Shown in pieces: positions 1-64,000 of a stretch of DNA of 64,000 bases. Below the pieces are notes generated by a model. It saw nothing but the letters and a program-made list of their open reading frames with translations. It did not search any database and was not told the origin of the DNA. Position 1 is the first letter of the stretch. Each line of letters opens with the position of its first letter. This DNA is from Gemmatimonas sp. Its GTDB lineage: Bacteria > Gemmatimonadota > Gemmatimonadetes > Gemmatimonadales > Gemmatimonadaceae. Position numbers and translations under genes: made by a program. The DNA lies in the NCBI RefSeq assembly GCF_027531815.1, contig NZ_JAPZSK010000006.1:1-64000 (forward strand), given 5' to 3'.

Positions 1-487
1 CCCCTTGCGGAGCTCCTAATCGCGGAATCACAAAAATTCAGGTTGATGTCTCGCCAGAGCCCTGATCAGCCCTGGGTCATAAACACCGCCCGCACATCCA
101 TCGATCTCTTCCTCGGTTGTCAAATAGCGTCCTACCGTCCTGCGCGTAACCGCTTGCGGCTACACAAGTTCCTGCTTTCTTGATGGCCACCGTTTTGGCG
201 GCAGCCTCTTTATTTACCAAGTTGAAGCGAACTTGTCAACTGCCTGTTTCACTTCTTTTTTCGCCGGCCGCGCGCTCAACCGCTCGAGTCGCATCAGCCG
301 CAGCAAACTTGGCCCGCCGCCGCTGCTCCGAGCCGCTTGGACGAGGGTCGCTATAATCGCCAAACAGAAAGAGAAGCGCAACCTCTATCCGGAAAGAACT
401 CCGACAAAACCAAGCCCTGACCGACTGCCTGATCCGTCACCTCCCGCCTGCCTGCCTTACATACAGCCGAGCTCGCCACGCGAGGAG
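1..487. other. gene-poor left end, no confident gene
   Basis: This stretch downstream of the tRNA cluster holds no gene I can support. Its first 250 bases are visibly richer in A+T than the rest of the window. A plus-strand frame across 233-559 reads into the antisense of tRNA-Lys, so I regard it as spurious. Two short overlapping minus-strand frames (28-220) are listed separately. Confidence 0.5.
28..220 (-). pseudogene. possible frameshifted gene remnant
   Basis: Two overlapping minus-strand frames together look more protein-like than chance. One opens at a TTG near 220 and stops at 77 (about 47 codons, beginning VNKEAAAKTVAIKKAG). The other is open from 159 to the stop at 28 and reads RRTVGRYLTTEEEID followed by GGVYDPGLIRALARH, with no start codon of its own. 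A single frameshift near 130-160 would join them into a roughly 60-residue product. I do not recognise the family. It may be a decayed gene next to the tRNA cluster or a coincidence of base composition. Confidence 0.2.
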
Positions 488-521
488 AAAAAGCGCGGCG
501 GCCGCTTTCGCGACCGCCGCG
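488..521 (-). terminator. intrinsic terminator of the tRNA cluster
   Basis: On the minus strand, just after the tRNA-Lys 3' end, there is a 12-bp stem (one G.U pair) closed by a GAAA tetraloop and followed by CTTTTTC. This is a textbook Rho-independent terminator and fixes the end of the Pro-Arg-Lys tRNA transcript. Confidence 0.85.
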
Positions 522-524
522 AAG

Positions 525-596
525 TGCACCCTCTAGGACTCGAACCTAGAACCTACTGATTAAGAGTCAGCTGCTCTACCATTGAGCTAAGGGTGC
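525..596 (-). tRNA. tRNA-Lys (anticodon CTT)
   Basis: The minus strand folds as a complete cloverleaf. The acceptor stem is GCACCCT/AGGGTGC with discriminator A, the T arm is CTAGG-TTCGAAT-CCTAG, and the anticodon loop is CTCTTAA between a GCTGA/TCAGT stem. The CCA end is not encoded. It is the last of three tandem tRNA genes and is followed at once by an intrinsic terminator. Confidence 0.95.
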
Positions 597-633
597 GCAC
601 GCCCACACCATTGGGCTGAGCACGGTAAGCAGA

Positions 634-707
634 CGCGCCAGGAGGGACTCGAACCCCCGACCAACAGCTTAGAAGGCTGCCGCTCTATCCATCTGAGCTA
701 CTGGCGC
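634..707 (-). tRNA. tRNA-Arg (anticodon TCT)
   Basis: Cloverleaf on the minus strand with acceptor GCGCCAG/CTGGCGC, discriminator G, anticodon stem GCAGC/GCTGT and loop CTTCTAA. It reads the rarer AGA/AGG arginine codons. CCA is not encoded. It is the middle gene of the three-gene tRNA cluster. Confidence 0.95.
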
Positions 708-772
708 CCGCACACGCTTGGTCACCCTCTCGGGCACCTGACTGCTACTCACCAACCGCTGATACCGCAGAG

Positions 773-846
773 TCGGGGCGGCCGGATTCGAACCGGCGAC
801 CTCCTGCTCCCAAAGCAGGCGCGATACCGGGCTACGCTACGCCCCG
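773..846 (-). tRNA. tRNA-Pro (anticodon TGG)
   Basis: Cloverleaf on the minus strand with acceptor CGGGGCG/CGCCCCG, discriminator A, anticodon stem CCTGC/GCAGG and loop TTTGGGA. CCA is not encoded. It starts 33 bases after the rdgB stop, so the tRNA cluster may be read through from the rdgB operon. I saw no clear promoter in the gap. Confidence 0.95.
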
Positions 847-879
847 CACATCAGCACCGCCTTCCAGCGGCGGGGTATG

Positions 880-1581
880 TTATCCCCGCCGTGGCGTCGG
901 GTCAACTGGCAGCGGAAAAAAACTCGAGAGGTCAGCGAGCACGGCACGCACGGCCCGCCCCCGATGGCTGACCGCCGCCTTGGCATCGCGGGCCACCTCG
1001 GCGAAGGTGGCCTGCAACTCCTCCGACCAGAAGTAGGGGTCGTACCCGAACCCTCCCGTGCCCCTCGGCGCCGAAAGCACCTGCCCCGTCGTGCGCCCGT
1101 GCGCCACAACGGCTCCTTCCGGCCATGCACACGCCGCCGCACACTCGTAGGCAGCAGCACGTGACGAACGCCCGGCTGCCTCAGCCTCGCGCAGGCGTTC
1201 CTGCAGGTACGCGTTGTTGAACGCATCGAGTGCCGCCCCCTGCAACGCACTCCCCGACCAGCGTTTGCTGTGCACACCCGGGCGCCCGCCGAGAGCCTCC
1301 ACGGCGAGCCCCGAATCATCGGCGAGCACCAGACGACCCGTCAGTGTGGCAAAGTACCGGGCCTTTGCTAGGGCATTCTCCTCGAAGCGATCGTACTGCT
1401 CGAGTCCCTCCTCCTCGGCCGACTCGACAACGCCCAGCGCATCGAGGGTGATCGCGTCCCAACCGTGCGTCGCCAGCAACGGGCCCAGCTCCCGGAGCTT
1501 ACCCGCGCTGCGTGTCGCGAGCACGATCTGGCACGCTGCGGTCCCGCCCCTCGCCCCCGTCGTGGTCGCGAGCGACACCAC
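880..1581 (-). CDS. rdgB: XTP/dITP diphosphatase (Ham1/RdgB family)
   Basis: House-cleaning enzyme that hydrolyses non-canonical purine nucleoside triphosphates (XTP, ITP, dITP) to monophosphate and pyrophosphate, keeping deaminated purines out of DNA and RNA. The N-terminal substrate loop is VLATRSAGKLREL (residues about 20-32), the acidic metal site is DDSGLAVEALGGRPGVHSKR, and GGFGYDP and the C-terminal VSHRGRAVRAV motif follow in family order. The 233 residues are slightly above family length because of about 18 extra N-terminal residues, so a later start is possible. It is the last protein gene of the operon, 2 bases after rph. The rph-rdgB pairing is widespread. Confidence 0.95.
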   Translation of the reverse strand: MVSLATTTGARGGTAACQIVLATRSAGKLRELGPLLATHGWDAITLDALGVVESAEEEGLEQYDRFEENALAKARYFATLTGRLVLADDSGLAVEALGGRPGVHSKRWSGSALQGAALDAFNNAYLQERLREAEAAGRSSRAAAYECAAACAWPEGAVVAHGRTTGQVLSAPRGTGGFGYDPYFWSEELQATFAEVARDAKAAVSHRGRAVRAVLADLSSFFPLPVDPTPRRG

Positions 1582-1583
1582 CG

Positions 1584-2339
1584 TTACACCGGCATCGGGA
1601 GCGGCGCGGCGAGCACCTGCTGCTGCAGCGCATCGAGCTGACCGATTCCATGGACCGCGAGATCGAGAAGCGCATCGAGTTCACCGCGCGCAAAGGTGCC
1701 GTGCTCGCCGGTCCCCTGCACCTCCACGAACCGCCCCTCGCTGCTCATGACCACGTTCATGTCAACGCCGGCACGCACATCTTCCTCGTAGTCGAGATCG
1801 AGACGTGCCTCCCCGTCGATCACTCCCACGCTGATGGCCGCCACACGGCGACGAACCGGGGAGGCGGGCAACCGCCCCGTGGCCACCATCCACGCGAACG
1901 CGTCCTGCACCGCGACACACGCTCCCGTAATGGCCGCCGTACGCGTCCCCCCGTCGGCCTGCAGCACATCACAGTCGACCTTCACCGTGAACTCGCCGAA
2001 CGCAAAACCGTCGAGCATGGCCCGGACACTGCGGCCAATGAGTCGCTGGATTTCGTGCGTCCGGCCGCCGACCTGCGAGCGCTCGCGCGACACCCGCGTG
2101 CGCGTGGCGCGAGGTAGCATGGCGTACTCCGCCGTGACCCACCCTTCACCAGAGCCTTTCTTCCACCCCGGCACACCGCTTTCCACCGACGCGGCACAGA
2201 GCACCCGGGTGCCGCCGAAGCTCACCAGGCACGAGCCCTCGGCGTACGCCACCGCCCCCCGCTCGAGCGTCACCGGACGCAACGCATTGTTGAGACGGCC
2301 CTGCCGCAGCAGGGTGATTGCCGTTGACGATTCAGCCAC
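1584..2339 (-). CDS. rph: ribonuclease PH
   Basis: Phosphate-dependent 3'-5' exoribonuclease that trims tRNA precursors and rRNA ends. Family landmarks are LRPVTLERG near the start, [17 protein letters not shown] (residues about 65-81), the [18 protein letters not shown] stretch and the phosphate-site region [19 protein letters not shown]. The 251 residues match the family. The start overlaps the end of the heptose adenylyltransferase gene by 8 bases, and rdgB follows after 2 bases, so the three are translationally linked. Confidence 0.96.
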
Positions 2340-2820
2340 GAAGCTTCTCGATGATGGAGGTGGTGGATTGCCCAGGGACCAGCGGAATGACGACGACCCG
2401 TCCGGCCCGCGCGGTGACGATGTCGGCGCCCACGATCGTATCCGGCGCGTAGTCGCCGCCCTTCACGATCACATCGGGCAGGAGCCGTTGGACCAGCAAC
2501 AGCGGCGTGTCTTCCTCGAACACCACCACCGCATCGACCGACTCCAGCCCCGCCAGCACCAGGGCACGCTCGGCCGTCGAGCGCACGGGTCGGGTCGGCC
2601 CCTTCAGGCGACGCACCGAGGCATCGCTGTTGAGCCCGACAATGAGCGCGGCGCCCTGACGCCGCGCGCCATCGAGCACGTCGATGTGTCCCGGGTGCAG
2701 CAGATCGAAGACGCCGTTGGTGAAGACCACCGGACCGGCAAGGCCCTGGCGCCATGTCGCTGCGGCTTCCCAATCCATGACCTTGGACGCCGGCGTGCGC
2801 GGCGCCGATGGCGTTACCAC
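2332..2820 (-). CDS. rfaE2: D-glycero-beta-D-manno-heptose 1-phosphate adenylyltransferase
   Basis: Cytidylyltransferase-fold enzyme that converts heptose 1-phosphate and ATP to ADP-heptose for the lipopolysaccharide inner core. It corresponds to the C-terminal half of bifunctional HldE, here as a separate 162-residue protein. The nucleotide-binding motif [17 protein letters not shown] lies near residues 30-46, followed by [14 protein letters not shown] and the C-terminal [17 protein letters not shown]. The GTG start at 2820 overlaps the lptE-like stop by 7 bases. No kinase half (HldE-N/RfaE1) is present in this window. Confidence 0.93.
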
Positions 2821-3308
2821 TGCGACTGCACCCCTTCGACGATGTCCGCCATGATGCTTTCGAGAGCATTCCTGCGACCGCTCGCCTCGCCCCCCTCAGC
2901 ATACTGTCCCTCGCGCGACAGTCCCTTGCGGGCCAGCAGCACTCGGCTGGTGGCCGACTCGATGATTTCGATGTCGATGGCGAGCTGCAGGCGGCGACGA
3001 TTCGATGCCGTATTGCGCGCGTCGGCTGCGGCGCCGAGTGGCAGGTCCACGTCGTACGTCACGATGGTGCCACGCACGACGAGATCTGCACGTGCCTCGG
3101 GGGCCTCACGCAAGTTGAGGCGGTCGCGCAGCACCGTCCGCAGCTGATCGAAGATCTCGCGCTGCAACTCGGGGGCAGCCGTCTGGTTGTCGAAGGGCTG
3201 AATGGCGACCGTCTTGAGATTGCGCGGCAACCCACCGCCACCGGAGAACCCGTAACAGCCCGCGCACAACAGGATGGCGCCGAGTCCGAGGAGGGCGCGT
3301 CGTGTCAT
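2814..3308 (-). CDS. lptE: LptE-like LPS-assembly lipoprotein
   Basis: Predicted outer-membrane lipoprotein of 164 residues. The start at 3308 gives a clean lipoprotein signal: RR, a hydrophobic stretch LLGLGAILLC and lipobox CAGC at residues 15-18. The mature part, with GGGGLPRNLKTVAIQPFDNQT and the C-terminal ALESIMADIVEG, fits the LptE/RlpB family, which plugs the LptD pore and helps LPS insertion. Its place next to the heptose adenylyltransferase supports an LPS role. It overlaps that gene by 7 bases. LptE family sequence is weakly conserved, so the specific assignment is less certain than the lipoprotein call. Confidence 0.8.
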   Translation of the reverse strand: MTRRALLGLGAILLCAGCYGFSGGGGLPRNLKTVAIQPFDNQTAAPELQREIFDQLRTVLRDRLNLREAPEARADLVVRGTIVTYDVDLPLGAAADARNTASNRRRLQLAIDIEIIESATSRVLLARKGLSREGQYAEGGEASGRRNALESIMADIVEGVQSQW

Positions 3309-3324
3309 GGGCCAGCGGTATGCA

Positions 3325-4020
3325 TCAACGGCGGCGCCAGATGGCGTCATCGAAAGCCTCAACAATCGTGGTGTCGGAGACGGCAATGGCGAGTCGTCGC
3401 TTGCCGCGCTCATGAACATACTGCAACCGCAGCGTACCGTCGGCCCCCGGGACCCGAGACATCCACTCGATGACCTTGCCGTCTTCAATACGCTCGACGC
3501 GCGTAAGTGCCGTACCCGCAAAGGCCAGGCGCCACGCACGGCCGTCCGCACCGGAGGCATCGCTCCCGCGCAACTGGCCCAGATCCGCGCGCAGCGTATC
3601 GCCATCCATGCGCCCCACCGTATCGCGAGCCGGCGGTACGGCGAGACGGCCAAGCGACGCCCAGAGCAGTGGCACTGGTGGCAGCATACGCTTGACCAGG
3701 TCAATACCGGGGACCGTCAGTGTATCTCCCACCAATATCGCGTAGCCACCTGCCATGCCGTTGCTGAGGAAGAAATCGAGCCGGGCACGATCCGGCCCCT
3801 GACGGCGCACCGCACCGTCACCATTCGCTTCGAAGGTCTCGTCCTTGTACTGCCAGGTGAAGCGCAGGACCGTGGGCACGGTCGAAATGGCGGTCGGTGG
3901 CAGCACGGCGCGCGTTGGCGCCCCCACCAGAGGACGCGCCGTTGGCACACAGCCACCAACCGTGCTCGCGAGCACCAATGCCAGCGGCACTCCCCACCGC
4001 CTGCCCACACCCGGTGTCAT
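3325..4020 (-). CDS. putative lipoprotein of unknown function
   Basis: A 231-residue protein with an N-terminal lipoprotein signal (hydrophobic VPLALVLASTVGGC, lipobox Cys at residue 24). The mature region alternates short hydrophobic strands (LRFTWQYKDETFEANGDGAVRRQG, ARLDFFLSNGMAGGYAILVGDTL, DGTLRLQYVHERGKRRLAIAV), a beta-rich pattern resembling LolA/LolB-type or DUF4292-type lipid-binding lipoproteins. I cannot assign the family firmly. It overlaps the upstream HEAT/cyclophilin gene by 4 bases and precedes lptE-like by 16 bases, which suggests an envelope role. Confidence 0.8.
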   Translation of the reverse strand: MTPGVGRRWGVPLALVLASTVGGCVPTARPLVGAPTRAVLPPTAISTVPTVLRFTWQYKDETFEANGDGAVRRQGPDRARLDFFLSNGMAGGYAILVGDTLTVPGIDLVKRMLPPVPLLWASLGRLAVPPARDTVGRMDGDTLRADLGQLRGSDASGADGRAWRLAFAGTALTRVERIEDGKVIEWMSRVPGADGTLRLQYVHERGKRRLAIAVSDTTIVEAFDDAIWRRR

Positions 4021-5780
4021 GGCACTCGTACCTGCAGCATCCGATCACCTCGTACAATGCGGTCCATCACGTCGAAGCCGTCGACCACCTGCCCGAAGAC
4101 GGTGTAGCCGCCGTCCAGATGAGGCTGGGTGGAATGGCACAGGTAGTACTGACTGCCCCCGGTGTCCGGCCCGGCGGTGGCCAAGCCGAGACAACCACGC
4201 CCGTGTCGCCGGCGGGACCAACTCTCGCGCAGCGAAAAGGGCGGCTCGGGTGCTCCGTCACCGCTGGCGATGTCGCCATCTTGCACGACGAAGTTCGGTA
4301 CCACCCGATGGAAGATGGTGTTCCGATACTTCCCTTCTCGGGCAAGGCGCGTAAACGCTTCCACCACGAGTGGCGCGTCGTGGGCGAGCAGCTCGACCGT
4401 GATGGTGCCCTGGTCGGTGTCGATGAACGCGCGTGGGCGTGTCGGCGTACGCCAGTATCGCTCGACCAGCCGCTCGTACTCCTCGAGTGCCCGCGGGACG
4501 GGCACGCTGCTGCGCGGGGGCCGCGCCGACACCGTTGTGTCGCGCTCACCCAAGCGGGCCCGTGCCTCTCGCCGGACCCGGGGGTCGGCATCTGCCAGCA
4601 GCCGGCGCGCCAACGCACTGTCGAGCATGCTGCCGGGGTCTCCACCGCCAATCGCCGCCACACGATAACGCCAGTCGGCACGTCCGGCCCACTCCGCCTC
4701 CACACCGGCCGCCAACGGCAGCTGCGAACGGCGCAGGTGCGACAACAGGGTGCGACGCACGGCCAGCAAGGTGTCGGCATCCCACGCCCGCTGCCAGCGC
4801 GCAGCATCACGTCCGGCCGCTTCCGCATAGGCCTCCGCGAGGGCGACGCGCACATTCCGCGCGGGGTCGCTCCAGAGGGAGTCGACGGCATCGGCCATGA
4901 GGGGGCCGTAGGAGGCGGCGCTCTGCGCGGCATTGATGCGCACCCGCTCGCTCTCGTCACGCAGGAGTACACGCAGGGCTTCCCGTGCGCGACCGCCGAG
5001 TGAGTCACCGGCCGCCGAGCGCGCGAAGGCACGCGCCGCGTATTGCCGCACCTCCTCGTCGTTGTACGCCGCCACGGCGAAGAGCGCGCGTACGCCCGCC
5101 GGAGCGCGCAGCCGCGCCACAACATAGGCCGCGGCGCGTACCACCTCGGGTGCGGGATCCTGCAGCCAGGGCGTCACCGCCGCGATGGGTGCCTCGCGCA
5201 GCTTGAAGGTGGCCAGCACCAACGCGGCGCGTACAGCGGGCGCACGCGCCGTGACCGGGCTGCGTGTCACGGCGTTGGGGGCACCGTTGCCGAGCGCCGA
5301 TACAATAACCTCCCGGCCCATCTCGCCCACTTCCCCCAGTGCCCAGGCGGCTTCGCGGGCGACCGCGTCTGGCGCACCCATCACGGCGCGCGCGAGCGAC
5401 GGCACCGCCTCGTAGTCGCGCGCGATCCCGATGGCGTACGCGGCATTGGCGGCAATGGCCGTGTCACCATCGACGAGCAGCGCGCGCAAGCGTGGATATC
5501 GAAGGCGGATACGCGCCTGCCCGATCGCCAGCGCCGTGCGCGCTCGGCGCGCGGCGCTCGTGTCGGCGAGCAGACGATCGACGAGCGCCGTATCGGGACG
5601 TCGCTGGTCGACCATCTCCAACAGGCGAGCATCGGCGCTGAGACTCACCGCAGAAGACGCCGTGACTGGCGCCGCGGCGGGAACCGCCGCCGCGCCCGCT
5701 GCCCCGCGTCGCCCGCACGCGACCGTGACCAGCACAGCGGCCACGACGACCGCCCGCCCCCACCGGTTCGCGCCCGTCAT
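4017..5780 (-). CDS. HEAT-repeat/cyclophilin fusion lipoprotein (peptidyl-prolyl isomerase)
   Basis: A 587-residue exported protein. The start at 5780 (ATGA overlap with the thioesterase gene) yields a signal ending in the lipobox VTVACG. Residues about 55-440 are a solenoid of HEAT-like helical repeats (for example NAAYAIGIARDYEAVPSLARAV, REAAWALGEVGEMGREVIVSAL, VRQYAARAFAR, RVRINAAQSAASYG). Residues 450-587 are a cyclophilin domain with IFHRVVPNFVVQDGD, GSQYYLCHS and the Trp-free HLDGGYTVFGQV, including the catalytic Arg of FHRV. It probably folds or scaffolds envelope proteins at the membrane. Its operon neighbours are lipoproteins and LPS genes. Fusing a solenoid to a prolyl isomerase is uncommon. 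Confidence 0.9.
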   Translation of the reverse strand: MTGANRWGRAVVVAAVLVTVACGRRGAAGAAAVPAAAPVTASSAVSLSADARLLEMVDQRRPDTALVDRLLADTSAARRARTALAIGQARIRLRYPRLRALLVDGDTAIAANAAYAIGIARDYEAVPSLARAVMGAPDAVAREAAWALGEVGEMGREVIVSALGNGAPNAVTRSPVTARAPAVRAALVLATFKLREAPIAAVTPWLQDPAPEVVRAAAYVVARLRAPAGVRALFAVAAYNDEEVRQYAARAFARSAAGDSLGGRAREALRVLLRDESERVRINAAQSAASYGPLMADAVDSLWSDPARNVRVALAEAYAEAAGRDAARWQRAWDADTLLAVRRTLLSHLRRSQLPLAAGVEAEWAGRADWRYRVAAIGGGDPGSMLDSALARRLLADADPRVRREARARLGERDTTVSARPPRSSVPVPRALEEYERLVERYWRTPTRPRAFIDTDQGTITVELLAHDAPLVVEAFTRLAREGKYRNTIFHRVVPNFVVQDGDIASGDGAPEPPFSLRESWSRRRHGRGCLGLATAGPDTGGSQYYLCHSTQPHLDGGYTVFGQVVDGFDVMDRIVRGDRMLQVRVP

Positions 5781-6226
5781 GACGACACCACGGCATGACT
5801 GTCCTGCGCCTCGCCGCCCCGCATGGCCGCCTCGAGCCATGCGCGCACGTCCGCACGCAGTGTGCATGGGCGTCCCTCACGATTCATGCTGACCAGCGAT
5901 GTGGTCGCGGACACCAGCACCTGCTCGGAATCCGCCCGCACGATACGATAGGCGAAGGTCATGCCCCGGGATCCGACCGACGTGAGTGTGGTGTGAACGC
6001 GAATGGGATCATCGTACCGGGCGGAGGCGCGAAAGCGGAGTGACGCGTCGCTCACCGCGAGCAGCACGCCGTCGCGTTCGAGGTCGGCGTAGCTGCGCCC
6101 TGCCCGCCGGATGAAGTCGGTGCGTCCGATCTCACACCAGACGAGGTAGTTGGCGTGGTAGACCACGCCCATCTGGTCGGTCTCGGCATAGCGCACCCGG
6201 AGTTCCGATACGGTTTCGTAAGCCAT
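5777..6226 (-). CDS. ybgC: acyl-CoA thioesterase, YbgC/FadM hotdog family
   Basis: A 149-residue single hotdog-fold thioesterase. The start at 6226 was chosen because the family begins directly with VSELRVRYAETDQMGVVYHANYLVW, which carries the catalytic Asp of the YAETDQMG motif; a longer upstream frame lacks family similarity. It hydrolyses acyl-CoA or acyl-ACP thioesters, in some bacteria linked to envelope phospholipid metabolism. It is the first gene of the minus-strand operon running to rdgB and shares an 84-base divergent intergenic region with the lpxH-like gene, which contains a 16-bp perfect palindrome. Confidence 0.9.
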   Translation of the reverse strand: MAYETVSELRVRYAETDQMGVVYHANYLVWCEIGRTDFIRRAGRSYADLERDGVLLAVSDASLRFRASARYDDPIRVHTTLTSVGSRGMTFAYRIVRADSEQVLVSATTSLVSMNREGRPCTLRADVRAWLEAAMRGGEAQDSHAVVSS

Positions 6227-6244
6227 GGCAGGAAAATGCCAGCC

Positions 6245-6260
6245 TGCGGGACGTCCCGCA
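6245..6260. promoter_or_regulatory. perfect 16-bp palindrome, candidate operator
   Basis: TGCGGGACGTCCCGCA is a perfect inverted repeat lying 18 bases upstream of the thioesterase start and 16 bases upstream of the -35 of the divergent lpxH-like promoter. Its position between divergent genes fits an operator for a dimeric repressor, but no regulator is encoded nearby, so the function is inferred. Confidence 0.4.
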
Positions 6261-6275
6261 CCCTCATCGCGCGGT

Positions 6276-6304
6276 TTGTCGGTCCTGTGGCAACGAGTTA
6301 GACT
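6276..6304 (+). promoter_or_regulatory. sigma70-type promoter of the lpxH-like gene
   Basis: TTGTCG, a 17-base spacer, then TAGACT. Only 6 bases separate the -10 hexamer from the GTG at 6311, so transcription should start at or next to the start codon and give a leaderless mRNA. Confidence 0.6.
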
Positions 6305-6310
6305 GCCTGC

Positions 6311-7072
6311 GTGCTGCCTACCCCCTGCCATATCCTCGGCGATGTGCATCTGGGTGTCGCCTCGGCGGAATCCGAACGGCGGCTCCTCCGGCACTTGCGC
6401 GCCCTTCCGGGACAGGCGCGGTCGCTCATCATCATGGGCGACCTGTTCGACTTCTGGTTTGCCTGGCGGCACGTCATGCCGCGGACAGGATTCCGTGTGC
6501 TGGCGGCGTTGGCGGATCTGGCGGACCAGGAGATCCCGGTCCTCTGGATCGGCGGCAACCACGATTGCTGGGGCGGCGAGGCGCTCCAGGCCGAAACCGG
6601 GGCCCAGTACACGCTGGAACCGTGGCGCGGCCTGATCGGGCCGTGGGATGCGCTCCTGGCGCATGGCGATGGGTTGCGCGAGGTCGAAGACGCACCGTAT
6701 CGCCGCCTGCGCCGTGTGCTTCGGCACCCGTGGTCGATTGCCGCGTACTCGTGGCTGCATCCGGATTTTGCGTCGCGGCTTGCACACGCCAGTTCGAAGA
6801 CCAGTCGGAAGGGGCGCGCCCGCGATGGAGGCGCCGGGTTACAGGCGGTCGGCACCGCGGCTCTCGCGTCAACCGACGGTCCTCGCCTCACCGTGCACGG
6901 ACATTCGCACGTGCCCACGTTGGTGAGGGCCAGCCACGGCATATATGCCAACGCCGGGGCGTGGTACCTCGACCACCAGTACCTGCGACTGGAGGATGAC
7001 CGTGCTGCCCGCATGCAAGCGCACGACGACGGCACCGTCTCGTTGATCGAACAGTTAGGGCGCCCGCACTGA
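6311..7072 (+). CDS. lpxH: UDP-2,3-diacylglucosamine diphosphatase-like metallophosphoesterase
   Basis: Calcineurin-type phosphoesterase of 253 residues. All metal-binding motifs are present in order: GDVH (residues 10-13), GDLFDFWFAW, GGNHD, AHGDG and the C-terminal VHGHSHVP. The GDLFDFWF signature is typical of the LpxH branch, which cleaves UDP-2,3-diacylglucosamine to lipid X in lipid A synthesis at the inner face of the cytoplasmic membrane. The start is a GTG without a ribosome-binding site, directly behind a promoter. An alternative is an LpxH-related phosphoesterase of other specificity, since close paralogues exist. Confidence 0.85.
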   Translation: MLPTPCHILGDVHLGVASAESERRLLRHLRALPGQARSLIIMGDLFDFWFAWRHVMPRTGFRVLAALADLADQEIPVLWIGGNHDCWGGEALQAETGAQYTLEPWRGLIGPWDALLAHGDGLREVEDAPYRRLRRVLRHPWSIAAYSWLHPDFASRLAHASSKTSRKGRARDGGAGLQAVGTAALASTDGPRLTVHGHSHVPTLVRASHGIYANAGAWYLDHQYLRLEDDRAARMQAHDDGTVSLIEQLGRPH

Positions 7073-7080
7073 GGTGCGGG
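7063..7080. terminator. short hairpin between convergent genes
   Basis: CCCGCAC-TGAG-GTGCGGG overlaps the stop of the lpxH-like gene and lies 14 bases from the end of the convergent DUF5683-like gene. It may stop transcripts from both sides. No U tract follows, so the call is tentative. Confidence 0.4.
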
Positions 7081-7094
7081 GATGTGCGCTCCGT

Positions 7095-7742
7095 TCAGAA
7101 GCGCAACGTGGCGACGAAGAGCGGTCCGTTGGCGGTGGGCGCAGCCGAGAGCCGGATTGGCAGATCCCAGAGTTGCGCAGACACGAAGGCGTCGGCACCG
7201 GCGAAGAGGTGGTTGAAGGCCACGACGGCCAGCCAATCCTCCACGTGCAGGCGCCGCGTCCGAATGAGGTCGTCGTCGTAGCGGCTGCTGAGGATGCCGC
7301 TGCGTTGCACGGTGCCGGTACCCGAGACCGTGAACTCCAGCGGCAACGAATCGGCGAGAAAGCGCCGCGCCTCCCGGAGGTCGGCCGAGCTGCGCCGCAC
7401 CATGACGAGTGCGGCCAGTTCCACGGCGGCGAAGAGCGCGCCTGACGAGCCGCGGTCGAGGCGGGACTGCCCGAGCCCGGGGAGGATGGCGGAATACACG
7501 AATGCCCGCCGCGGTGTCAGCGGCGGCGTGAACTGCCCACGCGGCCGTACTACAGGAGCGGGAGCGGCCGCGTTCGGCGCGCGCACGGCCGGCGCCGCGG
7601 CAGCGCGGGCGGAATCGGCCGCGGTGCGCACGCTGTCGCGAGCCTGCGCGCCACCGCGCCCGGGGCTGACCGCAAGCAGGAGCAGCAGTCCTGCAATGCA
7701 CGCGCGGTGGCGGTGCCTGGGCGTGAGGGGGCGGTCGGCCAT
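7095..7742 (-). CDS. DUF5683-like exported or membrane protein
   Basis: A 215-residue protein with an N-terminal signal (ACIAGLLLLLAVSPGRGGAQA), an Ala/Pro-rich linker to about residue 70, and a region beginning PPLTPRRAFVYSAILPGLGQSRLDRG. The stretch SAILPGLGQ is the hallmark of the DUF5683 group found in Bacteroidota and related diderms. A hydrophobic segment follows (GALFAAVELAALVMV), and the C-terminus ends in alternating strand residues (PLFVATLRF) with a terminal Phe, as in outer-membrane-associated proteins. Function unknown. It ends the secDF-tatD-ridA operon, 15 bases after ridA. Confidence 0.75.
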   Translation of the reverse strand: MADRPLTPRHRHRACIAGLLLLLAVSPGRGGAQARDSVRTAADSARAAAAPAVRAPNAAAPAPVVRPRGQFTPPLTPRRAFVYSAILPGLGQSRLDRGSSGALFAAVELAALVMVRRSSADLREARRFLADSLPLEFTVSGTGTVQRSGILSSRYDDDLIRTRRLHVEDWLAVVAFNHLFAGADAFVSAQLWDLPIRLSAAPTANGPLFVATLRF

Positions 7743-7757
7743 GGGGCGTGGTACTCC

Positions 7758-8147
7758 TCAGCGCGTCGGAAGAGCCGCCACGAGTTCCACCTCGACGCTC
7801 ACGTTGCGCGGCAGTCCGGCCACGGCCACAGTCGACCGCGCGGGCCGCGCCTCGCCAAGGACGCGCGCATACACCGCGTTGAAGGCGGCGAAGTCATCCA
7901 TCGTACGCAGGAAGCAGGTGGTCTTCACCACCTCTGCCCAGGTGACCCCGGCAGCGGCGAGCACCGCCGACAGATTGGCAAGCACCTGCTCTGTCTGGGC
8001 AGCCACGTCCCCGTCCACGATTTCCATGCTCACGGGGTGCAGAGGGATCTGCCCGGCCGTGAAGAGGAAGCCATTGGCCTTGACGGCCTGAGCGTACGGG
8101 CCGATTGCCTTGGGGGCATCATCGGTGTGCAGGATTTCGAGGCTCAT
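7758..8147 (-). CDS. ridA: RidA family enamine/imine deaminase
   Basis: A 129-residue YjgF/YER057c/UK114 protein that hydrolyses reactive 2-aminoacrylate and related enamines released by PLP enzymes. GPYAQAVKANGFLFTAGQIP lies near residues 17-36, and the C-terminal GLPRNVSVEVELVA motif is intact. The conserved substrate-binding Arg is present in ARSTVAVAGLPR. The start at 8147 fits the usual MSxxxIxTDxAPxAIGPYSQ opening; a longer frame would run into tatD. It sits 38 bases after tatD. Confidence 0.95.
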   Translation of the reverse strand: MSLEILHTDDAPKAIGPYAQAVKANGFLFTAGQIPLHPVSMEIVDGDVAAQTEQVLANLSAVLAAAGVTWAEVVKTTCFLRTMDDFAAFNAVYARVLGEARPARSTVAVAGLPRNVSVEVELVAALPTR

Positions 8148-8185
8148 GACGTGTGCGTGGAGTGAGTGAAAGAGGTCGGCGGTGG

Positions 8186-8971
8186 TCACTCGGTGGGTAA
8201 CCGAAAGAACCGCTGGGTATTGCGCAGGGTGAGTGCCGCCAGTGCTTCGGCTGTGCTACCGCGCGCCGCGGCGAGTCGCCGGATGGTATGTGGCACCCAC
8301 GCCGGTTCGTTGCGCTTGCCACGGTTGGGGATGGGCGCGAGATACGGGGCATCGGACTCCACGAGCAGCCTGTCGTCGGGCACCAATGCCAGCAGCGACT
8401 CGTCGTGCCAGTTCCGGAACGTGACGATACCACTGAACGAGACGAACCAGCCCGCGTCGAGGCCGGCCAGGGCCAGCGACGCACTTCCGGTGAAACAGTG
8501 CAGCACGCCGCGCACCCCGGCAGAGGCCGCCGCCCGCAACATGTCTCGCGTGTCGTCTTCCGCCTCTCGAGTATGCAGCACGATGGGGCGATCGAGTTCC
8601 GCCGCCAGCGCGAGTTGCGCGTCCAGCGTGCGGCGCTGTACCTCACGCGGAGCGTGATCGTAGTGGTAGTCGAGTCCACACTCGCCTACGGCCACGGCAC
8701 CAAGCCGTACCGCGTCACGAATGGCCTCCGGATGCACCGCAGGGTCCCACTGGGCGGCATCATGCGGATGCAGCCCGCAGGTGTGATGCACGAGCCCGGG
8801 GAATCGCGCGGCGATCGCTCGTGCCCGCTCGGCGGCCTCCGGCGATTCGCCGATACAGACGAGGGCCCGCGCACCTGCTGCGCGGGCCCGGTCGATGACG
8901 GCGTCCACCTCATCGGTGAACGCCGTGCTGGCGAGGTGCACGTGGCTGTCAGCGTACGACGCCACGGGCAT
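8186..8971 (-). CDS. tatD: TatD family metal-dependent deoxyribonuclease
   Basis: A 261-residue TIM-barrel hydrolase. The metal ligands are all visible: DSHVHL (residues 8-13), GECGLDYHYDH, the catalytic LHTREAEDD, LHCFTGS and VESDAPYLAP. TatD proteins act as 3'-5' exonucleases in DNA repair and degradation. The ATG at 8971 is chosen because the DSHVH motif normally lies within the first ten residues. The gene begins 25 bases after the secF stop, a linkage to Sec genes rather than to tatABC. Confidence 0.95.
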   Translation of the reverse strand: MPVASYADSHVHLASTAFTDEVDAVIDRARAAGARALVCIGESPEAAERARAIAARFPGLVHHTCGLHPHDAAQWDPAVHPEAIRDAVRLGAVAVGECGLDYHYDHAPREVQRRTLDAQLALAAELDRPIVLHTREAEDDTRDMLRAAASAGVRGVLHCFTGSASLALAGLDAGWFVSFSGIVTFRNWHDESLLALVPDDRLLVESDAPYLAPIPNRGKRNEPAWVPHTIRRLAAARGSTAEALAALTLRNTQRFFRLPTE

Positions 8972-8996
8972 GATCGCCGGGGTTTCGCTCACTCGT

Positions 8997-10013
8997 TCAA
9001 CGCGCGGCGAGACGCTCCGTACCACGCGCGCCCTTGGTGCTGGGCGGCGCCGCATCCTTGCCGGCCTTGGCCGCCATGGCGGTCGCACTGTCGTCGTTGC
9101 GCGGATACTTGGACTCGATCCAGAGCAGGATCGGGCCGGCGACGTAAATCGACGAGAACGTGGCGATGAAGACGCCGAACGCCATGACCCACGCGAACGG
9201 ACGAATGACCTCACCGGCAAGCAGGAGCAACGCCAACGTCGCGAGGAGCGTGGTGGCGTGTGTCATGATGGAGCGCGGCAGCGTCTCGTTGATCGATTTG
9301 TCGAGCAGTGCCGCCAGCGTCATGCCCTTGTGCGGCTTGCGCAGGTTTTCGCGCACGCGATCGAAGATGATGATCGTGTCGTTGGCCGAGTAGCCGAGGA
9401 GCGTGAGGATGGCCGCGACCACCGTGAGCGACACTTCGAGGTTCGTGAGCTTGATGAACGCGAACGTGACAAGAATGTCGTGGCTCGTGGCCAGCACGGC
9501 AGCAATGCCGAACCGCCAATCGAAGCGGATGGCCAGATAGACGAGCGTGAACAGCGACGCGATGAGCATGGCGGTCGCGGCGCCGGAGCGCAGTTCACTA
9601 CCCACCTTGGGGCCCACCGCTTCGGTGCGCACGATGTTCACGTTGCCGGCACCGAACTGCTGGTCGAGCGCCGTCTGGATCTGCTTGGAGATGCCCTCAG
9701 CGCCAGCGGCCTGCGCTTCGACCTGCTTTTCGTCACGGGCACGGATGGTGTACTCGAGCGGACCGCCGTACTGCTGGATTTCGGCCCCCGCGATGCCGGC
9801 CTTGTCGAGCGTCCCGCGCACCACGGCCACATCGGGTGCCTGCTTGAACTGCACCTGCATGAGGGTGCCACCCGTGAACTCGATACTGTAGTTCACGCCA
9901 CCGGTGATGCCGAACGTCACGAGCCCCGCGGCGATGAACGCCACCGTGAGACCGGCCGCCAGCTTCCAGTGCTTGATGAATTCGTACTTGGTGTTGTGGA
10001 AGATACGCAGCAT
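8997..10013 (-). CDS. secF: protein translocase subunit SecF
   Basis: Inner-membrane subunit that, with SecD, uses the proton-motive force to pull exported proteins through SecYEG. The 338 residues include the first membrane helix (about 17-38), the periplasmic domain opened by YSIEFTGGTLMQVQF, and a five-helix block from about residue 145 with VGPKVGSEL, GYSANDTIIIFDRVREN and RSIMTH, all family-typical. The C-terminus carries a short Lys/Ala-rich cytosolic tail. It lies 7 bases after secD. Confidence 0.97.
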   Translation of the reverse strand: MLRIFHNTKYEFIKHWKLAAGLTVAFIAAGLVTFGITGGVNYSIEFTGGTLMQVQFKQAPDVAVVRGTLDKAGIAGAEIQQYGGPLEYTIRARDEKQVEAQAAGAEGISKQIQTALDQQFGAGNVNIVRTEAVGPKVGSELRSGAATAMLIASLFTLVYLAIRFDWRFGIAAVLATSHDILVTFAFIKLTNLEVSLTVVAAILTLLGYSANDTIIIFDRVRENLRKPHKGMTLAALLDKSINETLPRSIMTHATTLLATLALLLLAGEVIRPFAWVMAFGVFIATFSSIYVAGPILLWIESKYPRNDDSATAMAAKAGKDAAPPSTKGARGTERLAAR

Positions 10014-10020
10014 GACGGCC

Positions 10021-11700
10021 TCAGATGCTCAGCGTCTGGGTGCCGCGCGAGCGGTTCAACCAGATCAGGAAGAAGGTCTTGCTCACGAAGATCGCCGTGA
10101 ACAGCGAGGCCACGAGGCCGGCCACGAGCGTGACGGCGAAGCCGCGAACGGGGCCCGTACCGTACTGGTACAGCACCATGCCCGAGAGGATGGTGGCGGC
10201 CGAGGTATCGACGATGGCGCTGAGGGCGTGGCGGAAGCCCTCGTCGATCGCGAGACGCACCGACTTGCCCTGATCGAGCTCTTCGCGAATACGCTCGAAG
10301 ATGAGCACGTTCGCGTCGACGGCGATGCCGATGGAGAGCACAAAGCCGGCGAGACCGGGGAGCGTGAGCACGGCGTTGAAGCCGGCGAGCATGGCCATGG
10401 TGTACACCATGTACAGCATCAGCGCGGCGACGGCGAGCGCCCCGGACAGCTTGTAGTACACGACCATGATGGCGAGCACGAGCCCGAAGGCCGCAATCAG
10501 CGCGAAGATACCCTTGTTGACGGAGTCGTTGCCGAGGCTGGCGCCGATCTGGCGCACCTCGGCCACCTTGAGCGGCACGGGCAGCGCGCCCGCGCGCAGC
10601 ACGAGGGCCAGGTCCTGGGCCGCCTGCAGCGTGCCACCACCCAGCGTGATCTGGCCGTTGCGGCCAATGGCGCTCTGCAACGTGGGCGCCGTGATGACCT
10701 TCTGGTCCAGCACGATGGCCATGTTGTCACGAATGTGCTTGCCCGTTTCCACCTTGAAGCGGCGGGCGCCCTCGTTGTTGAGGGTAAACTGCACCACGTT
10801 GCCCTCAACCGGGTCGGTATTGGGGCGGGCATCGGTCAGCACTTCGCCGGTAATGATGGGACGCGCATCGAGGACATACAGCGCGCGGAAGCGCTGCGGA
10901 CCCGTTTCCACCGTGTCCACCACGCCCCAGCGGATCACCTTGCCGGGCGGCATGGCGGCCTGGAGGGCCGGCAGCTGCAGCGCGCGATCGATGGCTGGGA
11001 AGGCCGTCTCGGAGACGATGTACTGTCCGGGGATCTGCCCGGGCTGCACGTTGTTGGCAAAGAGGCCCCCGGCGACCGGCTTGGCAGCAGCGCTGTCGGT
11101 CCCGGTGGTCCCGGCAACAGCGGCGCTGTCCTTGGGGGCGCTGTCGCTCTTCTGCGTGAGCAGCGACGTCACCGAGGTGGACTTGGCAGAATCGCCGGCA
11201 GCCGGAGTCCCGGTGGCCTGCGAGCCGACCGCGATCCCTGCCGCCCGGGCGATTTCATCGAACCGCGGCGTCGCCTTTTCGAGGGCGCCGGTTTCGTCGG
11301 TGATTTGGAACTCGAGGAAGGCTGACTTCTGCACCACATCCTGCGCACGATCGGGGTCGTCGATGCCCGGCAGCTCGACGATGATGCGGTCGTTGCCCAC
11401 CTTCTGCACGACCGGTTCCGAGACGCCGAACTCGTCGATGCGCTGCCGCACGACCTTCAGTGCACGATCGAGCGCTTCCGACTTGTTGGCCACCGCCTGC
11501 TTGGACTCGTCCACCTCGAGGGTCAGGTGCATACCGCCCTGCAGATCAAGTCCGCGCTTGAGCGGCACGCGCCGCACGGTGTCGTACACGAACACGCCAT
11601 CGCGCTTCACCCGTTCAACGACGGTGCGCGGAAAGAGGGCCCATGCAGAGGCCGCGAAGAGTCCCACGATGAGCAGGACGCGGTACTTCAGGTTCGCCAT
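10021..11700 (-). CDS. secD: protein translocase subunit SecD
   Basis: Membrane partner of SecF, 559 residues. The start at 11700 gives [24 protein letters not shown], the expected first helix. [16 protein letters not shown] precedes the large periplasmic P1 region, which contains an Ala/Ser/Thr-rich insertion of about 60 residues (roughly 170-235). The export-gate motifs [11 protein letters not shown]-like (here [13 protein letters not shown]), [29 protein letters not shown] and [23 protein letters not shown] follow. It begins 77 bases after ribF; I saw no convincing promoter there. Confidence 0.97.
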
Positions 11701-11772
11701 CGATGCCGGTGGCCAAAGGGAATGTCGGCACGCCCTGGGGAGAGGCGCGGGAAACGGCGCGAAGTGCGCCAA

Positions 11773-11790
11773 GCCCCTTAACTTAGGGGC
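11773..11790. terminator. weak hairpin overlapping the ribF stop
   Basis: GCCCCT-TAACTT-AGGGGC forms a 6-bp stem that includes the ribF stop codon at the end of the rimP-ribF operon. It lacks a U tract, so it may slow or partly stop transcription before secD rather than terminate it. Confidence 0.3.
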
Positions 11791-12731
11791 GCAGCGGGTC
11801 GCGCGGTAGCCAGTGCCACCCGCGCCTGCGCTTCATCTTCGGCCAGCTGTGCCTTGAGGGCCCCCAGCCCCGCGAACGGGCGGGTCCCGCGCAACCGCCC
11901 CACGAAATCGAGACGCACGTGGGCACCGTACCAGTCGCCGGTGGCATCGAACACGTGCGTTTCGATGCGCCGGTGGAAGTCCCCCACCGTGGGACGTGGC
12001 CCGAGGTTGAGCATGCCGCCGTACTCGCCGGCCGGCAGCTGGACCCGCACGGCATACACCCCGTCGGGGGGGAGCAGCTTGCGATCGGGGAGGGGTTCGA
12101 GGTTGAGCGTGGGATAGCCGATGGTACGCCCCCGCTGGTCGCCTCGGACGATGCGCCCCGAAATGCTGTACGGACGTCCAAGCCCCAATGCGGCGCGCGC
12201 CAGGTCACCGCCAGCGACGGCGCGGCGGATGGCCGTCGAGCTGATGGCGTGCCCATCGGGCGTATGCACCGGGGGGAGCACGGTGACCTGAAATCCCCGC
12301 CGGCGCCCCAATTGCCGGAGCACCTCGATGTCCCCCAGGCGTCCGCGACCGAAACCGTGGTCGTGCCCCACCAGCAGTTCGCGCAGGGCAAACCGGCCCA
12401 GCAGCACATCGTCAACGAACTGCTCGGCCTCGAGCGCCGCAAGGCGCGGCGTGAAGGGGAGGACCGCCACATACGAGACGCCCGACTGGGCGAACATGGC
12501 CAGCTTCTCGTTGGTGAGGGTGAGGAGCGGCGGTGCGGCGGCCGGGTTGACCACCTCGAGGGGATGCGGATCGAAGGTCACGACCACGCTGGGCAACGAC
12601 TGCTCCGCAGCCCGGCGCACGAGGGTGGCCAGCACATCCTGATGGCCCCGATGTACGCCGTCGAAGGTGCCCACGGTGACCACGGCGCCATGTTCCAGCG
12701 GCAGACCGATCGGTTCGCCAAGCGGTCTCAT
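11778..12731 (-). CDS. ribF: bifunctional riboflavin kinase/FAD synthetase
   Basis: A 317-residue enzyme making FMN and then FAD from riboflavin. The N-terminal adenylyltransferase half carries [17 protein letters not shown] (residues about 18-34), [21 protein letters not shown] and STAIRRAV. The C-terminal kinase half carries [13 protein letters not shown] and PPDGVYAV. The start overlaps truB by 4 bases (ATGA). RibF at the end of the rimP-nusA-infB-rbfA-truB cluster is a common order. Confidence 0.96.
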
Positions 12732-13660
12732 GACGCGTTATCCCCCAACAGGACCACACGCGGCTGCCAACGGTCGGAGCCTGTACGGATGGCCATGGCC
12801 ACCACCTCGTCATCACGCAACAGTGCGGCCCGCTCCCCATCGACGGTGGCGCGCAGTGGCCGCCCGTGCCGCAGATCGCGCAGTTGGTCGGCGTCGAGTG
12901 GCTGGTGCGCCACCGCGCCCAGCGCGGCCAGCGGTGACCGCAGCGTGACGGCGCCGTCGGCGATGGCACCGGGCACCAGCATGCTCCACGCGACAGCATC
13001 GGCCACCTGCGCGGGGCCACTCGCCACCCGGCGCAACGCTTCGCAGTGGGCCGCAGAGCCCAGCGCACGTCCCAGGTCACGGGCGAGGGCGCGAATGTAG
13101 GTCCCGCTCCCGCAGCGGATGCGGGTGTGGAGGCGGTCGGCGCTGCCCTGCAGCCATTCCCAACCGTCCACCGCGATCTCAACGGGCGGCAGGTCGACGT
13201 GCCTGCCCTTTCTGGCCAGGGCGTACGCGCGCACCCCATCGACATGCTTGGCGGAGAATGCCGGTGGGATCTGCGCGATGCGCCCCGTGAGGCCAGCCTC
13301 GGCGGTACGGCGCACGGCGTTGCCCATCTCGGTGAGCCACTCGACTGGGGGGGGCGATGCCGTGCGCGTGGGCACACCCGTGGCGTCGTCGCTGTCCGTC
13401 TCGTGGCCGAAGCGGATGACGGCCTCGTACACCTTGGGTTCTCCCACGAGGTACGGCAGCAGGCGCGTACAGGGGCCGATCGCGAGCACCAGCAGACCGG
13501 TGGCGAACGGATCGAGCGTGCCGGCATGGCCCACGCGCCGGCTGCGCGCCGCACGGCGTACAACGCTCACGACATCATGCGAGGACAAACCGGCCGGCTT
13601 GTCAACGTAGAGCAAGCCGGAGGTGAGCGGCGAGGGCGGTGACGGTGGCCCCACCGACAC
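12728..13660 (-). CDS. truB: tRNA pseudouridine(55) synthase
   Basis: Makes the T-loop pseudouridine 55 in tRNAs. Motif I LLYVDKPAGLSSHDVV lies at residues 17-32, and the catalytic Asp sits in GHAGTLDPFATGLLVL (about 45-60). YEAVIRFGHETDSDDATG and the C-terminal PUA-like region (LDADQLRDLRHGRPL) follow. The 310 residues match bacterial TruB with a C-terminal extension. It starts 14 bases after rbfA. Confidence 0.96.
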   Translation of the reverse strand: MSVGPPSPPSPLTSGLLYVDKPAGLSSHDVVSVVRRAARSRRVGHAGTLDPFATGLLVLAIGPCTRLLPYLVGEPKVYEAVIRFGHETDSDDATGVPTRTASPPPVEWLTEMGNAVRRTAEAGLTGRIAQIPPAFSAKHVDGVRAYALARKGRHVDLPPVEIAVDGWEWLQGSADRLHTRIRCGSGTYIRALARDLGRALGSAAHCEALRRVASGPAQVADAVAWSMLVPGAIADGAVTLRSPLAALGAVAHQPLDADQLRDLRHGRPLRATVDGERAALLRDDEVVAMAIRTGSDRWQPRVVLLGDNAS

Positions 13661-13674
13661 GGGCGCGTCGACGG

Positions 13675-14091
13675 TCAGGATTCCGGCGCGCCCGGGGCGG
13701 CGGTGGCGTCGTCGCCCGTTGGTTCCTGCTCACGCTGATCGCGCTCATCGCGAATCTGCGCCAGCAGACTCTCGATGCGCGACGCGCGCGCCACGCTTTC
13801 GTCGGTACGGAAGTGGATCTCCGGAGCCGATCGCAGCCGGAGCGTTTTGCCAAGCACCGAGCGCAGGTGGCTGGCCACGCTGGCCAGCCCCTCCGTCGTG
13901 GACTTCTTCTCGGCTTCGTCGCCCATGAGGCTGACGAAGACCGTCGCGTGCCGAAGATCGCGCGTTACATCCACCGCCGTCACGGTGACGAACGCCTTGA
14001 TGCGTGGATCCTTCGCGCCTTCCGCCAGGAAGGTCGCGACCTGTTCACGAATCGCTTCGGCGACGCGGTCGGGACGCCGCGGTTCGCCCAT
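13675..14091 (-). CDS. rbfA: 30S ribosome-binding factor A
   Basis: Small KH-fold protein that matures the 5' end of 16S rRNA and is important at low temperature. Characteristic parts are PDRVAEAIREQVATFL near the N-terminus, DPRIKAFVTVTAVDVTRDLRHATVFVS in the middle and LRSAPEIHFRTDESVARASRIESLL near the end. A disordered acidic tail of about 18 residues extends the usual 120. It lies between infB (9 bases) and truB (14 bases), the standard order. Confidence 0.96.
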   Translation of the reverse strand: MGEPRRPDRVAEAIREQVATFLAEGAKDPRIKAFVTVTAVDVTRDLRHATVFVSLMGDEAEKKSTTEGLASVASHLRSVLGKTLRLRSAPEIHFRTDESVARASRIESLLAQIRDERDQREQEPTGDDATAAPGAPES

Positions 14092-14100
14092 GGTGCCTCC

Positions 14101-17046
14101 TCAGGCCTTGGAGGCCTGATCGAGCGTACGCGCTACTTCCTCCGTGCGGTAGCACTCGAAGACGTCCCCGATCTTGAGATCGTTGAAGTTCTCGATGCCG
14201 ATACCGCACTCGTAGCCTTCCTTGACCTCGTTGACGTCATCCTTGAAGCGACGCAGCGAGGCGATGGCCCCGTCGTAGATCTCGATCCCATCGCGGATGA
14301 CGCGGATGCGCCCCTTCCGGTTGATGATGCCGGAGCGCACGATGGTACCGGCGATGGTTCCGACGCGGGCCACCTTGAACGTTTCACGGACTTCCGCTTC
14401 GCCGAAGACCACTTCCCGCTCTTCCGGACGCAGCATCCCCTCGAGCGCCGCCTTCACATCGGCGACTGCCTCGTAGATGATGCGATACAGCTTGATGTCG
14501 ACGCCCTCGCGTTCCGCCGCGTTGCGTGCGTTGTTGTCCGGTCGCACATGGAAGCCGATGATGATCGCGCCGGCCGCCTTCGCGAGCAGGATGTCGCTTT
14601 CGGCAATGGCACCGACCGCGCGGTGGATGATCTCCACCTGGACTTCGCTGTTGGACAGCTGCTGCAGCGCGTCGGCGAGGGCTTCCGCCGGCCCGCCCTG
14701 ATCGGCCTTGATGACGAGTCGCAGCTGGCGCTTCTGGCCAGCCGAGGCCTGGGACATGAAATCCTCGAGCGAGACCACGCCGCGCGTGGTGCGACGGCTC
14801 TTGGCCTCCCGATCGAGCCGCTCACGACGCTGCGCGATTTCGCGCGCAGCGGTGGCATCATCGACCACCAGCAGCTGATCGCCCGCCATAGGCACGCCGG
14901 TGAGACCGAGGATCTGCACCGGAATGGCCGGCCCGGCCTGCTTCACCTGCTTGCCACGCTCGTCGAGCATGGCGCGCACGCGGCCGGAGTGGATACCACA
15001 GATGTAGTCGTCACCCACCTTGAGCGTGCCATTCTGCACGAGCACCGTAGCCACGGGGCCCTTGCCCTGGTCGAGCTGGGCTTCCACCACGGAGCCGACG
15101 GCGCGGCGGTTGGGGTTGGCCTTGAGCTCGAGGATATCGGCCTGCAACAGGATCTGATCGAGCAGCTCGGCCACGCCGGTGCCCTTCTTGGCCGAGATTT
15201 CCGAGTGCAGGACCGTGCCGCCGAAGTCTTCGAGCACGACTTCGTGCTGCAGGAGGTCCTGCTTCACCTTCTCGATGTTCGCCGTCGGCAGATCGACCTT
15301 GTTGATGGCGATGATGATGGGAACACCGGCACTCTTGGCGTGCGAGATCGCTTCGATGGTCTGCGGCATCACCTGGTCGTCGGCGGCAATGACGATGACG
15401 ACGATGTCGGTGACCTGCGCACCGCGGGCACGCATCGCGGTGAACGCTTCGTGACCCGGGGTATCGAGGAAGGTGATGAGGCGCTTGCCGGCGACCTCCA
15501 CGTGGTAGGCACCGATGTGCTGCGTGATGCCACCGGCCTCGCCGGCCACGACGTTCGCCTTGCGGATGTAGTCGAGCAGCGACGTCTTGCCGTGATCGAC
15601 GTGCCCCATGATGGTGACGACCGGCGGGCGCGGGCGCAGATCTTCCTCGCGGTCCTCTTCACCCTGATCGGGGACATCGGCGGCATAGTCGGATTCCTTG
15701 ACGGCCTGGAAGCCGAACTCGCCAGCGATGAGCTCGATCTGGTCGAAGTCGAGCCGCTGGTTGATGGTAACCATCAGCCCGAGCGACTTGAAAGCGAAGC
15801 CTACGATCTGCGTGGCGGAAATGCCCAGAATCTGCGCGAGTTCGGAGACGGTGATGAACTCGTTGACGCGCACCGTCTTGCGCTCGCGCTCCGCCGCCGC
15901 CTGCCGCTGTTCCTCGGCCTCGGCGCGCATTTCGGCACCGAAGCGACGCCCCGGGCGACCGCGCGTGGGCGCGCCGCGCATGGCGGTCATGGTCTTGGTG
16001 ATGTTGGCCGACACGGCTTCCTGGTCGACCGCCCCGCGCTTGCCCTTCTTCCCGCGACGCTGCTGGTTCTGGCCGCCGGGCTGGGCCATTCCGCCCCCCT
16101 GCTGCTGCCCACCGGTACCGGTTCCGGCGTGCTGGCCGCCGCCATGCTGCGGCGGTGCCCCGCCGGGACGACGATCGTCGCGGCGCTGGCCCTGCGACAG
16201 TCCACCGCCAGGCGCGGCGGAGGCAATGGGACGCGCTGAGCCGAAGTTGGGGCTGGCGCTGGCCACCGGCCGCGGACGCGGCGCACCGGGCACGACCGGC
16301 CGCGGGCGCGGGCGGTCTGCCGGCAGACTCGGAGCCGCTGGGGCGGCCGGTGCGGCGGCGACCGGCTCTGCGCCGGTAGCCGGAACCGGCGCCGCAGCCG
16401 GTGCGGCCGGTGTCACCGCTGCCGCCGGCGGCAGCTCGGGGGCGACGAACGTGACCGGCGCGGGCGTCTCCAGCTTCCGCGGAGGTTCCGCCGGCGCGGG
16501 CACGGCAGCGGGCAGATCCGTGACGGGCGGCCGCGTGTCCGCCGCCGGCGGGGCGGATGCGACGGGCGCCGGTACCGCGGCAGGCGCCGCCGGTGTCTCT
16601 GCGGGCGCGGCGGCTTCGACGGCCGGACGCTCCGGCTTCCGCGCCGGGACGGGCACGATGTCGGGAGTCGGCTCCGGCGCGGCCGGCGCGGCGGCCGCGG
16701 CAGTTTCGGCGGCCGCGACCTCGGGCTCGTGGTGCTCGGCAACGTCGGCGGCGCGACGCCGGCGCACGGCCGGCGTGGGCGACGCGGCTTCGAGCTCGGG
16801 AGTGGCCACCGCTTCTGCCGCCGTCGTGCGACGACGGCGCGGAGCGGCCGCAGGCGCCGGCTGCGCCTTTTCGGCGCGCAGCCGCTTCTCGCGCTCCCAG
16901 CGGGCGCGAATTCGCGAGACCTGATCATCGGTCAGCAGCGACAAATGGCTGCGAACCGGGACATCCATCTGGCGCAGCAGTGCGATCACCTCGTCCGCCG
17001 AGATGCCGAACTCACCCGCCATGTCATGCACACGAAGCTTGGTCAA
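14101..17046 (-). CDS. infB: translation initiation factor IF-2
   Basis: GTPase that brings fMet-tRNA to the 30S subunit. The 981 residues start with the IF2 N-terminal fold MTKLRVHDMAGEFGISADEVIALLRQM, then a roughly 330-residue low-complexity linker rich in Ala, Pro, Val and Arg/Gly/Gln. The G domain follows, with G1 GHVDHGKT, G3 DTPGHEAF and G4 NKVD, and then domains II-IV ending in YECGIGIENFNDLKIGDVFE. The linker is rich in PAAP-type repeats, so its length is likely to vary between strains. It starts 9 bases after ylxQ. Confidence 0.98.
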   Translation of the reverse strand: MTKLRVHDMAGEFGISADEVIALLRQMDVPVRSHLSLLTDDQVSRIRARWEREKRLRAEKAQPAPAAAPRRRRTTAAEAVATPELEAASPTPAVRRRRAADVAEHHEPEVAAAETAAAAAPAAPEPTPDIVPVPARKPERPAVEAAAPAETPAAPAAVPAPVASAPPAADTRPPVTDLPAAVPAPAEPPRKLETPAPVTFVAPELPPAAAVTPAAPAAAPVPATGAEPVAAAPAAPAAPSLPADRPRPRPVVPGAPRPRPVASASPNFGSARPIASAAPGGGLSQGQRRDDRRPGGAPPQHGGGQHAGTGTGGQQQGGGMAQPGGQNQQRRGKKGKRGAVDQEAVSANITKTMTAMRGAPTRGRPGRRFGAEMRAEAEEQRQAAAERERKTVRVNEFITVSELAQILGISATQIVGFAFKSLGLMVTINQRLDFDQIELIAGEFGFQAVKESDYAADVPDQGEEDREEDLRPRPPVVTIMGHVDHGKTSLLDYIRKANVVAGEAGGITQHIGAYHVEVAGKRLITFLDTPGHEAFTAMRARGAQVTDIVVIVIAADDQVMPQTIEAISHAKSAGVPIIIAINKVDLPTANIEKVKQDLLQHEVVLEDFGGTVLHSEISAKKGTGVAELLDQILLQADILELKANPNRRAVGSVVEAQLDQGKGPVATVLVQNGTLKVGDDYICGIHSGRVRAMLDERGKQVKQAGPAIPVQILGLTGVPMAGDQLLVVDDATAAREIAQRRERLDREAKSRRTTRGVVSLEDFMSQASAGQKRQLRLVIKADQGGPAEALADALQQLSNSEVQVEIIHRAVGAIAESDILLAKAAGAIIIGFHVRPDNNARNAAEREGVDIKLYRIIYEAVADVKAALEGMLRPEEREVVFGEAEVRETFKVARVGTIAGTIVRSGIINRKGRIRVIRDGIEIYDGAIASLRRFKDDVNEVKEGYECGIGIENFNDLKIGDVFECYRTEEVARTLDQASKA

Positions 17047-17055
17047 CCCGTCCTC

Positions 17056-17436
17056 CTACCGCGAAACGCGCGTCGCGTCGCCTGCCGGGGCTGCCCCGGC
17101 TACGGCGCCACGGATTCCGCGCGCCAGCGCCTGATCTACGATCCCTATGGCCGCCGTGATGTCCCGTCCCACAGCGCCTCCCAACTCGGCCGCACTCGGC
17201 CACTCCACCATCTCCACCCCCCGGGCCCGGAGGACCGGCACCACCTTGTCGAGCGAGTGCCGGGACACGTCGCGCGCCACCAGCACCAATTGCACACTGC
17301 CCTTCTGCGCGGCGAGCCGCACCTGCTCTGCGCCCACCACCACCAACCGGCCTCTCGCCCCCAGACCGACCAGCCCGAGCACCTTGCGGCGCACCGTGTC
17401 GGTCAGCGGGGACGACCCGCCGTCTGCTTCACTCAC
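17056..17436 (-). CDS. ylxQ: YlxQ-like L7Ae/L30e family RNA-binding protein
   Basis: A 126-residue protein with the L7Ae fold pattern: KVLGLVGLGARGRLVVVGAEQVRLAAQKGSVQLVLVARDVS, where the Gly-rich first strand and the later acidic strand match ribosomal L7Ae-like proteins that bind kink-turn RNA. Its place between nusA (ATGA overlap) and infB is that of ylxQ in many bacteria. The usual YlxR partner (GRGAYV motif) is absent between nusA and this gene. The precise role in ribosome or RNA metabolism is not settled. Confidence 0.8.
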   Translation of the reverse strand: MSEADGGSSPLTDTVRRKVLGLVGLGARGRLVVVGAEQVRLAAQKGSVQLVLVARDVSRHSLDKVVPVLRARGVEMVEWPSAAELGGAVGRDITAAIGIVDQALARGIRGAVAGAAPAGDATRVSR

Positions 17437-18743
17437 GCCCCGCGACCGTCCTCGTCATCCTCGGTGGTGAGCTCGTCGATGATGGCCATGATGCGATCGG
17501 CCTCCTCGGGCGCAATGCCGGGCAATCGCAGCAGATCATCCCGATCGAGATCGAGAATGTCGTTGAGGGTACGGTATCCCGCTTCGGCCAGCACCGCGAC
17601 CGTCGCCGTTTCGAGCCCCTCGATTTCGTTGAGCGGCACGTCGGCTTCGGCGTCATCCGGCAGCGGCGCGAAGAGGGGCGATTCCCCACCCTTTTCCATC
17701 CACTCCCGGCTCGAGTACAGGTCGATCTTCCACCCCGTCAGTTCGGACGCCAGTCGCACGTTCTGCCCGTTGCGACCGATCGCCAGCGACAGTTGGTCCT
17801 CGTCGACGACGGCCTGAATGGTGCGCGACACCGCATCGCTGAACACCCGCGCCACCCGCGCCGGCGCCAGCGCCAGCTTGGCGAACCGTTCCGGATCGGG
17901 AGACCACGGCACGATGTCGATGCGCTCGCCGCCCAGTTCATTCACGACCGCCTGCACCCGAGCGCCCTTGAGGCCCACGCACGCACCGACCGGATCGACC
18001 GCTTCATCACGCGACGTGACCGCGATCTTGGTGCGGCTACCGACTTCGCGCGCCGCGGCCTTGATCTCCACGATCCCCTGCTGGATCTCCGGCACCTCGA
18101 GCTTGAACAGCGCCTGCACGAAGAGGGCGTCGGAGCGGCTCAGAATGAGGCGCGGCCCCTTGGGCGTATCCTCGACCCGCTTGAGCACGGCGCGCACCGG
18201 CTCGCCCTGATGGTAGTGCTCCCGATGATTCTGCTCACGGTACGGGATGATGGCCTCGGCCTCCCGGAACTTGTTGAGCATAACCACCAGTTTGCCGCGC
18301 TCGATCTGCTGGACCTCACCCGACAGCAGGTCACCCACCCGCCCCGCGAACTCGTCGCGGATACGCGTGCGCTCGCCTTCGCGAACCCGCTGGATGATGC
18401 GCTGCTTCGCCGCCTGAACCGCCGTGCGCCCGAACTCCATGAAATCGACCGGGATTTCCATGACGTCGCCGACCTGGAATTCCGGATCCATGAAGCGTGC
18501 TTCCTCGACGGTCACCTCGCGCGATTCGTCGGTGACCTCGTCCACGACCGTCTTGAGCAGCACGATGCGAATGGCGCCCTTGGCTTCGTCGATCTCGATT
18601 TCCGCCTGGACGTTGGCCCCGTGCTTCTTGGCCAGGGCGGCAAGAATGCCGTCCTGGAGAAGCCCGTGCAGCTCCTCGCGCGTGATCTGCTTGAGGTTCG
18701 ACAGCTCACGTAACGCTGTGAGAATTTCCGCCGATCCGGCCAT
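17433..18743 (-). CDS. nusA: transcription termination/antitermination factor NusA
   Basis: RNA polymerase-binding factor that modulates pausing, termination and antitermination. The 436 residues comprise the N-terminal domain (to about 130), an S1 domain (GDLLSGEVQQIERGKLVVMLN), two KH domains (DPVGACVGLKGARVQAVVNELGGERIDIV and the SLAIGRNGQNVRLASELTGWKIDL motif) and a C-terminal helix-hairpin-helix region (LPGIAPEEADRIMAIIDEL) with an acidic tail. It lies 9 bases after rimP. The leader upstream of rimP has an attenuator-like terminator, and NusA autoregulation is known in other bacteria. Confidence 0.97.
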   Translation of the reverse strand: MAGSAEILTALRELSNLKQITREELHGLLQDGILAALAKKHGANVQAEIEIDEAKGAIRIVLLKTVVDEVTDESREVTVEEARFMDPEFQVGDVMEIPVDFMEFGRTAVQAAKQRIIQRVREGERTRIRDEFAGRVGDLLSGEVQQIERGKLVVMLNKFREAEAIIPYREQNHREHYHQGEPVRAVLKRVEDTPKGPRLILSRSDALFVQALFKLEVPEIQQGIVEIKAAAREVGSRTKIAVTSRDEAVDPVGACVGLKGARVQAVVNELGGERIDIVPWSPDPERFAKLALAPARVARVFSDAVSRTIQAVVDEDQLSLAIGRNGQNVRLASELTGWKIDLYSSREWMEKGGESPLFAPLPDDAEADVPLNEIEGLETATVAVLAEAGYRTLNDILDLDRDDLLRLPGIAPEEADRIMAIIDELTTEDDEDGRGA

Positions 18744-18752
18744 CCGTGTCCC

Positions 18753-19220
18753 CTATCGTTTCCAGTGAAACGCCAATCGCGCCTGCGTGATCTCACGAAG
18801 CGGCACCTGCACCTCCCGCCCCTTCGGATCCCGCACCAACGCGACCTCAGCGCCTGCCTCGCCATCGAGCGCGAGAATCTCGACTTCCTGTTTTCCACCT
18901 GCCAGCAAAGGGCTCGTCACCGTGGCCCGACGTCCAATAAACCGGCGCCATTCCGCGGCGTTCCGGAGCGGACGATCCGCACCCGGAGACGACACCTCCA
19001 ACACATACTGCTCGGCAACCAGCGCGTCGGCCTCCAGCCGCGCTTCGAGAGCCCGGGACGCCCGCGCGCAGTCGTCGATCGTGATCTTTTCGCCGTCTCG
19101 CCGATCGATCCGGATTTCCAGCACGGGACGGGCTTTGGACCCACCCCGCCGTAGCTCGACCAGGTCGAAGCCCAACGTGTCAAGTTCTTGCGCGACAATG
19201 GGTTCGATGGACTCGCTCAC
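18753..19220 (-). CDS. rimP: ribosome maturation factor RimP
   Basis: A 155-residue protein needed for 30S maturation. LGFDLVELRRGGSKARPVLEIRIDR, the VSSPGADRPLRNAAEWRRFIGR motif and a C-terminal Sm-like domain ending LREITQARLAFHWKR match the family. The GTG start at 19220 is supported by GGAGGT about 8 bases upstream and by family length; an open frame continues upstream to 19310 but crosses the terminator-bearing leader. It is the first gene of the rimP-nusA-ylxQ-infB-rbfA-truB-ribF operon. Confidence 0.93.
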   Translation of the reverse strand: MSESIEPIVAQELDTLGFDLVELRRGGSKARPVLEIRIDRRDGEKITIDDCARASRALEARLEADALVAEQYVLEVSSPGADRPLRNAAEWRRFIGRRATVTSPLLAGGKQEVEILALDGEAGAEVALVRDPKGREVQVPLREITQARLAFHWKR

Positions 19221-19285
19221 CTGCTGACCTCCGGCCGACCACGGACCGCTTCCTGCACCATGAACGTGCGAAACCCCCAGAGAAC

Positions 19286-19314
19286 AAAAAAGTGTGGGGG
19301 CCATCCCCACACTT
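19286..19314 (-). terminator. intrinsic terminator in the rimP leader (putative attenuator)
   Basis: The minus strand carries a 10-bp stem AAGTGTGGGG/CCCCACACTT with a 5-base loop, followed by a run of six T. It lies downstream of pgeF and also downstream of the rimP promoter, between that promoter and the rimP start. It therefore both ends the murA-pgeF transcript and can attenuate the rimP-nusA operon. Confidence 0.85.
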
Positions 19315-19368
19315 CTTCCGCCCGCGGTGAGCGAGCGATATCACGAAGAGGTTACGTCTCAGACTCGC

Positions 19369-19397
19369 AAGCTAGGGACCGGGTATGGCCGGGTCAA
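19369..19397 (-). promoter_or_regulatory. sigma70-type promoter of the rimP-nusA operon
   Basis: On the minus strand TTGACC, a 17-base spacer and TAGCTT. The predicted transcript start near 19362 gives a leader of about 140 bases containing a complete intrinsic terminator before the rimP GTG. Confidence 0.7.
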
Positions 19398-19462
19398 GAT
19401 GACAGGCGTGCCCTGTCCGCCTTTCGGACGCTCCGGACGACGCGATCCGGCGCCCATCCCCG

Positions 19463-20170
19463 TCATGTCAGGGCGATGATGCCCAGCATGCGGCCCGCGT
19501 CGCCGCTGCGGTGCGAGAAGTAGCGCGCAGTGTCACAGCGCGAACACCCTGATGACGTTCGTACCGTGGCGACACGCCGTCGAGCCGCCTGTCTAGCGAG
19601 GGCCGCTCGGACATCGAGCAGCCCCTTGCCGTGATGCGCCCCACCGTGAACGGCCCGCAGCACCTCAGGCCCCACCTCGTAGCACTGGCCACAAATGGAC
19701 GGGCCCAGCCAGATCGTGCATTCCTCTTCAGGGAAGCCGAGCGACGCGAGCGCATCGAGCCCCCGGTCGAGGATCTCAGCGGCGGTCCCGCGCCATCCGG
19801 CATGCAGGGCGGCAATCGCACCCCCCGGGTGCCACAGCAGAACCGGTGTGCAGTCGGCTACCGTGACCGCGAGCGCGGTGCCGCGAGCAACGCTCACGTG
19901 ACCGTCCGCTTCCATCCCACGAAGCCACCCGCGCCACCCGGCACCGTGCGTCATCACCTCGGCACCGTGCACCTGATGTGCCGTGGCCAGCCGCTCCACC
20001 CCGAGGTCGCCGAGGTCCGCCAGCAGCGCCCCCCACCGCCCCATGACGGCGCCGACCGGTTCGTCGCTCCCCAGGCCGAACGACCCGTTGGCCTTGGTCG
20101 TGGTCCACCCGCGGATACCAGGTGGCAACCCGTCGACCGGCTCGGCGAGATGAAGGGTGCGCGGCGTCAT
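19463..20170 (-). CDS. pgeF: PgeF/YfiH laccase-domain protein (peptidoglycan editing or purine nucleoside phosphorylase family)
   Basis: A 235-residue CNF1/YfiH-fold protein. The metal-site residues are all present: HQVHGAEV, VTVADCTPVLLWHP, ALHAGWRGTAAEI and GPSICGQCYEVGPEV. E. coli YfiH hydrolyses wrongly made UDP-MurNAc-L-Ser, and other members show purine nucleoside phosphorylase activity. Sitting 17 bases after murA supports a peptidoglycan-precursor role here. The C-terminal SRCDTARYFSHRSGDAGRMLGII stretch is also family-typical. Confidence 0.92.
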   Translation of the reverse strand: MTPRTLHLAEPVDGLPPGIRGWTTTKANGSFGLGSDEPVGAVMGRWGALLADLGDLGVERLATAHQVHGAEVMTHGAGWRGWLRGMEADGHVSVARGTALAVTVADCTPVLLWHPGGAIAALHAGWRGTAAEILDRGLDALASLGFPEEECTIWLGPSICGQCYEVGPEVLRAVHGGAHHGKGLLDVRAALARQAARRRVATVRTSSGCSRCDTARYFSHRSGDAGRMLGIIALT

Positions 20171-20187
20171 GCGCGGTTGACCGACGT

Positions 20188-21483
20188 TCAGTGGGCGCTC
20201 AACTCGACCCGCCTGATGCGGGCACCCAAGGCGCCGAGCCGCGACTCGATGCGCTCATACCCACGCTCGATCTGCTGTGCGTTGTTGATGATGCTCGTCC
20301 CATCGGCACAGAGCGCGGCCAGCAGCATCGCCATGCCCGCGCGGATGTCGGGCGATTCCACGGTTCCCCCGCGCAGTTGCGTGGGCCCCGACACGATGGC
20401 GCGGTGCGGATCACACAGGACGATGCGCGCGCCCATGCCCACCAGCTTGTCGGTGAAGTAGAGACGCGATTCGAACATCTTCTCGTGGAAGAGGATCATG
20501 CCTTCGCACTGGGTGGCGGCGACGATGGCGATGGACATGGTGTCCGCCGGGAACGCCGGCCACGGCTGGTCCTCGAGCTTGGCCACATGTCCGCCCAGAT
20601 CCGTCTGCATGCGTCGCGACTGTTCCGCCGGGACGAGGAGATCGTCGCCCTCCACCACGCAGCTGATGCCGAGCTTCTCGAATCCCAGCAAGGTGCTCCG
20701 CAGATGCTCCACCCCTGCCCGCTCGATGCGCAGCGCGGACCGTGTGACCGCCGCGAGCCCGATGAATGACCCCACTTCGATGTGATCCGGGCCGATCTCG
20801 TGCGTCGCGCCGCCCAGCGGTAGCCCCCCCTCGATGGTATACACGTTGGACCCGATCCCCTCGATGCGCGCGCCCAGCGCCACGAGGAAGCGTGCCAGAT
20901 CCTGCACGTGCGGTTCACTCGCGGCATTACGCAACGTCGTGCGCCCCCGGGCGGCGACGGCCGCCACCAGCGCGTTTTCCGTGGCGGTGACGCTGGGCTC
21001 GTCGAGAAAGACGTCGGCGCCGATCAGCCCGGCGGTGTCGAAACGGAAGCGCGCCCCGAGCTCATACGTGGCCCCCAGCGCCTGCAGCACATGGAAGTGC
21101 GTGTCGAGACGCCGGCGGCCAATGACATCGCCACCCGGTGGCGACAGCGTGACGGTACCGCAGCGCGCCAGCAGCGGCGCCGCAAGCAGGATGGACGCCC
21201 GAATGCGGGCACACATGGCGGGGTCGAGATCGGCCGCGCGCACCGTCTGGGCATGGATGCGGAGGGAGTTCTCGCCGGTCCATTCGCAATCGGCACCGGT
21301 GGTACGAATGAGCTCCACCAGCGTTTCGATGTCGCGGATGCGCGGCACGTTATGCAACTGTACCGGCTGGTCGGTAATGAGTGCCGCCGCGACGATCGGG
21401 AGCGCGGCATTCTTGTTGCCCGCGGGGCGAATCGACCCCTGGAGGCGCTGACCACCTTCAACGATGTATTGGACCGCAGACAT
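20188..21483 (-). CDS. murA: UDP-N-acetylglucosamine 1-carboxyvinyltransferase with Asp active site
   Basis: First committed step of peptidoglycan synthesis: it transfers enolpyruvate from PEP to UDP-GlcNAc. The protein is 431 residues from the ATG at 21483, where the family motif GGQRLQGSIRPAGNKNAALPIVAAAL begins at residue 10. The catalytic loop reads LSPPGGDVIGRRRLD, so position 119 is Asp (codon 21127-21129) where most MurA proteins have the fosfomycin-alkylated Cys. Enzymes with this Asp are active and fosfomycin-insensitive in other bacteria. pgeF follows after 17 bases. Confidence 0.96.
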   Translation of the reverse strand: MSAVQYIVEGGQRLQGSIRPAGNKNAALPIVAAALITDQPVQLHNVPRIRDIETLVELIRTTGADCEWTGENSLRIHAQTVRAADLDPAMCARIRASILLAAPLLARCGTVTLSPPGGDVIGRRRLDTHFHVLQALGATYELGARFRFDTAGLIGADVFLDEPSVTATENALVAAVAARGRTTLRNAASEPHVQDLARFLVALGARIEGIGSNVYTIEGGLPLGGATHEIGPDHIEVGSFIGLAAVTRSALRIERAGVEHLRSTLLGFEKLGISCVVEGDDLLVPAEQSRRMQTDLGGHVAKLEDQPWPAFPADTMSIAIVAATQCEGMILFHEKMFESRLYFTDKLVGMGARIVLCDPHRAIVSGPTQLRGGTVESPDIRAGMAMLLAALCADGTSIINNAQQIERGYERIESRLGALGARIRRVELSAH

Positions 21484-21582
21484 GAGCCGGGAGCGGGACG
21501 CGGGAATTCGGGGGACGGGAAGCTTCAAGGTTAGTCACGCGCCGCCATGGACACGAGCCTCTGTAGCCTTTAGATCAGAAGC

Positions 21583-22158
21583 ATGGCCTTCGCGCTCGCT
21601 TTGCCTCGGCTCGTGGCATGGTCCCTCCTGCAGGTGAGCAGCCTGCCCGATACGATCGTGACCCGGACCATTCCGGATCGCGGTGTCCTGGAATGGACGA
21701 GCGGCCTCCTGCAGATCTTGGTGCTGCTGCTGGCCGTGGGCGCCCTCGTTACCCTGATCCTGCTGCTCCGCGCCGTACGCGATGGGGTGCTGAAGCTCAA
21801 TGGTACGCTCGACCGGCTGGCCGCCGACACCCGTCCGATGCTGGCAGACGCGAGCGCCATCGTCCGCGATGCGCGCGATACCGTGGCGACGGTGAAACGG
21901 GATGTGGCCGCGGTAACCGATGCGGCCGCCGCCGTTGGCGACACCATCCTCGATGCCGCCGCGGTGACCGCGCGCCGGGTCGATGAGGTGAATGCCGTGC
22001 TTGACGTGGTGCAGGACGAGCTCGAGGAAACCGCGATCACGGCCATCGCTGCCGTTCGTGGCGTGCGTCTGGGTGCCCACGAGCTGGTGGCGCGCTTTCC
22101 AGGCAAGGGGCGCAAGCGACGGCGCCCGACCACGACGGATCGGGACGACGAGGGGTGA
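21583..22158 (+). CDS. DUF948-like membrane-anchored coiled-coil protein
   Basis: A 191-residue protein with one membrane helix (about residues 42-63, LLQILVLLLAVGALVTLILLL). A long amphipathic helical region with heptad-like DTRPMLADASAIVRDARDTVATVKRDVAAVTDAAAAVGDTILDAA follows, and then a basic tail (KGRKRRRPTT). This resembles DUF948 proteins, thought to act as membrane-tethered structural or stress proteins. No ribosome-binding site is visible before the ATG; a TGGACA-N17-TAGATC promoter-like pair ending 6 bases upstream would make it leaderless. It overlaps the next gene by GTGA. Confidence 0.75.
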   Translation: MAFALALPRLVAWSLLQVSSLPDTIVTRTIPDRGVLEWTSGLLQILVLLLAVGALVTLILLLRAVRDGVLKLNGTLDRLAADTRPMLADASAIVRDARDTVATVKRDVAAVTDAAAAVGDTILDAAAVTARRVDEVNAVLDVVQDELEETAITAIAAVRGVRLGAHELVARFPGKGRKRRRPTTTDRDDEG

Positions 22159-23070
22159 GCGTGCGGCCACGCGCCAGGGTGCCGTGGGCGGCATGCCTGC
22201 TGCTGGCGCTGCTTGCCCTGGTCGCGACACCGGCCGAGGCCTGGGCGTGGACGCCGGGGACGCACGTCTTTCTCGGCGATGCGCTGCTTCGCCATCTCTC
22301 GCTGGTTCCGCCGCACATCGGTGCCCTGCTTGCTGCGTATCCGGCCGACTTTCTGTACGGGTCGATTGCGGCGGACACGAGCATTGCCAAGAAGTACGCC
22401 GAGGTCGGTCGGCATTGCCACTCGTGGCATGTGGGCATGGAGATCCACGACAAAGCGAACCCTCCGGCCTTGCAGGCCTTCGCGCTCGGGTATCTGGCGC
22501 ATCTGGCCGCCGACGTGGTGGCCCACAACTTCTTCGTGCCCCGCCAGCTGGCGGTGACCTCGAGTACGAGTGCGCTGGGGCACAGCTACTGGGAAAGCCG
22601 CATCGACACCCACCTTGGCGATCCGTGGCCCCGCCGAGCCCGGGAACTGCTGCGGCTCGATCATTCGCCGGCCGACCAGCACCTCGATCGCATCCTCAGC
22701 CCCACGCTGTTTGGTACGCCCACCAATCGCCGGATCTTCCGCGGCATGGTGTACGTGACCGACACCGAATCGTGGCAGCGGATCTTTCAGCTGGTTTCCG
22801 AGAACAGTCGCTGGGATCTGGCCGACGCCGACGTCGGCCGCTATCTGGCCCGCGCCTTCGACTACATCGTGGACCTGCTGAATCGTTGGGACCGCAGTGA
22901 GCCGTTCACCTTCGATCCATCGGGTGATACACCGCTCCGCGAAGCCAAGCGGGTACGGCGGCAGGCGCGACGGGAGGGCGGCGATATGCGCGCGGCGCTC
23001 GAGGCCGACCGCATGTTCGGCATGCCGGTCACCCCGTTGCGCCACGCCCTCGATCTTCCTGCCCCGTTGT

Positions 23071-24533
<1,463 letters not shown>

Positions 24534-24537
<4 letters not shown>

Positions 24538-25937
24538 TGGTGTGCCTCCGTTCCGAGCGCCCGTTCGAGCGCCGCCGCCGCGCGGAACATGGTGGGCTCC
24601 GCGAAATGCGGTGCCAGGAGCTGTCCTCCGACGGGGAGTCCATCAACCCGGCCAATGGGCTGCGACATGGCGGGAATGCCGACCAGGTTGGCCGTCACCG
24701 TGAAGATGTCGCTCAGATACATCTGGTATGGATCTGACACCTCACCAATGCGGAACGCCGGTGTTGGCGCCGTGGGGGTGAACAGCAGGTGCACGCCGGA
24801 CGCGAACACCTGCGAGAACTCCTGACGGATGAGGTCGCGCACCGCCTGTGCACGCCGATAGTAGGCATCGTAGTAGCCGGCGCTGAGCACGTAAGTCCCG
24901 AGCAGGATGCGGCGTGTCACTTCGGCGCCGAATCCCTCGGATCGGGTGCGCTCGTACATGGTACCGAGGTCGTCTGCCATGGCGCGTCGGCCATACCGCA
25001 CCCCGTCGTAGCGGGCGAGATTGCTCGATGCTTCGGCGGGGGCAATGATGTAGTAGACCGGAATCGCGAGATCGGTGCTGGGGAGTGAGACGTCGCGGAT
25101 TTCGGCGCCCAGGCTCTCCAGCACGGTCAGGGCGTGCCGACAATGAGCGGCGATGCGTGGATCGAGGGACGCCGGGAAGTACTCGATCGGTCGCCCGATC
25201 ACGAGCCCCGCGAGTGGCCGCGCGGCGGCCGACGTGTCGTCAGCTGTTGGTGGCAGGAACTCGGGCACTGCGTGCAGCGCACTGGTGGCATCGAAGCGGT
25301 CATGCCCGGCAATGATCTGCAGTCCGGCGGCAGCGTCGCCCACGGTGCGACCAAAGACCCCGACATGGTCCAACGAGGAGGCATAGGCCACGAGCCCATA
25401 CCGACTGACGCGCCCGTACGTGGGCTTGACGCCAACGATCCCGCAGAACGCGGCGGGCTGCCGAACGGACCCGCCGGTTTCCGAACCGAGGGCGAGGCGA
25501 ACCACCCCGGCGGCCACGGCGGCGGCCGACCCGCCGGAGCTTCCGCCCGGCACGCGGGTACGGTCGAGCGGATTCCGTACCGGCCCGAAGGCACTGTTCT
25601 CGTTTGACGAACCCATCGCGAATTCGTCCATGTTGGTCTTGCCAATGATGGCCGCGCCCGCGTCGCGCAGCTTGCGGACGGCGGTGGCTTCGAAGGGGCT
25701 TACGTAACCCTCGAGGACACGCGAACCGCACGTCGTGGGCAGTTCGCGCGTGACCAGATTGTCCTTGATGGCGACCGGCACCCCGGCCAGTGGTCCGGCG
25801 TCGCGGCCCGTCGCCTCGCGGTCCACGGCGAGAAAGGCATTGAGCCCGTCGGCGCCGGCACGCACCGCATCGAATGCGGCCCACGCCGCTGCCACGCGAT
25901 GCGCGCGCAGCGTGCTGAGGACGGAGTGGTCGCTCAC
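24534..25937 (-). CDS. gatA: aspartyl/glutamyl-tRNA amidotransferase subunit A
   Basis: Amidase subunit that releases ammonia from Gln for GatB. The Ser-cisSer-Lys triad is intact: Lys in [10 protein letters not shown] (residues about 53-62), the Gly/Ser-rich loop [14 protein letters not shown] and the nucleophile region [16 protein letters not shown]. The 467 residues fit the family. It overlaps gatC and gatB by 4 bases each, so the three subunits are probably made in fixed ratio. Confidence 0.97.
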
Positions 25938-26251
25938 GGCGCCTCCTCGGCACTGGCACCGAGCGCGCCGTGGGAGGCCAACCGGGGCACAAGGAAAAAG
26001 CCGTCACGGGCCGATGGCGCGAAGGCCTCGCGCGGGCGTGCGAGCGGGTCGGGCGCCAGCGCATCGTCACGCAATGGTGCCCCCGGGGTGTCCGGCGAGC
26101 GGAGGACACTGCTCACATCCACCTGCTGCAGCACCTCCATGTGCGCGAGAATGCCGTTCAGTTCAGCCACCAGGGCTGGTACCCGTTCGGCGTCGAGCCC
26201 AACGCGGGCCAACCGGGCCACATGGCGCACATCGTCCGACGTGACCGACAT
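25934..26251 (-). CDS. gatC: aspartyl/glutamyl-tRNA amidotransferase subunit C
   Basis: Small linker subunit (105 residues) that wraps around GatA and stabilises the GatA-GatB complex. [18 protein letters not shown] at the N-terminus and [19 protein letters not shown] in the middle are typical. The start at 26251 overlaps the pcrA stop by one base (TGATG), a sign of coupled translation; a Met three residues upstream is the alternative. Confidence 0.94.
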
Positions 26252-28692
26252 CAGTCCCACTCCTTTTCGAGCTTAGCCTGGGCGAGCACGAGTGTCTTGC
26301 GCCCGATTTCCTCGTCATCGAAATCGATGCGCACCTTGGTGTCGCGCCCGCTGCCGGTGATTTCCGCAATCGTGCCACTCCCGAAACGCGCATGCTTCAC
26401 GCGTTCGCCCGGCCGGTACGCCGGCGCATCCTGCGATTCGTCCTCGGGCTGCGGGACATCACGCCGGTTGGGGGTGCTGAAGCCACCGGCCGGCCGCGTG
26501 GCGAAGGGGACATTGGGCGCACGATCGCCGTAGGCGTTGGAGCCGTACGGGCCGCTTGCCCGGCGTGGGGCGCCGGCAGCGAACCCACTGGCCGACCCAC
26601 TGCGCCCCCAGCTCTGGTCGTCATCCCGCCGACTGCCGTAGCCGCTCCCGAGTCCGGCCGCACCGGCACGCCCTTCGGCCTTGGCGCGCCCCGTCTTGCC
26701 CCGCTCCGCCAAGGACGGCGTGACGGCCTTGAGGAAGCGTGAGGGCATGGAGATCATGAGTTCACCGTTACGCCGGCGCTGCTCAGCGCACGTGAGGTAC
26801 AGCTTCTCCTCGGCCCGGGTGATCCCCACGTAAAACAGCCGGCGCTCTTCCTCGAGCGACGACGGATCCTCGGCGGCGCGCGCCAGTGGGAAGAGTCCGT
26901 CTTCGAGCCCGCACACGAACACCAGGGGGAACTCCAGTCCCTTGGCATTGTGCATGGTCATGCACACCACGGCGTCGGCATTGGGATCGAGCTTGTCGAC
27001 GCCGGCCACCAGCGTCGACGACTGCAGGAAGTGATCGAGCGGCGTGAGTCCCACCTCGCCGCCCTCATCGGCCACCACCTCAGCCGCACCGGCGATGAGT
27101 TCGCGCACGTTGTCGATGCGCTCGAGCCCTTCCGGCCCCTCGGCGCGCAGGTGTTCGGCGTACCGGATGGCCTGCACGAGATCCCGCAGGAGCTCATCAA
27201 CGGCCGCCTCCACGGCGGCGACGCGCAAGCGCTGCACCAAGCCCACGAAGTCGGCCATTGCCGCCCGTGCGGCAGGGCGCAGCGACGCCACCACATCGGG
27301 GTGCGTGGCGATCTCCAGCAACGGCTTGCCGTCGAGCGCCGCTCGCTCGGCGAGCAGCGCAATGCTGGCATCGCCAAGGCCGCGCTTGGGTACGTTGGCC
27401 GCCCGGAGGAACGCCTCGTTGTCGGCGGGGTTGGCGATGAGCTTGAGGTACGCCATGAGATCGCGGATCTCACGACGGTCGTAAAAGCGCACCGCGCCGA
27501 CCAATCGGTACGGGATGTTGCGGCGCCGAAACGCATCTTCGACGGCGCGGGACTGGGCGTTGGTGCGATAGAGGACGGCGCAGTCACGTCGCGACAGATC
27601 CGACTTCGCCATGCGGCCCAGAATCGTCTCGGCGATGAAGTCCGCTTCGTCGCGTTCGTCGAGACACTCGATGAGGGTGACCGGTTCTCCGGCCGGACGC
27701 GTGGCGCGCAGTGTCTTGCCGCGGCGTTCCGTGTTCTCCGCGATCACCGCATTCGCGAGCGCGAGGACGTTGGGCGTGGAGCGGTAGTTCTCCTCGAGGC
27801 GCACCACAGTGGCGCCCGGAAAGTCGCGCTCAAAGTCGAGGATATTGCGGATGTCCGCGCCGCGCCATCCGTAGATGGACTGATCGTCGTCGCCGACCAC
27901 CATGACGTTGCGGTGCAGGCCGCCCACCAGTTGCACGAACCGATACTGCGCTGCGTTCGTGTCCTGGTATTCGTCCACCAGCAGGTAGCGGAACCGTCGC
28001 TGGTAGTGCGCGCGCAATGCCTCGTCCATCTCGAGGGCGCGCACCGGAAGCACGAGAAGGTCGTCGAACGTGACGGCATTCGCCTGCTGCAGCGCCGCTT
28101 CGAGATCGGTGTACACGCCGGCAACCGCGGTGGAGAAGGTGTCGCGTGCGGTGCGTGCGTATTCGCCGGGCGACACGAGCGCGTTCTTGGCGCTGGAGAT
28201 GGCACCGAGAATGGCCTTGGGCGCGAACTGGGTGGGACTGAGCTTGCGCCGTTCCATGACGCGCTTCACCGCGCCGATGGTGTCGTCTTCGTCGTAAATC
28301 GTGAAATTCTGTTCGCGACCAACCAGGGGTGCGACGCCGCGCAGCATACGCGCGCCCAACGCATGGAAGGTGCCACACCACATGCCCTTGGGCTCGTGGC
28401 CGAGGAACTTCGCGATGCGCTCCCGCATCTCGCCGGCGGCCTTGTTGGTGAAGGTGACCGCGAGAATTTCGTGCGGAGCCACGTTGCGCGTGCCGATGAG
28501 GCGTGCGATGCGGGTGGTCAGCACCCGCGTCTTGCCCGAGCCGGCGCCCGCCAGGACGAGCGCGGGGCCGTCGTCATGAAAGACGGCGTCACGCTGGCCG
28601 GGATTGAGCCCGCGCGTGAGGGCATCGAGGTCGACGCGTGGCGCCGAAGGCACCGCATCGAAGAGGGAACCGGTCCAACCCGTCGTTGTCAT
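26251..28692 (-). CDS. pcrA: ATP-dependent DNA helicase PcrA/UvrD
   Basis: Superfamily 1A 3'-5' helicase of 813 residues for repair, replication restart and plasmid-type rolling-circle unwinding. Motif I AGAGSGKTRVLTTRIARL lies near residues 49-66. YLLVDEYQDTNAAQYRFVQLV (motif II), VGDDDQSIYGWRGAD (III), VRLEENYRSTPNVL (IV), TMHNAKGLEFPLVFV (V) and YVGITRAEEKLYL (VI) are all present. The C-terminus has a Gly/Arg/Ser-rich linker and a UvrD tail (YRPGERVKHARFGSGTIAEITG) typical of PcrA, which binds RNA polymerase. It overlaps the histidine-kinase gene (ATGA) and gatC (TGATG). Confidence 0.97.
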   Translation of the reverse strand: MTTTGWTGSLFDAVPSAPRVDLDALTRGLNPGQRDAVFHDDGPALVLAGAGSGKTRVLTTRIARLIGTRNVAPHEILAVTFTNKAAGEMRERIAKFLGHEPKGMWCGTFHALGARMLRGVAPLVGREQNFTIYDEDDTIGAVKRVMERRKLSPTQFAPKAILGAISSAKNALVSPGEYARTARDTFSTAVAGVYTDLEAALQQANAVTFDDLLVLPVRALEMDEALRAHYQRRFRYLLVDEYQDTNAAQYRFVQLVGGLHRNVMVVGDDDQSIYGWRGADIRNILDFERDFPGATVVRLEENYRSTPNVLALANAVIAENTERRGKTLRATRPAGEPVTLIECLDERDEADFIAETILGRMAKSDLSRRDCAVLYRTNAQSRAVEDAFRRRNIPYRLVGAVRFYDRREIRDLMAYLKLIANPADNEAFLRAANVPKRGLGDASIALLAERAALDGKPLLEIATHPDVVASLRPAARAAMADFVGLVQRLRVAAVEAAVDELLRDLVQAIRYAEHLRAEGPEGLERIDNVRELIAGAAEVVADEGGEVGLTPLDHFLQSSTLVAGVDKLDPNADAVVCMTMHNAKGLEFPLVFVCGLEDGLFPLARAAEDPSSLEEERRLFYVGITRAEEKLYLTCAEQRRRNGELMISMPSRFLKAVTPSLAERGKTGRAKAEGRAGAAGLGSGYGSRRDDDQSWGRSGSASGFAAGAPRRASGPYGSNAYGDRAPNVPFATRPAGGFSTPNRRDVPQPEDESQDAPAYRPGERVKHARFGSGTIAEITGSGRDTKVRIDFDDEEIGRKTLVLAQAKLEKEWD

Positions 28693-29843
28693 CCGCTCAA
28701 GATAACGTCGAACGCCGCTCCCCGGTCGGTTTCGGCGAGTACCAATCGCCCGTGATGATTTTCCTCCACAATGCGACGAGCCAACGACAGGCCAATGCCC
28801 CAGCCGCGATCCTTGGTGGTGAACCCGGCGTCGAAGATGCGCTTCCGCAGCGCGCGCGGGACCCCCGGCCCGTCATCCTGGACCCGAATGCGAGCGCCTC
28901 CCTCCGGGATTGGGGTGACCGAGACGACGACTTCGCCATTGCGGCCACCGAGGGCATCCATGGCGTTCTTGATGAGCACTTCCAGCACCCATTCCAGCAG
29001 CACGACGTCGCCACGCACCATGACCGGTCCACCGGGGTCGTCGCTGCGAATGGTCACCGTGCGCGCCAGCGTGGGCGCGCGCGCCGCGAAGTACTCCGCC
29101 AACCGTCGCACGAGCGCCGTGGCGTCGAGTGTTTCGTCGCGCGGTGGCCGTCCGATGCGCTCGAAGCGATGTGAGACGCGTTCGAGCCGTTGCACATCCT
29201 GCGCCATGGCCGCGACGGCGCGCGTGCCGGTACCGCCCGTGACGGTATCGGCCAGCAGTTCGATCCACCCGGTGAGCGCGGAGAGGGGCGTTCCCAGCTG
29301 GTGGGCGGCCTCACGGGCCATGCCGGCCCAGACCTTTTCCCGCTCGGCGCGCCCGCGTTCCACGAGCGCGTACACCCCGAGCCCCACGAGCAGCGTGATG
29401 CCGAGCGCCTGCAGCAGCGGAATGAAGCGCAATCCGTTAACGATGGCGCTGTCGCCCAGATGCACGGCGCCCACCGCCGGTTCCACAATGGGCGGATTCT
29501 GCCGGTCCAGGTCGGCGACATAGCGGCGGAAGCGCACCGTATCGGACGGATCGATTCCGTCGGGGAGATTGGCCGTCGCCGACACGCGGCCGTCGTTGTC
29601 GGTGAGGACCAGCGGCAGCCCCGACTCGCGGATCTGCCGTGACAGATCGAGGAGGGCGATGGTGGGATCGGCGTTGACGCTGGTGTCCTGCAGCGCTTCG
29701 TAGATGCGCGCGTACATGCGCCCCTGGCCTGCCCCGGCCGCCCGCAGCTGGGTGACCACGTGCTGCGTGTAGGCCACGTACCAGACCAGCAGGGCGATCA
29801 CCCCGAGCACCATCGCAACGAGGGGCCAGCGACGACGGCGCAT
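28689..29843 (-). CDS. membrane sensor histidine kinase (orphan)
   Basis: A 384-residue kinase. Residues about 6-22 and 139-157 are membrane helices flanking a periplasmic sensor region of roughly 115 residues. The HisKA box is GMAREAAHQLGTPLSALTGWIELL (phospho-acceptor His in AAHQLGTP). The ATPase domain has the N box KNAMDALGG, G1 DDGPGVP and G2 RGWGIGLSLARRIVEENHHG. The start at 29843 places the first helix at the N-terminus. No response regulator is adjacent. It lies 41 bases after serS and overlaps pcrA by 4 bases, an unusual spot for a sensor kinase. Confidence 0.92.
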   Translation of the reverse strand: MRRRRWPLVAMVLGVIALLVWYVAYTQHVVTQLRAAGAGQGRMYARIYEALQDTSVNADPTIALLDLSRQIRESGLPLVLTDNDGRVSATANLPDGIDPSDTVRFRRYVADLDRQNPPIVEPAVGAVHLGDSAIVNGLRFIPLLQALGITLLVGLGVYALVERGRAEREKVWAGMAREAAHQLGTPLSALTGWIELLADTVTGGTGTRAVAAMAQDVQRLERVSHRFERIGRPPRDETLDATALVRRLAEYFAARAPTLARTVTIRSDDPGGPVMVRGDVVLLEWVLEVLIKNAMDALGGRNGEVVVSVTPIPEGGARIRVQDDGPGVPRALRKRIFDAGFTTKDRGWGIGLSLARRIVEENHHGRLVLAETDRGAAFDVILSG

Positions 29844-29884
29844 GTGGGAGGGGGCGAGGGAGAACCGAGGACGCCTTGGCAGAC

Positions 29885-31162
29885 TCAGCGCAGGACGGCC
29901 CGGCCCAGCCAAGGCTGCAGGGCCTCCGGAATGCGCACCGAGCCGTCGGCCTGCTGGTGGTGTTCGAGCAGGCTGGCAATGATGCGCGAAAACGCGAGCG
30001 CCGACCCGTTGAGCGTATGCGCGAAGCGCGGCTTCTCTCCGGGCGCGGTGCGATAGCGGATGTTGGCGCGCCGGGCCTGAAAGTCGGCAAACAGGCTGCA
30101 GCTGGAGACCTCCAGCCACTTGCCAACCGCCGGCGCAAACACCTCGAGATCGTATGTCATGGCGCTCGAGAAGCCCGTGTCTCCGGCCGCGAGCAGCACG
30201 CGCCGGTAGGGCAGCTCAAGCCGTTCCAGCACGGTTTCCGCATGGCGGGTGAGCAGTTCGAGCTGCTCGCGTGCGTTTTCCGCGGTGGCGTAGCGCACGA
30301 GCTCCACCTTATCGAACTGGTGTACCCGAAGCAGGCCGCGCGTATCCTTTCCCGCCGAGCCGGCTTCACGGCGGAAGCAGGCGCTGTAGCCGCAGAGGCC
30401 CATCGGCAGCGCCGACGCGTCAAGGATTTCGTCGCGATACAGATTGGTGATGGGCACCTCCGCGGTGGGGATGAGGAACAAATCCTCATCGGGCACGCGG
30501 TACATGTCGTCCTCGAACTTGGGCAACTGCCCGGTGCCGGTCATGCTGGCCCGATTGACCACGAGCGGCACCCACGCCTCGTCGTACCCATGCTCCTCGG
30601 TGTGAAGCTCGAGCATCATGTTCATGAGCGCACGAACCAGCTTGGCTCCCACGCCGCGATACACGATGAACCCCGATCCGGAGATCTTCGCGCCCCGCGG
30701 CAGGTCGAGCATCCCCAGCGCGGCCCCCTTCTCCCAGTGCGGGACCAGAGTGTCGCCGTCGCCGCGCGGCTCGCCCCACGTCTTCATGATGGTGTTGTGC
30801 GACTCGTCACCCTCGGGGACCTCGGCGAGGGTGATGTTGGGCAGTTCGTACAGCATGTGCTGCACCGCGGCTTCGGCCTCATTCCGTCGCTGTTCGAGGG
30901 CGGCAATGGCCTCGCCAATGGTACGCCCCTCGGCGATCAGCGACGAGGCATCCTCACCGGCCTTGCGCTTCTGCGCCACATCCTGCGTGAGCTTGTTGCG
31001 TCGTGCCTGCTGCGCCTCCAACTCGGTGATCGCGGTGCGCCGCTCGCGCTCCAACACCTCGGCGCGGTCCAGCACTGGCGCCAACTCGGCGAGCTTACCG
31101 CGGCGCCGCATGCCTTCGCGCAGGTGGTCGAGTTGATCGCGCAGCAGCCGAATATCGTGCAT
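29885..31162 (-). CDS. serS: serine--tRNA ligase
   Basis: Class II synthetase of 425 residues. The N-terminal antiparallel coiled coil that grips tRNA(Ser) occupies about residues 28-100. Motif 2 is ACFRREAGSAGKDTRGLLRVHQFDKVELV, and the C-terminal GSALAFSRIIASLLEHHQQADGSVRIPEALQPW with motif 3 completes the active site. The ATG at 31162 gives the canonical MHDIRLLR opening. It is followed after 41 bases by the histidine-kinase gene and starts 13 bases after the lipoprotein gene. Confidence 0.98.
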   Translation of the reverse strand: MHDIRLLRDQLDHLREGMRRRGKLAELAPVLDRAEVLERERRTAITELEAQQARRNKLTQDVAQKRKAGEDASSLIAEGRTIGEAIAALEQRRNEAEAAVQHMLYELPNITLAEVPEGDESHNTIMKTWGEPRGDGDTLVPHWEKGAALGMLDLPRGAKISGSGFIVYRGVGAKLVRALMNMMLELHTEEHGYDEAWVPLVVNRASMTGTGQLPKFEDDMYRVPDEDLFLIPTAEVPITNLYRDEILDASALPMGLCGYSACFRREAGSAGKDTRGLLRVHQFDKVELVRYATAENAREQLELLTRHAETVLERLELPYRRVLLAAGDTGFSSAMTYDLEVFAPAVGKWLEVSSCSLFADFQARRANIRYRTAPGEKPRFAHTLNGSALAFSRIIASLLEHHQQADGSVRIPEALQPWLGRAVLR

Positions 31163-31175
31163 GCCAGTGTCAGGT

Positions 31176-31802
31176 TCAGGTGGAGGGGAGGCCCACCGTG
31201 AGCGCACGATACCCGCAATTGCGGTTCACGAGCGCCCGCAGCACGATGCGCCGTTCGGCGAGGATCACGCTGTCAACGGCCACCTTGCCGTAGAACGGGT
31301 CCTGGAGGATGCACTGCGAACTGGTGAGCCTGATCAGCACGACCTCGCTGACCGCCACCACGAGGGTGGAGTCGTCGGTATAGCCCCGATCGGGGGCCCG
31401 CGTGATGGCATCGAAGGCCGACGTGCTGCGCGTGAGCCCGATGCTGGGCGCCCCAGCCGGCGCCTGAGGGACGAGCGCCCGTGCCGGCAGGAACCGGACC
31501 TTGCCGTCGGCGGTGATGTCGAAGGCGACCTCGAAGTTCACCGTGCCGTTGCTGAGCAACTGCGGGCGTTGGACCGAGAGGTTGCTGAAGAGCACACTGG
31601 CCGGGAGGGCCGAATTGGTACCGGACAGCGCCCACACGCTGAAGGCGCGCACGGTGTTTTCACTCGTGGGCGGCGACAGGAACGGGTTGTTGTCGCTGCA
31701 TGCGGCCCCCACGCTTGTCATCAGGGCGACGGCACAAAATGACAGGGCGCGCCGAACCAGGCGAGGCGCGCCGTTCCGACGGTCGTTCAGGGTGAAGCGC
31801 AT
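31176..31802 (-). CDS. putative lipoprotein of unknown function
   Basis: A 208-residue protein. From the ATG at 31802 it has a basic N-terminus and a hydrophobic segment ending in a lipobox-like SVGAACSDNN, so it is probably a lipoprotein. The mature part is beta-rich (TVRAFSVWALSGTN, GTVNFEVAFDITADGKVRFLPAR, STLVVAVSEVVLIRL) with two conserved-looking cysteines (SSQCILQ and NRNCGYRAL) that could form a disulphide. I do not recognise the family. It is the first gene of the serS-pcrA-gatCAB run and has its own upstream promoter. Confidence 0.7.
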   Translation of the reverse strand: MRFTLNDRRNGAPRLVRRALSFCAVALMTSVGAACSDNNPFLSPPTSENTVRAFSVWALSGTNSALPASVLFSNLSVQRPQLLSNGTVNFEVAFDITADGKVRFLPARALVPQAPAGAPSIGLTRSTSAFDAITRAPDRGYTDDSTLVVAVSEVVLIRLTSSQCILQDPFYGKVAVDSVILAERRIVLRALVNRNCGYRALTVGLPST

Positions 31803-31854
31803 GGCGATTTCCGAGGTGATCCGGCCGTCAGGCCGGCGAACGTTCCACCTTCGG

Positions 31855-31883
31855 AGGTTACCGCCCAACTCGTGCACGGGCAA
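31855..31883 (-). promoter_or_regulatory. sigma70-type promoter of the lipoprotein-serS operon
   Basis: On the minus strand TTGCCC, a 17-base spacer and TAACCT, about 53 bases upstream of the lipoprotein ATG at 31802. It overlaps no gene and lies back to back with the roadblock promoter. Confidence 0.55.
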
Positions 31884-31907
31884 GCGGTTCGGCCGCGCAA
31901 TGATCGC

Positions 31908-31936
31908 TTGACTTCGCACGCGGGGCGGGACAGCGT
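31908..31936 (+). promoter_or_regulatory. promoter of the roadblock-response regulator genes
   Basis: TTGACT, a 17-base spacer and CAGCGT, with only 6 bases to the ATG at 31943. The -35 is good and the -10 is weak. The spacing predicts a leaderless mRNA, as for the lpxH-like gene. Confidence 0.45.
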
Positions 31937-31942
31937 TCCGCC

Positions 31943-32296
31943 ATGCCCACCATTCGAGATCTGGTCAGTGCGCTGCGGCGCCGCGACGGCGTGGACGCGG
32001 CCATCGTTCTCGGTCGCGACGGCCTCCTCATTGACGGGAACAGCACGTCGCCTCTCGACCCCGACGGGCTCGCGGCGTTCGTGCCCCCCATGGCGCTGGC
32101 CGCTGCCGATCTGGGCGTGGCGGCGCAGCGCGGCGATTTCGGCATCATGGTGCTCGAGTATGCGGAGGGCCATGCGGTCGTCACGGCGCTGTCGCATGAC
32201 GCCTTTCTCCTGGTCCTGCTGCAGCCCACGGCCAATCTCGGCGCCCTGCTCTACGAACTGCGACGTCACCGCACCCAGATCTCGGCGCTGGTCTGA
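31943..32296 (+). CDS. roadblock/LC7 domain protein
   Basis: A 117-residue single-domain protein. TIRDLVSALRRRDGVDAAIVLGRDGLLIDG opens the roadblock fold, and FGIMVLEYAEGHAVVTALSHDAFLLVLLQPTANLGALLYELRRHRTQI closes it. Bacterial roadblock proteins are dimeric regulators, often of MglA-type small GTPases (MglB). No GTPase gene is adjacent here; instead a CheY-like regulator starts 4 bases after its stop, which suggests a regulatory pair. No ribosome-binding site is visible, in line with a leaderless transcript. Confidence 0.82.
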   Translation: MPTIRDLVSALRRRDGVDAAIVLGRDGLLIDGNSTSPLDPDGLAAFVPPMALAAADLGVAAQRGDFGIMVLEYAEGHAVVTALSHDAFLLVLLQPTANLGALLYELRRHRTQISALV

Positions 32297-32300
32297 GCCA

Positions 32301-32735
32301 GTGACCGAGGCGGTGACCGACAGCCCGACGACGGCGCTGCCGATTCTGGTCGTCGACGACGAGCCGCACATTGGCCGCATCATCCGCACGCGGCTCGAGC
32401 AGGACGGCTTTCGTGTCATGCTCGCCGAAAGCGGGGTCGAGGCGCTGGACCAGCTACAACATGAACCGGACGTTGGGCTGATCGTGCTGGATCTCATGCT
32501 GCCCGGCATGTCGGGGATCGATATCTTGCGGGTCCTCCGTGAGGATACGCGCTGGAGCGACCTGCCCTGCATCGTCCTGACGGCAGCCGGTCAGGAAGCG
32601 CACTGGCAGGAAGCCGAGGCCCTCGGCGTGGCCGAGGTGATGTCGAAGCCCTTCAGCCCCCGCCGGCTGCTTGCCCGCGTGCGCCACCATATGCGGGGGC
32701 CGCGCGCCTCCGCCGATGATACGAGTTCGCTGTGA
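32301..32735 (+). CDS. single-domain response regulator
   Basis: A 144-residue CheY-like receiver with no output domain. LPILVVDDEPHIGRIIRTRLEQDGF carries the acidic pocket, LIVLDLMLPGMSGIDILRVLR the phospho-acceptor Asp, CIVLTAAG the switch Thr and MSKPFSPRRLLARVR the conserved Lys. The GTG start at 32301 follows the roadblock stop by 4 bases and gives a short N-terminal tail before the receiver. It may act by protein contact with the roadblock protein or with a kinase elsewhere. Confidence 0.92.
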   Translation: MTEAVTDSPTTALPILVVDDEPHIGRIIRTRLEQDGFRVMLAESGVEALDQLQHEPDVGLIVLDLMLPGMSGIDILRVLREDTRWSDLPCIVLTAAGQEAHWQEAEALGVAEVMSKPFSPRRLLARVRHHMRGPRASADDTSSL

Positions 32736-32763
32736 CCCGTCCTTTCCCCCGGTCGAAGACCGC

Positions 32764-33795
32764 ATGATTCGCTGGAACGTGGTGCTGGCCGGCGGCATCG
32801 GCTCGCGCTTCTGGCCGTTATCCACGCCAACGCGCCCCAAGCAGTTGCTGCCACTGGTCACGGATGCGCCCATGTTGTGCGACACCCTCGACCGGTTGCG
32901 CCCATCGGCGCCCCCCGAGCGCACCTTGGTACTGACCAACGCCACGTTGCGCGACGCCGTGCTGGCGCTGGATCCGACACTGCCGGCCGACAACGTGATT
33001 GCCGAACCGCGCCCGGCGGGTACCTGCGCCGCGCTGGCGTGGGCCGCCAAATTCATTGCCGCTCGCGACGGTGGTGAGGCGGTCATGGTGTGCACACACG
33101 CAGACTGGGCCATTGGCGATGTGGAGGCGTTCCGCCAAACGCTGGACCGCGCCGCGCAGGTGGCGCTGACGCGCCGTTCCCTGGTGACGGTGGGTATCGT
33201 GCCGTCACGTCCCGACCCCGGTTTCGGCTACATCCAGCCTGGCGAGGTGGTGCGCGATGATGTGCGGCGGGTGGCGCGCTTCGCGGAGAAACCTGACGCC
33301 GCCACGGCCTCGCGGATGGTCGCCGAGGGGTATCTCTGGAACTCCGGCATTTTCGCCTGGTGTGTGGGCGACCTGCTCGAAGAGATCCGCGAACACACGC
33401 CGGAGGTCCAGCCGGCGTTGGCGTCGTCGGGCGACGATCTCGCGCGATTCTTCGCCGCCGTCCGCTCGATTGCCGTCGATGTGGGTGTGCTGGAGCGTTC
33501 GCACCGTGTGCTGGTGCTCCCCGGGCAGTTCGGCTGGGACGATGTCGGCACCTGGGCCGCATTGCATCGGGTGCGCGCGCACGATGGGCAGGACAACGCC
33601 ATGCTTGGTCCGAGCCATGCCTGCCAGTCCACCGGCAATGTCGTCCATGCAGACGGTACCCAGGTAGTCCTCTACGGCGTCCACGACCTCGTGGTGGTGG
33701 CGCGCGCGGGGCTGGTCATGGTCACAACCCGTGAGCGTGCCGCCGACCTCAAGACCCTGCTGGACACGCTTCCCCCAGACGTACGCGATCGATGA
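32764..33795 (+). CDS. manC: mannose-1-phosphate guanylyltransferase
   Basis: A 343-residue nucleotidyltransferase producing GDP-mannose from mannose 1-phosphate and GTP for polysaccharides. The signature VLAGGIGSRFWPLSTPTRPKQLLPL begins at residue 7. The product-binding FAEKPDAATASRMVAEGYLWNSGIFAW and FGWDDVGTWAAL motifs follow. It is the short form without the C-terminal isomerase domain. It begins 28 bases after the response regulator and overlaps the next sugar-nucleotide gene by 4 bases. Confidence 0.94.
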   Translation: MIRWNVVLAGGIGSRFWPLSTPTRPKQLLPLVTDAPMLCDTLDRLRPSAPPERTLVLTNATLRDAVLALDPTLPADNVIAEPRPAGTCAALAWAAKFIAARDGGEAVMVCTHADWAIGDVEAFRQTLDRAAQVALTRRSLVTVGIVPSRPDPGFGYIQPGEVVRDDVRRVARFAEKPDAATASRMVAEGYLWNSGIFAWCVGDLLEEIREHTPEVQPALASSGDDLARFFAAVRSIAVDVGVLERSHRVLVLPGQFGWDDVGTWAALHRVRAHDGQDNAMLGPSHACQSTGNVVHADGTQVVLYGVHDLVVVARAGLVMVTTRERAADLKTLLDTLPPDVRDR

Positions 33796-35006
33796 TCATT
33801 TTCTACGATGACGCCCGAGCGCGTCGGTTCGAGCCGTTTGCCACCACGCGCCCCCTGGCCGAAATGCGCATGGGGGCGCTGCTCCAGCGCGAACGATGGC
33901 AGGAGGTGCTGCACGCGGCGCCACGCGGATTCGTGTCATCACCGCACCTTGAAGGATTCACCGAGTTCGATGCGCCCCCTGCTCACGTGGGTGATGTCCC
34001 CGCGGGCACGTGGCTGGTGAACACCCGTGCCGTGCCGATGCTGGAAGCCGTACGCAGCACCGCCACGGTGCTGGCGATCGATCACAAGGTGGCGGCCGTC
34101 AAGCTTGCCGCGGCCGTGTCGCGTGAGCAGCTGCAGGACGCGCTGTTCGCGCTCGAGGATGTCCTGCCGAGCACCGGCTCGATGGCGAACATTCCGGGCG
34201 TGTGGCTCGACAACGTGTGGGACCTGGTCGCGCATCTCCAGAGCGTGTTGCAGGCAGACATCCCGACACTGGCGCTGCAGACCGAAGCGGTTCCCCTGGC
34301 AAACAGTCTGGCGACGATTCTGGGGAGCCACGGCGTCTTTGTGGAAGCCGATGCGACCATCGAACCGCAGGTGGTGTTCGACACCACCCTTGGTCCGGTG
34401 CTGCTGCGTCGGGGCGCGGTCGTGCAGGCCTTTTCGCGTGTCGCCGGCCCCTGTTACGTGGGCCGTGAGGCGTCGGTGCTGGGCGGACGCGTGGCGGGGT
34501 GCGCCATCGGCGACGTCTGTCGGGTGCACGGTGAGCTGTCGGCGTCCATTCTGGTCGGGCACAGCAACAAGGGACACGAGGGGTTCGTGGGTCACTCCGT
34601 CCTGGGACGGTGGGTCAACCTCGGCGCCGGTACCACGACGAGCAACCTGAAGAACACGTACGGCAGCGTCTCGTTGTGGACTCCGGATGGTGTGCAGGAC
34701 ACCAAGCTGCAGTTTCTTGGCACCCTGTTTGGCGATCATGCCAAGACCGGCATTGGCCTGCGCCTCACCACCGGTTGTGTCGTTGGCGCCGGAGCCAACG
34801 TGTTCGATGCGATGCCACCCAAGGCGGTGGCCCCATTTTCCTGGGGCGGTGCGGCGCCGTACGGCCGCTTCGCCGAGGAGAAGTTCGTCGATACCGCGGA
34901 GCGCATGATGGCGCGCCGTCAGATCGTCATGTCCGCATCGGCCCGCGGGTGGTGGCGCCGTGTGCACGCCGTCGCGAGCGCCGACACGCGCTGGCCGCGT
35001 CGGTGA
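33792..35006 (+). CDS. GlmU-like putative sugar nucleotidyltransferase
   Basis: A 404-residue protein opening MIIFYDDARARRFEPFATTRPLAEMRMG, the N-terminal pattern of GlmU-related proteins that lack the standard GGxGTR loop. Residues about 190-370 form a left-handed beta helix of hexapeptide repeats (for example CYVGREASVLGGRVAGCAIGDVC, GAGTTTSNLKNTYGSVSLW, TGCVVGAGANVF). It may be an acyl- or nucleotidyltransferase acting on sugar phosphates. The ATGA overlap with manC indicates a joint role in surface polysaccharide precursors. Specific substrate unknown. Confidence 0.82.
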   Translation: MIIFYDDARARRFEPFATTRPLAEMRMGALLQRERWQEVLHAAPRGFVSSPHLEGFTEFDAPPAHVGDVPAGTWLVNTRAVPMLEAVRSTATVLAIDHKVAAVKLAAAVSREQLQDALFALEDVLPSTGSMANIPGVWLDNVWDLVAHLQSVLQADIPTLALQTEAVPLANSLATILGSHGVFVEADATIEPQVVFDTTLGPVLLRRGAVVQAFSRVAGPCYVGREASVLGGRVAGCAIGDVCRVHGELSASILVGHSNKGHEGFVGHSVLGRWVNLGAGTTTSNLKNTYGSVSLWTPDGVQDTKLQFLGTLFGDHAKTGIGLRLTTGCVVGAGANVFDAMPPKAVAPFSWGGAAPYGRFAEEKFVDTAERMMARRQIVMSASARGWWRRVHAVASADTRWPRR

Positions 35007-35016
35007 TGGGCCACTC

Positions 35017-35850
35017 GTGATTACCGTGACCATGCTCGGCTCCGGGAGCCGAGGCAACGCGATGCTGGTGGACGGCAGCGATGGCACCGTGCTGGTGGAC
35101 GCCGGTTTCGGCGTGCGTACCCTGGCCAAGCGATTCGAGGCGGTGCAGCGGCGGCCCAGCGATGTGGGGGCGGTGCTGCTCACGCACGAGCATGTCGACC
35201 ATGCGTGTGGGGCAGCGGCGGCCTGCGACCGGTGGTCGTGGCGCGTGCACGCATCGGCCCCTACCCTTGCGGCCATGTCGCTGCTGGCCAATGGAGCGCC
35301 CGCCGACCTGCAGCCCTTTGCGCCGAGCGGTGATCAGGTGCTGTGCGGATTCCTCATCGAACATGCCCCGCTGCCGCACGATGCCAGCGATTGCCGCGCG
35401 CTGGTGCTGACCGATCGCGCGAGCGGTGCGCGACTGGGGATCGTGCTCGATGCCGGCCATGTCCCCGAGACACTGCCGGCATTCCTCGATCGCCTGGATC
35501 TGCTGGTGCTGGAGTCGAACCATGACCCGGACCTGCTGGCGAATGGTCCCTATCCGTGGCCGCTCAAGGAACGCATCGGCGGTGGGAGCGGACATCTTTC
35601 GAACCAGCAGGCGTCAATGCTGGCCGGCGCCTGTGCGCACCGCGGGTTGCGCCACGTGGTGCTGGCCCATCTCAGCGAAACGAACAACACCCCCGCCCTC
35701 GCCTTGGCGAGCACGCGCGAGGCGCTCCGCGGCGCCGGCTGGAAGCGCGACGGGGTGTCGACGGCGCTGCAGCGCGTGCCGCTCTCGCCGGTGCGCGCCG
35801 ACGGTGGCGTTGGGCGGCTGGCAGCGACGCAGTTGGCGCTTGGCCTCTAG
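35017..35850 (+). CDS. MBL-fold metallohydrolase (YycJ/WalJ-like)
   Basis: A 277-residue beta-lactamase-fold hydrolase. VTMLGSGSRGNAMLVDG and VLVDAGFGVRTLAKRF open the fold, and the metal motif is LLTHEHVDHACG. LVLESNHDPDLL and GHLSNQQASMLA with the final LAHLSETNNTP match the YycJ group, which has 5'-3' DNA exonuclease activity linked to mismatch repair. The GTG at 35017 follows the previous stop by 10 bases; an ATG at 35032 is a shorter option. Convergent groEL lies beyond a strong hairpin. Confidence 0.88.
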   Translation: MITVTMLGSGSRGNAMLVDGSDGTVLVDAGFGVRTLAKRFEAVQRRPSDVGAVLLTHEHVDHACGAAAACDRWSWRVHASAPTLAAMSLLANGAPADLQPFAPSGDQVLCGFLIEHAPLPHDASDCRALVLTDRASGARLGIVLDAGHVPETLPAFLDRLDLLVLESNHDPDLLANGPYPWPLKERIGGGSGHLSNQQASMLAGACAHRGLRHVVLAHLSETNNTPALALASTREALRGAGWKRDGVSTALQRVPLSPVRADGGVGRLAATQLALGL

Positions 35851-35992
35851 CGGCGAAAGGCGCGAAGGGAACGCGCGCCCCACCGCGGTCGGCAACGTCC
35901 CCGCGGTCATGGCGCGGCAGCACCGGGTGATTGCCGCACCCCGACCGCCGAGCGCCTGTTCCGCCCCGCGGCGCGGCGGCTCGCAAACACGA

Positions 35993-36018
35993 ACGGGCAC
36001 CTCGCGTGAGGTGCCCGT
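35993..36018. terminator. bidirectional hairpin between MBL gene and groEL
   Basis: ACGGGCACCTC-GCGT-GAGGTGCCCGT, a perfect 11-bp stem with a 4-base loop, lies between the convergent MBL-hydrolase and groEL genes. It has no long U tract on either strand. The 140 bases between the MBL stop and this hairpin contain nothing I can identify. Confidence 0.65.
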
Positions 36019-36056
36019 CGTGCGTCGTGCCTGGAAGCGAGTCCTGAGCGCGAGGC

Positions 36057-37703
<1,647 letters not shown>

Positions 37704-37715
37704 TTAGGGTGCGGT

Positions 37716-38003
37716 TCAGTTGATCACGGCGAGAATATCGGACTCGCGCAGGATGAGGAGCTGCTCGCCCTCGATCGTCACTTCGGTGCCGCTGTACTTC
37801 CCGTACAGCACCTTGTCACCGACCTTGACGTCCATCGGGACGCGGGCGTCCTTCTCGAAACGGCCCGGGCCGACGGCAACGATGTTGCCCTGCTGGGGCT
37901 TTTCCTTCGCGGTATCGGGGATGTACAGCCCACCGCGCATCTGCTCCGCCTCTTCGAGCGGCTTCACGACAACGCGATCCGCGAGCGGCGCGACCTTGGA
38001 CAT
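37716..38003 (-). CDS. groS: co-chaperonin GroES (10 kDa)
   Basis: Lid of the GroEL chamber, 95 residues. [35 protein letters not shown] contains the mobile loop that docks on GroEL, and [30 protein letters not shown] closes the fold. The ATG at 38003 has AGGAGA about 10 bases upstream and a 5' leader carrying the CIRCE operator. Expression should rise on heat shock through loss of HrcA binding. Confidence 0.98.
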
Positions 38004-38055
38004 ACGGATTGATCTCCTGCGAACAGGGTCAGGGGAACGAACAAGACGAATTGGA

Positions 38056-38082
38056 TTAGCACTCATGCGAGACGAGTGCTAA
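38056..38082. promoter_or_regulatory. CIRCE operator (HrcA binding site)
   Basis: TTAGCACTC, nine bases, GAGTGCTAA is an exact match to the CIRCE consensus. It sits right after the predicted transcript start of groESL, where HrcA binding blocks transcription. HrcA itself is not in this window. Confidence 0.96.
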
Positions 38083-38090
38083 CGGAAGGG

Positions 38091-38119
38091 AACCTAGGCG
38101 ACGCCGAGTCTCGCGTCAA
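38091..38119 (-). promoter_or_regulatory. sigma70-type promoter of groESL
   Basis: On the minus strand TTGACG, a 17-base spacer and TAGGTT, ending 8 bases upstream of the CIRCE element. Housekeeping promoter plus CIRCE is the standard HrcA-controlled arrangement. The remaining gap up to birA (38120-38244) is lower in G+C and shows no gene. Confidence 0.75.
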
Positions 38120-38244
38120 GTGGGCCTATGGCCATCTAAGCCAATGAAATGCAACAGCTTAGCAACTTGCCAGTTAGGCAGAATGGCCGCCAAGATGGCA
38201 ATCTCCACCCCCTGCGACTGGCCACATTGGCAGGAGTGGTCGGT

Positions 38245-38970
38245 TCAGTCCGCGAAGATCAGCGAGCCACTCTGCCACAACTGGTCGGAGCCATCGTCGC
38301 ACCGGATACAGATGCCCCCGGTCGCCGAAACGCCAGTGACCGTGCCCACCGCGGGTGCCGTCACGCGGCGTCCCACTGCGGCATCGCGCGCGTCCCATGC
38401 CGCCAATTCGGCCGCCGAGAGGGGACCAAGACCGGAGGCCGCGCGGCGCAGCGCCGGCGCCACCGCTTCCAGCAGAGCGTCGCGCGACACATCCTGACGC
38501 ACCGCGATCGTCGCGGGGAGATCGCCAGGCACCCGCCGGTTGATGCCCACGCCGATCGCGACCCAATCGGGGCGCGCACCACGCCAGCGCGCTTCAATGA
38601 GCACCCCGGCCAGCTTCCGGCCCTCGACCAGCAGGTCATTGGGCCACTTGAGCATGATGCGACCATCCACGCAGGACGTGAGCGCCGTGGCCAGTTCGAG
38701 TCCGACACGCAGCGACAGCACCTCCACCGCGCCACTGTCGACGGGACGCTCGATGAGCGTGCACCACAACCCGGCATCGGGTTCGGAGATCCACGTCTTG
38801 CCGCCCCGCCCACGTCCCGCTGCCTGCGACGCCGCGAGCACGAGCGTCCCCGCGGGCGCGCCCTCCGCAGCGAGGGCGTGCGCCACGTCCATCGTGGAGG
38901 TGACCTGCGCGTGGTATTCGAGGCGCGCGAGGCCGAGGCGCGCCGCCAGCGAGGGCGCGGGAGCGGTCAC
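38245..38970 (-). CDS. birA: biotin--[acetyl-CoA-carboxylase] ligase
   Basis: A 241-residue enzyme that forms biotinyl-AMP and biotinylates acyl-CoA carboxylase carrier proteins. The biotin loop is AAGRGRGGKTWISEPDAGLW, followed by LKWPNDLLVEGRKLAGVLIEA and VAIGVGINRRV. There is no N-terminal helix-turn-helix, so this is the monofunctional class without repressor activity. It is the last gene of the long minus-strand operon, 7 bases after uppP. Confidence 0.94.
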   Translation of the reverse strand: MTAPAPSLAARLGLARLEYHAQVTSTMDVAHALAAEGAPAGTLVLAASQAAGRGRGGKTWISEPDAGLWCTLIERPVDSGAVEVLSLRVGLELATALTSCVDGRIMLKWPNDLLVEGRKLAGVLIEARWRGARPDWVAIGVGINRRVPGDLPATIAVRQDVSRDALLEAVAPALRRAASGLGPLSAAELAAWDARDAAVGRRVTAPAVGTVTGVSATGGICIRCDDGSDQLWQSGSLIFAD

Positions 38971-38977
38971 GCGCGGA

Positions 38978-39784
38978 TCAGCTGCCGCGCGTCGCCAGCG
39001 TATAGAACACCACGCCAGCCAGCAGCACGCGATAGAGTGCGAAGATGCCGAAGCTGTGCTTGCTCACGTATCGCAGCAACACCGTGATGGCGAGCCAGCT
39101 GCTCACGGCCGCCGCCAGCACGCCGTAGAGCAACGGCACCGACACCCCATCAGCCAGCAACGCCGCGGGGGCCTCCTTCACGACAGCGGCGAGGGTGATG
39201 GGCATGCTCATGAGGAAGCTGAAGCGCGCCGCACTCGGCCGGTCGAGATGCAGCAGACGCCCGGCGGTGATGGTCGACCCCGAGCGCGAGACGCCCGGTA
39301 CCAGCGCCAGCACCTGCGCGCACCCCACGATGATGGCATCACGCATGGTGACCTCCTCGATGCTGCGCGAGCGGACACTCCACTTGTCGATGGCCCAGAG
39401 CAGGATGCCCAGCACGATGAGCGTCGTGCCGATGATGTACGGCGAGCGGAAGGTGGTCTTGGCGAGATCGTTGAGCAACAGCCCGCCGATCCCGGCGGGG
39501 ATAGTGGCGACGACGAGATACAGCAGGCGGCGCTCGTGCACGGTCTCGATGCGCCGCGTGCGCGCGATGCGGAACGCGCTGCGTGTCATGTCGATCCACT
39601 CGGCACGGAAGTACCACATGAGCGCCATGAGCGTACCGAGGTGCAACGCCACATCGAATGACAGCCCGGGATCCTTCCAGCCAAGCAGATAGGGCGTCAG
39701 CGCAAGATGTGCCGAGCTGGAGACGGGGAGCAGTTCGGTCAAGCCCTGCACGAGACCGAGCACGATGGCCTGAAAGATCGTCAC
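38978..39784 (-). CDS. uppP: undecaprenyl-diphosphatase UppP (BacA family)
   Basis: Integral membrane enzyme (268 residues) that recycles the lipid carrier for peptidoglycan and O-antigen by dephosphorylating undecaprenyl diphosphate. The catalytic motifs are VQGLTELLPVSSSAHLAL (residues 12-29) and PGVSRSGSTITAGRLLHLDR. Several hydrophobic helices follow. It overlaps bshA by 4 bases. Family members can confer bacitracin tolerance when abundant. Confidence 0.95.
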   Translation of the reverse strand: MTIFQAIVLGLVQGLTELLPVSSSAHLALTPYLLGWKDPGLSFDVALHLGTLMALMWYFRAEWIDMTRSAFRIARTRRIETVHERRLLYLVVATIPAGIGGLLLNDLAKTTFRSPYIIGTTLIVLGILLWAIDKWSVRSRSIEEVTMRDAIIVGCAQVLALVPGVSRSGSTITAGRLLHLDRPSAARFSFLMSMPITLAAVVKEAPAALLADGVSVPLLYGVLAAAVSSWLAITVLLRYVSKHSFGIFALYRVLLAGVVFYTLATRGS

Positions 39785-40980
39785 GAGGGAACGGAAAGGG
39801 TGGGAAGCGGCGCCACGCCGCCATCGGCGTCCGGACCGGCGGTTGCCGGTGCCGCCCCGACGGTGCGTTCGTAGAGCGCTTCGTACTGCGCCACGATCGC
39901 CGCCTCACTGAAGCGCGTCCGCGCATCGGCGGCAGCGGCCGTACTCATGGCCTGCCATTGCACGGGATCAGCAAGCAACCGGATTCCCGCTCGCGCCATC
40001 GCTTCGACGTCCCCGACCGGGAAGAGAAACCCGGTCTCCCCATGACGGACGACCTCGGGGAGACCACCGGCGTGCGCGCCGATCACCGGCACGCCGGTGG
40101 CCAGCGCCTCGAGGGCACTGAGGCCGAACGACTCCTTGTCGCTGGTGAGTAGAAACAGATGCGCCCCGGCGAGTAGCGGAGCGATCGCATCGATCTTGCC
40201 GAGGAAGTGGACGTGCTCGCTCACCCCCAGCTCCCGGGCCTCGGCCTCGGCCTCCACGCGCTCGGGACCGTCGCCGATCATGATGAGCACCGACGGGACG
40301 TCCCGGTCGATCCGCGCGAAGGTGCGCACGATGTCGCGTACGCGCTTGACGGGGCGAAAGTTGGAGATGTGCATGATGACTTTCCGCCCCAGCGTGACAT
40401 CGGCGGGGACGGGAAAGACGTGGCGCGACCGGTCGTACAGCGAAGGATCGATGAAGTTGGGAATGACCTCGACCTGACAGCCGACGCAACCGAACGCCCG
40501 ATACGTCTCATCGCGCAGGTACTCGGACACTGCCGTGACCGCATGCGACTTCTCGATCGAGAACTTCGTGATGGAGAAGAACGACCGTTCCTGTCCCACG
40601 ATGGTGATGTCGGTCCCGTGCAACGTGGTCACCACCTTCACGTCGCGCCCCTCCTCTCGCAGCATGGACCGGGCAATCCACGCGCTGGTGGCGTGCGGAA
40701 TGGCATAGTGGCAGTGCAACACATCGAGCTGATGATCGCGCACCACTTCGTGCATGCGCACGGCCAGGGCGAGGTCGTACGGCGGATATTCGAACAACGG
40801 GTACCGCCCCACGTCCACCTCGTGGAAGTAGACGCGCGGCAGGAAGCTGGGGAGGCGGAACGGCTGCGCATACGTGATGAAATGCACCTCGTGCCCGCGA
40901 GCGGCGAGGGCAATCCCGAGCTCGGTGGCCAGCGCCCCAGATCCGCCGTACGTGGGATAGCAGGTAATGCCGATCTTCAT
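39781..40980 (-). CDS. bshA: N-acetyl-alpha-D-glucosaminyl L-malate synthase (bacillithiol pathway)
   Basis: GT4 glycosyltransferase of 399 residues, first enzyme of bacillithiol synthesis, joining UDP-GlcNAc and L-malate. The start at 40980 gives MKIGITCYPTYGGSGALATELGIALAARGHEVHF, the BshA-specific opening. LHCHYAIPHATSAWIA, VTTLHGTDITIVG, VSEYLRDET, ISNFRPVKRV and SDKESFGLSALEALATGVPVIG match the family closely. It overlaps miaA and uppP by 4 bases each. BshB and BshC are not in this window. Confidence 0.9.
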   Translation of the reverse strand: MKIGITCYPTYGGSGALATELGIALAARGHEVHFITYAQPFRLPSFLPRVYFHEVDVGRYPLFEYPPYDLALAVRMHEVVRDHQLDVLHCHYAIPHATSAWIARSMLREEGRDVKVVTTLHGTDITIVGQERSFFSITKFSIEKSHAVTAVSEYLRDETYRAFGCVGCQVEVIPNFIDPSLYDRSRHVFPVPADVTLGRKVIMHISNFRPVKRVRDIVRTFARIDRDVPSVLIMIGDGPERVEAEAEARELGVSEHVHFLGKIDAIAPLLAGAHLFLLTSDKESFGLSALEALATGVPVIGAHAGGLPEVVRHGETGFLFPVGDVEAMARAGIRLLADPVQWQAMSTAAAADARTRFSEAAIVAQYEALYERTVGAAPATAGPDADGGVAPLPTLSVPS

Positions 40981-41939
40981 GCGTTCACTCCCGCGAGCGG
41001 AGGAATTCCGTCCCACCACGCCAGCGCCTGGTCGAGGGCCTCGCGGTGTGCGGGATTCACGTGGGTCACGGCGGCGGCGGGCAACTGATGCCGGAACCAG
41101 GTCCGCTGCCGCTTGGCATACTGCCGCGTCTCGATGACCACCCGTGCCACGGCGGCGTCGAGCGTGCATCGTCCTTCCACGGCATCGCGCACCGCCCCGT
41201 AGCCACTCGCCTTCCAGGCCGGTGCGTCCGGGGGGATCTGCTGCCGCAACTGTACGATTTCCTCGACGAAGCCGTTGGTGATCATGTCGTGTACCCGACG
41301 CTCGATGCGGTCCGCGAGCACGGGCCCGGGATCCACCACAAGGTAACGGGCGGGTCGCGCCGCGGGCTCACGTTGCCCGAGGTGCGCGCTGAGGCGGGTG
41401 CCCGCAAGGAGGGCCGTCTCGATGGCGCGCAGCCACTGCGTACGCCCCAGATGCGCCCGGGATGGATCGAGCCGCGTGCACCATCGCTGCAACTCCGACA
41501 CCGGCATGGCCGCCAGAAGCGGCTCGAGCTCCGCCCGGCGCGCGGCATCGAGCGCCGGCACGGCGTCGAGAGGGTGCACGAGTGCACGGACGTACAGCCC
41601 CGTGCCGCCGACGATCACCGGCCGCACGCCGGCGTCGAGGCTGGTTCGGCACCACTGGGCAGCCTGCTCCGCCCACTGTCGGGCGGAGTACCGCTCGGCG
41701 GGCTCGGCAATGTCGATGCCGAAGTGGGGCACACGCCGCTGTTCGTCGGCCGACGGTTTGGCCGTCCCGATGTCGAAGCCGCGATACAGCTGCCGGGAGT
41801 CGGCACTCACGATGGCCAGGCCGCGGGCCTCGGCCAGTTGCATGGCGAGCGCGCTCTTCCCCGCCGCCGTGGGCCCCACGATACAGGCAACCGGAGACGC
41901 GAACACCAGCTCCGCCGTGTCGGGCGGCGCGTTGGTCAC
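40977..41939 (-). CDS. miaA: tRNA dimethylallyltransferase
   Basis: Adds the isopentenyl group to A37 of tRNAs reading U-starting codons. The P-loop is CIVGPTAAGKSALAMQLAE (near residues 16-34), followed by VSADSRQLYRGFDIGTAKP, VIVGGTGLYVRALVHPL and, near the C-terminus, TRQYAKRQRTWFR. The GTG at 41939 (320 residues) has GAGG about 8 bases upstream and lies 7 bases after mutL; an ATG at 41978 inside mutL would add 13 residues. The mutL-miaA pairing is very common in bacteria. Confidence 0.93.
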   Translation of the reverse strand: MTNAPPDTAELVFASPVACIVGPTAAGKSALAMQLAEARGLAIVSADSRQLYRGFDIGTAKPSADEQRRVPHFGIDIAEPAERYSARQWAEQAAQWCRTSLDAGVRPVIVGGTGLYVRALVHPLDAVPALDAARRAELEPLLAAMPVSELQRWCTRLDPSRAHLGRTQWLRAIETALLAGTRLSAHLGQREPAARPARYLVVDPGPVLADRIERRVHDMITNGFVEEIVQLRQQIPPDAPAWKASGYGAVRDAVEGRCTLDAAVARVVIETRQYAKRQRTWFRHQLPAAAVTHVNPAHREALDQALAWWDGIPPLAGVNA

Positions 41940-41946
41940 CGCCGCC

Positions 41947-43773
41947 TCACTTGCGGCCGAAGCGGCGATCGAGTTCATCCCACGACAGGCGGACGATCGT
42001 GCTGCGGCCGTGCACATCATGCGCCGCCAGCCGGGTGTCGGCGAGCGCCACGTAGAGCGCGCGCATCTCGCCGGGAGACAGCGTGTCACCGGCCTTGATG
42101 GCCGCCTTGCACGCGAAGGTGGCCGCCAGCCGTTCGTGACGCGCCTGCGTGCTGGGGACCCGGTCGCCCGTCATCGCCGCGAGGGTGTCGCGGAGGCAAC
42201 GCTCGGCATCGAAGCGCGGATGCGGCATGGGCACCGCATTCACGAGCAGGGTATGGCCGCCGAAGTGCTCGATTTCGAAACCCAGCTTCACGAAAAGGTC
42301 GCGGCTGCTCTCGAACGCCTCCGACTCGGCGGGGGCGAGGTGCAGCGTCATGGGGAAAAGGAGACGCTGCGACGGTGCCTCGCCGCGTTCGAGCACCCCC
42401 AGGAACTGCTCGTACAGCACGCGCTCGTGCGCCGAATGCTGATCGATGAGAATGACGCCGTCGTCGTGTTCGAACATGAGATACGTGCGCCGCAGTTGCA
42501 TCAACGGCGGCACGGCAACGGGCTCGGGGGGCGCGGTCAGCACGGCGTCGCTCTCGTGCGGTGCCGGGGCGGGCGTGCCCACGCCGCCCACGTCCTCCGT
42601 GAGCGATTCCCACGGCGGTGTGTCGAAGGCGGGGGCCGCCGCCGCGTCGTGCGGCGCGAAGAGGCCATCCGGCGCCTGCGGCGCACGCAAGGCGGCCGGC
42701 TCGAGCCACACGGGGGCACTGCGCCACGCCGTCGACGTTGCCCCGGACGGCGACCAGCTGCGCCATCCCCCGATATCGGCCGACGCCTCGAACAGCCCGA
42801 GCGCTCGCCGCACAGCCTGTTCGACCGCTCGTTCGATGGGCCAGCGATCACGGAAACGAACCTCGGCCTTGGCCGGATGCACGTTCACGTCCACATCGGC
42901 CCCCGGCACATGCACCAGCAGGACCACCGACGGCCGCATGCCTGCCGGCAGCGTGGACTTGTAGGCCGCTTCCGCCGCCCGCACGAGGCCGAAATCGCGC
43001 ACCAGCCGGCCGTTCACCACAAGCAGCACGCGGCGGGACGCCGTGCCCACATCCGCCGGTCGTTCCACGAGGCCGGTCACGTGCACCGGGCCCTGCACGT
43101 CGTCGACATCGACGAAACGTTCCAGTTCGCGTGCGCCCCACAGCGCGGCCAGTCGGGTGCGCAGGGTGGGCACAGCGGGCAGATCGAGCGCCACCTTGCC
43201 GTCGTGCCGCAGCACGAAGTGCACATCGCGTCGCAGCGTGGCAATGGCGTGCATGGTGTCGAGAATCCCGCGCCACTCACTGCGCGCACTGCGCAGGAAT
43301 TTCTGCCGAGCGGGCGTGTTGAAGAACAGGCGGTGCACCGACACCGTGGTGCCGCGGCGTCGCGCGGCGGCACGCGTCTCCTGCAAGGCGCCACCGGCCA
43401 CGCGCACGAGCGTGCCGGCGCCGTCCTCGGGGGCGGTCTCGATTTGCAACTCGGAGACCGACGCAATGGCCGGCAACGCCTCGCCGCGGAAGCCGAAGCT
43501 GCGAACCCCCACCAGCTGTTCGGCAGAGGAGATCTTGGACGTGGCGTGACGCGAAAGGGCGAGCACCGCGTCGATACTGTCCATGCCGGACCCATCGTCG
43601 GCGATGCGGATGAGGGCACGTCCGCCGTCTTCGACGGTTACATCGACCGTGGTGGCGCCGGCATCGAGCGCGTTCTCCACCAGCTCCTTGACCACCGATG
43701 CCGGCCGTTCGACCACCTCGCCAGCGGCGATCTGGTCGGCAACAGCAGTTGGCAGAACGGCGATTCGCGACAT
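41947..43773 (-). CDS. mutL: DNA mismatch repair protein MutL
   Basis: A 608-residue GHKL ATPase and predicted nicking endonuclease. The N-terminal half has IAAGEVVERPASVVKELVENALDAGA, DDGSGM and the FGFRGEALPAIASVSE lid. Residues about 335-425 are a variable linker. The C-terminal dimerisation domain has the endonuclease motif DQHSAHERVLYE at residues 444-455, a one-residue variant (Ser for Ala) of DQHAxxE(x4)E. The usual CPHGRP zinc motif near the end reads DVHGRS (586-591), so its Cys is missing. Start chosen at MSRIAVLPTAVADQIAAG. Confidence 0.96.
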   Translation of the reverse strand: MSRIAVLPTAVADQIAAGEVVERPASVVKELVENALDAGATTVDVTVEDGGRALIRIADDGSGMDSIDAVLALSRHATSKISSAEQLVGVRSFGFRGEALPAIASVSELQIETAPEDGAGTLVRVAGGALQETRAAARRRGTTVSVHRLFFNTPARQKFLRSARSEWRGILDTMHAIATLRRDVHFVLRHDGKVALDLPAVPTLRTRLAALWGARELERFVDVDDVQGPVHVTGLVERPADVGTASRRVLLVVNGRLVRDFGLVRAAEAAYKSTLPAGMRPSVVLLVHVPGADVDVNVHPAKAEVRFRDRWPIERAVEQAVRRALGLFEASADIGGWRSWSPSGATSTAWRSAPVWLEPAALRAPQAPDGLFAPHDAAAAPAFDTPPWESLTEDVGGVGTPAPAPHESDAVLTAPPEPVAVPPLMQLRRTYLMFEHDDGVILIDQHSAHERVLYEQFLGVLERGEAPSQRLLFPMTLHLAPAESEAFESSRDLFVKLGFEIEHFGGHTLLVNAVPMPHPRFDAERCLRDTLAAMTGDRVPSTQARHERLAATFACKAAIKAGDTLSPGEMRALYVALADTRLAAHDVHGRSTIVRLSWDELDRRFGRK

Positions 43774-43781
43774 TCCGAAGT

Positions 43782-46064
43782 CTATCGGGTGGCGGAACGG
43801 TCTACGAGCGGGGCGAGACGCGACGCGGGGATCCACCCGGCGCGATCGTCGGCAAGCGCCACGCTGGACCAGCCCTCCTGATTGGTCAGCAGGCGAACGA
43901 CATCGCCCGTGGAGACGCCACCCGCCGTTGCCGCATCGAAGCCGGGGGCCGTACGCAACGTCTCGGGACGACGCACTACGGCCAGCGCCGAGGCGTCGAG
44001 CGCCCGATGTCCCCACCACGCGGTGGCTCCCGCTGCGAGCGCCGCAACCACCAGCACGGTGGCGAGTGACGACTGCCAGGTGCTGCCGCGGGACGTGCGC
44101 CACGCCCATGCCAACAGCCACCAGCCGCTGCACCAGGCCACCAGCGCGACGAGGGCCAGGGGTACGACCGGTACCATGGGAATGTCGGCGAGGCCGTCGC
44201 GGGCGCCACTCGGGAGCAGCGCCAACGCGCCCTGGATATCGGCGGCGAGCGGATCGAGCCGGGCAGCACGCTGCCAGGCGATGACGGCCGAAACGGTATC
44301 GTTGGCCGCCCATGCTGCCGCGCCCCAATTGACCAACAAGTCGACGTCACCCGGGCAGGTCACCACGGCGCTGGCGAACCGTTCGGCGGCGCTGCTGAAG
44401 CGTCGCGCCTGGTACGCGGCGGTTCCCTCTCCCACCAGGAGATCGAGCGCTGAAGGGGCCGCCCTGCCCGCCACGTTGCCCGCAGGGGGATCACACGCGG
44501 CCACGGGCTGCGCTGACCGTATCGATGAGGTCGGCAGCGGCTCCTGCGCCCCGGCAGGGAGCGGGCGCCAGAGCGCCGCCGGCGCGAGCATGAGCGCGAC
44601 GCCCACGAGACGTCGTCCTCGACGGGCCGTCAGGCGCGTGCGGCCATGCGTTACGGCTTCCTCGTGGACGCGTTGGAGCAGTCGGGCGGCTCGCGATTCG
44701 AGCGACGAGGGCGCGGCATCGGTGTGCCCGTGGGGCGCGAAGCCGGCAACCGCGAGGTCGTCGAGCAGTTCCAGCAGGTCGCGCGTGGTGGCGCGCGTCA
44801 CCCCACGGCGGCGCACGATGCGTTCGACATCCGCCTGCGTGACGAGATCGGCCACGGGTGTCTGGAGCCGTGCGGCGAGATGCCCCAGGACGGTGCGACG
44901 GGTGCGACGGGCCACACCGGCGGGACTGTCGTCGTCCGGCGTCGCCTCGTGCTTCAGGGCCGTGCCTGGCGCGGGTGCCAACGCGGCCCGTCGCCGGCGC
45001 ACCCGCTGCCAGCGCATCACGATTGCCGGCAGCGGAGCCAGCACGAGCAACGTGAGGAGCACCATGCGCCAGCCGGCGGTCACGGTGTTGAGCGTGACGG
45101 GTGGGCGATGCCGCCAGGGACGCAGCGCCGTCTGCTCCATTTCCTCGGCCGTGGCGTTCTCGGTAAGATCTCCCGCGGCGACGCGTACATCGGCTGGGCG
45201 CGTCTCCGCCACGAGATACGCTTCGCGATAGGGATCGAAGTAGGGATAGCGCACGACCGGCAGCGTGACCGGTCCATCGCGCGTGGGAGTGAGCAGATAG
45301 TCGAACTCCTTCACGCCGCGCACGAGCGCACCACTCGTATCGACCCGTACGCGCTCACTGCCCCGCACCACGGTGGCCCAGGAGAGTTCGAGTGCCGGCG
45401 CGGGCAGCAGGCGCACGTTCCCCACGCCTTCGAGACGCACGGTGAAGAGCAGCGGGTCGCCCACGCGGACGGCGCTGCTGTCGAAGCGCGCACTGGCACT
45501 CAGCACACCGACCGCGCCTGTGAAGTCAGCTGGCCTGCCCTCGGCGGGAAGCGGACGCACTACGAGTTGCGCACTTTCGGCGCGCACCACATAGCGTTCT
45601 TCCCGACTGAAGTAGCTGGCTGATTGCGGCAAGCTGTACGTGAGTTGCGGCGCGGGGACCTGGAGCGGTCCTGCCGTCACGGCGAAGAGGGCGCGCTGAA
45701 AGACATGCGTCTCGTACGCGGGCCCGCCGCCGTAGCTGCGGGCGGCCACCCGCTTCGGTGCTCCGAGCTCAAAGGACAGCATCCCGCGCAACTCCGGCGG
45801 CAGAAACTCCGGATTGCGGCGCAGGCGGCTGCGCGCGTTGTCGCTGAGCAGCACGGCCACCTGGTAGGTGACCTGCTGCCCCACGTAGACGGTGTCGGGA
45901 AAGACGGCCGCGTGAAAATCGATGGGTCGGTTGCCGGTGCTCCGAATGCGACTCACGATGGCCGTGGGCGAGGGCGCGGGCTGCGCCGCGCTCACCACGG
46001 GCCACGTGGTGCACGCCAGAAGCGCGAGGGCATGCCACGTTCGCTGCCAGAAGACGGCGCTCAC
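43782..46064 (-). CDS. BatD-BatE fusion protein (Bat/aerotolerance operon)
   Basis: A 760-residue membrane protein. Residues 1-27 are a signal peptide, and 28-330 are BatD-type beta domains (VYVGQQVTYQVAVLLSDNARS, FTGAVGVLSASARFDSSAVRVGDPLLFTVRLEG). A membrane helix lies at 333-350 and a helical cytosolic region follows. At 485-507 a second signal-peptide-like segment ends PAGAQEP. TPR-like helices (540-612), two membrane helices (632-655, 665-683) and an SH3-like domain (694-755, GWSSVALADDRAGWIPASRL) make up the BatE-like half. The internal signal sequence marks an ancient fusion of two exported proteins. Confidence 0.85.
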   Translation of the reverse strand: MSAVFWQRTWHALALLACTTWPVVSAAQPAPSPTAIVSRIRSTGNRPIDFHAAVFPDTVYVGQQVTYQVAVLLSDNARSRLRRNPEFLPPELRGMLSFELGAPKRVAARSYGGGPAYETHVFQRALFAVTAGPLQVPAPQLTYSLPQSASYFSREERYVVRAESAQLVVRPLPAEGRPADFTGAVGVLSASARFDSSAVRVGDPLLFTVRLEGVGNVRLLPAPALELSWATVVRGSERVRVDTSGALVRGVKEFDYLLTPTRDGPVTLPVVRYPYFDPYREAYLVAETRPADVRVAAGDLTENATAEEMEQTALRPWRHRPPVTLNTVTAGWRMVLLTLLVLAPLPAIVMRWQRVRRRRAALAPAPGTALKHEATPDDDSPAGVARRTRRTVLGHLAARLQTPVADLVTQADVERIVRRRGVTRATTRDLLELLDDLAVAGFAPHGHTDAAPSSLESRAARLLQRVHEEAVTHGRTRLTARRGRRLVGVALMLAPAALWRPLPAGAQEPLPTSSIRSAQPVAACDPPAGNVAGRAAPSALDLLVGEGTAAYQARRFSSAAERFASAVVTCPGDVDLLVNWGAAAWAANDTVSAVIAWQRAARLDPLAADIQGALALLPSGARDGLADIPMVPVVPLALVALVAWCSGWWLLAWAWRTSRGSTWQSSLATVLVVAALAAGATAWWGHRALDASALAVVRRPETLRTAPGFDAATAGGVSTGDVVRLLTNQEGWSSVALADDRAGWIPASRLAPLVDRSATR

Positions 46065-47770
46065 CAGTCCTTCCCACCGGGCGGGACACGTCCCTGCCGT
46101 TGCTTGCGTCCCTGCACGTCCTTCTCTTCACGCGCCGCGCTGTTGAGCAACGCATCGGCCTGCCGCTGGTCGAGCCCGCCGTCGGACTGCGGCTCCTGCT
46201 GCTGCTCATTGTTCTGGTTGCTGCCACCGCCGCCGCCGCCCCCACCGCCTCCACTCTGCGGCGGCTGCTTCCGAAGCGCGAGCTCATAATTCCACTTCGC
46301 GTCGGCGTACCCGGGGCGTTCCGTGAGGAACGCGCGATAGGCGGCGCGCGCGGCGGACAATTGCTGGTCAGCGTCGGGGTTGTCCGGCACGCGTCCCTGC
46401 TTGAGTGCCGCCAGCCCCGCGTTGAATCGCGCGCGGGCGCGCACTTCGCCCTCGCTGTTCTTGCGCACCGCGTCGAGCAGCACCTGTGCTTCCGTCACCG
46501 AGTCGGCGCCGAGCACGGCCGAGCCCAGGTTGTACAGGGTGCGCGCGGAACTGTCGCCTTGCGCGACCAGGGCACGATAAGCCGCCACAGCTTCCGCCAC
46601 GCGCCCTTCCGCAAACAGGGCGGCAGGATCCGGTTCGCGGCCGCAGGCCACGAAGGCCGGGGGGATGAGAGCGAGGAGCACAAGGGCACTCACCGGCGCC
46701 CCACTGGGCTGCCGTGCAGGGCGACGGCGAGGCGTGACGAGTCGCCACGTGTCCCAGCCCAGCAGCAGCAACGCCGGCACCAGCAGCCACAGAAAGCGCG
46801 GGACGTGATCTTCCCGGGTATCGATCGACCGGCGAGCCGTGCGCAGCGTACGCAGTGTGGCCCGGATGCGCGAGGCCTTGTCGGACGCTTCCGCGGGAAT
46901 GAACGTGCCGTTGGCCGCCGTGGCCGCCTGTTCGAGCAAGGTGGGGGAATAGCGGGTGACGACCACGTTGCCCTCGTCATCCACCTTGTTCTTCACCACC
47001 GAGCCGTCGCGCACGGGAATGGTGCTGCCCGCCGTGGTCCCGAACCCCACCGTGACTACGCTGATGCCCTTGGCGCCGGCTTCGCGTGCCGCCGTCTCCA
47101 CATCCTCGGTCGTGTCGAAGGACTCGCCATCGGTCATGAGCACGAGAGCCCGATCGGCGCTGCCATCGCTGGCGAGCAGCAGTTCCGTGCCCTGGCGCAG
47201 TGCCTTGGCCAACGAGCTCCCGGCCTGCCCCACCACACTCGGGTCGAGATTCTCCAGAAACAGTTCGATCGCGCCGTCGTCGGACGTGAGCGGCGTGAGG
47301 ATGTAACTGCGACCGGCGAAGGCAATGAGGGCCACGCGATCGGCCTGCGACATGGCCCGCAGCCGCCGCACTTCCTGCTTCATGCGCTCGAGGCGATTGG
47401 GCTTTTCGTCGGGCGCCATCATGGAAAGCGACGCATCCAGCGCGATGGCCATATCGATACCGCGCGAACTGACCGGGCCACTGGCGAGCCCCCAGCGCGG
47501 GCCGGCCATGGCGAGACCGATGCACGCCGCGGCCACGACCAGGCGCCCGGTGCGCCGACGGTCGCCTGCCGCTTGCGGCATCAGTCGCTGCAACGCCTGC
47601 GGCTCGGCGAAGCGGGCCAGTCGTTGCGTGCGTTGTACCATGCGCTGCCGCTGCAGCCACCACACGGCCCACGGCAGGATCACGGCGAGTCCCAGCAGCC
47701 ACGGGGCGTCGAGGACGAGCGGCGGAACATTATCGCCCAGCGGGATGGTGAGCGGCGCGAGAAAATTCAT
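46061..47770 (-). CDS. BatB-BatC fusion: VWA domain plus TPR protein
   Basis: A 569-residue protein. Membrane helices at about 23-40 and 75-90 precede a VWA domain (104-300) whose MIDAS motif is DASLS (residues 113-117) with later TDGES. A third helix (326-340) follows. Residues 361-376 are a hydrophobic stretch ending AFVACG, a lipobox-like remnant, after which TPR helices begin (PDPAALFAEGRVAEAVAAYRALVAQ, YNLGSAVLG, DAKWNYELAL). The tail has a run of ten Gly and a Gln/Asn stretch. The layout is BatB joined to a former BatC lipoprotein. It overlaps batDE by 4 bases and lies 7 bases after batA. Confidence 0.88.
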   Translation of the reverse strand: MNFLAPLTIPLGDNVPPLVLDAPWLLGLAVILPWAVWWLQRQRMVQRTQRLARFAEPQALQRLMPQAAGDRRRTGRLVVAAACIGLAMAGPRWGLASGPVSSRGIDMAIALDASLSMMAPDEKPNRLERMKQEVRRLRAMSQADRVALIAFAGRSYILTPLTSDDGAIELFLENLDPSVVGQAGSSLAKALRQGTELLLASDGSADRALVLMTDGESFDTTEDVETAAREAGAKGISVVTVGFGTTAGSTIPVRDGSVVKNKVDDEGNVVVTRYSPTLLEQAATAANGTFIPAEASDKASRIRATLRTLRTARRSIDTREDHVPRFLWLLVPALLLLGWDTWRLVTPRRRPARQPSGAPVSALVLLALIPPAFVACGREPDPAALFAEGRVAEAVAAYRALVAQGDSSARTLYNLGSAVLGADSVTEAQVLLDAVRKNSEGEVRARARFNAGLAALKQGRVPDNPDADQQLSAARAAYRAFLTERPGYADAKWNYELALRKQPPQSGGGGGGGGGGSNQNNEQQQEPQSDGGLDQRQADALLNSAAREEKDVQGRKQRQGRVPPGGKDW

Positions 47771-47777
47771 GCGATCC

Positions 47778-48824
47778 TCACGGCAGCACCCCACGCCGCG
47801 CGCGGAGCCAGAGCTCACCGAGCAGCGCGACCACACCGAGCAGCAGCGGCCAGCGGAACTGCTCGGTATACCGAATGAACGCCTTCGCTTCCACGGCCGA
47901 GCGTTCCAACTGATCGATCTGCTCGTAGATGGCCTGCAGCGCGGCCGCGTCCTTGGCGCGGAAGTATCGGCCTCCCGTGGTGGACGCGATTTCGGTGAGC
48001 AGCGGTTCATCGATCTTGACCGGCCGGTTTTCGTAGCGCAGACCAAAGAGTCCGCGCCCCACGGGCACCGGGGCCATGCCTTCGCTGCCAACGCCGATCG
48101 TGTAGATGCGAATACCGAACGCGCCCGCGGCTTGCGCGGCCGTGCGCGGGTCGATGGCGCCGCGGTTGTTCTCGCCGTCGGTGAGCAACACCATGACGCG
48201 CGAGCGGCCCGGTGAATTGCGCAGCCGGTTGGCCGCCGTGGCAATGGCCGTGCCAATCGCGGTGCCGTCTTCGAGCTGGCCCACCTGCAGATTGTCGATG
48301 GCGGCGAGCACGACGGGATAGTCGGTCGTGAGCGGCACCTGCGTGAGCGCCTCACCGGAGAACGCCACGAGCCCCACGCGATCGGTCTTGCGGGCCATGA
48401 CGAAGCGCTTGAGCTTCTCGCGCGCCACTTCCATGCGGTTCTGCGGTTGGAAGTCTTCGGCGAGCATGGAGCTCGAAATGTCCACGGTGAGGGCGATGTC
48501 GATCCCCTCGCTGTTGACCGTGGACGCTCGCGCCCCGGAGCGGGGCTGTGCCACAGCGATGATGACGCCGGCAAGCGCCAGCGCGCGCAGCCACGGGATC
48601 CACTTCACGAAGCGCAACGCGGGCCGCGGGCCGCGGGCGAGCATGTCGGCACGCGAGAACGGAATGGTCAGCCGCGAGGCTTCGTGGCGCCGCAACCACC
48701 AGAGCCAGAGCGGCAGGAGCAGCAGCAACAGCAGCGCCCAAGGCCGAGCGAACCCGAGGCCGAAGAGCGAAAGGCCGGCGAGCTGCTCGAGCCAGTAGGC
48801 TCCGAGGGAGTCGGCGCCGTTCAT
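47778..48824 (-). CDS. batA: BatA, VWA-domain membrane protein
   Basis: A 348-residue protein with N-terminal membrane helices (about 26-42 and 73-90), a VWA domain with complete MIDAS (DISSS in ALTVDISSSMLAEDF, and LTDGENNRG) and a C-terminal helix (FRWPLLLGVVALLGELWL). Bat proteins form a complex with the adjacent batB-batC product and MoxR. They have been tied to oxygen or stress tolerance in Bacteroides and Leptospira, but their molecular task is unclear. It overlaps the upstream gene by 4 bases. Confidence 0.92.
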   Translation of the reverse strand: MNGADSLGAYWLEQLAGLSLFGLGFARPWALLLLLLLPLWLWWLRRHEASRLTIPFSRADMLARGPRPALRFVKWIPWLRALALAGVIIAVAQPRSGARASTVNSEGIDIALTVDISSSMLAEDFQPQNRMEVAREKLKRFVMARKTDRVGLVAFSGEALTQVPLTTDYPVVLAAIDNLQVGQLEDGTAIGTAIATAANRLRNSPGRSRVMVLLTDGENNRGAIDPRTAAQAAGAFGIRIYTIGVGSEGMAPVPVGRGLFGLRYENRPVKIDEPLLTEIASTTGGRYFRAKDAAALQAIYEQIDQLERSAVEAKAFIRYTEQFRWPLLLGVVALLGELWLRARRGVLP

Positions 48825-49939
48825 ACGCCCGCTCCGGTCTTGGGCCCGCGTGGCCCCGTGGAGGCGCGTCGCGCCGCGTCCTCGCTGTCCCGACGCGCGC
48901 GAGCGGCGGCTTCGAGCGCGGCCCGACGTGCCGCCTCGGCCGCCGCCTGACGTGCCCGCTCGACCGCCTCGACGTCGTCGACAATGACGCGCGCGGTGCC
49001 GGCGAGTTCCCGCGCCCGCGCCGGCGACACAAGACGCGCGGCGAACTTGATGCCATCGGCATCGGCGAGCAGCGACCGCAGGCGATCGTGCGGTACGCGC
49101 TCATCGTCACCGATGGCCGCGACGAGTTCGGCGGAGGTCAGCGACAGTGCCGCCGACGGCAGCCGTTCGGCGAGGTACAGACGCAACACGTCGAGTGCGA
49201 GTGCCACGTACCGTCCGGCCTCACCGGCATCGGCGAGGCCCAGGCGTTCCAGTCGCTCGAACTCATGCCTGGCTCTGGCGAACGGATCGAGCGGAACACG
49301 CACCACCGCGGCCGCCGGCGACCGGCGCCGCCGGCGGCGATACCACCAGAGCGCGCCCAAGGCCGCCAGCACGAGCAGTGCCGGCCACCACTGCTGCCAC
49401 CACGGTACCACGCGTGGGAAGAGGTCGCGCGCCGGCTTGGGAATGTGCTGCGTGCTGTCGCCGGGGAGCACCGTTCGCACGAACACGCGCGCGTTCGTGA
49501 GCGGTACGCGCACCACCGTCGTATCCATGCGCACCACGACGTCGGGCATGTCGATGGGGAGTGCCCCGACATCCCACGCGCTGAGCGTGTACACGGCGCG
49601 CTCGCGGCGTTGCCCGTTGAGCGTACCCTGATCGGTGATGCGCACTGGTTCGCGCATGGCCACGGTGGCCGCCGAGTCGGCAATGCTGGGCCACTCGACC
49701 CGCGCGCCCGCGGGCACGGCCACCGTCACGACGAACGTGATGGGGTCGCCGACTTCCACCGTGTCGGGTTGCACGAGTGAGCCTGCCTGCACCCGGGCCC
49801 CGCTGCGCGTGGTGAGGAAGGCGGTGTCGGGGGCCGCAGGGGGCTTCGCCTGTGCCGCGAGCTCGGCCGGCCGCATCGCCATGGCGGGGCCGCAGGCGAG
49901 CGTGACGGCAACCGACCGGCAAAGGCGGCGCCACGTCAT
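48821..49939 (-). CDS. Bat-operon membrane protein (BatD/DUF4381-like)
   Basis: A 372-residue protein: signal peptide (1-30), a beta-sandwich with a BatD-like opening (SLVQPDTVEVGDPITFVVTVAVPAGARVEWPSI), one membrane helix (184-200, PALLVLAALGALWWYRRRR), then a helical cytosolic part resembling DUF4381 (DPFARARHEFERLERLGLAD, YVALALDVLRLYLAERL). It ends in an Ala/Arg-rich coiled coil (about 325-360). Its place between DUF58 and batA, with 4-base overlaps on both sides, ties it to the Bat complex. The family assignment is inferred from layout. Confidence 0.75.
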   Translation of the reverse strand: MTWRRLCRSVAVTLACGPAMAMRPAELAAQAKPPAAPDTAFLTTRSGARVQAGSLVQPDTVEVGDPITFVVTVAVPAGARVEWPSIADSAATVAMREPVRITDQGTLNGQRRERAVYTLSAWDVGALPIDMPDVVVRMDTTVVRVPLTNARVFVRTVLPGDSTQHIPKPARDLFPRVVPWWQQWWPALLVLAALGALWWYRRRRRRSPAAAVVRVPLDPFARARHEFERLERLGLADAGEAGRYVALALDVLRLYLAERLPSAALSLTSAELVAAIGDDERVPHDRLRSLLADADGIKFAARLVSPARARELAGTARVIVDDVEAVERARQAAAEAARRAALEAAARARRDSEDAARRASTGPRGPKTGAGV

Positions 49940-50907
49940 CGGCTCGTCACCGCGCGTGTTTCCACGGCCAGCGCCGCGTCACCGAGTGCCCCACGGGGAC
50001 CGGCGCGCACGGCGCCGTGCGGTCGTCGTGAGCGCGCCCGGAAAAAGGCGAGGAGCGCATCGACGTACCCGTGCTCGGTGTGCACGATGATCTCGTCGAG
50101 CCCCAGGCGACCGAACAGCTTTCGCCGTGCCTCGTCTTCGGCAGCAACGCGCTGCGCGAAAGCGCTGCGCACCGCCGGGTGCGACGTGTCGACTTCCACG
50201 ACCGTCCCCGTCTCGGGGTCCTCGAGACGTGCGGGGCCGACGTTGGGCAGCACCCGCTCGGCGGGATCCTCGAGCGTGACGGCAATGACATCGTGCCGCT
50301 GGGCCAGTCGCGCGAGGGGCTTCTCGACATCGTCGGCGATGAAGTCGGAGGCGAGGAAGACGACGCTGCGGTGCGGCAGGAGGCGCATGAGCCGGTCGAT
50401 CGCGACCGTCATGGAGGTGCCCCGCCCCTTCGGTTGCGCCGTGAGCAAGTCCCGAATGAGGCGCAACGCGTGCTTGCGCCCTTTGCGCGCCGGCAGCGCG
50501 TGTTCGACCTGGTCGCTGAAGAGCATGAGCCCCACGCGATCGTTGTTGCGCACCGCGGCGAGCGCGAGCACACCGGCCAGCTCGATGGCCAGATCATGCT
50601 TGAAGCGCGCGCGCGTGCCGAAGCGCGACGACCCCGAGAGGTCGATGGCGAGCATGATGGTGAGCTCGCGCTCCTCCACGTAGCGCTTCACGAAGGGGCG
50701 CCCCATGCGGGCGGACACGTTCCAGTCGATCGAACGCACCTCGTCGCCGGGCTGGTACTCGCGCACTTCGGCGAACTCCATGCCCTGCCCCTTGAAGAGC
50801 GACCGATACTCGCCGGCGAAGCGCGAATCGACCAGGCGGCGCGTACGCACCTCGATGCGACGCACCTGCCGCAGCACGGCCGCCGGTGCGATGGACAGGA
50901 CGCTCAC
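49936..50907 (-). CDS. DUF58 domain protein of the MoxR-Bat operon
   Basis: A 323-residue cytosolic VWA-like protein. The DUF58 signature is YQPGDEVRSIDWNVSARMGRPFVKRYVEERELTIMLAIDLSGSSRFG (residues about 53-99), in which DLSGSS is a MIDAS-like motif. DUF58 proteins always accompany MoxR ATPases and are probably their client or adaptor. It starts 30 bases after moxR and overlaps the next gene by 4 bases. Confidence 0.93.
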   Translation of the reverse strand: MSVLSIAPAAVLRQVRRIEVRTRRLVDSRFAGEYRSLFKGQGMEFAEVREYQPGDEVRSIDWNVSARMGRPFVKRYVEERELTIMLAIDLSGSSRFGTRARFKHDLAIELAGVLALAAVRNNDRVGLMLFSDQVEHALPARKGRKHALRLIRDLLTAQPKGRGTSMTVAIDRLMRLLPHRSVVFLASDFIADDVEKPLARLAQRHDVIAVTLEDPAERVLPNVGPARLEDPETGTVVEVDTSHPAVRSAFAQRVAAEDEARRKLFGRLGLDEIIVHTEHGYVDALLAFFRARSRRPHGAVRAGPRGALGDAALAVETRAVTSR

Positions 50908-50937
50908 GGGACCTTTCGGCTCCTCAGCGACCGCGAC

Positions 50938-51912
50938 TCACGGGGCATCCACCACCGCGAGCAGTCGCGCCACGATGGTATCGCTGGTGACCCCCTCGGC
51001 GTCCGCCTCGAATGACGTGAGCACGCGATGGCGCAGCACGTCGGGGGCAATGCTCTTCACGTCATCGGGGGTGACGAAGGCGCGACCACGCAGGAAGGCA
51101 TGCGCGCGCGCCGCCTGCCCGAGGGCGATGGTCGCGCGCGGCGAGGCGCCGAACTCGATGAGCGGCTTGAGATCGGGGGCGCCGATGTCGGCGGGGTGGC
51201 GGGTGGCGTGCACCAGGTCGACGATGTAATCGACGATGCGTTCGTCCATGTACAGCTCGGCGATGCGCCGGCGGGCGTCGAGCAGTTCTTCGGGGGAGGC
51301 CACGGGCACGATGGTGGTCTGGTCGCCGCCGGCCATGCGCCGCAGGATTTCCTTCTCCTCCGCACGGGTGGGGTATCCCACGCGCAGCTTCATCATGAAG
51401 CGGTCGACCTGCGCCTCCGGCAGGGGATACGTGCCCTCCTGCTCGATGGGATTCTGCGTGGCGAGCACGAGGAATGGCTCGGCGAGCTTGTACGTGGTGC
51501 CGCCGATCGTGACCTGCTTCTCCTGCATGGCTTCGAGCAGCGCCGCCTGCACCTTGGCCGGCGCGCGATTGATTTCGTCGGCGAGGATGATGTTGGCGAA
51601 GATGGGGCCGCGCTTGACGCGAAACTCCCCCGTTTGCTGATCGAAGATCTGCGTGCCGATGACGTCGGCCGGGAGCAAGTCGGGGGTGAACTGAATGCGC
51701 TGGAACGAGGTGCGCACCGTTTCGGCCAGGGTGCGTACCGTGAGCGTCTTGGCCAGGCCTGGAACGCCCTCGAGCAGGACGTGGCCCCCGGTGAGCAGGC
51801 TGATGAGCAGGCGCTCGACCATGTACTCCTGGCCGACGATGCGGCGCGCGACTTCGCGTACCACCCCCTGCACCAGAGCCGCGTCATGCGACGTGGCGAC
51901 ACTCGTGGTCAC
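50938..51912 (-). CDS. moxR: MoxR family AAA+ ATPase
   Basis: A 324-residue AAA+ chaperone-like ATPase. Walker A is LLEGVPGLAKTLTVRTLAE (near residues 47-65) and Walker B is ANIILADEINRAPAKVQAALLEAM. The sensor 1 region is LVLATQNPIEQEGTYPLPEAQVDRFMMKL. It likely remodels or loads the VWA-domain Bat proteins. The GTG at 51912 is favoured by an AGGAG/AGGG-rich stretch just upstream and by family length. The 92-base gap to rluB shows no clear promoter. Confidence 0.95.
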   Translation of the reverse strand: MTTSVATSHDAALVQGVVREVARRIVGQEYMVERLLISLLTGGHVLLEGVPGLAKTLTVRTLAETVRTSFQRIQFTPDLLPADVIGTQIFDQQTGEFRVKRGPIFANIILADEINRAPAKVQAALLEAMQEKQVTIGGTTYKLAEPFLVLATQNPIEQEGTYPLPEAQVDRFMMKLRVGYPTRAEEKEILRRMAGGDQTTIVPVASPEELLDARRRIAELYMDERIVDYIVDLVHATRHPADIGAPDLKPLIEFGASPRATIALGQAARAHAFLRGRAFVTPDDVKSIAPDVLRHRVLTSFEADAEGVTSDTIVARLLAVVDAP

Positions 51913-52004
51913 GTATCCCTGCTCCTCTGACTGAAGAAGTTGTGCCTGCCTGTGCCTCCATACCCGGCAGGGTTCCGTCTGCTCCGCGTACCGCCGCGGT
52001 GGTG

Positions 52005-53072
52005 CTAGCGCTGGGCGATGAGCGCGTCGAGCACCGTGCGTTCGGCATTGGTGAGTGCCCGGGCCTCTCCCGCCGCCAGATTGCCGAGCTTCACCGGGCC
52101 AAAGCTGACGCGGACGAGACGCTCCACCTCGAGGCCCAGCGCGTCGCAGATGCGTCGCACCTCGTGGGTCTTGCCTTCGGTGATGGTGATCTCGAACGCC
52201 CACCGCCGTGAACCCAGCGGATAGGCCTGCACGTCACGCGGCATCACCACGCCGTCCTCGAGTTGCACCCCGTCCCGTGCTTCGCGCGCGGCGGCGGAGG
52301 CATCGCCGCGTACCGTCGCCACGTACGTGCGCTCCACCTCGCGGCTCGGGTGGGTGAGGGCGTGGGCAGCGGTGCCGTCCGTGGTGAGGAGCAACACGCC
52401 TTCGGTCATGAAGTCGAGCCGTCCCACGTACACGAGCCCCGGCACGTCCTCGACGAGGTCGAAGACGGTGGTCCTGGCCTGCGGATCGCGGCGGGTGGTC
52501 ATGACCGCGGCGGGCTTGTTGAGCACGATCCAGCGATGCTCGGTCACGTGCGTCTCGACTCGTACGCCATCGAGGGTGATGACATCGCGCCGAGGGTCGA
52601 CGACCTGGCCAATCTGCGCCACCGTGCCATTGACCTGCACCCGCCCGTCGGCCACGGCCTGATCGGCGCCGCGGCGTGAAACGACGCCGCCCCGCGCCAG
52701 GGCGCGCTGCACGCGCATGGGGCCTTCGTCACGTGCCTTGGTGGTGCTGCCGGCCTTGCCGGGCGCCACCGGGGCGGCCCTGCCGGTTGTCTTGGTTCCG
52801 GTACGCGCCGCGTCGCGCCGCGCTTCCACACGGGCGGCGGCGAAGTCGCGGTTGGTGGGTGCCGCGCCGGTCGGTGCGCCGCGCCCGCGCGAGGCCGCTA
52901 CCGTCCCGGGACGCCCATCGCCCGGTTTTCCGCGTGCCTTGCCGCCGACCGGCTTGCCGCCGACGGGCTTGCCGCCGACGGGCTTGCCGCCCGTGGCCTT
53001 GCCACCGGGGCTACGTGCTCCGGGGGCCTGGCGGCCGCCGCCGTCACCACCGGACCGACGTGGCGGCGTCAC
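52005..53072 (-). CDS. rluB: RsuA/RluB family rRNA pseudouridine synthase with long basic N-terminus
   Basis: A 355-residue enzyme that isomerises uridine in rRNA. Residues about 118-165 are an S4 RNA-binding domain (MRVQRALARGGVVSRRGADQAVADGRVQVNG). The catalytic Asp lies in VYVGRLDFMTEGVLLLTTDG, and the C-terminal TEGKTHEVRRICDALGLEVERLVRVSFGPVKLG is typical. The first roughly 115 residues are an unusual Gly/Lys/Arg-rich extension with repeats of the form PVGGK, encoded by 15-base tandem repeats. It overlaps scpB by 4 bases. Confidence 0.93.
   Translation of the reverse strand: MTPPRRSGGDGGGRQAPGARSPGGKATGGKPVGGKPVGGKPVGGKARGKPGDGRPGTVAASRGRGAPTGAAPTNRDFAAARVEARRDAARTGTKTTGRAAPVAPGKAGSTTKARDEGPMRVQRALARGGVVSRRGADQAVADGRVQVNGTVAQIGQVVDPRRDVITLDGVRVETHVTEHRWIVLNKPAAVMTTRRDPQARTTVFDLVEDVPGLVYVGRLDFMTEGVLLLTTDGTAAHALTHPSREVERTYVATVRGDASAAAREARDGVQLEDGVVMPRDVQAYPLGSRRWAFEITITEGKTHEVRRICDALGLEVERLVRVSFGPVKLGNLAAGEARALTNAERTVLDALIAQR
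52938..53005 (+). repeat. 15-bp tandem repeat inside rluB
   Basis: A unit close to TTGCCGCCGACGGGC recurs about four times, with edge copies diverged, encoding GGKPV-type units in the RluB N-terminus. It is in frame (unit of 15), so copy number can change without breaking the gene. Confidence 0.75.
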
Positions 53073-53623
53073 TCGGGCACGACCGCGGTGTTCCCCGCGC
53101 CGCGCAAGGCGATGGCCAGTTCGTCGGCGCGCGGGAGCTCTTCGAGGTGACGCAGGGCAAACTGCTCGAGGAACTGCGGCGTGGTACCGTAGAGGAGCGG
53201 GCGACCGATGCCTTCGCTGCGCCCCACGATGTCGATGAGGTTGCGCTCGTGCAGCGACTTGAGCACCGAGCCCACGGCGACGCCGCGGATCTCCTCGATC
53301 TCCGCGCGCCCGATGGGCTGCCGGTAGGCCACGATGGCGAGCGTCTCCAGCGCAGCCGCCGACAGTTTCTGCGGGCGCACGGCCACCTGGGCGCGTTCGA
53401 TGGCTTCGGCGTATTCGGCCCGCGTCAGGATCTGCCAGCCCACGCCCTGTTCGACGAGTTCCACGCCGTGGCCGTCCACGTTGTAGTGCTCGCGGAGTTC
53501 ATCCAAGGCGGCGGCCACGGCGGCGGGGCTCGACTCGGGATCGAGCGCCTCCAGCGCCGTCAGCGGGATGGGCCGCGGGGCAGCGAACAGCGCCGCTTCA
53601 AGCAGCTTCGCTAATGGCGTCAC
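53069..53623 (-). CDS. scpB: segregation and condensation protein B
   Basis: A 184-residue tandem winged-helix protein, partner of ScpA in the SMC-ScpAB condensin. LLEAALFAAPRPIPLTALEAL opens the first winged helix, and LSAAALETLAIVAYRQPIGRAEIEEIRGVAVGSVLKSLHERNLIDIVGR forms the diagnostic second half. The GTG at 53623 overlaps the scpA end by 26 bases and fits the family opening. Smc is not in this window. rluB follows with a 4-base overlap, the classic scpA-scpB-rluB order. Confidence 0.94.
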   Translation of the reverse strand: MTPLAKLLEAALFAAPRPIPLTALEALDPESSPAAVAAALDELREHYNVDGHGVELVEQGVGWQILTRAEYAEAIERAQVAVRPQKLSAAALETLAIVAYRQPIGRAEIEEIRGVAVGSVLKSLHERNLIDIVGRSEGIGRPLLYGTTPQFLEQFALRHLEELPRADELAIALRGAGNTAVVPE

Positions 53624-54347
53624 GGGTAATCTCCACGGAGGCGAAGGGACGATGCTGCGCGATACGCAGCTCACCGAGCTTCGCCATTTCGAGCAGGGCC
53701 AGCAGCACGGACAGGATTTGCCACGGCTCCGCGTCGCGGCCGACCAGATCGGCCCAGCGCGCGTGCTGCCGCATGGCGATGACCTTGCGGATGGTGGTCA
53801 TGGCCCCCGCCACATCGAGTGCCCGCGGCACGACGTCATGGAACTTGGGCTCCTTGGTCGTGCGGAGGACGCGATCGACGGCGGCGAGCAGCTCGCCGAG
53901 CGACAGCGCCAGTGGCGCGTTGAGCGGCGTGATGTCGGCCGCGACATGCACGTACCGTCTGGCGAACTGGTGGCGGCGCTCTTCACCGCGACGCTCGAGC
54001 AGGTCGACGACTTCCCGCATCTGCTGGTACTCGAGGAGGCGGCGCACCAGTTCGGCGCGCGGATCCTCCCACGCGTCCTCCCCGTCGGCACGCGGCAACA
54101 GCATCTGCGCCTTGATGCGCAGCAGCCGGGCGGCCATTTCGAGATAGTCGGCCGCCTCGTCGAGCCCCAGGGTGCTGATGCGCGCGAGAAACTGCTCGGC
54201 GATGCGGGCAATGGGGATGTCGTAGATGTCCACCTGCTCATCGCGGATGAGCGACAGCAGCAGGTCGAGCGGGCCGGTGAACTGGCTGAGCTCGATGACG
54301 AACGACGACGACTCGGACTCGACGGGGCGAAAGTTGGGGGCAATCAC
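53598..54347 (-). CDS. scpA: segregation and condensation protein A
   Basis: Kleisin subunit of the SMC-ScpAB complex, 249 residues. The N-terminal SMC-neck-binding region is FTGPLDLLLSLIRDEQVDIYDIPIARIAEQFLA (near residues 24-56), followed by DYLEMAARLLRIKAQMLLP. The C-terminal winged helix ends LLALLEMAKLGELRIAQHRPFASVEI. It starts 7 bases after the M50 protease gene and overlaps scpB by 26 bases. Confidence 0.96.
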   Translation of the reverse strand: MIAPNFRPVESESSSFVIELSQFTGPLDLLLSLIRDEQVDIYDIPIARIAEQFLARISTLGLDEAADYLEMAARLLRIKAQMLLPRADGEDAWEDPRAELVRRLLEYQQMREVVDLLERRGEERRHQFARRYVHVAADITPLNAPLALSLGELLAAVDRVLRTTKEPKFHDVVPRALDVAGAMTTIRKVIAMRQHARWADLVGRDAEPWQILSVLLALLEMAKLGELRIAQHRPFASVEITRDAISEAA

Positions 54348-54354
54348 GCAGCGT

Positions 54355-55080
54355 TCACGCGTCGAAAGGGTTGGGGAGCAAATACGGAAGGTACACCTGC
54401 TGGGCGAGTCGGGCGGTGGCGAAGGCGGGACTCATCCAGGCATTCACGAGCGGCCGACCAAAGGAGAGCAGCGCGAAGAGGAGCAGGAACCCGACGGCGC
54501 CGATGCGCTGGTACTGCAGCGACCACTGCGGCGGCAGGAGATATTTGAAGACGTGCGACCCGTCGAGCGGCGGAATAGGAATGAGATTGAACGCCGCCAG
54601 CACCAGGTTGAGCACGATGCCTTGCATGAACATGAGCTGCAGCACGAAGAGCGGCCTGAGCAGCTGCGGGAACTGCTGCCCCAGCAGCCCGACGCCCATG
54701 ACGAGCGGGACGCAGGCGAGGGCAATGAGCACATTTACCGCCACGCCGGCCAGCGACACGATGATGTCGCCCTTGCGGTACTCGCGGTAATTGCGCGGGT
54801 TGACGGGAACCGGCTTGGCCCCGCCGAAGATGGGCCCGCCCAGAAACGCCAGCATGACCGGGAGGATGATGGTCATGAAGGGGTCGATGTGCTTGATGGG
54901 GTTCCACGTGAGCCGCCCAAGCTGGTAGGCGGTCATGTCTCCCTGCCTCATCGCCGCGTAGCCGTGCGCATACTCGTGGGCGACCATCGAGAAGAGCAGG
55001 ACGGGAAAGACGAGGGCAAGTTGCTGGGCGAAGTCCACCGCGGCAGCCGGGAAGGATAGGAGACGTGGAACGGGTGGCAC
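54355..55080 (-). CDS. site-2 protease family (M50) membrane metalloprotease
   Basis: A 241-residue integral membrane protease. The zinc motif HEYAH lies in FSMVAHEYAHGYAAMRQGD (near residues 35-39), and the third ligand region is NLIPIPPLDGSHVFKYLLPP. The protein is the short Rip/YwhC-like type with no PDZ domain, found next to scpAB in many bacteria. Substrate unknown; members cleave membrane-embedded anti-sigma factors or signal remnants. It is the first gene of the operon, under a good promoter with DnaA-box-like sites upstream. Confidence 0.92.
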   Translation of the reverse strand: MPPVPRLLSFPAAAVDFAQQLALVFPVLLFSMVAHEYAHGYAAMRQGDMTAYQLGRLTWNPIKHIDPFMTIILPVMLAFLGGPIFGGAKPVPVNPRNYREYRKGDIIVSLAGVAVNVLIALACVPLVMGVGLLGQQFPQLLRPLFVLQLMFMQGIVLNLVLAAFNLIPIPPLDGSHVFKYLLPPQWSLQYQRIGAVGFLLLFALLSFGRPLVNAWMSPAFATARLAQQVYLPYLLPNPFDA

Positions 55081-55124
55081 CGCAGCGCCGCCCGGAACGC
55101 GAATGCAAGCAAATCGAACGGGGA

Positions 55125-55153
55125 AGTCTAGCCGTCGAGAGAGGGGAAGTCAA
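55125..55153 (-). promoter_or_regulatory. sigma70-type promoter of the M50-scpA-scpB-rluB operon
   Basis: On the minus strand TTGACT, a 17-base spacer and TAGACT, ending 44 bases upstream of the protease start at 55080. This is the best-scoring promoter in the window by eye. Confidence 0.75.
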
Positions 55154-55156
55154 AAG

Positions 55157-55165
55157 TATTCCACA
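55157..55165 (-). promoter_or_regulatory. degenerate DnaA-box-like site
   Basis: On the minus strand TGTGGAATA, two mismatches from TGTGGATAA. It lies 3 bases upstream of the -35 hexamer of the M50-scpAB promoter. Confidence 0.35.
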
Positions 55166-55172
55166 CGGGGAG

Positions 55173-55181
55173 TTATCCACA
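55173..55181 (-). promoter_or_regulatory. consensus DnaA box
   Basis: TTATCCACA on the plus strand (TGTGGATAA on the minus strand) is an exact match to the DnaA-box consensus. It lies about 20 bases upstream of the -35 hexamer and 16 bases centre to centre from the degenerate box, so it is in the usual activator or repressor zone of the scpAB-operon promoter. No oriC landmarks (AT-rich unwinding region, dnaA or dnaN) are nearby. Confidence 0.55.
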
Positions 55182-55200
55182 TGGCGTGGGCGCCCCGCTC

Positions 55201-55322
55201 TCTGCTTCCCGCTTGCTGCTTCCTGCTTCCCTGCCCCCTGCTTCCTGCCCCCTGCTTCCTGCTTCCTCCCCGTGCCCCCCAAGAGGGAGCAGGCAGCGGG
55301 AGGCAGGAAGCAGGAAGCAGGT
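55201..55322. repeat. CTGCTTCC/GGAAGCAG inverted tandem-repeat region
   Basis: The left arm (55201-55270) is a pyrimidine-rich series of CTGCTTCCT-like units broken by CCCTGCCCC. The right arm (55285-55322) is the purine-rich complement with GCAGGAAGCAGGAAGCAG. The arms can pair into a long imperfect hairpin around a CCCCAAGAGG loop. There is no open frame. It lies between the M50 protease and rpsT promoters. Confidence 0.7.
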
Positions 55323-55358
55323 GGGCGAAACGGCTCTTCGCGCAGCAGTGGCAACGGC

Positions 55359-55387
55359 TTGACCCATGCCTTGGGTTCGCCTAAGTT
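55359..55387 (+). promoter_or_regulatory. sigma70-type promoter of rpsT
   Basis: TTGACC, a 17-base spacer and TAAGTT. It gives a leader of about 80 bases before the GTG at 55474, long enough for S20 feedback control as known in other bacteria. Confidence 0.7.
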
Positions 55388-55473
55388 CCTCAGTCTGTTC
55401 CGCCGTGGCCGGATTCCATCCGTCTGCCGGGTGGTGTCCCGTCACTGTCAAACAAGTTCCCAGGAGTTTTTTC

Positions 55474-55725
55474 GTGCCGAATATCAAGTCCGCAAAGAAG
55501 GATCTGCGGAAGTCGCGTGCGGCGGCGGTGCGTAACCGCGCCCAGCGCTCGGCGCTGCGGACTGCCGTGAAGAAGGCGAAGACGGCGACTGCGGCGGCGG
55601 ATGACCGTCTCAATGCCGTGTCGCTGCTCGATCGCGCGGCGCGCAAGGGACTCATTCACAAGAACGCGGCCGCTCGTCAGAAGAGCAAGCTCGCGAAGCA
55701 GGCCAACAAGGCCGCCGCCGCGTAA
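55474..55725 (+). CDS. rpsT: 30S ribosomal protein S20
   Basis: An 83-residue basic helical ribosomal protein. PNIKSAKKDLRKSRAAAVRNRAQRSALRTAVKKAK at the N-terminus and LIHKNAAARQKSKLAKQANKA at the end are diagnostic. The GTG start at 55474 is supported by CAGGAG seven bases upstream and by the family opening PNIKSAKK. Like most rpsT genes it is monocistronic, with its own promoter and a strong hairpin 20 bases after the stop. Confidence 0.97.
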   Translation: MPNIKSAKKDLRKSRAAAVRNRAQRSALRTAVKKAKTATAAADDRLNAVSLLDRAARKGLIHKNAAARQKSKLAKQANKAAAA

Positions 55726-55744
55726 ATCGCGGACGCCGGTTGGC

Positions 55745-55792
55745 GGAACGCAAGAAGGCCGGTCTCTCATGAGACCGGCCTTCTTGCGTTCC
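55745..55792. terminator. perfect 22-bp hairpin between rpsT and the convergent gene
   Basis: GGAACGCAAGAAGGCCGGTCTC and its exact complement are separated by TCAT. It stands between convergent genes and can terminate both. The A-rich and T-rich inner parts do not form a terminal U tract. Confidence 0.8.
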
Positions 55793-55823
55793 GTCCGTCT
55801 GCGACACCATCAGTGCGCTCGAA

Positions 55824-57002
55824 TCAGAACGCCGCCAATTCTCCCCCGCACCGCTCGCAGTACCACTCCGTGGGCAGGTTCATGGTGCTGCACTCGGTGC
55901 AGCGCAGGGTCTTCTGGGGTTCGGCCGAGGCGGCGGGGGCGGCGGCGCTGCCGAAGGGAGCGGCCACGGGCGGCGCCGATTCGGCCGCCCCCTTGGGATC
56001 GATCACCGACCGGAGGAACGCCAAATCGTCGAACGGATCGGCGGCGTTGGGGGCGGGCTTCGGTGTCGCCGTCGCGGTGGAGCGCTCCATGCGCGTGTCG
56101 TGCTCGGGCTCGATGCCCTGCAGTGACTGTACGAACTGCGTGTCGGCCGGCCCCGTGGCCGTGCCGAACATGGCCAGCGCATGGTCCACCTCTGCCTGCT
56201 GGGCCACAGCCTCCGTCGACAGCGCCGGCGTAGCCAGCTGCGGTGCCGAGGGGGCCAACGGTACCGCAGGCTTCGGCGCCGGGACCGCGGCAATGCTGGA
56301 CGTATTGAAGAGCGCCGCGACGTCCGCGAGCACATCCTCGTGACGGTCCGCCGCCGGCACGGGGTTGTCGACGATGCCCGACACATGGATATCGAGCAGC
56401 GGCGCCTCTGACTCCGTGGCGGCACGTTCCGCGTCCACGGCGAGACCGGCGAGGGGCGTGGGCTCCGGGGAGAGCGTGACGACGGGTGTGGGGACCGACG
56501 CCACGTTCTGCCCGGCCGCCACATGGACACTCGGCTCGGCACTGGGCTCGGCGCTCGGTTCGACAGTCGGCACGGCGAACGGCTCGACGCGGGCGTTTGC
56601 CAGCAGCGCGCGGACCTCCTCCACTTCGGCCAACAGCGCGCCGCGTTCCTGACCCAGCGTGCCAATGCGGGCCTCGATGTCCTGCCGCACCGCGTCCCAT
56701 CGCTGGTGGTCGTATTCGCCCACCAGGTTGCGCAGCATCCCTTCGGCGAGTTCTTCTCCCAGCGACGACAGTCGTCCTTCGAGGTCGCCCAGTCGCTGCT
56801 CGAGTTCACCGCCGGACGTCGCGAGGGCGCCCACGTGTGCCTGGAGCTGTGTCAACACCCCTGCACGACGGCCCACGTAGTCCCCATGGACCCGCTCGAA
56901 CACGCGAGCAGGTGTCTCGGCTCGCTTGGCCTCGAGGGCAGCGAGCCACTCGTCATAGCGCTGGCGCTCCGCGACCAGCGCGCGCACTTCTTCGATGGAC
57001 AC
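55824..57002 (-). CDS. coiled-coil protein with C-terminal zinc ribbon, unknown function
   Basis: A 392-residue protein. Residues about 1-110 are a predicted coiled coil (SIEEVRALVAERQRYDEWLAALEAKRAETPARVFERVHGDYVGRR, LEQRLGDLEGRLSSLGEELAEG). About 120-365 is a low-complexity Ala/Pro/Glu/Val-rich linker. The last 27 residues form a CxxC...CxxC zinc ribbon (LRCTECSTMNLPTEWYCERCGGELAAF). I do not recognise the family. Such ribbons often mediate protein or nucleic-acid contacts. It is apparently monocistronic, with an unclear promoter in the 249 bases upstream. Confidence 0.75.
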   Translation of the reverse strand: MSIEEVRALVAERQRYDEWLAALEAKRAETPARVFERVHGDYVGRRAGVLTQLQAHVGALATSGGELEQRLGDLEGRLSSLGEELAEGMLRNLVGEYDHQRWDAVRQDIEARIGTLGQERGALLAEVEEVRALLANARVEPFAVPTVEPSAEPSAEPSVHVAAGQNVASVPTPVVTLSPEPTPLAGLAVDAERAATESEAPLLDIHVSGIVDNPVPAADRHEDVLADVAALFNTSSIAAVPAPKPAVPLAPSAPQLATPALSTEAVAQQAEVDHALAMFGTATGPADTQFVQSLQGIEPEHDTRMERSTATATPKPAPNAADPFDDLAFLRSVIDPKGAAESAPPVAAPFGSAAAPAASAEPQKTLRCTECSTMNLPTEWYCERCGGELAAF

Positions 57003-57112
57003 GACGGCTACTCCGTGAGGAGGGACGAGGGGTGAACTCCGGGAAGCTCACGGGGACGAACGGGTGAAGCAAGCACCGCGTACCTGACAGGCGACGATGA
57101 ATGGCACCCGCT

Positions 57113-57132
57113 GTCACGCCAAGGGGCGTGAC
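57113..57132. terminator. hairpin downstream of pyrC
   Basis: GTCACGCC-AAGG-GGCGTGAC lies about 120 bases downstream of the pyrC stop and upstream of the zinc-ribbon gene. It may end the pyr operon, though no U tract follows. Its GTCAC/GTGAC arms recur in the next palindrome. Confidence 0.4.
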
Positions 57133-57209
57133 GGATGTTACGTATTCGCTCGCGGCGCTGTGCACTGTGACACCATGAACCGGGAGCGTGCGACCCACCA
57201 GCAGCGCGG

Positions 57210-57225
57210 CGTGACGGGCGTCACA
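57210..57225. promoter_or_regulatory. CRP/FNR-type palindrome
   Basis: CGTGACGGGCGTCACA matches the TGTGA-N6-TCACA form of CRP/FNR-family sites except for the first base. It lies about 208 bases upstream of the zinc-ribbon gene and 27 bases after the pyrC stop. No CRP-family gene is in the window, so the regulator is unknown. Confidence 0.35.
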
Positions 57226-57251
57226 CCGCGCGTCCCGACCTGTGGGACCGG

Positions 57252-58550
57252 TCAGGCGCTGTAGACAAGGCGTCCACCGACCACGGTGTGCACCGCCTGT
57301 CCGGTAAATGCATGGCCGGCGTACGGCGTGTTCCGCCCCTTCGACTTGAAGCGCGTGGGGTCGCAGGTCCAGCGGCGGGCCGGATCGAACACCGTGACGT
57401 CGGCGAGACTGCCACGCGCGAGCGAGCCACCCGGCAAGCGGAAGATCTTCGCCTGTTTGCAGCTCATGGCGTCGACGAGCTGGGAGAGGGTGATGATTCC
57501 GCGCTGCAGCAGGTACGTGGTGTTGACCGCCAGCGCGGTCTCGAGCCCCACGATGCCATTCGGCGCGTCGGCGAACTCGCGCTCCTTTTCGTCGTAATGG
57601 TGCGGCGCGTGGTCGGTGACGAGCAGGTCGATGGTGCCATCGGCCACCCCCTGCTGCAGCGCCTCCACATCCTCGGCGGTGCGCAGCGGCGGGTTCATCT
57701 TGGCGTTGGTGTTGTAGCCGTCCACGGCATCTTCCGTGAGCGAGATGTGGTGCGAGCACACCTCGGCGGTCACGTTGATGCCGCGCTCCTTGCCCCAGCG
57801 CACGAGTTCCACCGACCCCTTGGTACTCAGGTGGCACAGGTGAATGTGGCCGCCAGTGCGCTTGGCCAGCAGGATGTCCCGAATGACATAGATCTCCTCG
57901 GCCTCGGCGGGGATACCCTTGAGCCCAAGCTTCGCGCTCATGATGCCCTCGTTCATGCTGCCGCCACGCGCGAGTGTCATGTCCTCGCAGTGCTCCGCGA
58001 TGGGCACGTTGAAGGCGCGCGCATACTCGAGGGCGGTGCGCATGAGTTGCGCGCTCTCCACCGGCTTGCCGTCGTCGCTGAAGGCCACAGCACCAGCGCT
58101 CACCATTTCGGCGATCTCGGCGAGCGTTTCCCCCCTCTGCCCTACCGAGATGGCACCGTACGGATACACGCGAGCCAGTCCGGCATTCTCTCCCTGGCGC
58201 TTCACGAAACCCACCACCGCCTGATTGTCGGTGACCGGCTTGGTGTTGGGCATGGCGCACACCGCGGTAATGCCGCCGGCCACGGCGCTGTGCGCCCCCG
58301 ACGCCACGGTCTCCACGTCTTCGCGCCCCGGCTCGCGCAGGTGCACGTGGACGTCGATGAAGCCGGGCGCCACCACCAGGCCGGTGGCATCGATCACCTC
58401 AGCGCCGTCCGGGGTGCCGAGCATCCCCCCGCAGGCCTCCACCACGCCGTGGCGCAGCAGCACATCGCCCACGGCATCGAGCCCCTGTGAGGGATCGATG
58501 ATGCGTCCGCCCTTGATGAGCAGGTCGCGCGTTCCGATCGGGTGCGCCAT
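57252..58550 (-). CDS. pyrC: dihydroorotase
   Basis: Third step of pyrimidine synthesis: cyclises carbamoyl-aspartate to dihydroorotate. The 432-residue class I enzyme shows its metal motifs in order: DVHVHLREPG (residues about 64-73), FSDDGKPVES, AEHCED, EVCSHHISL and the catalytic VTDHAPHH. The carboxylated-Lys position typical of class I is replaced by the DDG segment, as in related enzymes. It begins directly after pyrB. The 249 bases downstream (57003-57251) hold two palindromes and no gene. Confidence 0.95.
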   Translation of the reverse strand: MAHPIGTRDLLIKGGRIIDPSQGLDAVGDVLLRHGVVEACGGMLGTPDGAEVIDATGLVVAPGFIDVHVHLREPGREDVETVASGAHSAVAGGITAVCAMPNTKPVTDNQAVVGFVKRQGENAGLARVYPYGAISVGQRGETLAEIAEMVSAGAVAFSDDGKPVESAQLMRTALEYARAFNVPIAEHCEDMTLARGGSMNEGIMSAKLGLKGIPAEAEEIYVIRDILLAKRTGGHIHLCHLSTKGSVELVRWGKERGINVTAEVCSHHISLTEDAVDGYNTNAKMNPPLRTAEDVEALQQGVADGTIDLLVTDHAPHHYDEKEREFADAPNGIVGLETALAVNTTYLLQRGIITLSQLVDAMSCKQAKIFRLPGGSLARGSLADVTVFDPARRWTCDPTRFKSKGRNTPYAGHAFTGQAVHTVVGGRLVYSA

Positions 58551-59510
58551 CTATGCGTTTCCTTTCTTGGCCGCTTCAGCCAGTTCAGGCTTGCCACCGG
58601 CAAGCAGGTAGAGCACCGCCATGCGAACGGCCACCCCATTGGTGACCTGGTCGAGAATCACCGAATGCGGACCGTCGGCGACATCACTGTCGATCTCGAC
58701 GCCGCGATTCATGGGACCGGGGTGCAGGATGAGCAGGTCGCGCGACGCCTTCTCGAGGCGCGCGCTGGTGACGCCGAAGACGCGATTGTATTCGCGCAGC
58801 GACGGGATATAGCCGGCCTGCATGCGTTCGAGCTGCAGGCGCAGCACGTTGAGCGCATCGGCCCACTCGATGGCTTCCTCGATGCGGTTGAACACCGAGA
58901 CCCCCATGGCCTCGATGGCATTGGGGAGCAGCGACCGCGGACCGCACACCGCCACCTCGGCGCCGAGCTTGGTGAGCCCCCAGATGTTGGAGCGCGCCAC
59001 GCGCGAGTGGAGCACGTCGCCCACGATGCAGATGCGCTTGCCCGCGAGGTCGCCGAAACGATCGCGCAAGGTGAGCAGGTCGAGCAGTGCCTGCGTGGGG
59101 TGCTCGTTGGTCCCATCCCCCGCATTGATCACATTCGACTCGATGCGCTCGGCGAGGAACTGCGCCGCACCGGAGGCCCCGTGGCGAATGACGACCATGT
59201 CGATCTTCATCGCCTCGAGATTGCGCGCGGTATCGACGAGCGTCTCACCCTTGCTCACACTGGAGCCCGCGGACGCCACGTTCACGGTGTCGGCGCTGAG
59301 CCGCTTCTCGGCGAACTCGAAGGAGATGCGCGTGCGCGTGGAGGCTTCGAAGAACAGGTTGACGATGGTGGCGCCGCGCAGTGTGGGCACCTTCTTGATG
59401 GCGCGCTCGGAGATCTCGCGGAACGGCACGGCGGTGTCGAGCACCAGCCGGATCTGCTCGGCGGAGAGCGGCGCGAGTCCCAGCAGATCCTTGCCGAGGG
59501 GGCCAGGCAC
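58551..59510 (-). CDS. pyrB: aspartate carbamoyltransferase catalytic subunit
   Basis: Commits carbamoyl phosphate and aspartate to pyrimidines. The carbamoyl-phosphate motif [18 protein letters not shown] lies near residues 50-67. [35 protein letters not shown] and [12 protein letters not shown] follow in family order. The 319 residues fit the catalytic chain; no regulatory pyrI is adjacent. It lies 3 bases after pyrR and is directly joined to pyrC, so UMP-dependent control by PyrR would cover all three genes. Confidence 0.97.
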
Positions 59511-59513
59511 GGG

Positions 59514-60065
59514 TCAGCTCTCCTCGTCGCGGGAGACGATGAGCACTTCGTCGCGGCCGTCGAGTTCCTCGATGCACACATCCACGCGCTGACCGGGGGC
59601 GACATCGATGCGGCGCCCCACGATGTCAGCGTGGATGGGGAGCTCGCGGCCACCGCGATCCACGAGGACCGCGAGCGCAATGCGCGCCGGCCGACCAAAG
59701 TCGGCCAATTCGTCGAGCGCGGCGCGCACGGTGCGTCCGGTGTACAACACGTCGTCCACGATGACCACACGCTGATCATCGAGTGCCCAGGGCAGTGAGG
59801 TCGCCCCGACGACGGGGCGCGGCCCTACCGTTTGCAGGTCGTCGCGGTAGAGCGTGATGTCGAGCGCACCGGAGGCCACCGTGACCCCTTCCTGCGCCGC
59901 GATGATGCGGACGATGCGCTCGGCGAGTTGCACGCCGCGGCGTTGAATGCCGACGATGACGAGGTTGTCGCAGCCGGCGTTGAGCTCGATGATCTGGTCG
60001 GCCATGCGACGCAACGTGCGGTCAAGCGCACGCGCATCCAGCACGGTGGTTGGCTTCCTTGGCAT
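59514..60065 (-). CDS. pyrR: PyrR bifunctional regulator/uracil phosphoribosyltransferase
   Basis: A 183-residue PRTase-fold protein that in other bacteria binds pyr mRNA with UMP and promotes termination. The PRPP loop is VVIVDDVLYTGRTVRAALDEL (near residues 100-120), and VIVGIQRRGVQLAERI and LYRDDL match the family. The start at 60065 gives the family opening. A strong GC hairpin lies about 30 bases upstream, but I see no clear PyrR-binding loop or alternative antiterminator. Confidence 0.95.
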   Translation of the reverse strand: MPRKPTTVLDARALDRTLRRMADQIIELNAGCDNLVIVGIQRRGVQLAERIVRIIAAQEGVTVASGALDITLYRDDLQTVGPRPVVGATSLPWALDDQRVVIVDDVLYTGRTVRAALDELADFGRPARIALAVLVDRGGRELPIHADIVGRRIDVAPGQRVDVCIEELDGRDEVLIVSRDEES

Positions 60066-60094
60066 GGCGGACAAGTTAACAGCGCCACGCACGA

Positions 60095-60126
60095 AGCGGC
60101 GGGCGCCCCCCCGGACGCCCGCCGCT
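60095..60126. terminator. strong GC hairpin upstream of pyrR
   Basis: AGCGGCGGGCG, a 10-base loop, CGCCCGCCGCT. It sits between the small unknown gene and pyrR. It could end the former or form part of the pyrR leader. No U tract follows on either strand. Confidence 0.5.
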
Positions 60127-60165
60127 CCCCTACCCCTGCGTCCTACGTGGAGATCCTGCCATTGC

Positions 60166-60642
60166 CTACCATTCGTGATGCGATCGCGGCTGCTCGCTGG
60201 ACTTGGGCTTGGGCGACCAGAGACCGTGCAGCGGCGAGAGATGCCGCGCCGCCGTGCGTGCGGCCCGGAGCCGTGCCTTGTCGATGGGCGGCACATACGA
60301 AGTGGCCGCGTACATGGCGATGTCGGCGGCCGCCTCCATGGTGGCCAGCGCGAAGCCCAGTGACCAGTCGGGACCGTACGGGTGTGAATCCGCGCGCTCC
60401 TCGACGCCATGCCCGAAGGCCACGCACTTGTCGGCCGCTTCCTTGAGCGAGCGGCTGGAGGCCAGGTGCGCCACCACCACATGCAGTCCGTCCCGTCGGC
60501 CCATATGGTACGTGGGCGACTGGAGCGCGTCGCCGGCAGGCGCCTCGACCACCCCCGTGGCAATCCCCGTCAGCAGCACGCAGTGCTGCGAGAAGTAGCT
60601 GCGAATGGGATCGACCGGCGGTTCTTCGAGGATCGGGGACAT
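60166..60642 (-). CDS. hypothetical protein, 158 aa
   Basis: I do not recognise this family. From the ATG at 60642 it reads SPILEEPPVDPIRSYFSQHCVLLTGIATGVVEAPAGDALQSPTYHMGRRDGLHVVVAHLASSRSLKEAADKCVAFGHGVEERADSHPYGPDWSLGFALATMEAAADIAMYAATSYVPPIDKARLRAARTAARHLSPL. It looks soluble, with mixed helix and strand and several His residues (QHC, HHEW-type tail). A longer start at 60681 is possible. It lies between the ATP-grasp cluster terminator and the pyrR hairpin, apparently as its own unit. Coding bias (G/C third positions) is normal for the window. Confidence 0.65.
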   Translation of the reverse strand: MSPILEEPPVDPIRSYFSQHCVLLTGIATGVVEAPAGDALQSPTYHMGRRDGLHVVVAHLASSRSLKEAADKCVAFGHGVEERADSHPYGPDWSLGFALATMEAAADIAMYAATSYVPPIDKARLRAARTAARHLSPLHGLWSPKPKSSEQPRSHHEW

Positions 60643-60810
60643 GGCTGGTTCCGGCAGAATGGTGTCCAACGGTCGCGGCAATCGCCGCTTTCACCATACG
60701 GCTAGGGCAAGCGGTGTGCCGCGGTCGGGGCCGTTGGCCCGATGCATGTTTCCCTCTGAAATCGTCACTTTGAGGTGCCGGCGCTTACGGCCGGGGCCGC
60801 CACACGTTGC

Positions 60811-60858
60811 AACAAAACCACCGGCAGTGCGGCATGTGCGCCACACCCACCGGTGGTT
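60811..60858 (-). terminator. intrinsic terminator after the ATP-grasp genes
   Basis: On the minus strand the stem AACCACCGG/CCGGTGGTT encloses a second inner stem of 7 bp with one G.U pair, then TTTTG follows. It lies 31 bases after the second ATP-grasp stop and ends that operon. Confidence 0.75.
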
Positions 60859-60889
60859 CTTCCTTCTCAGGCAAGCGCCAGACGGCAGG

Positions 60890-62116
60890 TCAGCCCGCGT
60901 ACAGGTGCAGGTCGGTCCCCACGAAGTCGGCGAGCGCCTTGCAGGTGTCCCAGTCGGGGTGCCGGAGGGTCACGTAGCCGTCCGACAGCAGCGTGCTCTT
61001 CCAGTCGCGGCGTGGCGTGCCAACCGGCAGAAGATCGATGGCGCACAGGGCATCGCCCAGCCGGCTCTTGATGCGATCCAGCCCTTCAATGCGCTGGATG
61101 CGCCCCTGGCCGTGCGCCCGCTTCGTGATGCAGGCGCAGTTGAACTTGCGCTCGACGACGGGCGAAAAGGTGCCGTGCAGCTCGGCCTCGGCCCATCCGG
61201 CGAAGAGGTCGATGTCGCTGGCAAAGTTCATCAGGTCCACCGTGCGGGCACCGGGCGGCCGGGCCCCGATTTCGCCGAAGACCACTTCGCCATCGGACTT
61301 GCGGTACCATTCCATGTGCGTGAACCCGGTGTCGTAGCCGAGCACCCGGATGACCTGCTCCCCCAGCGCCATGCCGTCGGTGACCCAGGGGTTGTCGACG
61401 TGGCGGTACGAGAGCGTCTGGGGCGAGATCCACTCATTGGTACGGGCAATGAGCGGCCGCGGGCGGTAATGCCCCACATGGAAGTACTTGATCTCGCCGC
61501 CGGCGCAGATCGTGTCGTAGGTGAACTCCTCACCGTCGATGAACTCTTCCACGTCGACGGTTTCGATGTGGCCGAGCTGACTGATGGCCGCCGCCACCTC
61601 CTTGGCGTCGTCGCAGCGGAAGGTGTCCATGGACCCGGCGCCGGCGATGGGCTTGATGATGAGGGGATAGCCGACCACTTCGGCGGCCGCCCACACGTCG
61701 GCGGCGCTGCTGGCCACCGCATGATGGGGGACCCGTACGCCGCCCTCGGCCAGCGCCTGCTTCATGAGGTCCTTGTTGCGGAACTTGACCGCCTGCTCGA
61801 AGCGCTGGCCAGGCACGTCGAACGCTTCACGCAGGTGCGCCGCCAGTTCGATCCCCGGCTCCCAGAGGCAGCAGACGCGATCGAGCGTGCGGCTGCCCAG
61901 CCACCGGCGGATCTGCGCGATGGCGCTGGCGGTGTCGCTGAAGAGGTCGGGCACCTGCAAATAGTCGCTGAGGTGCCGGCGTGCCATTTCCGGCAGGTCG
62001 TGGGCGGGGCCATTCGCCACCCCCAGCACCTGCGCGCCCTGCACAGAGAGCCCGCGGGTGAAGAGCGGCATTTCCCCGGGGAACCCCGGGGTGATCATGA
62101 GAACAGTCTGCGACAT
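60890..62116 (-). CDS. ATP-grasp domain ligase, family unassigned (second of a pair)
   Basis: A 408-residue ATP-grasp enzyme. The start at 62116 gives MSQTVLMITPGFPGEMPLFTRGLSVQGAQVLGV, a Rossmann-like N-domain. The central and C-terminal ATP-grasp elements are FRNKDLMKQALAEGGVRVPHHA, LIIKPIAGAGSMDTF, VEEFIDGEEFTYDTICAGGE and the metal-binding FGEIGARPPGARTVDLMN. This class ligates a carboxylate to an amine or thiol by an acyl-phosphate. The substrate is unknown. It lies 52 bases after the first ATP-grasp gene, its divergent paralogue. Confidence 0.85.
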   Translation of the reverse strand: MSQTVLMITPGFPGEMPLFTRGLSVQGAQVLGVANGPAHDLPEMARRHLSDYLQVPDLFSDTASAIAQIRRWLGSRTLDRVCCLWEPGIELAAHLREAFDVPGQRFEQAVKFRNKDLMKQALAEGGVRVPHHAVASSAADVWAAAEVVGYPLIIKPIAGAGSMDTFRCDDAKEVAAAISQLGHIETVDVEEFIDGEEFTYDTICAGGEIKYFHVGHYRPRPLIARTNEWISPQTLSYRHVDNPWVTDGMALGEQVIRVLGYDTGFTHMEWYRKSDGEVVFGEIGARPPGARTVDLMNFASDIDLFAGWAEAELHGTFSPVVERKFNCACITKRAHGQGRIQRIEGLDRIKSRLGDALCAIDLLPVGTPRRDWKSTLLSDGYVTLRHPDWDTCKALADFVGTDLHLYAG

Positions 62117-62168
62117 GGAATTCCGATGAACGGTCGGAGGAGGGTGAGGCGGGAGCGGGAGCACGCCC

Positions 62169-63386
62169 CTACCTCAGCACCACGCGGATAGTGGAGATGA
62201 TACGCTCGAGCGCCGCCTGCACCACCCCGGTGTCGGGATGTCGCACGATAATGAACCCCTCACCCTCGTAGCTCCCGGTGGGTGACTGGCCGATGTGCGG
62301 GAGGCGGTAGTCGCAGATGAGGTGCCCCCATTCACGCTGCACCTTGTCGAGTCCCTCGATGGCGACCACGGTGCCCTGCCCCTGCCCCCGCAGGTAGGCC
62401 GTCCCCACGGCATATCGGCGCTCGGGCGGGGTGAAGGTGCCGTCCACCATGACTCGCACCCAGGCCCCGACAAAGTCCATGTCGTTGGCCCGCGAAATCA
62501 TCGTGGTCATGTTGGCCCCCGGCGGGCGGGCGGCGATCTCACTCACCGCGACGGAGCCGTCGGGGCGCCGGAACCACTCGCAATGCGAGACCCCGGTGGT
62601 CATGCCGAGCGCCCGCAGCGCCCGGTCGCCCACGGCGCGGATATCGGCGTAGCTGGGATCATCCACTTCCCGGGGTAGCAGCACCGTCCACTGAATCCAC
62701 GGCGTCTCCAATACCTCGAGCGGCGTGGGCGCGTAGCGAGTGAGCGAGTGCCAGACGGCGTGTCCGTTGATGCTCACCGTTTCCAGGGAGTGCTCGGTCC
62801 CGCGCAGGAACTCCTCGGCGAGCATGGGATCGTGCGCCGACGGGGCGTAGCGCTGCAGCACCTGCTCGAGTTCAGCCACGGTGCGTACCCGTTCCGTGGC
62901 CTTGGCCCCAGCACCGGCGGGCGGCTTGACCACAATGGGGAAGCCCACCTCGTTCACGAAGCGCCGCGCGTCGGCCGGATCGTGCACGAGCTGGTGCCGC
63001 GCCACCGGCACGCCGGCGGCGCGCAGGACGTTCTTCATGCGGGCCTTGTCGCGGAAGTTGTGCGCCGCGGTGGCAGGCAGCCCGGGAATGCCCAGGCGCT
63101 CGCGCACCTGCGCCAGCGGGAGCTGACACTGCTCATAGGCCGCGAAGCAGCGTGCCACCGCGCCGTGGGCGCCGGCAATGGCGTTCACGGCCCCCGCCAG
63201 TTGATCGGCGTTCGTGACGTCGGCCACTTGCCAGTGTGCTACCAGTCGTGAGCTCAACGCGGGGGCAAGCTCCGCCAGCTGCTGCTGCGCAACGACGGCG
63301 AGCCGGATGTGCGTCAGGCGCAGCGCCGCCTCGATCATCTGAGAGGCGGCCGGCGAAAAGAACGGACAGACGAAGATGACGAGCAT
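62169..63386 (-). CDS. ATP-grasp domain ligase, family unassigned (first of a pair)
   Basis: A 405-residue paralogue of the next gene. From the start at 63386 the N-domain opens MLVIFVCPFFSPAASQMIEAALRL. NFRDKARMKNVLRAAGVPVARHQL, IVVKPPAGAGAKATERV, AEEFLRGTEHSLETVSINGH and VSEIAARPPGANMTTMISRANDMDF give the full ATP-grasp core with both acidic metal ligands. It overlaps the M28 peptidase stop by one base (TAATG), so the two are coupled. The RPPG metal-loop variant is shared with its neighbour and suggests a common subfamily. Confidence 0.85.
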   Translation of the reverse strand: MLVIFVCPFFSPAASQMIEAALRLTHIRLAVVAQQQLAELAPALSSRLVAHWQVADVTNADQLAGAVNAIAGAHGAVARCFAAYEQCQLPLAQVRERLGIPGLPATAAHNFRDKARMKNVLRAAGVPVARHQLVHDPADARRFVNEVGFPIVVKPPAGAGAKATERVRTVAELEQVLQRYAPSAHDPMLAEEFLRGTEHSLETVSINGHAVWHSLTRYAPTPLEVLETPWIQWTVLLPREVDDPSYADIRAVGDRALRALGMTTGVSHCEWFRRPDGSVAVSEIAARPPGANMTTMISRANDMDFVGAWVRVMVDGTFTPPERRYAVGTAYLRGQGQGTVVAIEGLDKVQREWGHLICDYRLPHIGQSPTGSYEGEGFIIVRHPDTGVVQAALERIISTIRVVLR

Positions 63387-64000
63387 TATCGCTCCAGCTT
63401 GAATCCCGGATCGACGCCTGGTCGTTTCGGGGCGTTCGCCACGAACCATCCGGTGAGATACATCCACTGGGTCATGCGCGTGAGCTTGGGATAGTCGATC
63501 CGGTCGGGCTTGTCGCGCGGCGTGTGGTAATCGTCGTGCAGGTTGGTGGTATACATGACCGCCGGGACATTGAGGCGCGCATACGGGACGTGATCGCTGC
63601 GGAAGTACCAGCCTTCGGGGTGCATGGGACGGTCCCAGAGCGAGTCGAGCGAGAACTTGCCGGTCAGGGCGTTGGCCCGCAGCGCCATGTCCACCAGTTC
63701 CGTCGAGTTGCGATGCGGCGGCTGCACGCCGAGGAGACTGGCGGAATCCGGGTGGTTGCGGCCCATCATTTCGCCGTTGAGTACGGCCACGATGCTGGCG
63801 AGCGGCACCACGGGGTGCGCGGCGTGCCACCGGGAACCCAGCAGCCCACGCTCCTCGGCGCCGTGATACACGAAGAGCACCGAGCGCTTGCCTGGCTGTC
63901 GGGCGAACGCGCGCGCCGCGGCCAGCAGCGCCACACTGCCCGTGCCATTGTCGTCAGCCCCGGCCCAGACGGAATCGCCGTCGATCAGGTAGCGCACCCC
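63386..64000 (-). CDS. M28 family zinc metallopeptidase, partial (N-terminus beyond the window)
   Basis: The visible 204-codon C-terminal part of an aminopeptidase. The zinc ligands are GADDNGTGSVALL (Asp), HGAEERGLLGS (catalytic Glu-Glu), the NGEMMGR acid and the final His in DDYHTPRDKPDRIDY. Family members remove N-terminal residues or dipeptides, usually outside the cytoplasm. The 5' end and any signal peptide lie past 64000. It is translationally coupled to the ATP-grasp pair, which is unusual for a housekeeping M28 peptidase. Confidence 0.9.
   Translation of the reverse strand, partial: GVRYLIDGDSVWAGADDNGTGSVALLAAARAFARQPGKRSVLFVYHGAEERGLLGSRWHAAHPVVPLASIVAVLNGEMMGRNHPDSASLLGVQPPHRNSTELVDMALRANALTGKFSLDSLWDRPMHPEGWYFRSDHVPYARLNVPAVMYTTNLHDDYHTPRDKPDRIDYPKLTRMTQWMYLTGWFVANAPKRPGVDPGFKLER

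Follow-up and report, generated by a model that had tools for sequence, protein, structure and literature searches.

A conserved promoter-terminator leader upstream of nusA in Gemmatimonadota, a probable NusA-feedback attenuator

The 64-kb window (the whole stretch of 64,000 nucleotides analysed here) contains, on its minus strand and in this order, murA, pgeF, a gap of 242 bases, rimP, nusA, an L7Ae-family gene and infB. murA (20188-21528) precedes pgeF (19463-20170; Pfam Cu-oxidase_4), which is the last gene of the murA-pgeF unit and lies upstream of the leader. The first gene of the operon behind the gap is rimP (18753-19220; RimP_N and C-terminal domain), with a GTG start at 19220 and the RBS GGAGGT at 19232-19227. 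It is followed by nusA (17433-18743), presumed to be both the regulator and a regulated gene, whose product contains NusA_N, S1 and KH domains, the S1 match being weak (22.8 bits compared to a Pfam cut-off of 22). The L7Ae-family gene (17056-17436; Ribosomal_L7Ae) and infB, encoding translation initiation factor IF-2 (14101-17046; IF-2, IF2_N and GTP_EFTU), complete the operon. The rimP frame stays open upstream of its start over 19310-19220, as far as a GTG (19310) within the terminator described below, so that automatic annotation may set the rimP start too early and thereby hide the leader.

A promoter, an intrinsic terminator and rimP lie in a row on the minus strand (19397-19220), as described in the initial annotation. 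The promoter (19369-19397) consists of TTGACC (19397-19392), a 17-base spacer and TAGCTT (19374-19369), scores 8/12 and is the best promoter match between pgeF and the hairpin; the transcription start predicted from it lies at approximately 19362. No second promoter-like site was found between hairpin and rimP, where the best score is 6/12, in agreement with the initial annotation. The terminator (19286-19318), assigned from its sequence, the MFE fold of the leader, conservation and covariation, reads GAAGAAGTGTGGGG-ATGGC-CCCCACACTTTTTT, with the core GTGGGG-ATGGC-CCCCAC and a T6 tract, and forms a stem of 14 bp in the MFE fold (19318-19286). The stem begins approximately 44 nt and the U-tract finishes approximately 76 nt after the predicted start; the distance of 50 to 75 bases estimated previously was right to a few bases. 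From predicted start to the end of the U-tract, the leader comprises about 77 nt, and its fold consists of the terminator and a small GC hairpin; 65 nt separate the end of the T-tract from the rimP start.

A stock terminator scanner applied to the window did not list the rimP-leader hairpin, a miss that may be explained by the stem continuing into the T-tract. With our own scan, three terminators of such quality were found in the 64-kb window, compared to zero to three (mean about one) in first-order resampled sequence, where those with at least six GC pairs averaged 0.4. The anatomy of the hairpin by itself is only moderately unusual; it is conservation that settles the matter against chance. 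From 111 loci (the window and its relatives), 87 distinct comparable upstream regions of Gemmatimonadaceae were obtained. Since all of them (87/87) contain the hairpin, with the 5' arm UGUGGGG (CGUGGGG once) and a T-rich tract behind it, a chance origin is untenable. Of 297 genomes of the phylum, 142 have the exact pattern together with the T-tract; for the family of the window, the count taken from the table is 93 out of 103. It occurs approximately once per genome and almost exclusively at the nusA operon; the few additional motif matches fetched are located elsewhere. A gene set sharing the hairpin was considered and rejected: other copies of GTGGGG...CCCCAC, checked at four places in the genome, have no T-tracts and lie inside open reading frames.

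A wider sample comprised the DNA upstream of nusA from 60 genomes at family, order and class level, chosen mostly for absence of the exact pattern, and the hairpin was present in 59 of them. A sequence-unconstrained hairpin scan returned a terminator in 52/60; for two of these (L197 and L205) it listed another hairpin, and the correct one was identified by eye. Seven of the other eight genomes also have the hairpin, either with an extended loop or a G-T pair or, for G104 alone, at an operon with an unrecognised rimP. The long open frame around nusA in the latter genome was inspected for a fusion, and none was evident. Of the genomes sampled, G082 (L215/L234) alone has no such hairpin ahead of rimP. 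The NusA of G082 is among the more divergent ones (58% identity). At two loci, L197 (G189) and L233 (G104), the rimP-leader hairpin is closely preceded by an extra terminator-like hairpin with a T-tract, an arrangement reminiscent of the E. coli leader with its two tandem terminators.

The promoter was scored in 110 leaders, and nearly all of them have TTGAC-N17-TAnnnT ahead of the hairpin, with a mean score of 8.5/12 compared to 5.6 in resampled sequence; a few class-level leaders scored at chance level. The distance from the end of the -10 element to the stem core is usually 33-45 nt, and 57-60 nt in the genus of the window; among the 87 family regions, most have the promoter at an almost constant distance from the hairpin. 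As judged from these sequences, the promoter-hairpin pair is kept throughout the phylum Gemmatimonadota. In 68 of the 87 family members, the T-tract is followed by the start codon within 40 nt (median about 25), which leaves little or no space for a second promoter after the T-tract. This distance of only about 25 nt in most relatives, as well as the 5' hairpin P1 present in many leaders (see below), would also suit a non-terminating stability or translation element of the 5' UTR, composed of a protecting hairpin and a U-rich standby site. Such a function is very unlikely, since a GC stem with T6-T8 immediately behind it is the anatomy of an intrinsic terminator, found even where the hairpin is 90-205 nt away from nusA, and since the homologous leader of S. 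agalactiae terminates (PMC4448216).

Comparison of the leader across relatives, as proposed in the initial annotation, revealed covariation in the terminator stem. Its variants (GTGGGG/CCCCAC, GTGGGG/CCCCGC, GCGGGC/GCCCGC and GTCGGG/CCCGAC) show paired changes at three of the six core pairs and at both flanking pairs. Core position 2 is TA, TG or CG, positions 3 and 6 are GC or CG, and the flank is TA, AT or CG. MAFFT, which is blind to structure, aligned 48 hairpins with their arms out of register, so that pairs were counted from anchored arms; one covariation set was partly motif-selected, and the figures on core invariance are valid for the family set only. All 48 diverse hairpins tabulated (48/48) have a G-rich 5' arm and a C-rich 3' arm, a polarity for which the control is weak, with few other terminators in the fetched DNA. 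The core is GGGG/CCCC in 40 of them, as in the window, exactly GGGC/GCCC in 5 and CGGG/CCCG in 3. Because the 5' arm remains the G-rich one in spite of covariation at other positions, and because the hairpin follows nusA after loss of rimP and of the upstream genes (see below), it might be an old sequence-specific recognition element for NusA-RNA polymerase beyond a mere terminator, a tentative proposal which we regard as possible but doubtful.

Between promoter and terminator, a small GC-rich 5' hairpin, P1 (19319-19337, minus strand), was identified by folding of 97 leaders; its sequence is variable among relatives. Compared to dinucleotide-shuffled sequences, these leaders had lower folding energies (Wilcoxon p 5e-11, with a mean z of -1.2). 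P1 is strong in several genera of the Gemmatimonadaceae and absent in family f2. No competing antiterminator fold was found in the leaders, and forbidding the terminator costs a median of 20 kcal/mol. P1 was discarded as a candidate antiterminator, as there is no competition between P1 and the terminator in folding. In the 87 family sequences, column conservation revealed no block of conserved sequence ahead of the stem. At the T-tract, it revealed a conserved pyrimidine-rich extension (TTTTTTGTTCT, 19281-19291, minus strand). In Gemmatimonadaceae (the window and L002-L111), TTGTTCT, TTGTCCT or TTATTCT is conserved after the T-tract, past the usual length of a U-tract. That TTGTTCT is a boxA is unsupported: the likeness is loose, and a simple pattern scan of 16S rRNA leaders from three congeners did not show the motif. 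An Rfam search of the window gave no match at the gathering threshold and only weak hits at chance level.

The small ligand-binding leader considered in the initial annotation is not borne out by these results. A riboswitch or ribosomal-protein leader, in which an aptamer controls the terminator, would agree with the leader position; it is extremely improbable with only about 27-53 nt between the predicted start and the stem core, and with neither a conserved upstream sequence or aptamer nor an antiterminator or Rfam match. Without antiterminator and aptamer, a general termination factor would be the natural controller.

pgeF is located immediately upstream in the window and in most relatives, and the hairpin had also been proposed to end murA-pgeF. 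Such a role is possible in the window; it is not the main reason for the conservation, as the element persists elsewhere behind divergent or unrelated genes. The nearest upstream gene is divergent at L058 and L065, with the hairpin in place, while at L079 and L080 the upstream neighbours are an aroA/cmk-like pair and the hairpin still adjoins rimP. Furthermore, pgeF is 1.4-2.4 kb off at L032 and L081, where the position of the hairpin is unchanged. The hairpin is therefore not kept for pgeF. That it is chiefly the murA-pgeF terminator, overlapping the rimP leader by chance packing, is moreover opposed by the promoter upstream of the hairpin; this explanation is already largely refuted and has a very low probability.

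No RimP_N domain was detected in 11 genomes (G041, G053, G055, G139, G150, G177, G263, G085, G111, G118 and G131; 90-98% complete) belonging to seven genera and two families, with a search that was positive in the window's genome and in 10 bacterial controls. In these genomes (example loci L168, L174, L176, L134, L130, L131, L133, L147 and L166), nusA is the first gene after the leader, and the hairpin is positioned about 90-205 nt before nusA, with no space for rimP. Within genus g13, rimP is present in G057 and not in G041 and G053, and all three have promoter and hairpin. In genomes with no detectable rimP the hairpin still precedes nusA, so that the element follows nusA; the putative control element is, by its genomic distribution, linked to nusA and not to rimP or pgeF.

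A terminator of this kind, termed rimP-leader, was described by Naville and Gautheret (2010, PMC2965389): it has GGGc(...)gCCC arms and a T-stretch, lies 4-130 nt before rimP without an antiterminator, and NusA was proposed as its regulator. The Gemmatimonadota leader shares with it the single terminator hairpin with G-rich 5' and C-rich 3' arms, the T-stretch, the location in the 5' UTR of rimP-nusA-infB and the lack of an antiterminator, and the 65 nt of the window fall within the distance of 4-130 nt. Members of family f2 have the exact GGGC...GCCC core, whereas most Gemmatimonadota have GGGG...CCCC and thus agree with the described sequence in part. Further differences are the persistence of the hairpin after rimP loss and, in Gemmatimonadaceae, the variable 5' hairpin and the TTGTTCT-like extension of the T-tract. 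The gammaproteobacterial rimP leader of Rfam (RF01770, E. coli t1/t2) has the same operon position, but differs in its two tandem terminators, a possible antiterminator and, in E. coli, the upstream metY tRNA. In E. coli, hairpin 2 reads TGGGC...GCCC, with T7 behind it. No match to the RF01770 covariance model above the gathering cut-off was obtained in the window or the whole genome. The putative attenuator of the Gemmatimonadota joins the already described rimP-leader attenuators and is not a member of RF01770.

NusA autoregulation in other bacteria, mentioned in the initial annotation, is documented in the literature. For B. subtilis, it was reported to proceed through leader attenuation (reviewed in PMC12288461), and for E. 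coli, the leader terminators t1/t2 and NusA feedback were described (PMC6511841). In S. agalactiae, short and long transcripts arise from a single start, and NusA-stimulated termination in the leader was proposed from RNA-seq (PMC4448216). Compared by description, the B. subtilis system likewise has a terminator in the leader of the nusA operon; stimulation by NusA was shown experimentally there, while we infer it here. The short terminated RNA of S. agalactiae starts at the operon's own start and ends 31 nt after it, in contrast to the longer leader in the window (about 77 nt, U-tract included), which is read from the DNA sequence.

Taken with the conservation (87/87 and 59/60) and the linkage to nusA, an attenuator in the rimP-nusA-infB leader, as suggested in the initial annotation, is the best-supported reading, and feedback by NusA in the manner of the rimP-leader appears probable by analogy with these systems. 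RNA polymerase would start at approximately 19362, make the leader of about 77 nt and reach the GTGGGG/CCCCAC hairpin and U-tract (19318-19286). A fraction of the polymerases would terminate at the hairpin and free a short RNA, while the remainder would read rimP-nusA-infB. NusA, a stimulator of pausing and intrinsic termination, would increase the terminating fraction; abundant NusA would lower the output of its own operon and scarce NusA would permit more read-through. We infer that polymerases terminate here, that only some of them do so and that their proportion is set by NusA. Points against a NusA attenuator are the apparent strength of the terminator (14 bp, T6), behind which an essential operon needs considerable read-through, and the weak S1 match of NusA.

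The anatomy by itself requires no regulator, and in line with the lack of an antiterminator fold, the terminator could be a fixed attenuator that trims the output of the operon by a constant fraction with no sensing factor. This is unlikely, as the polarity of the G-rich 5' arm and the phylum-wide retention exceed the needs of trimming, for which a weaker promoter would suffice, and as reports of NusA feedback on such a leader exist for both B. subtilis (PMC12288461) and E. coli (PMC6511841). Another factor, e.g. cold-shock RNA chaperones, might relieve termination, so that the leader would sense cold or the RNA-folding state and not NusA; we consider this quite improbable. In its favour, Csp antitermination takes place at terminators of the nusA-operon region in E. 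coli. The E. coli operon, with its leader terminators, is also cold-induced, but the induction is ascribed mainly to promoters (PMC6511841), and there is no phylum-specific evidence for such a factor.

The question of the control target had stayed open while feedback by RimP was an alternative to feedback by NusA. The natural loss of rimP is a clean argument for nusA as this target, and the evidence from promoter, covariation and linkage would extend the nusA-operon attenuator to the phylum Gemmatimonadota.
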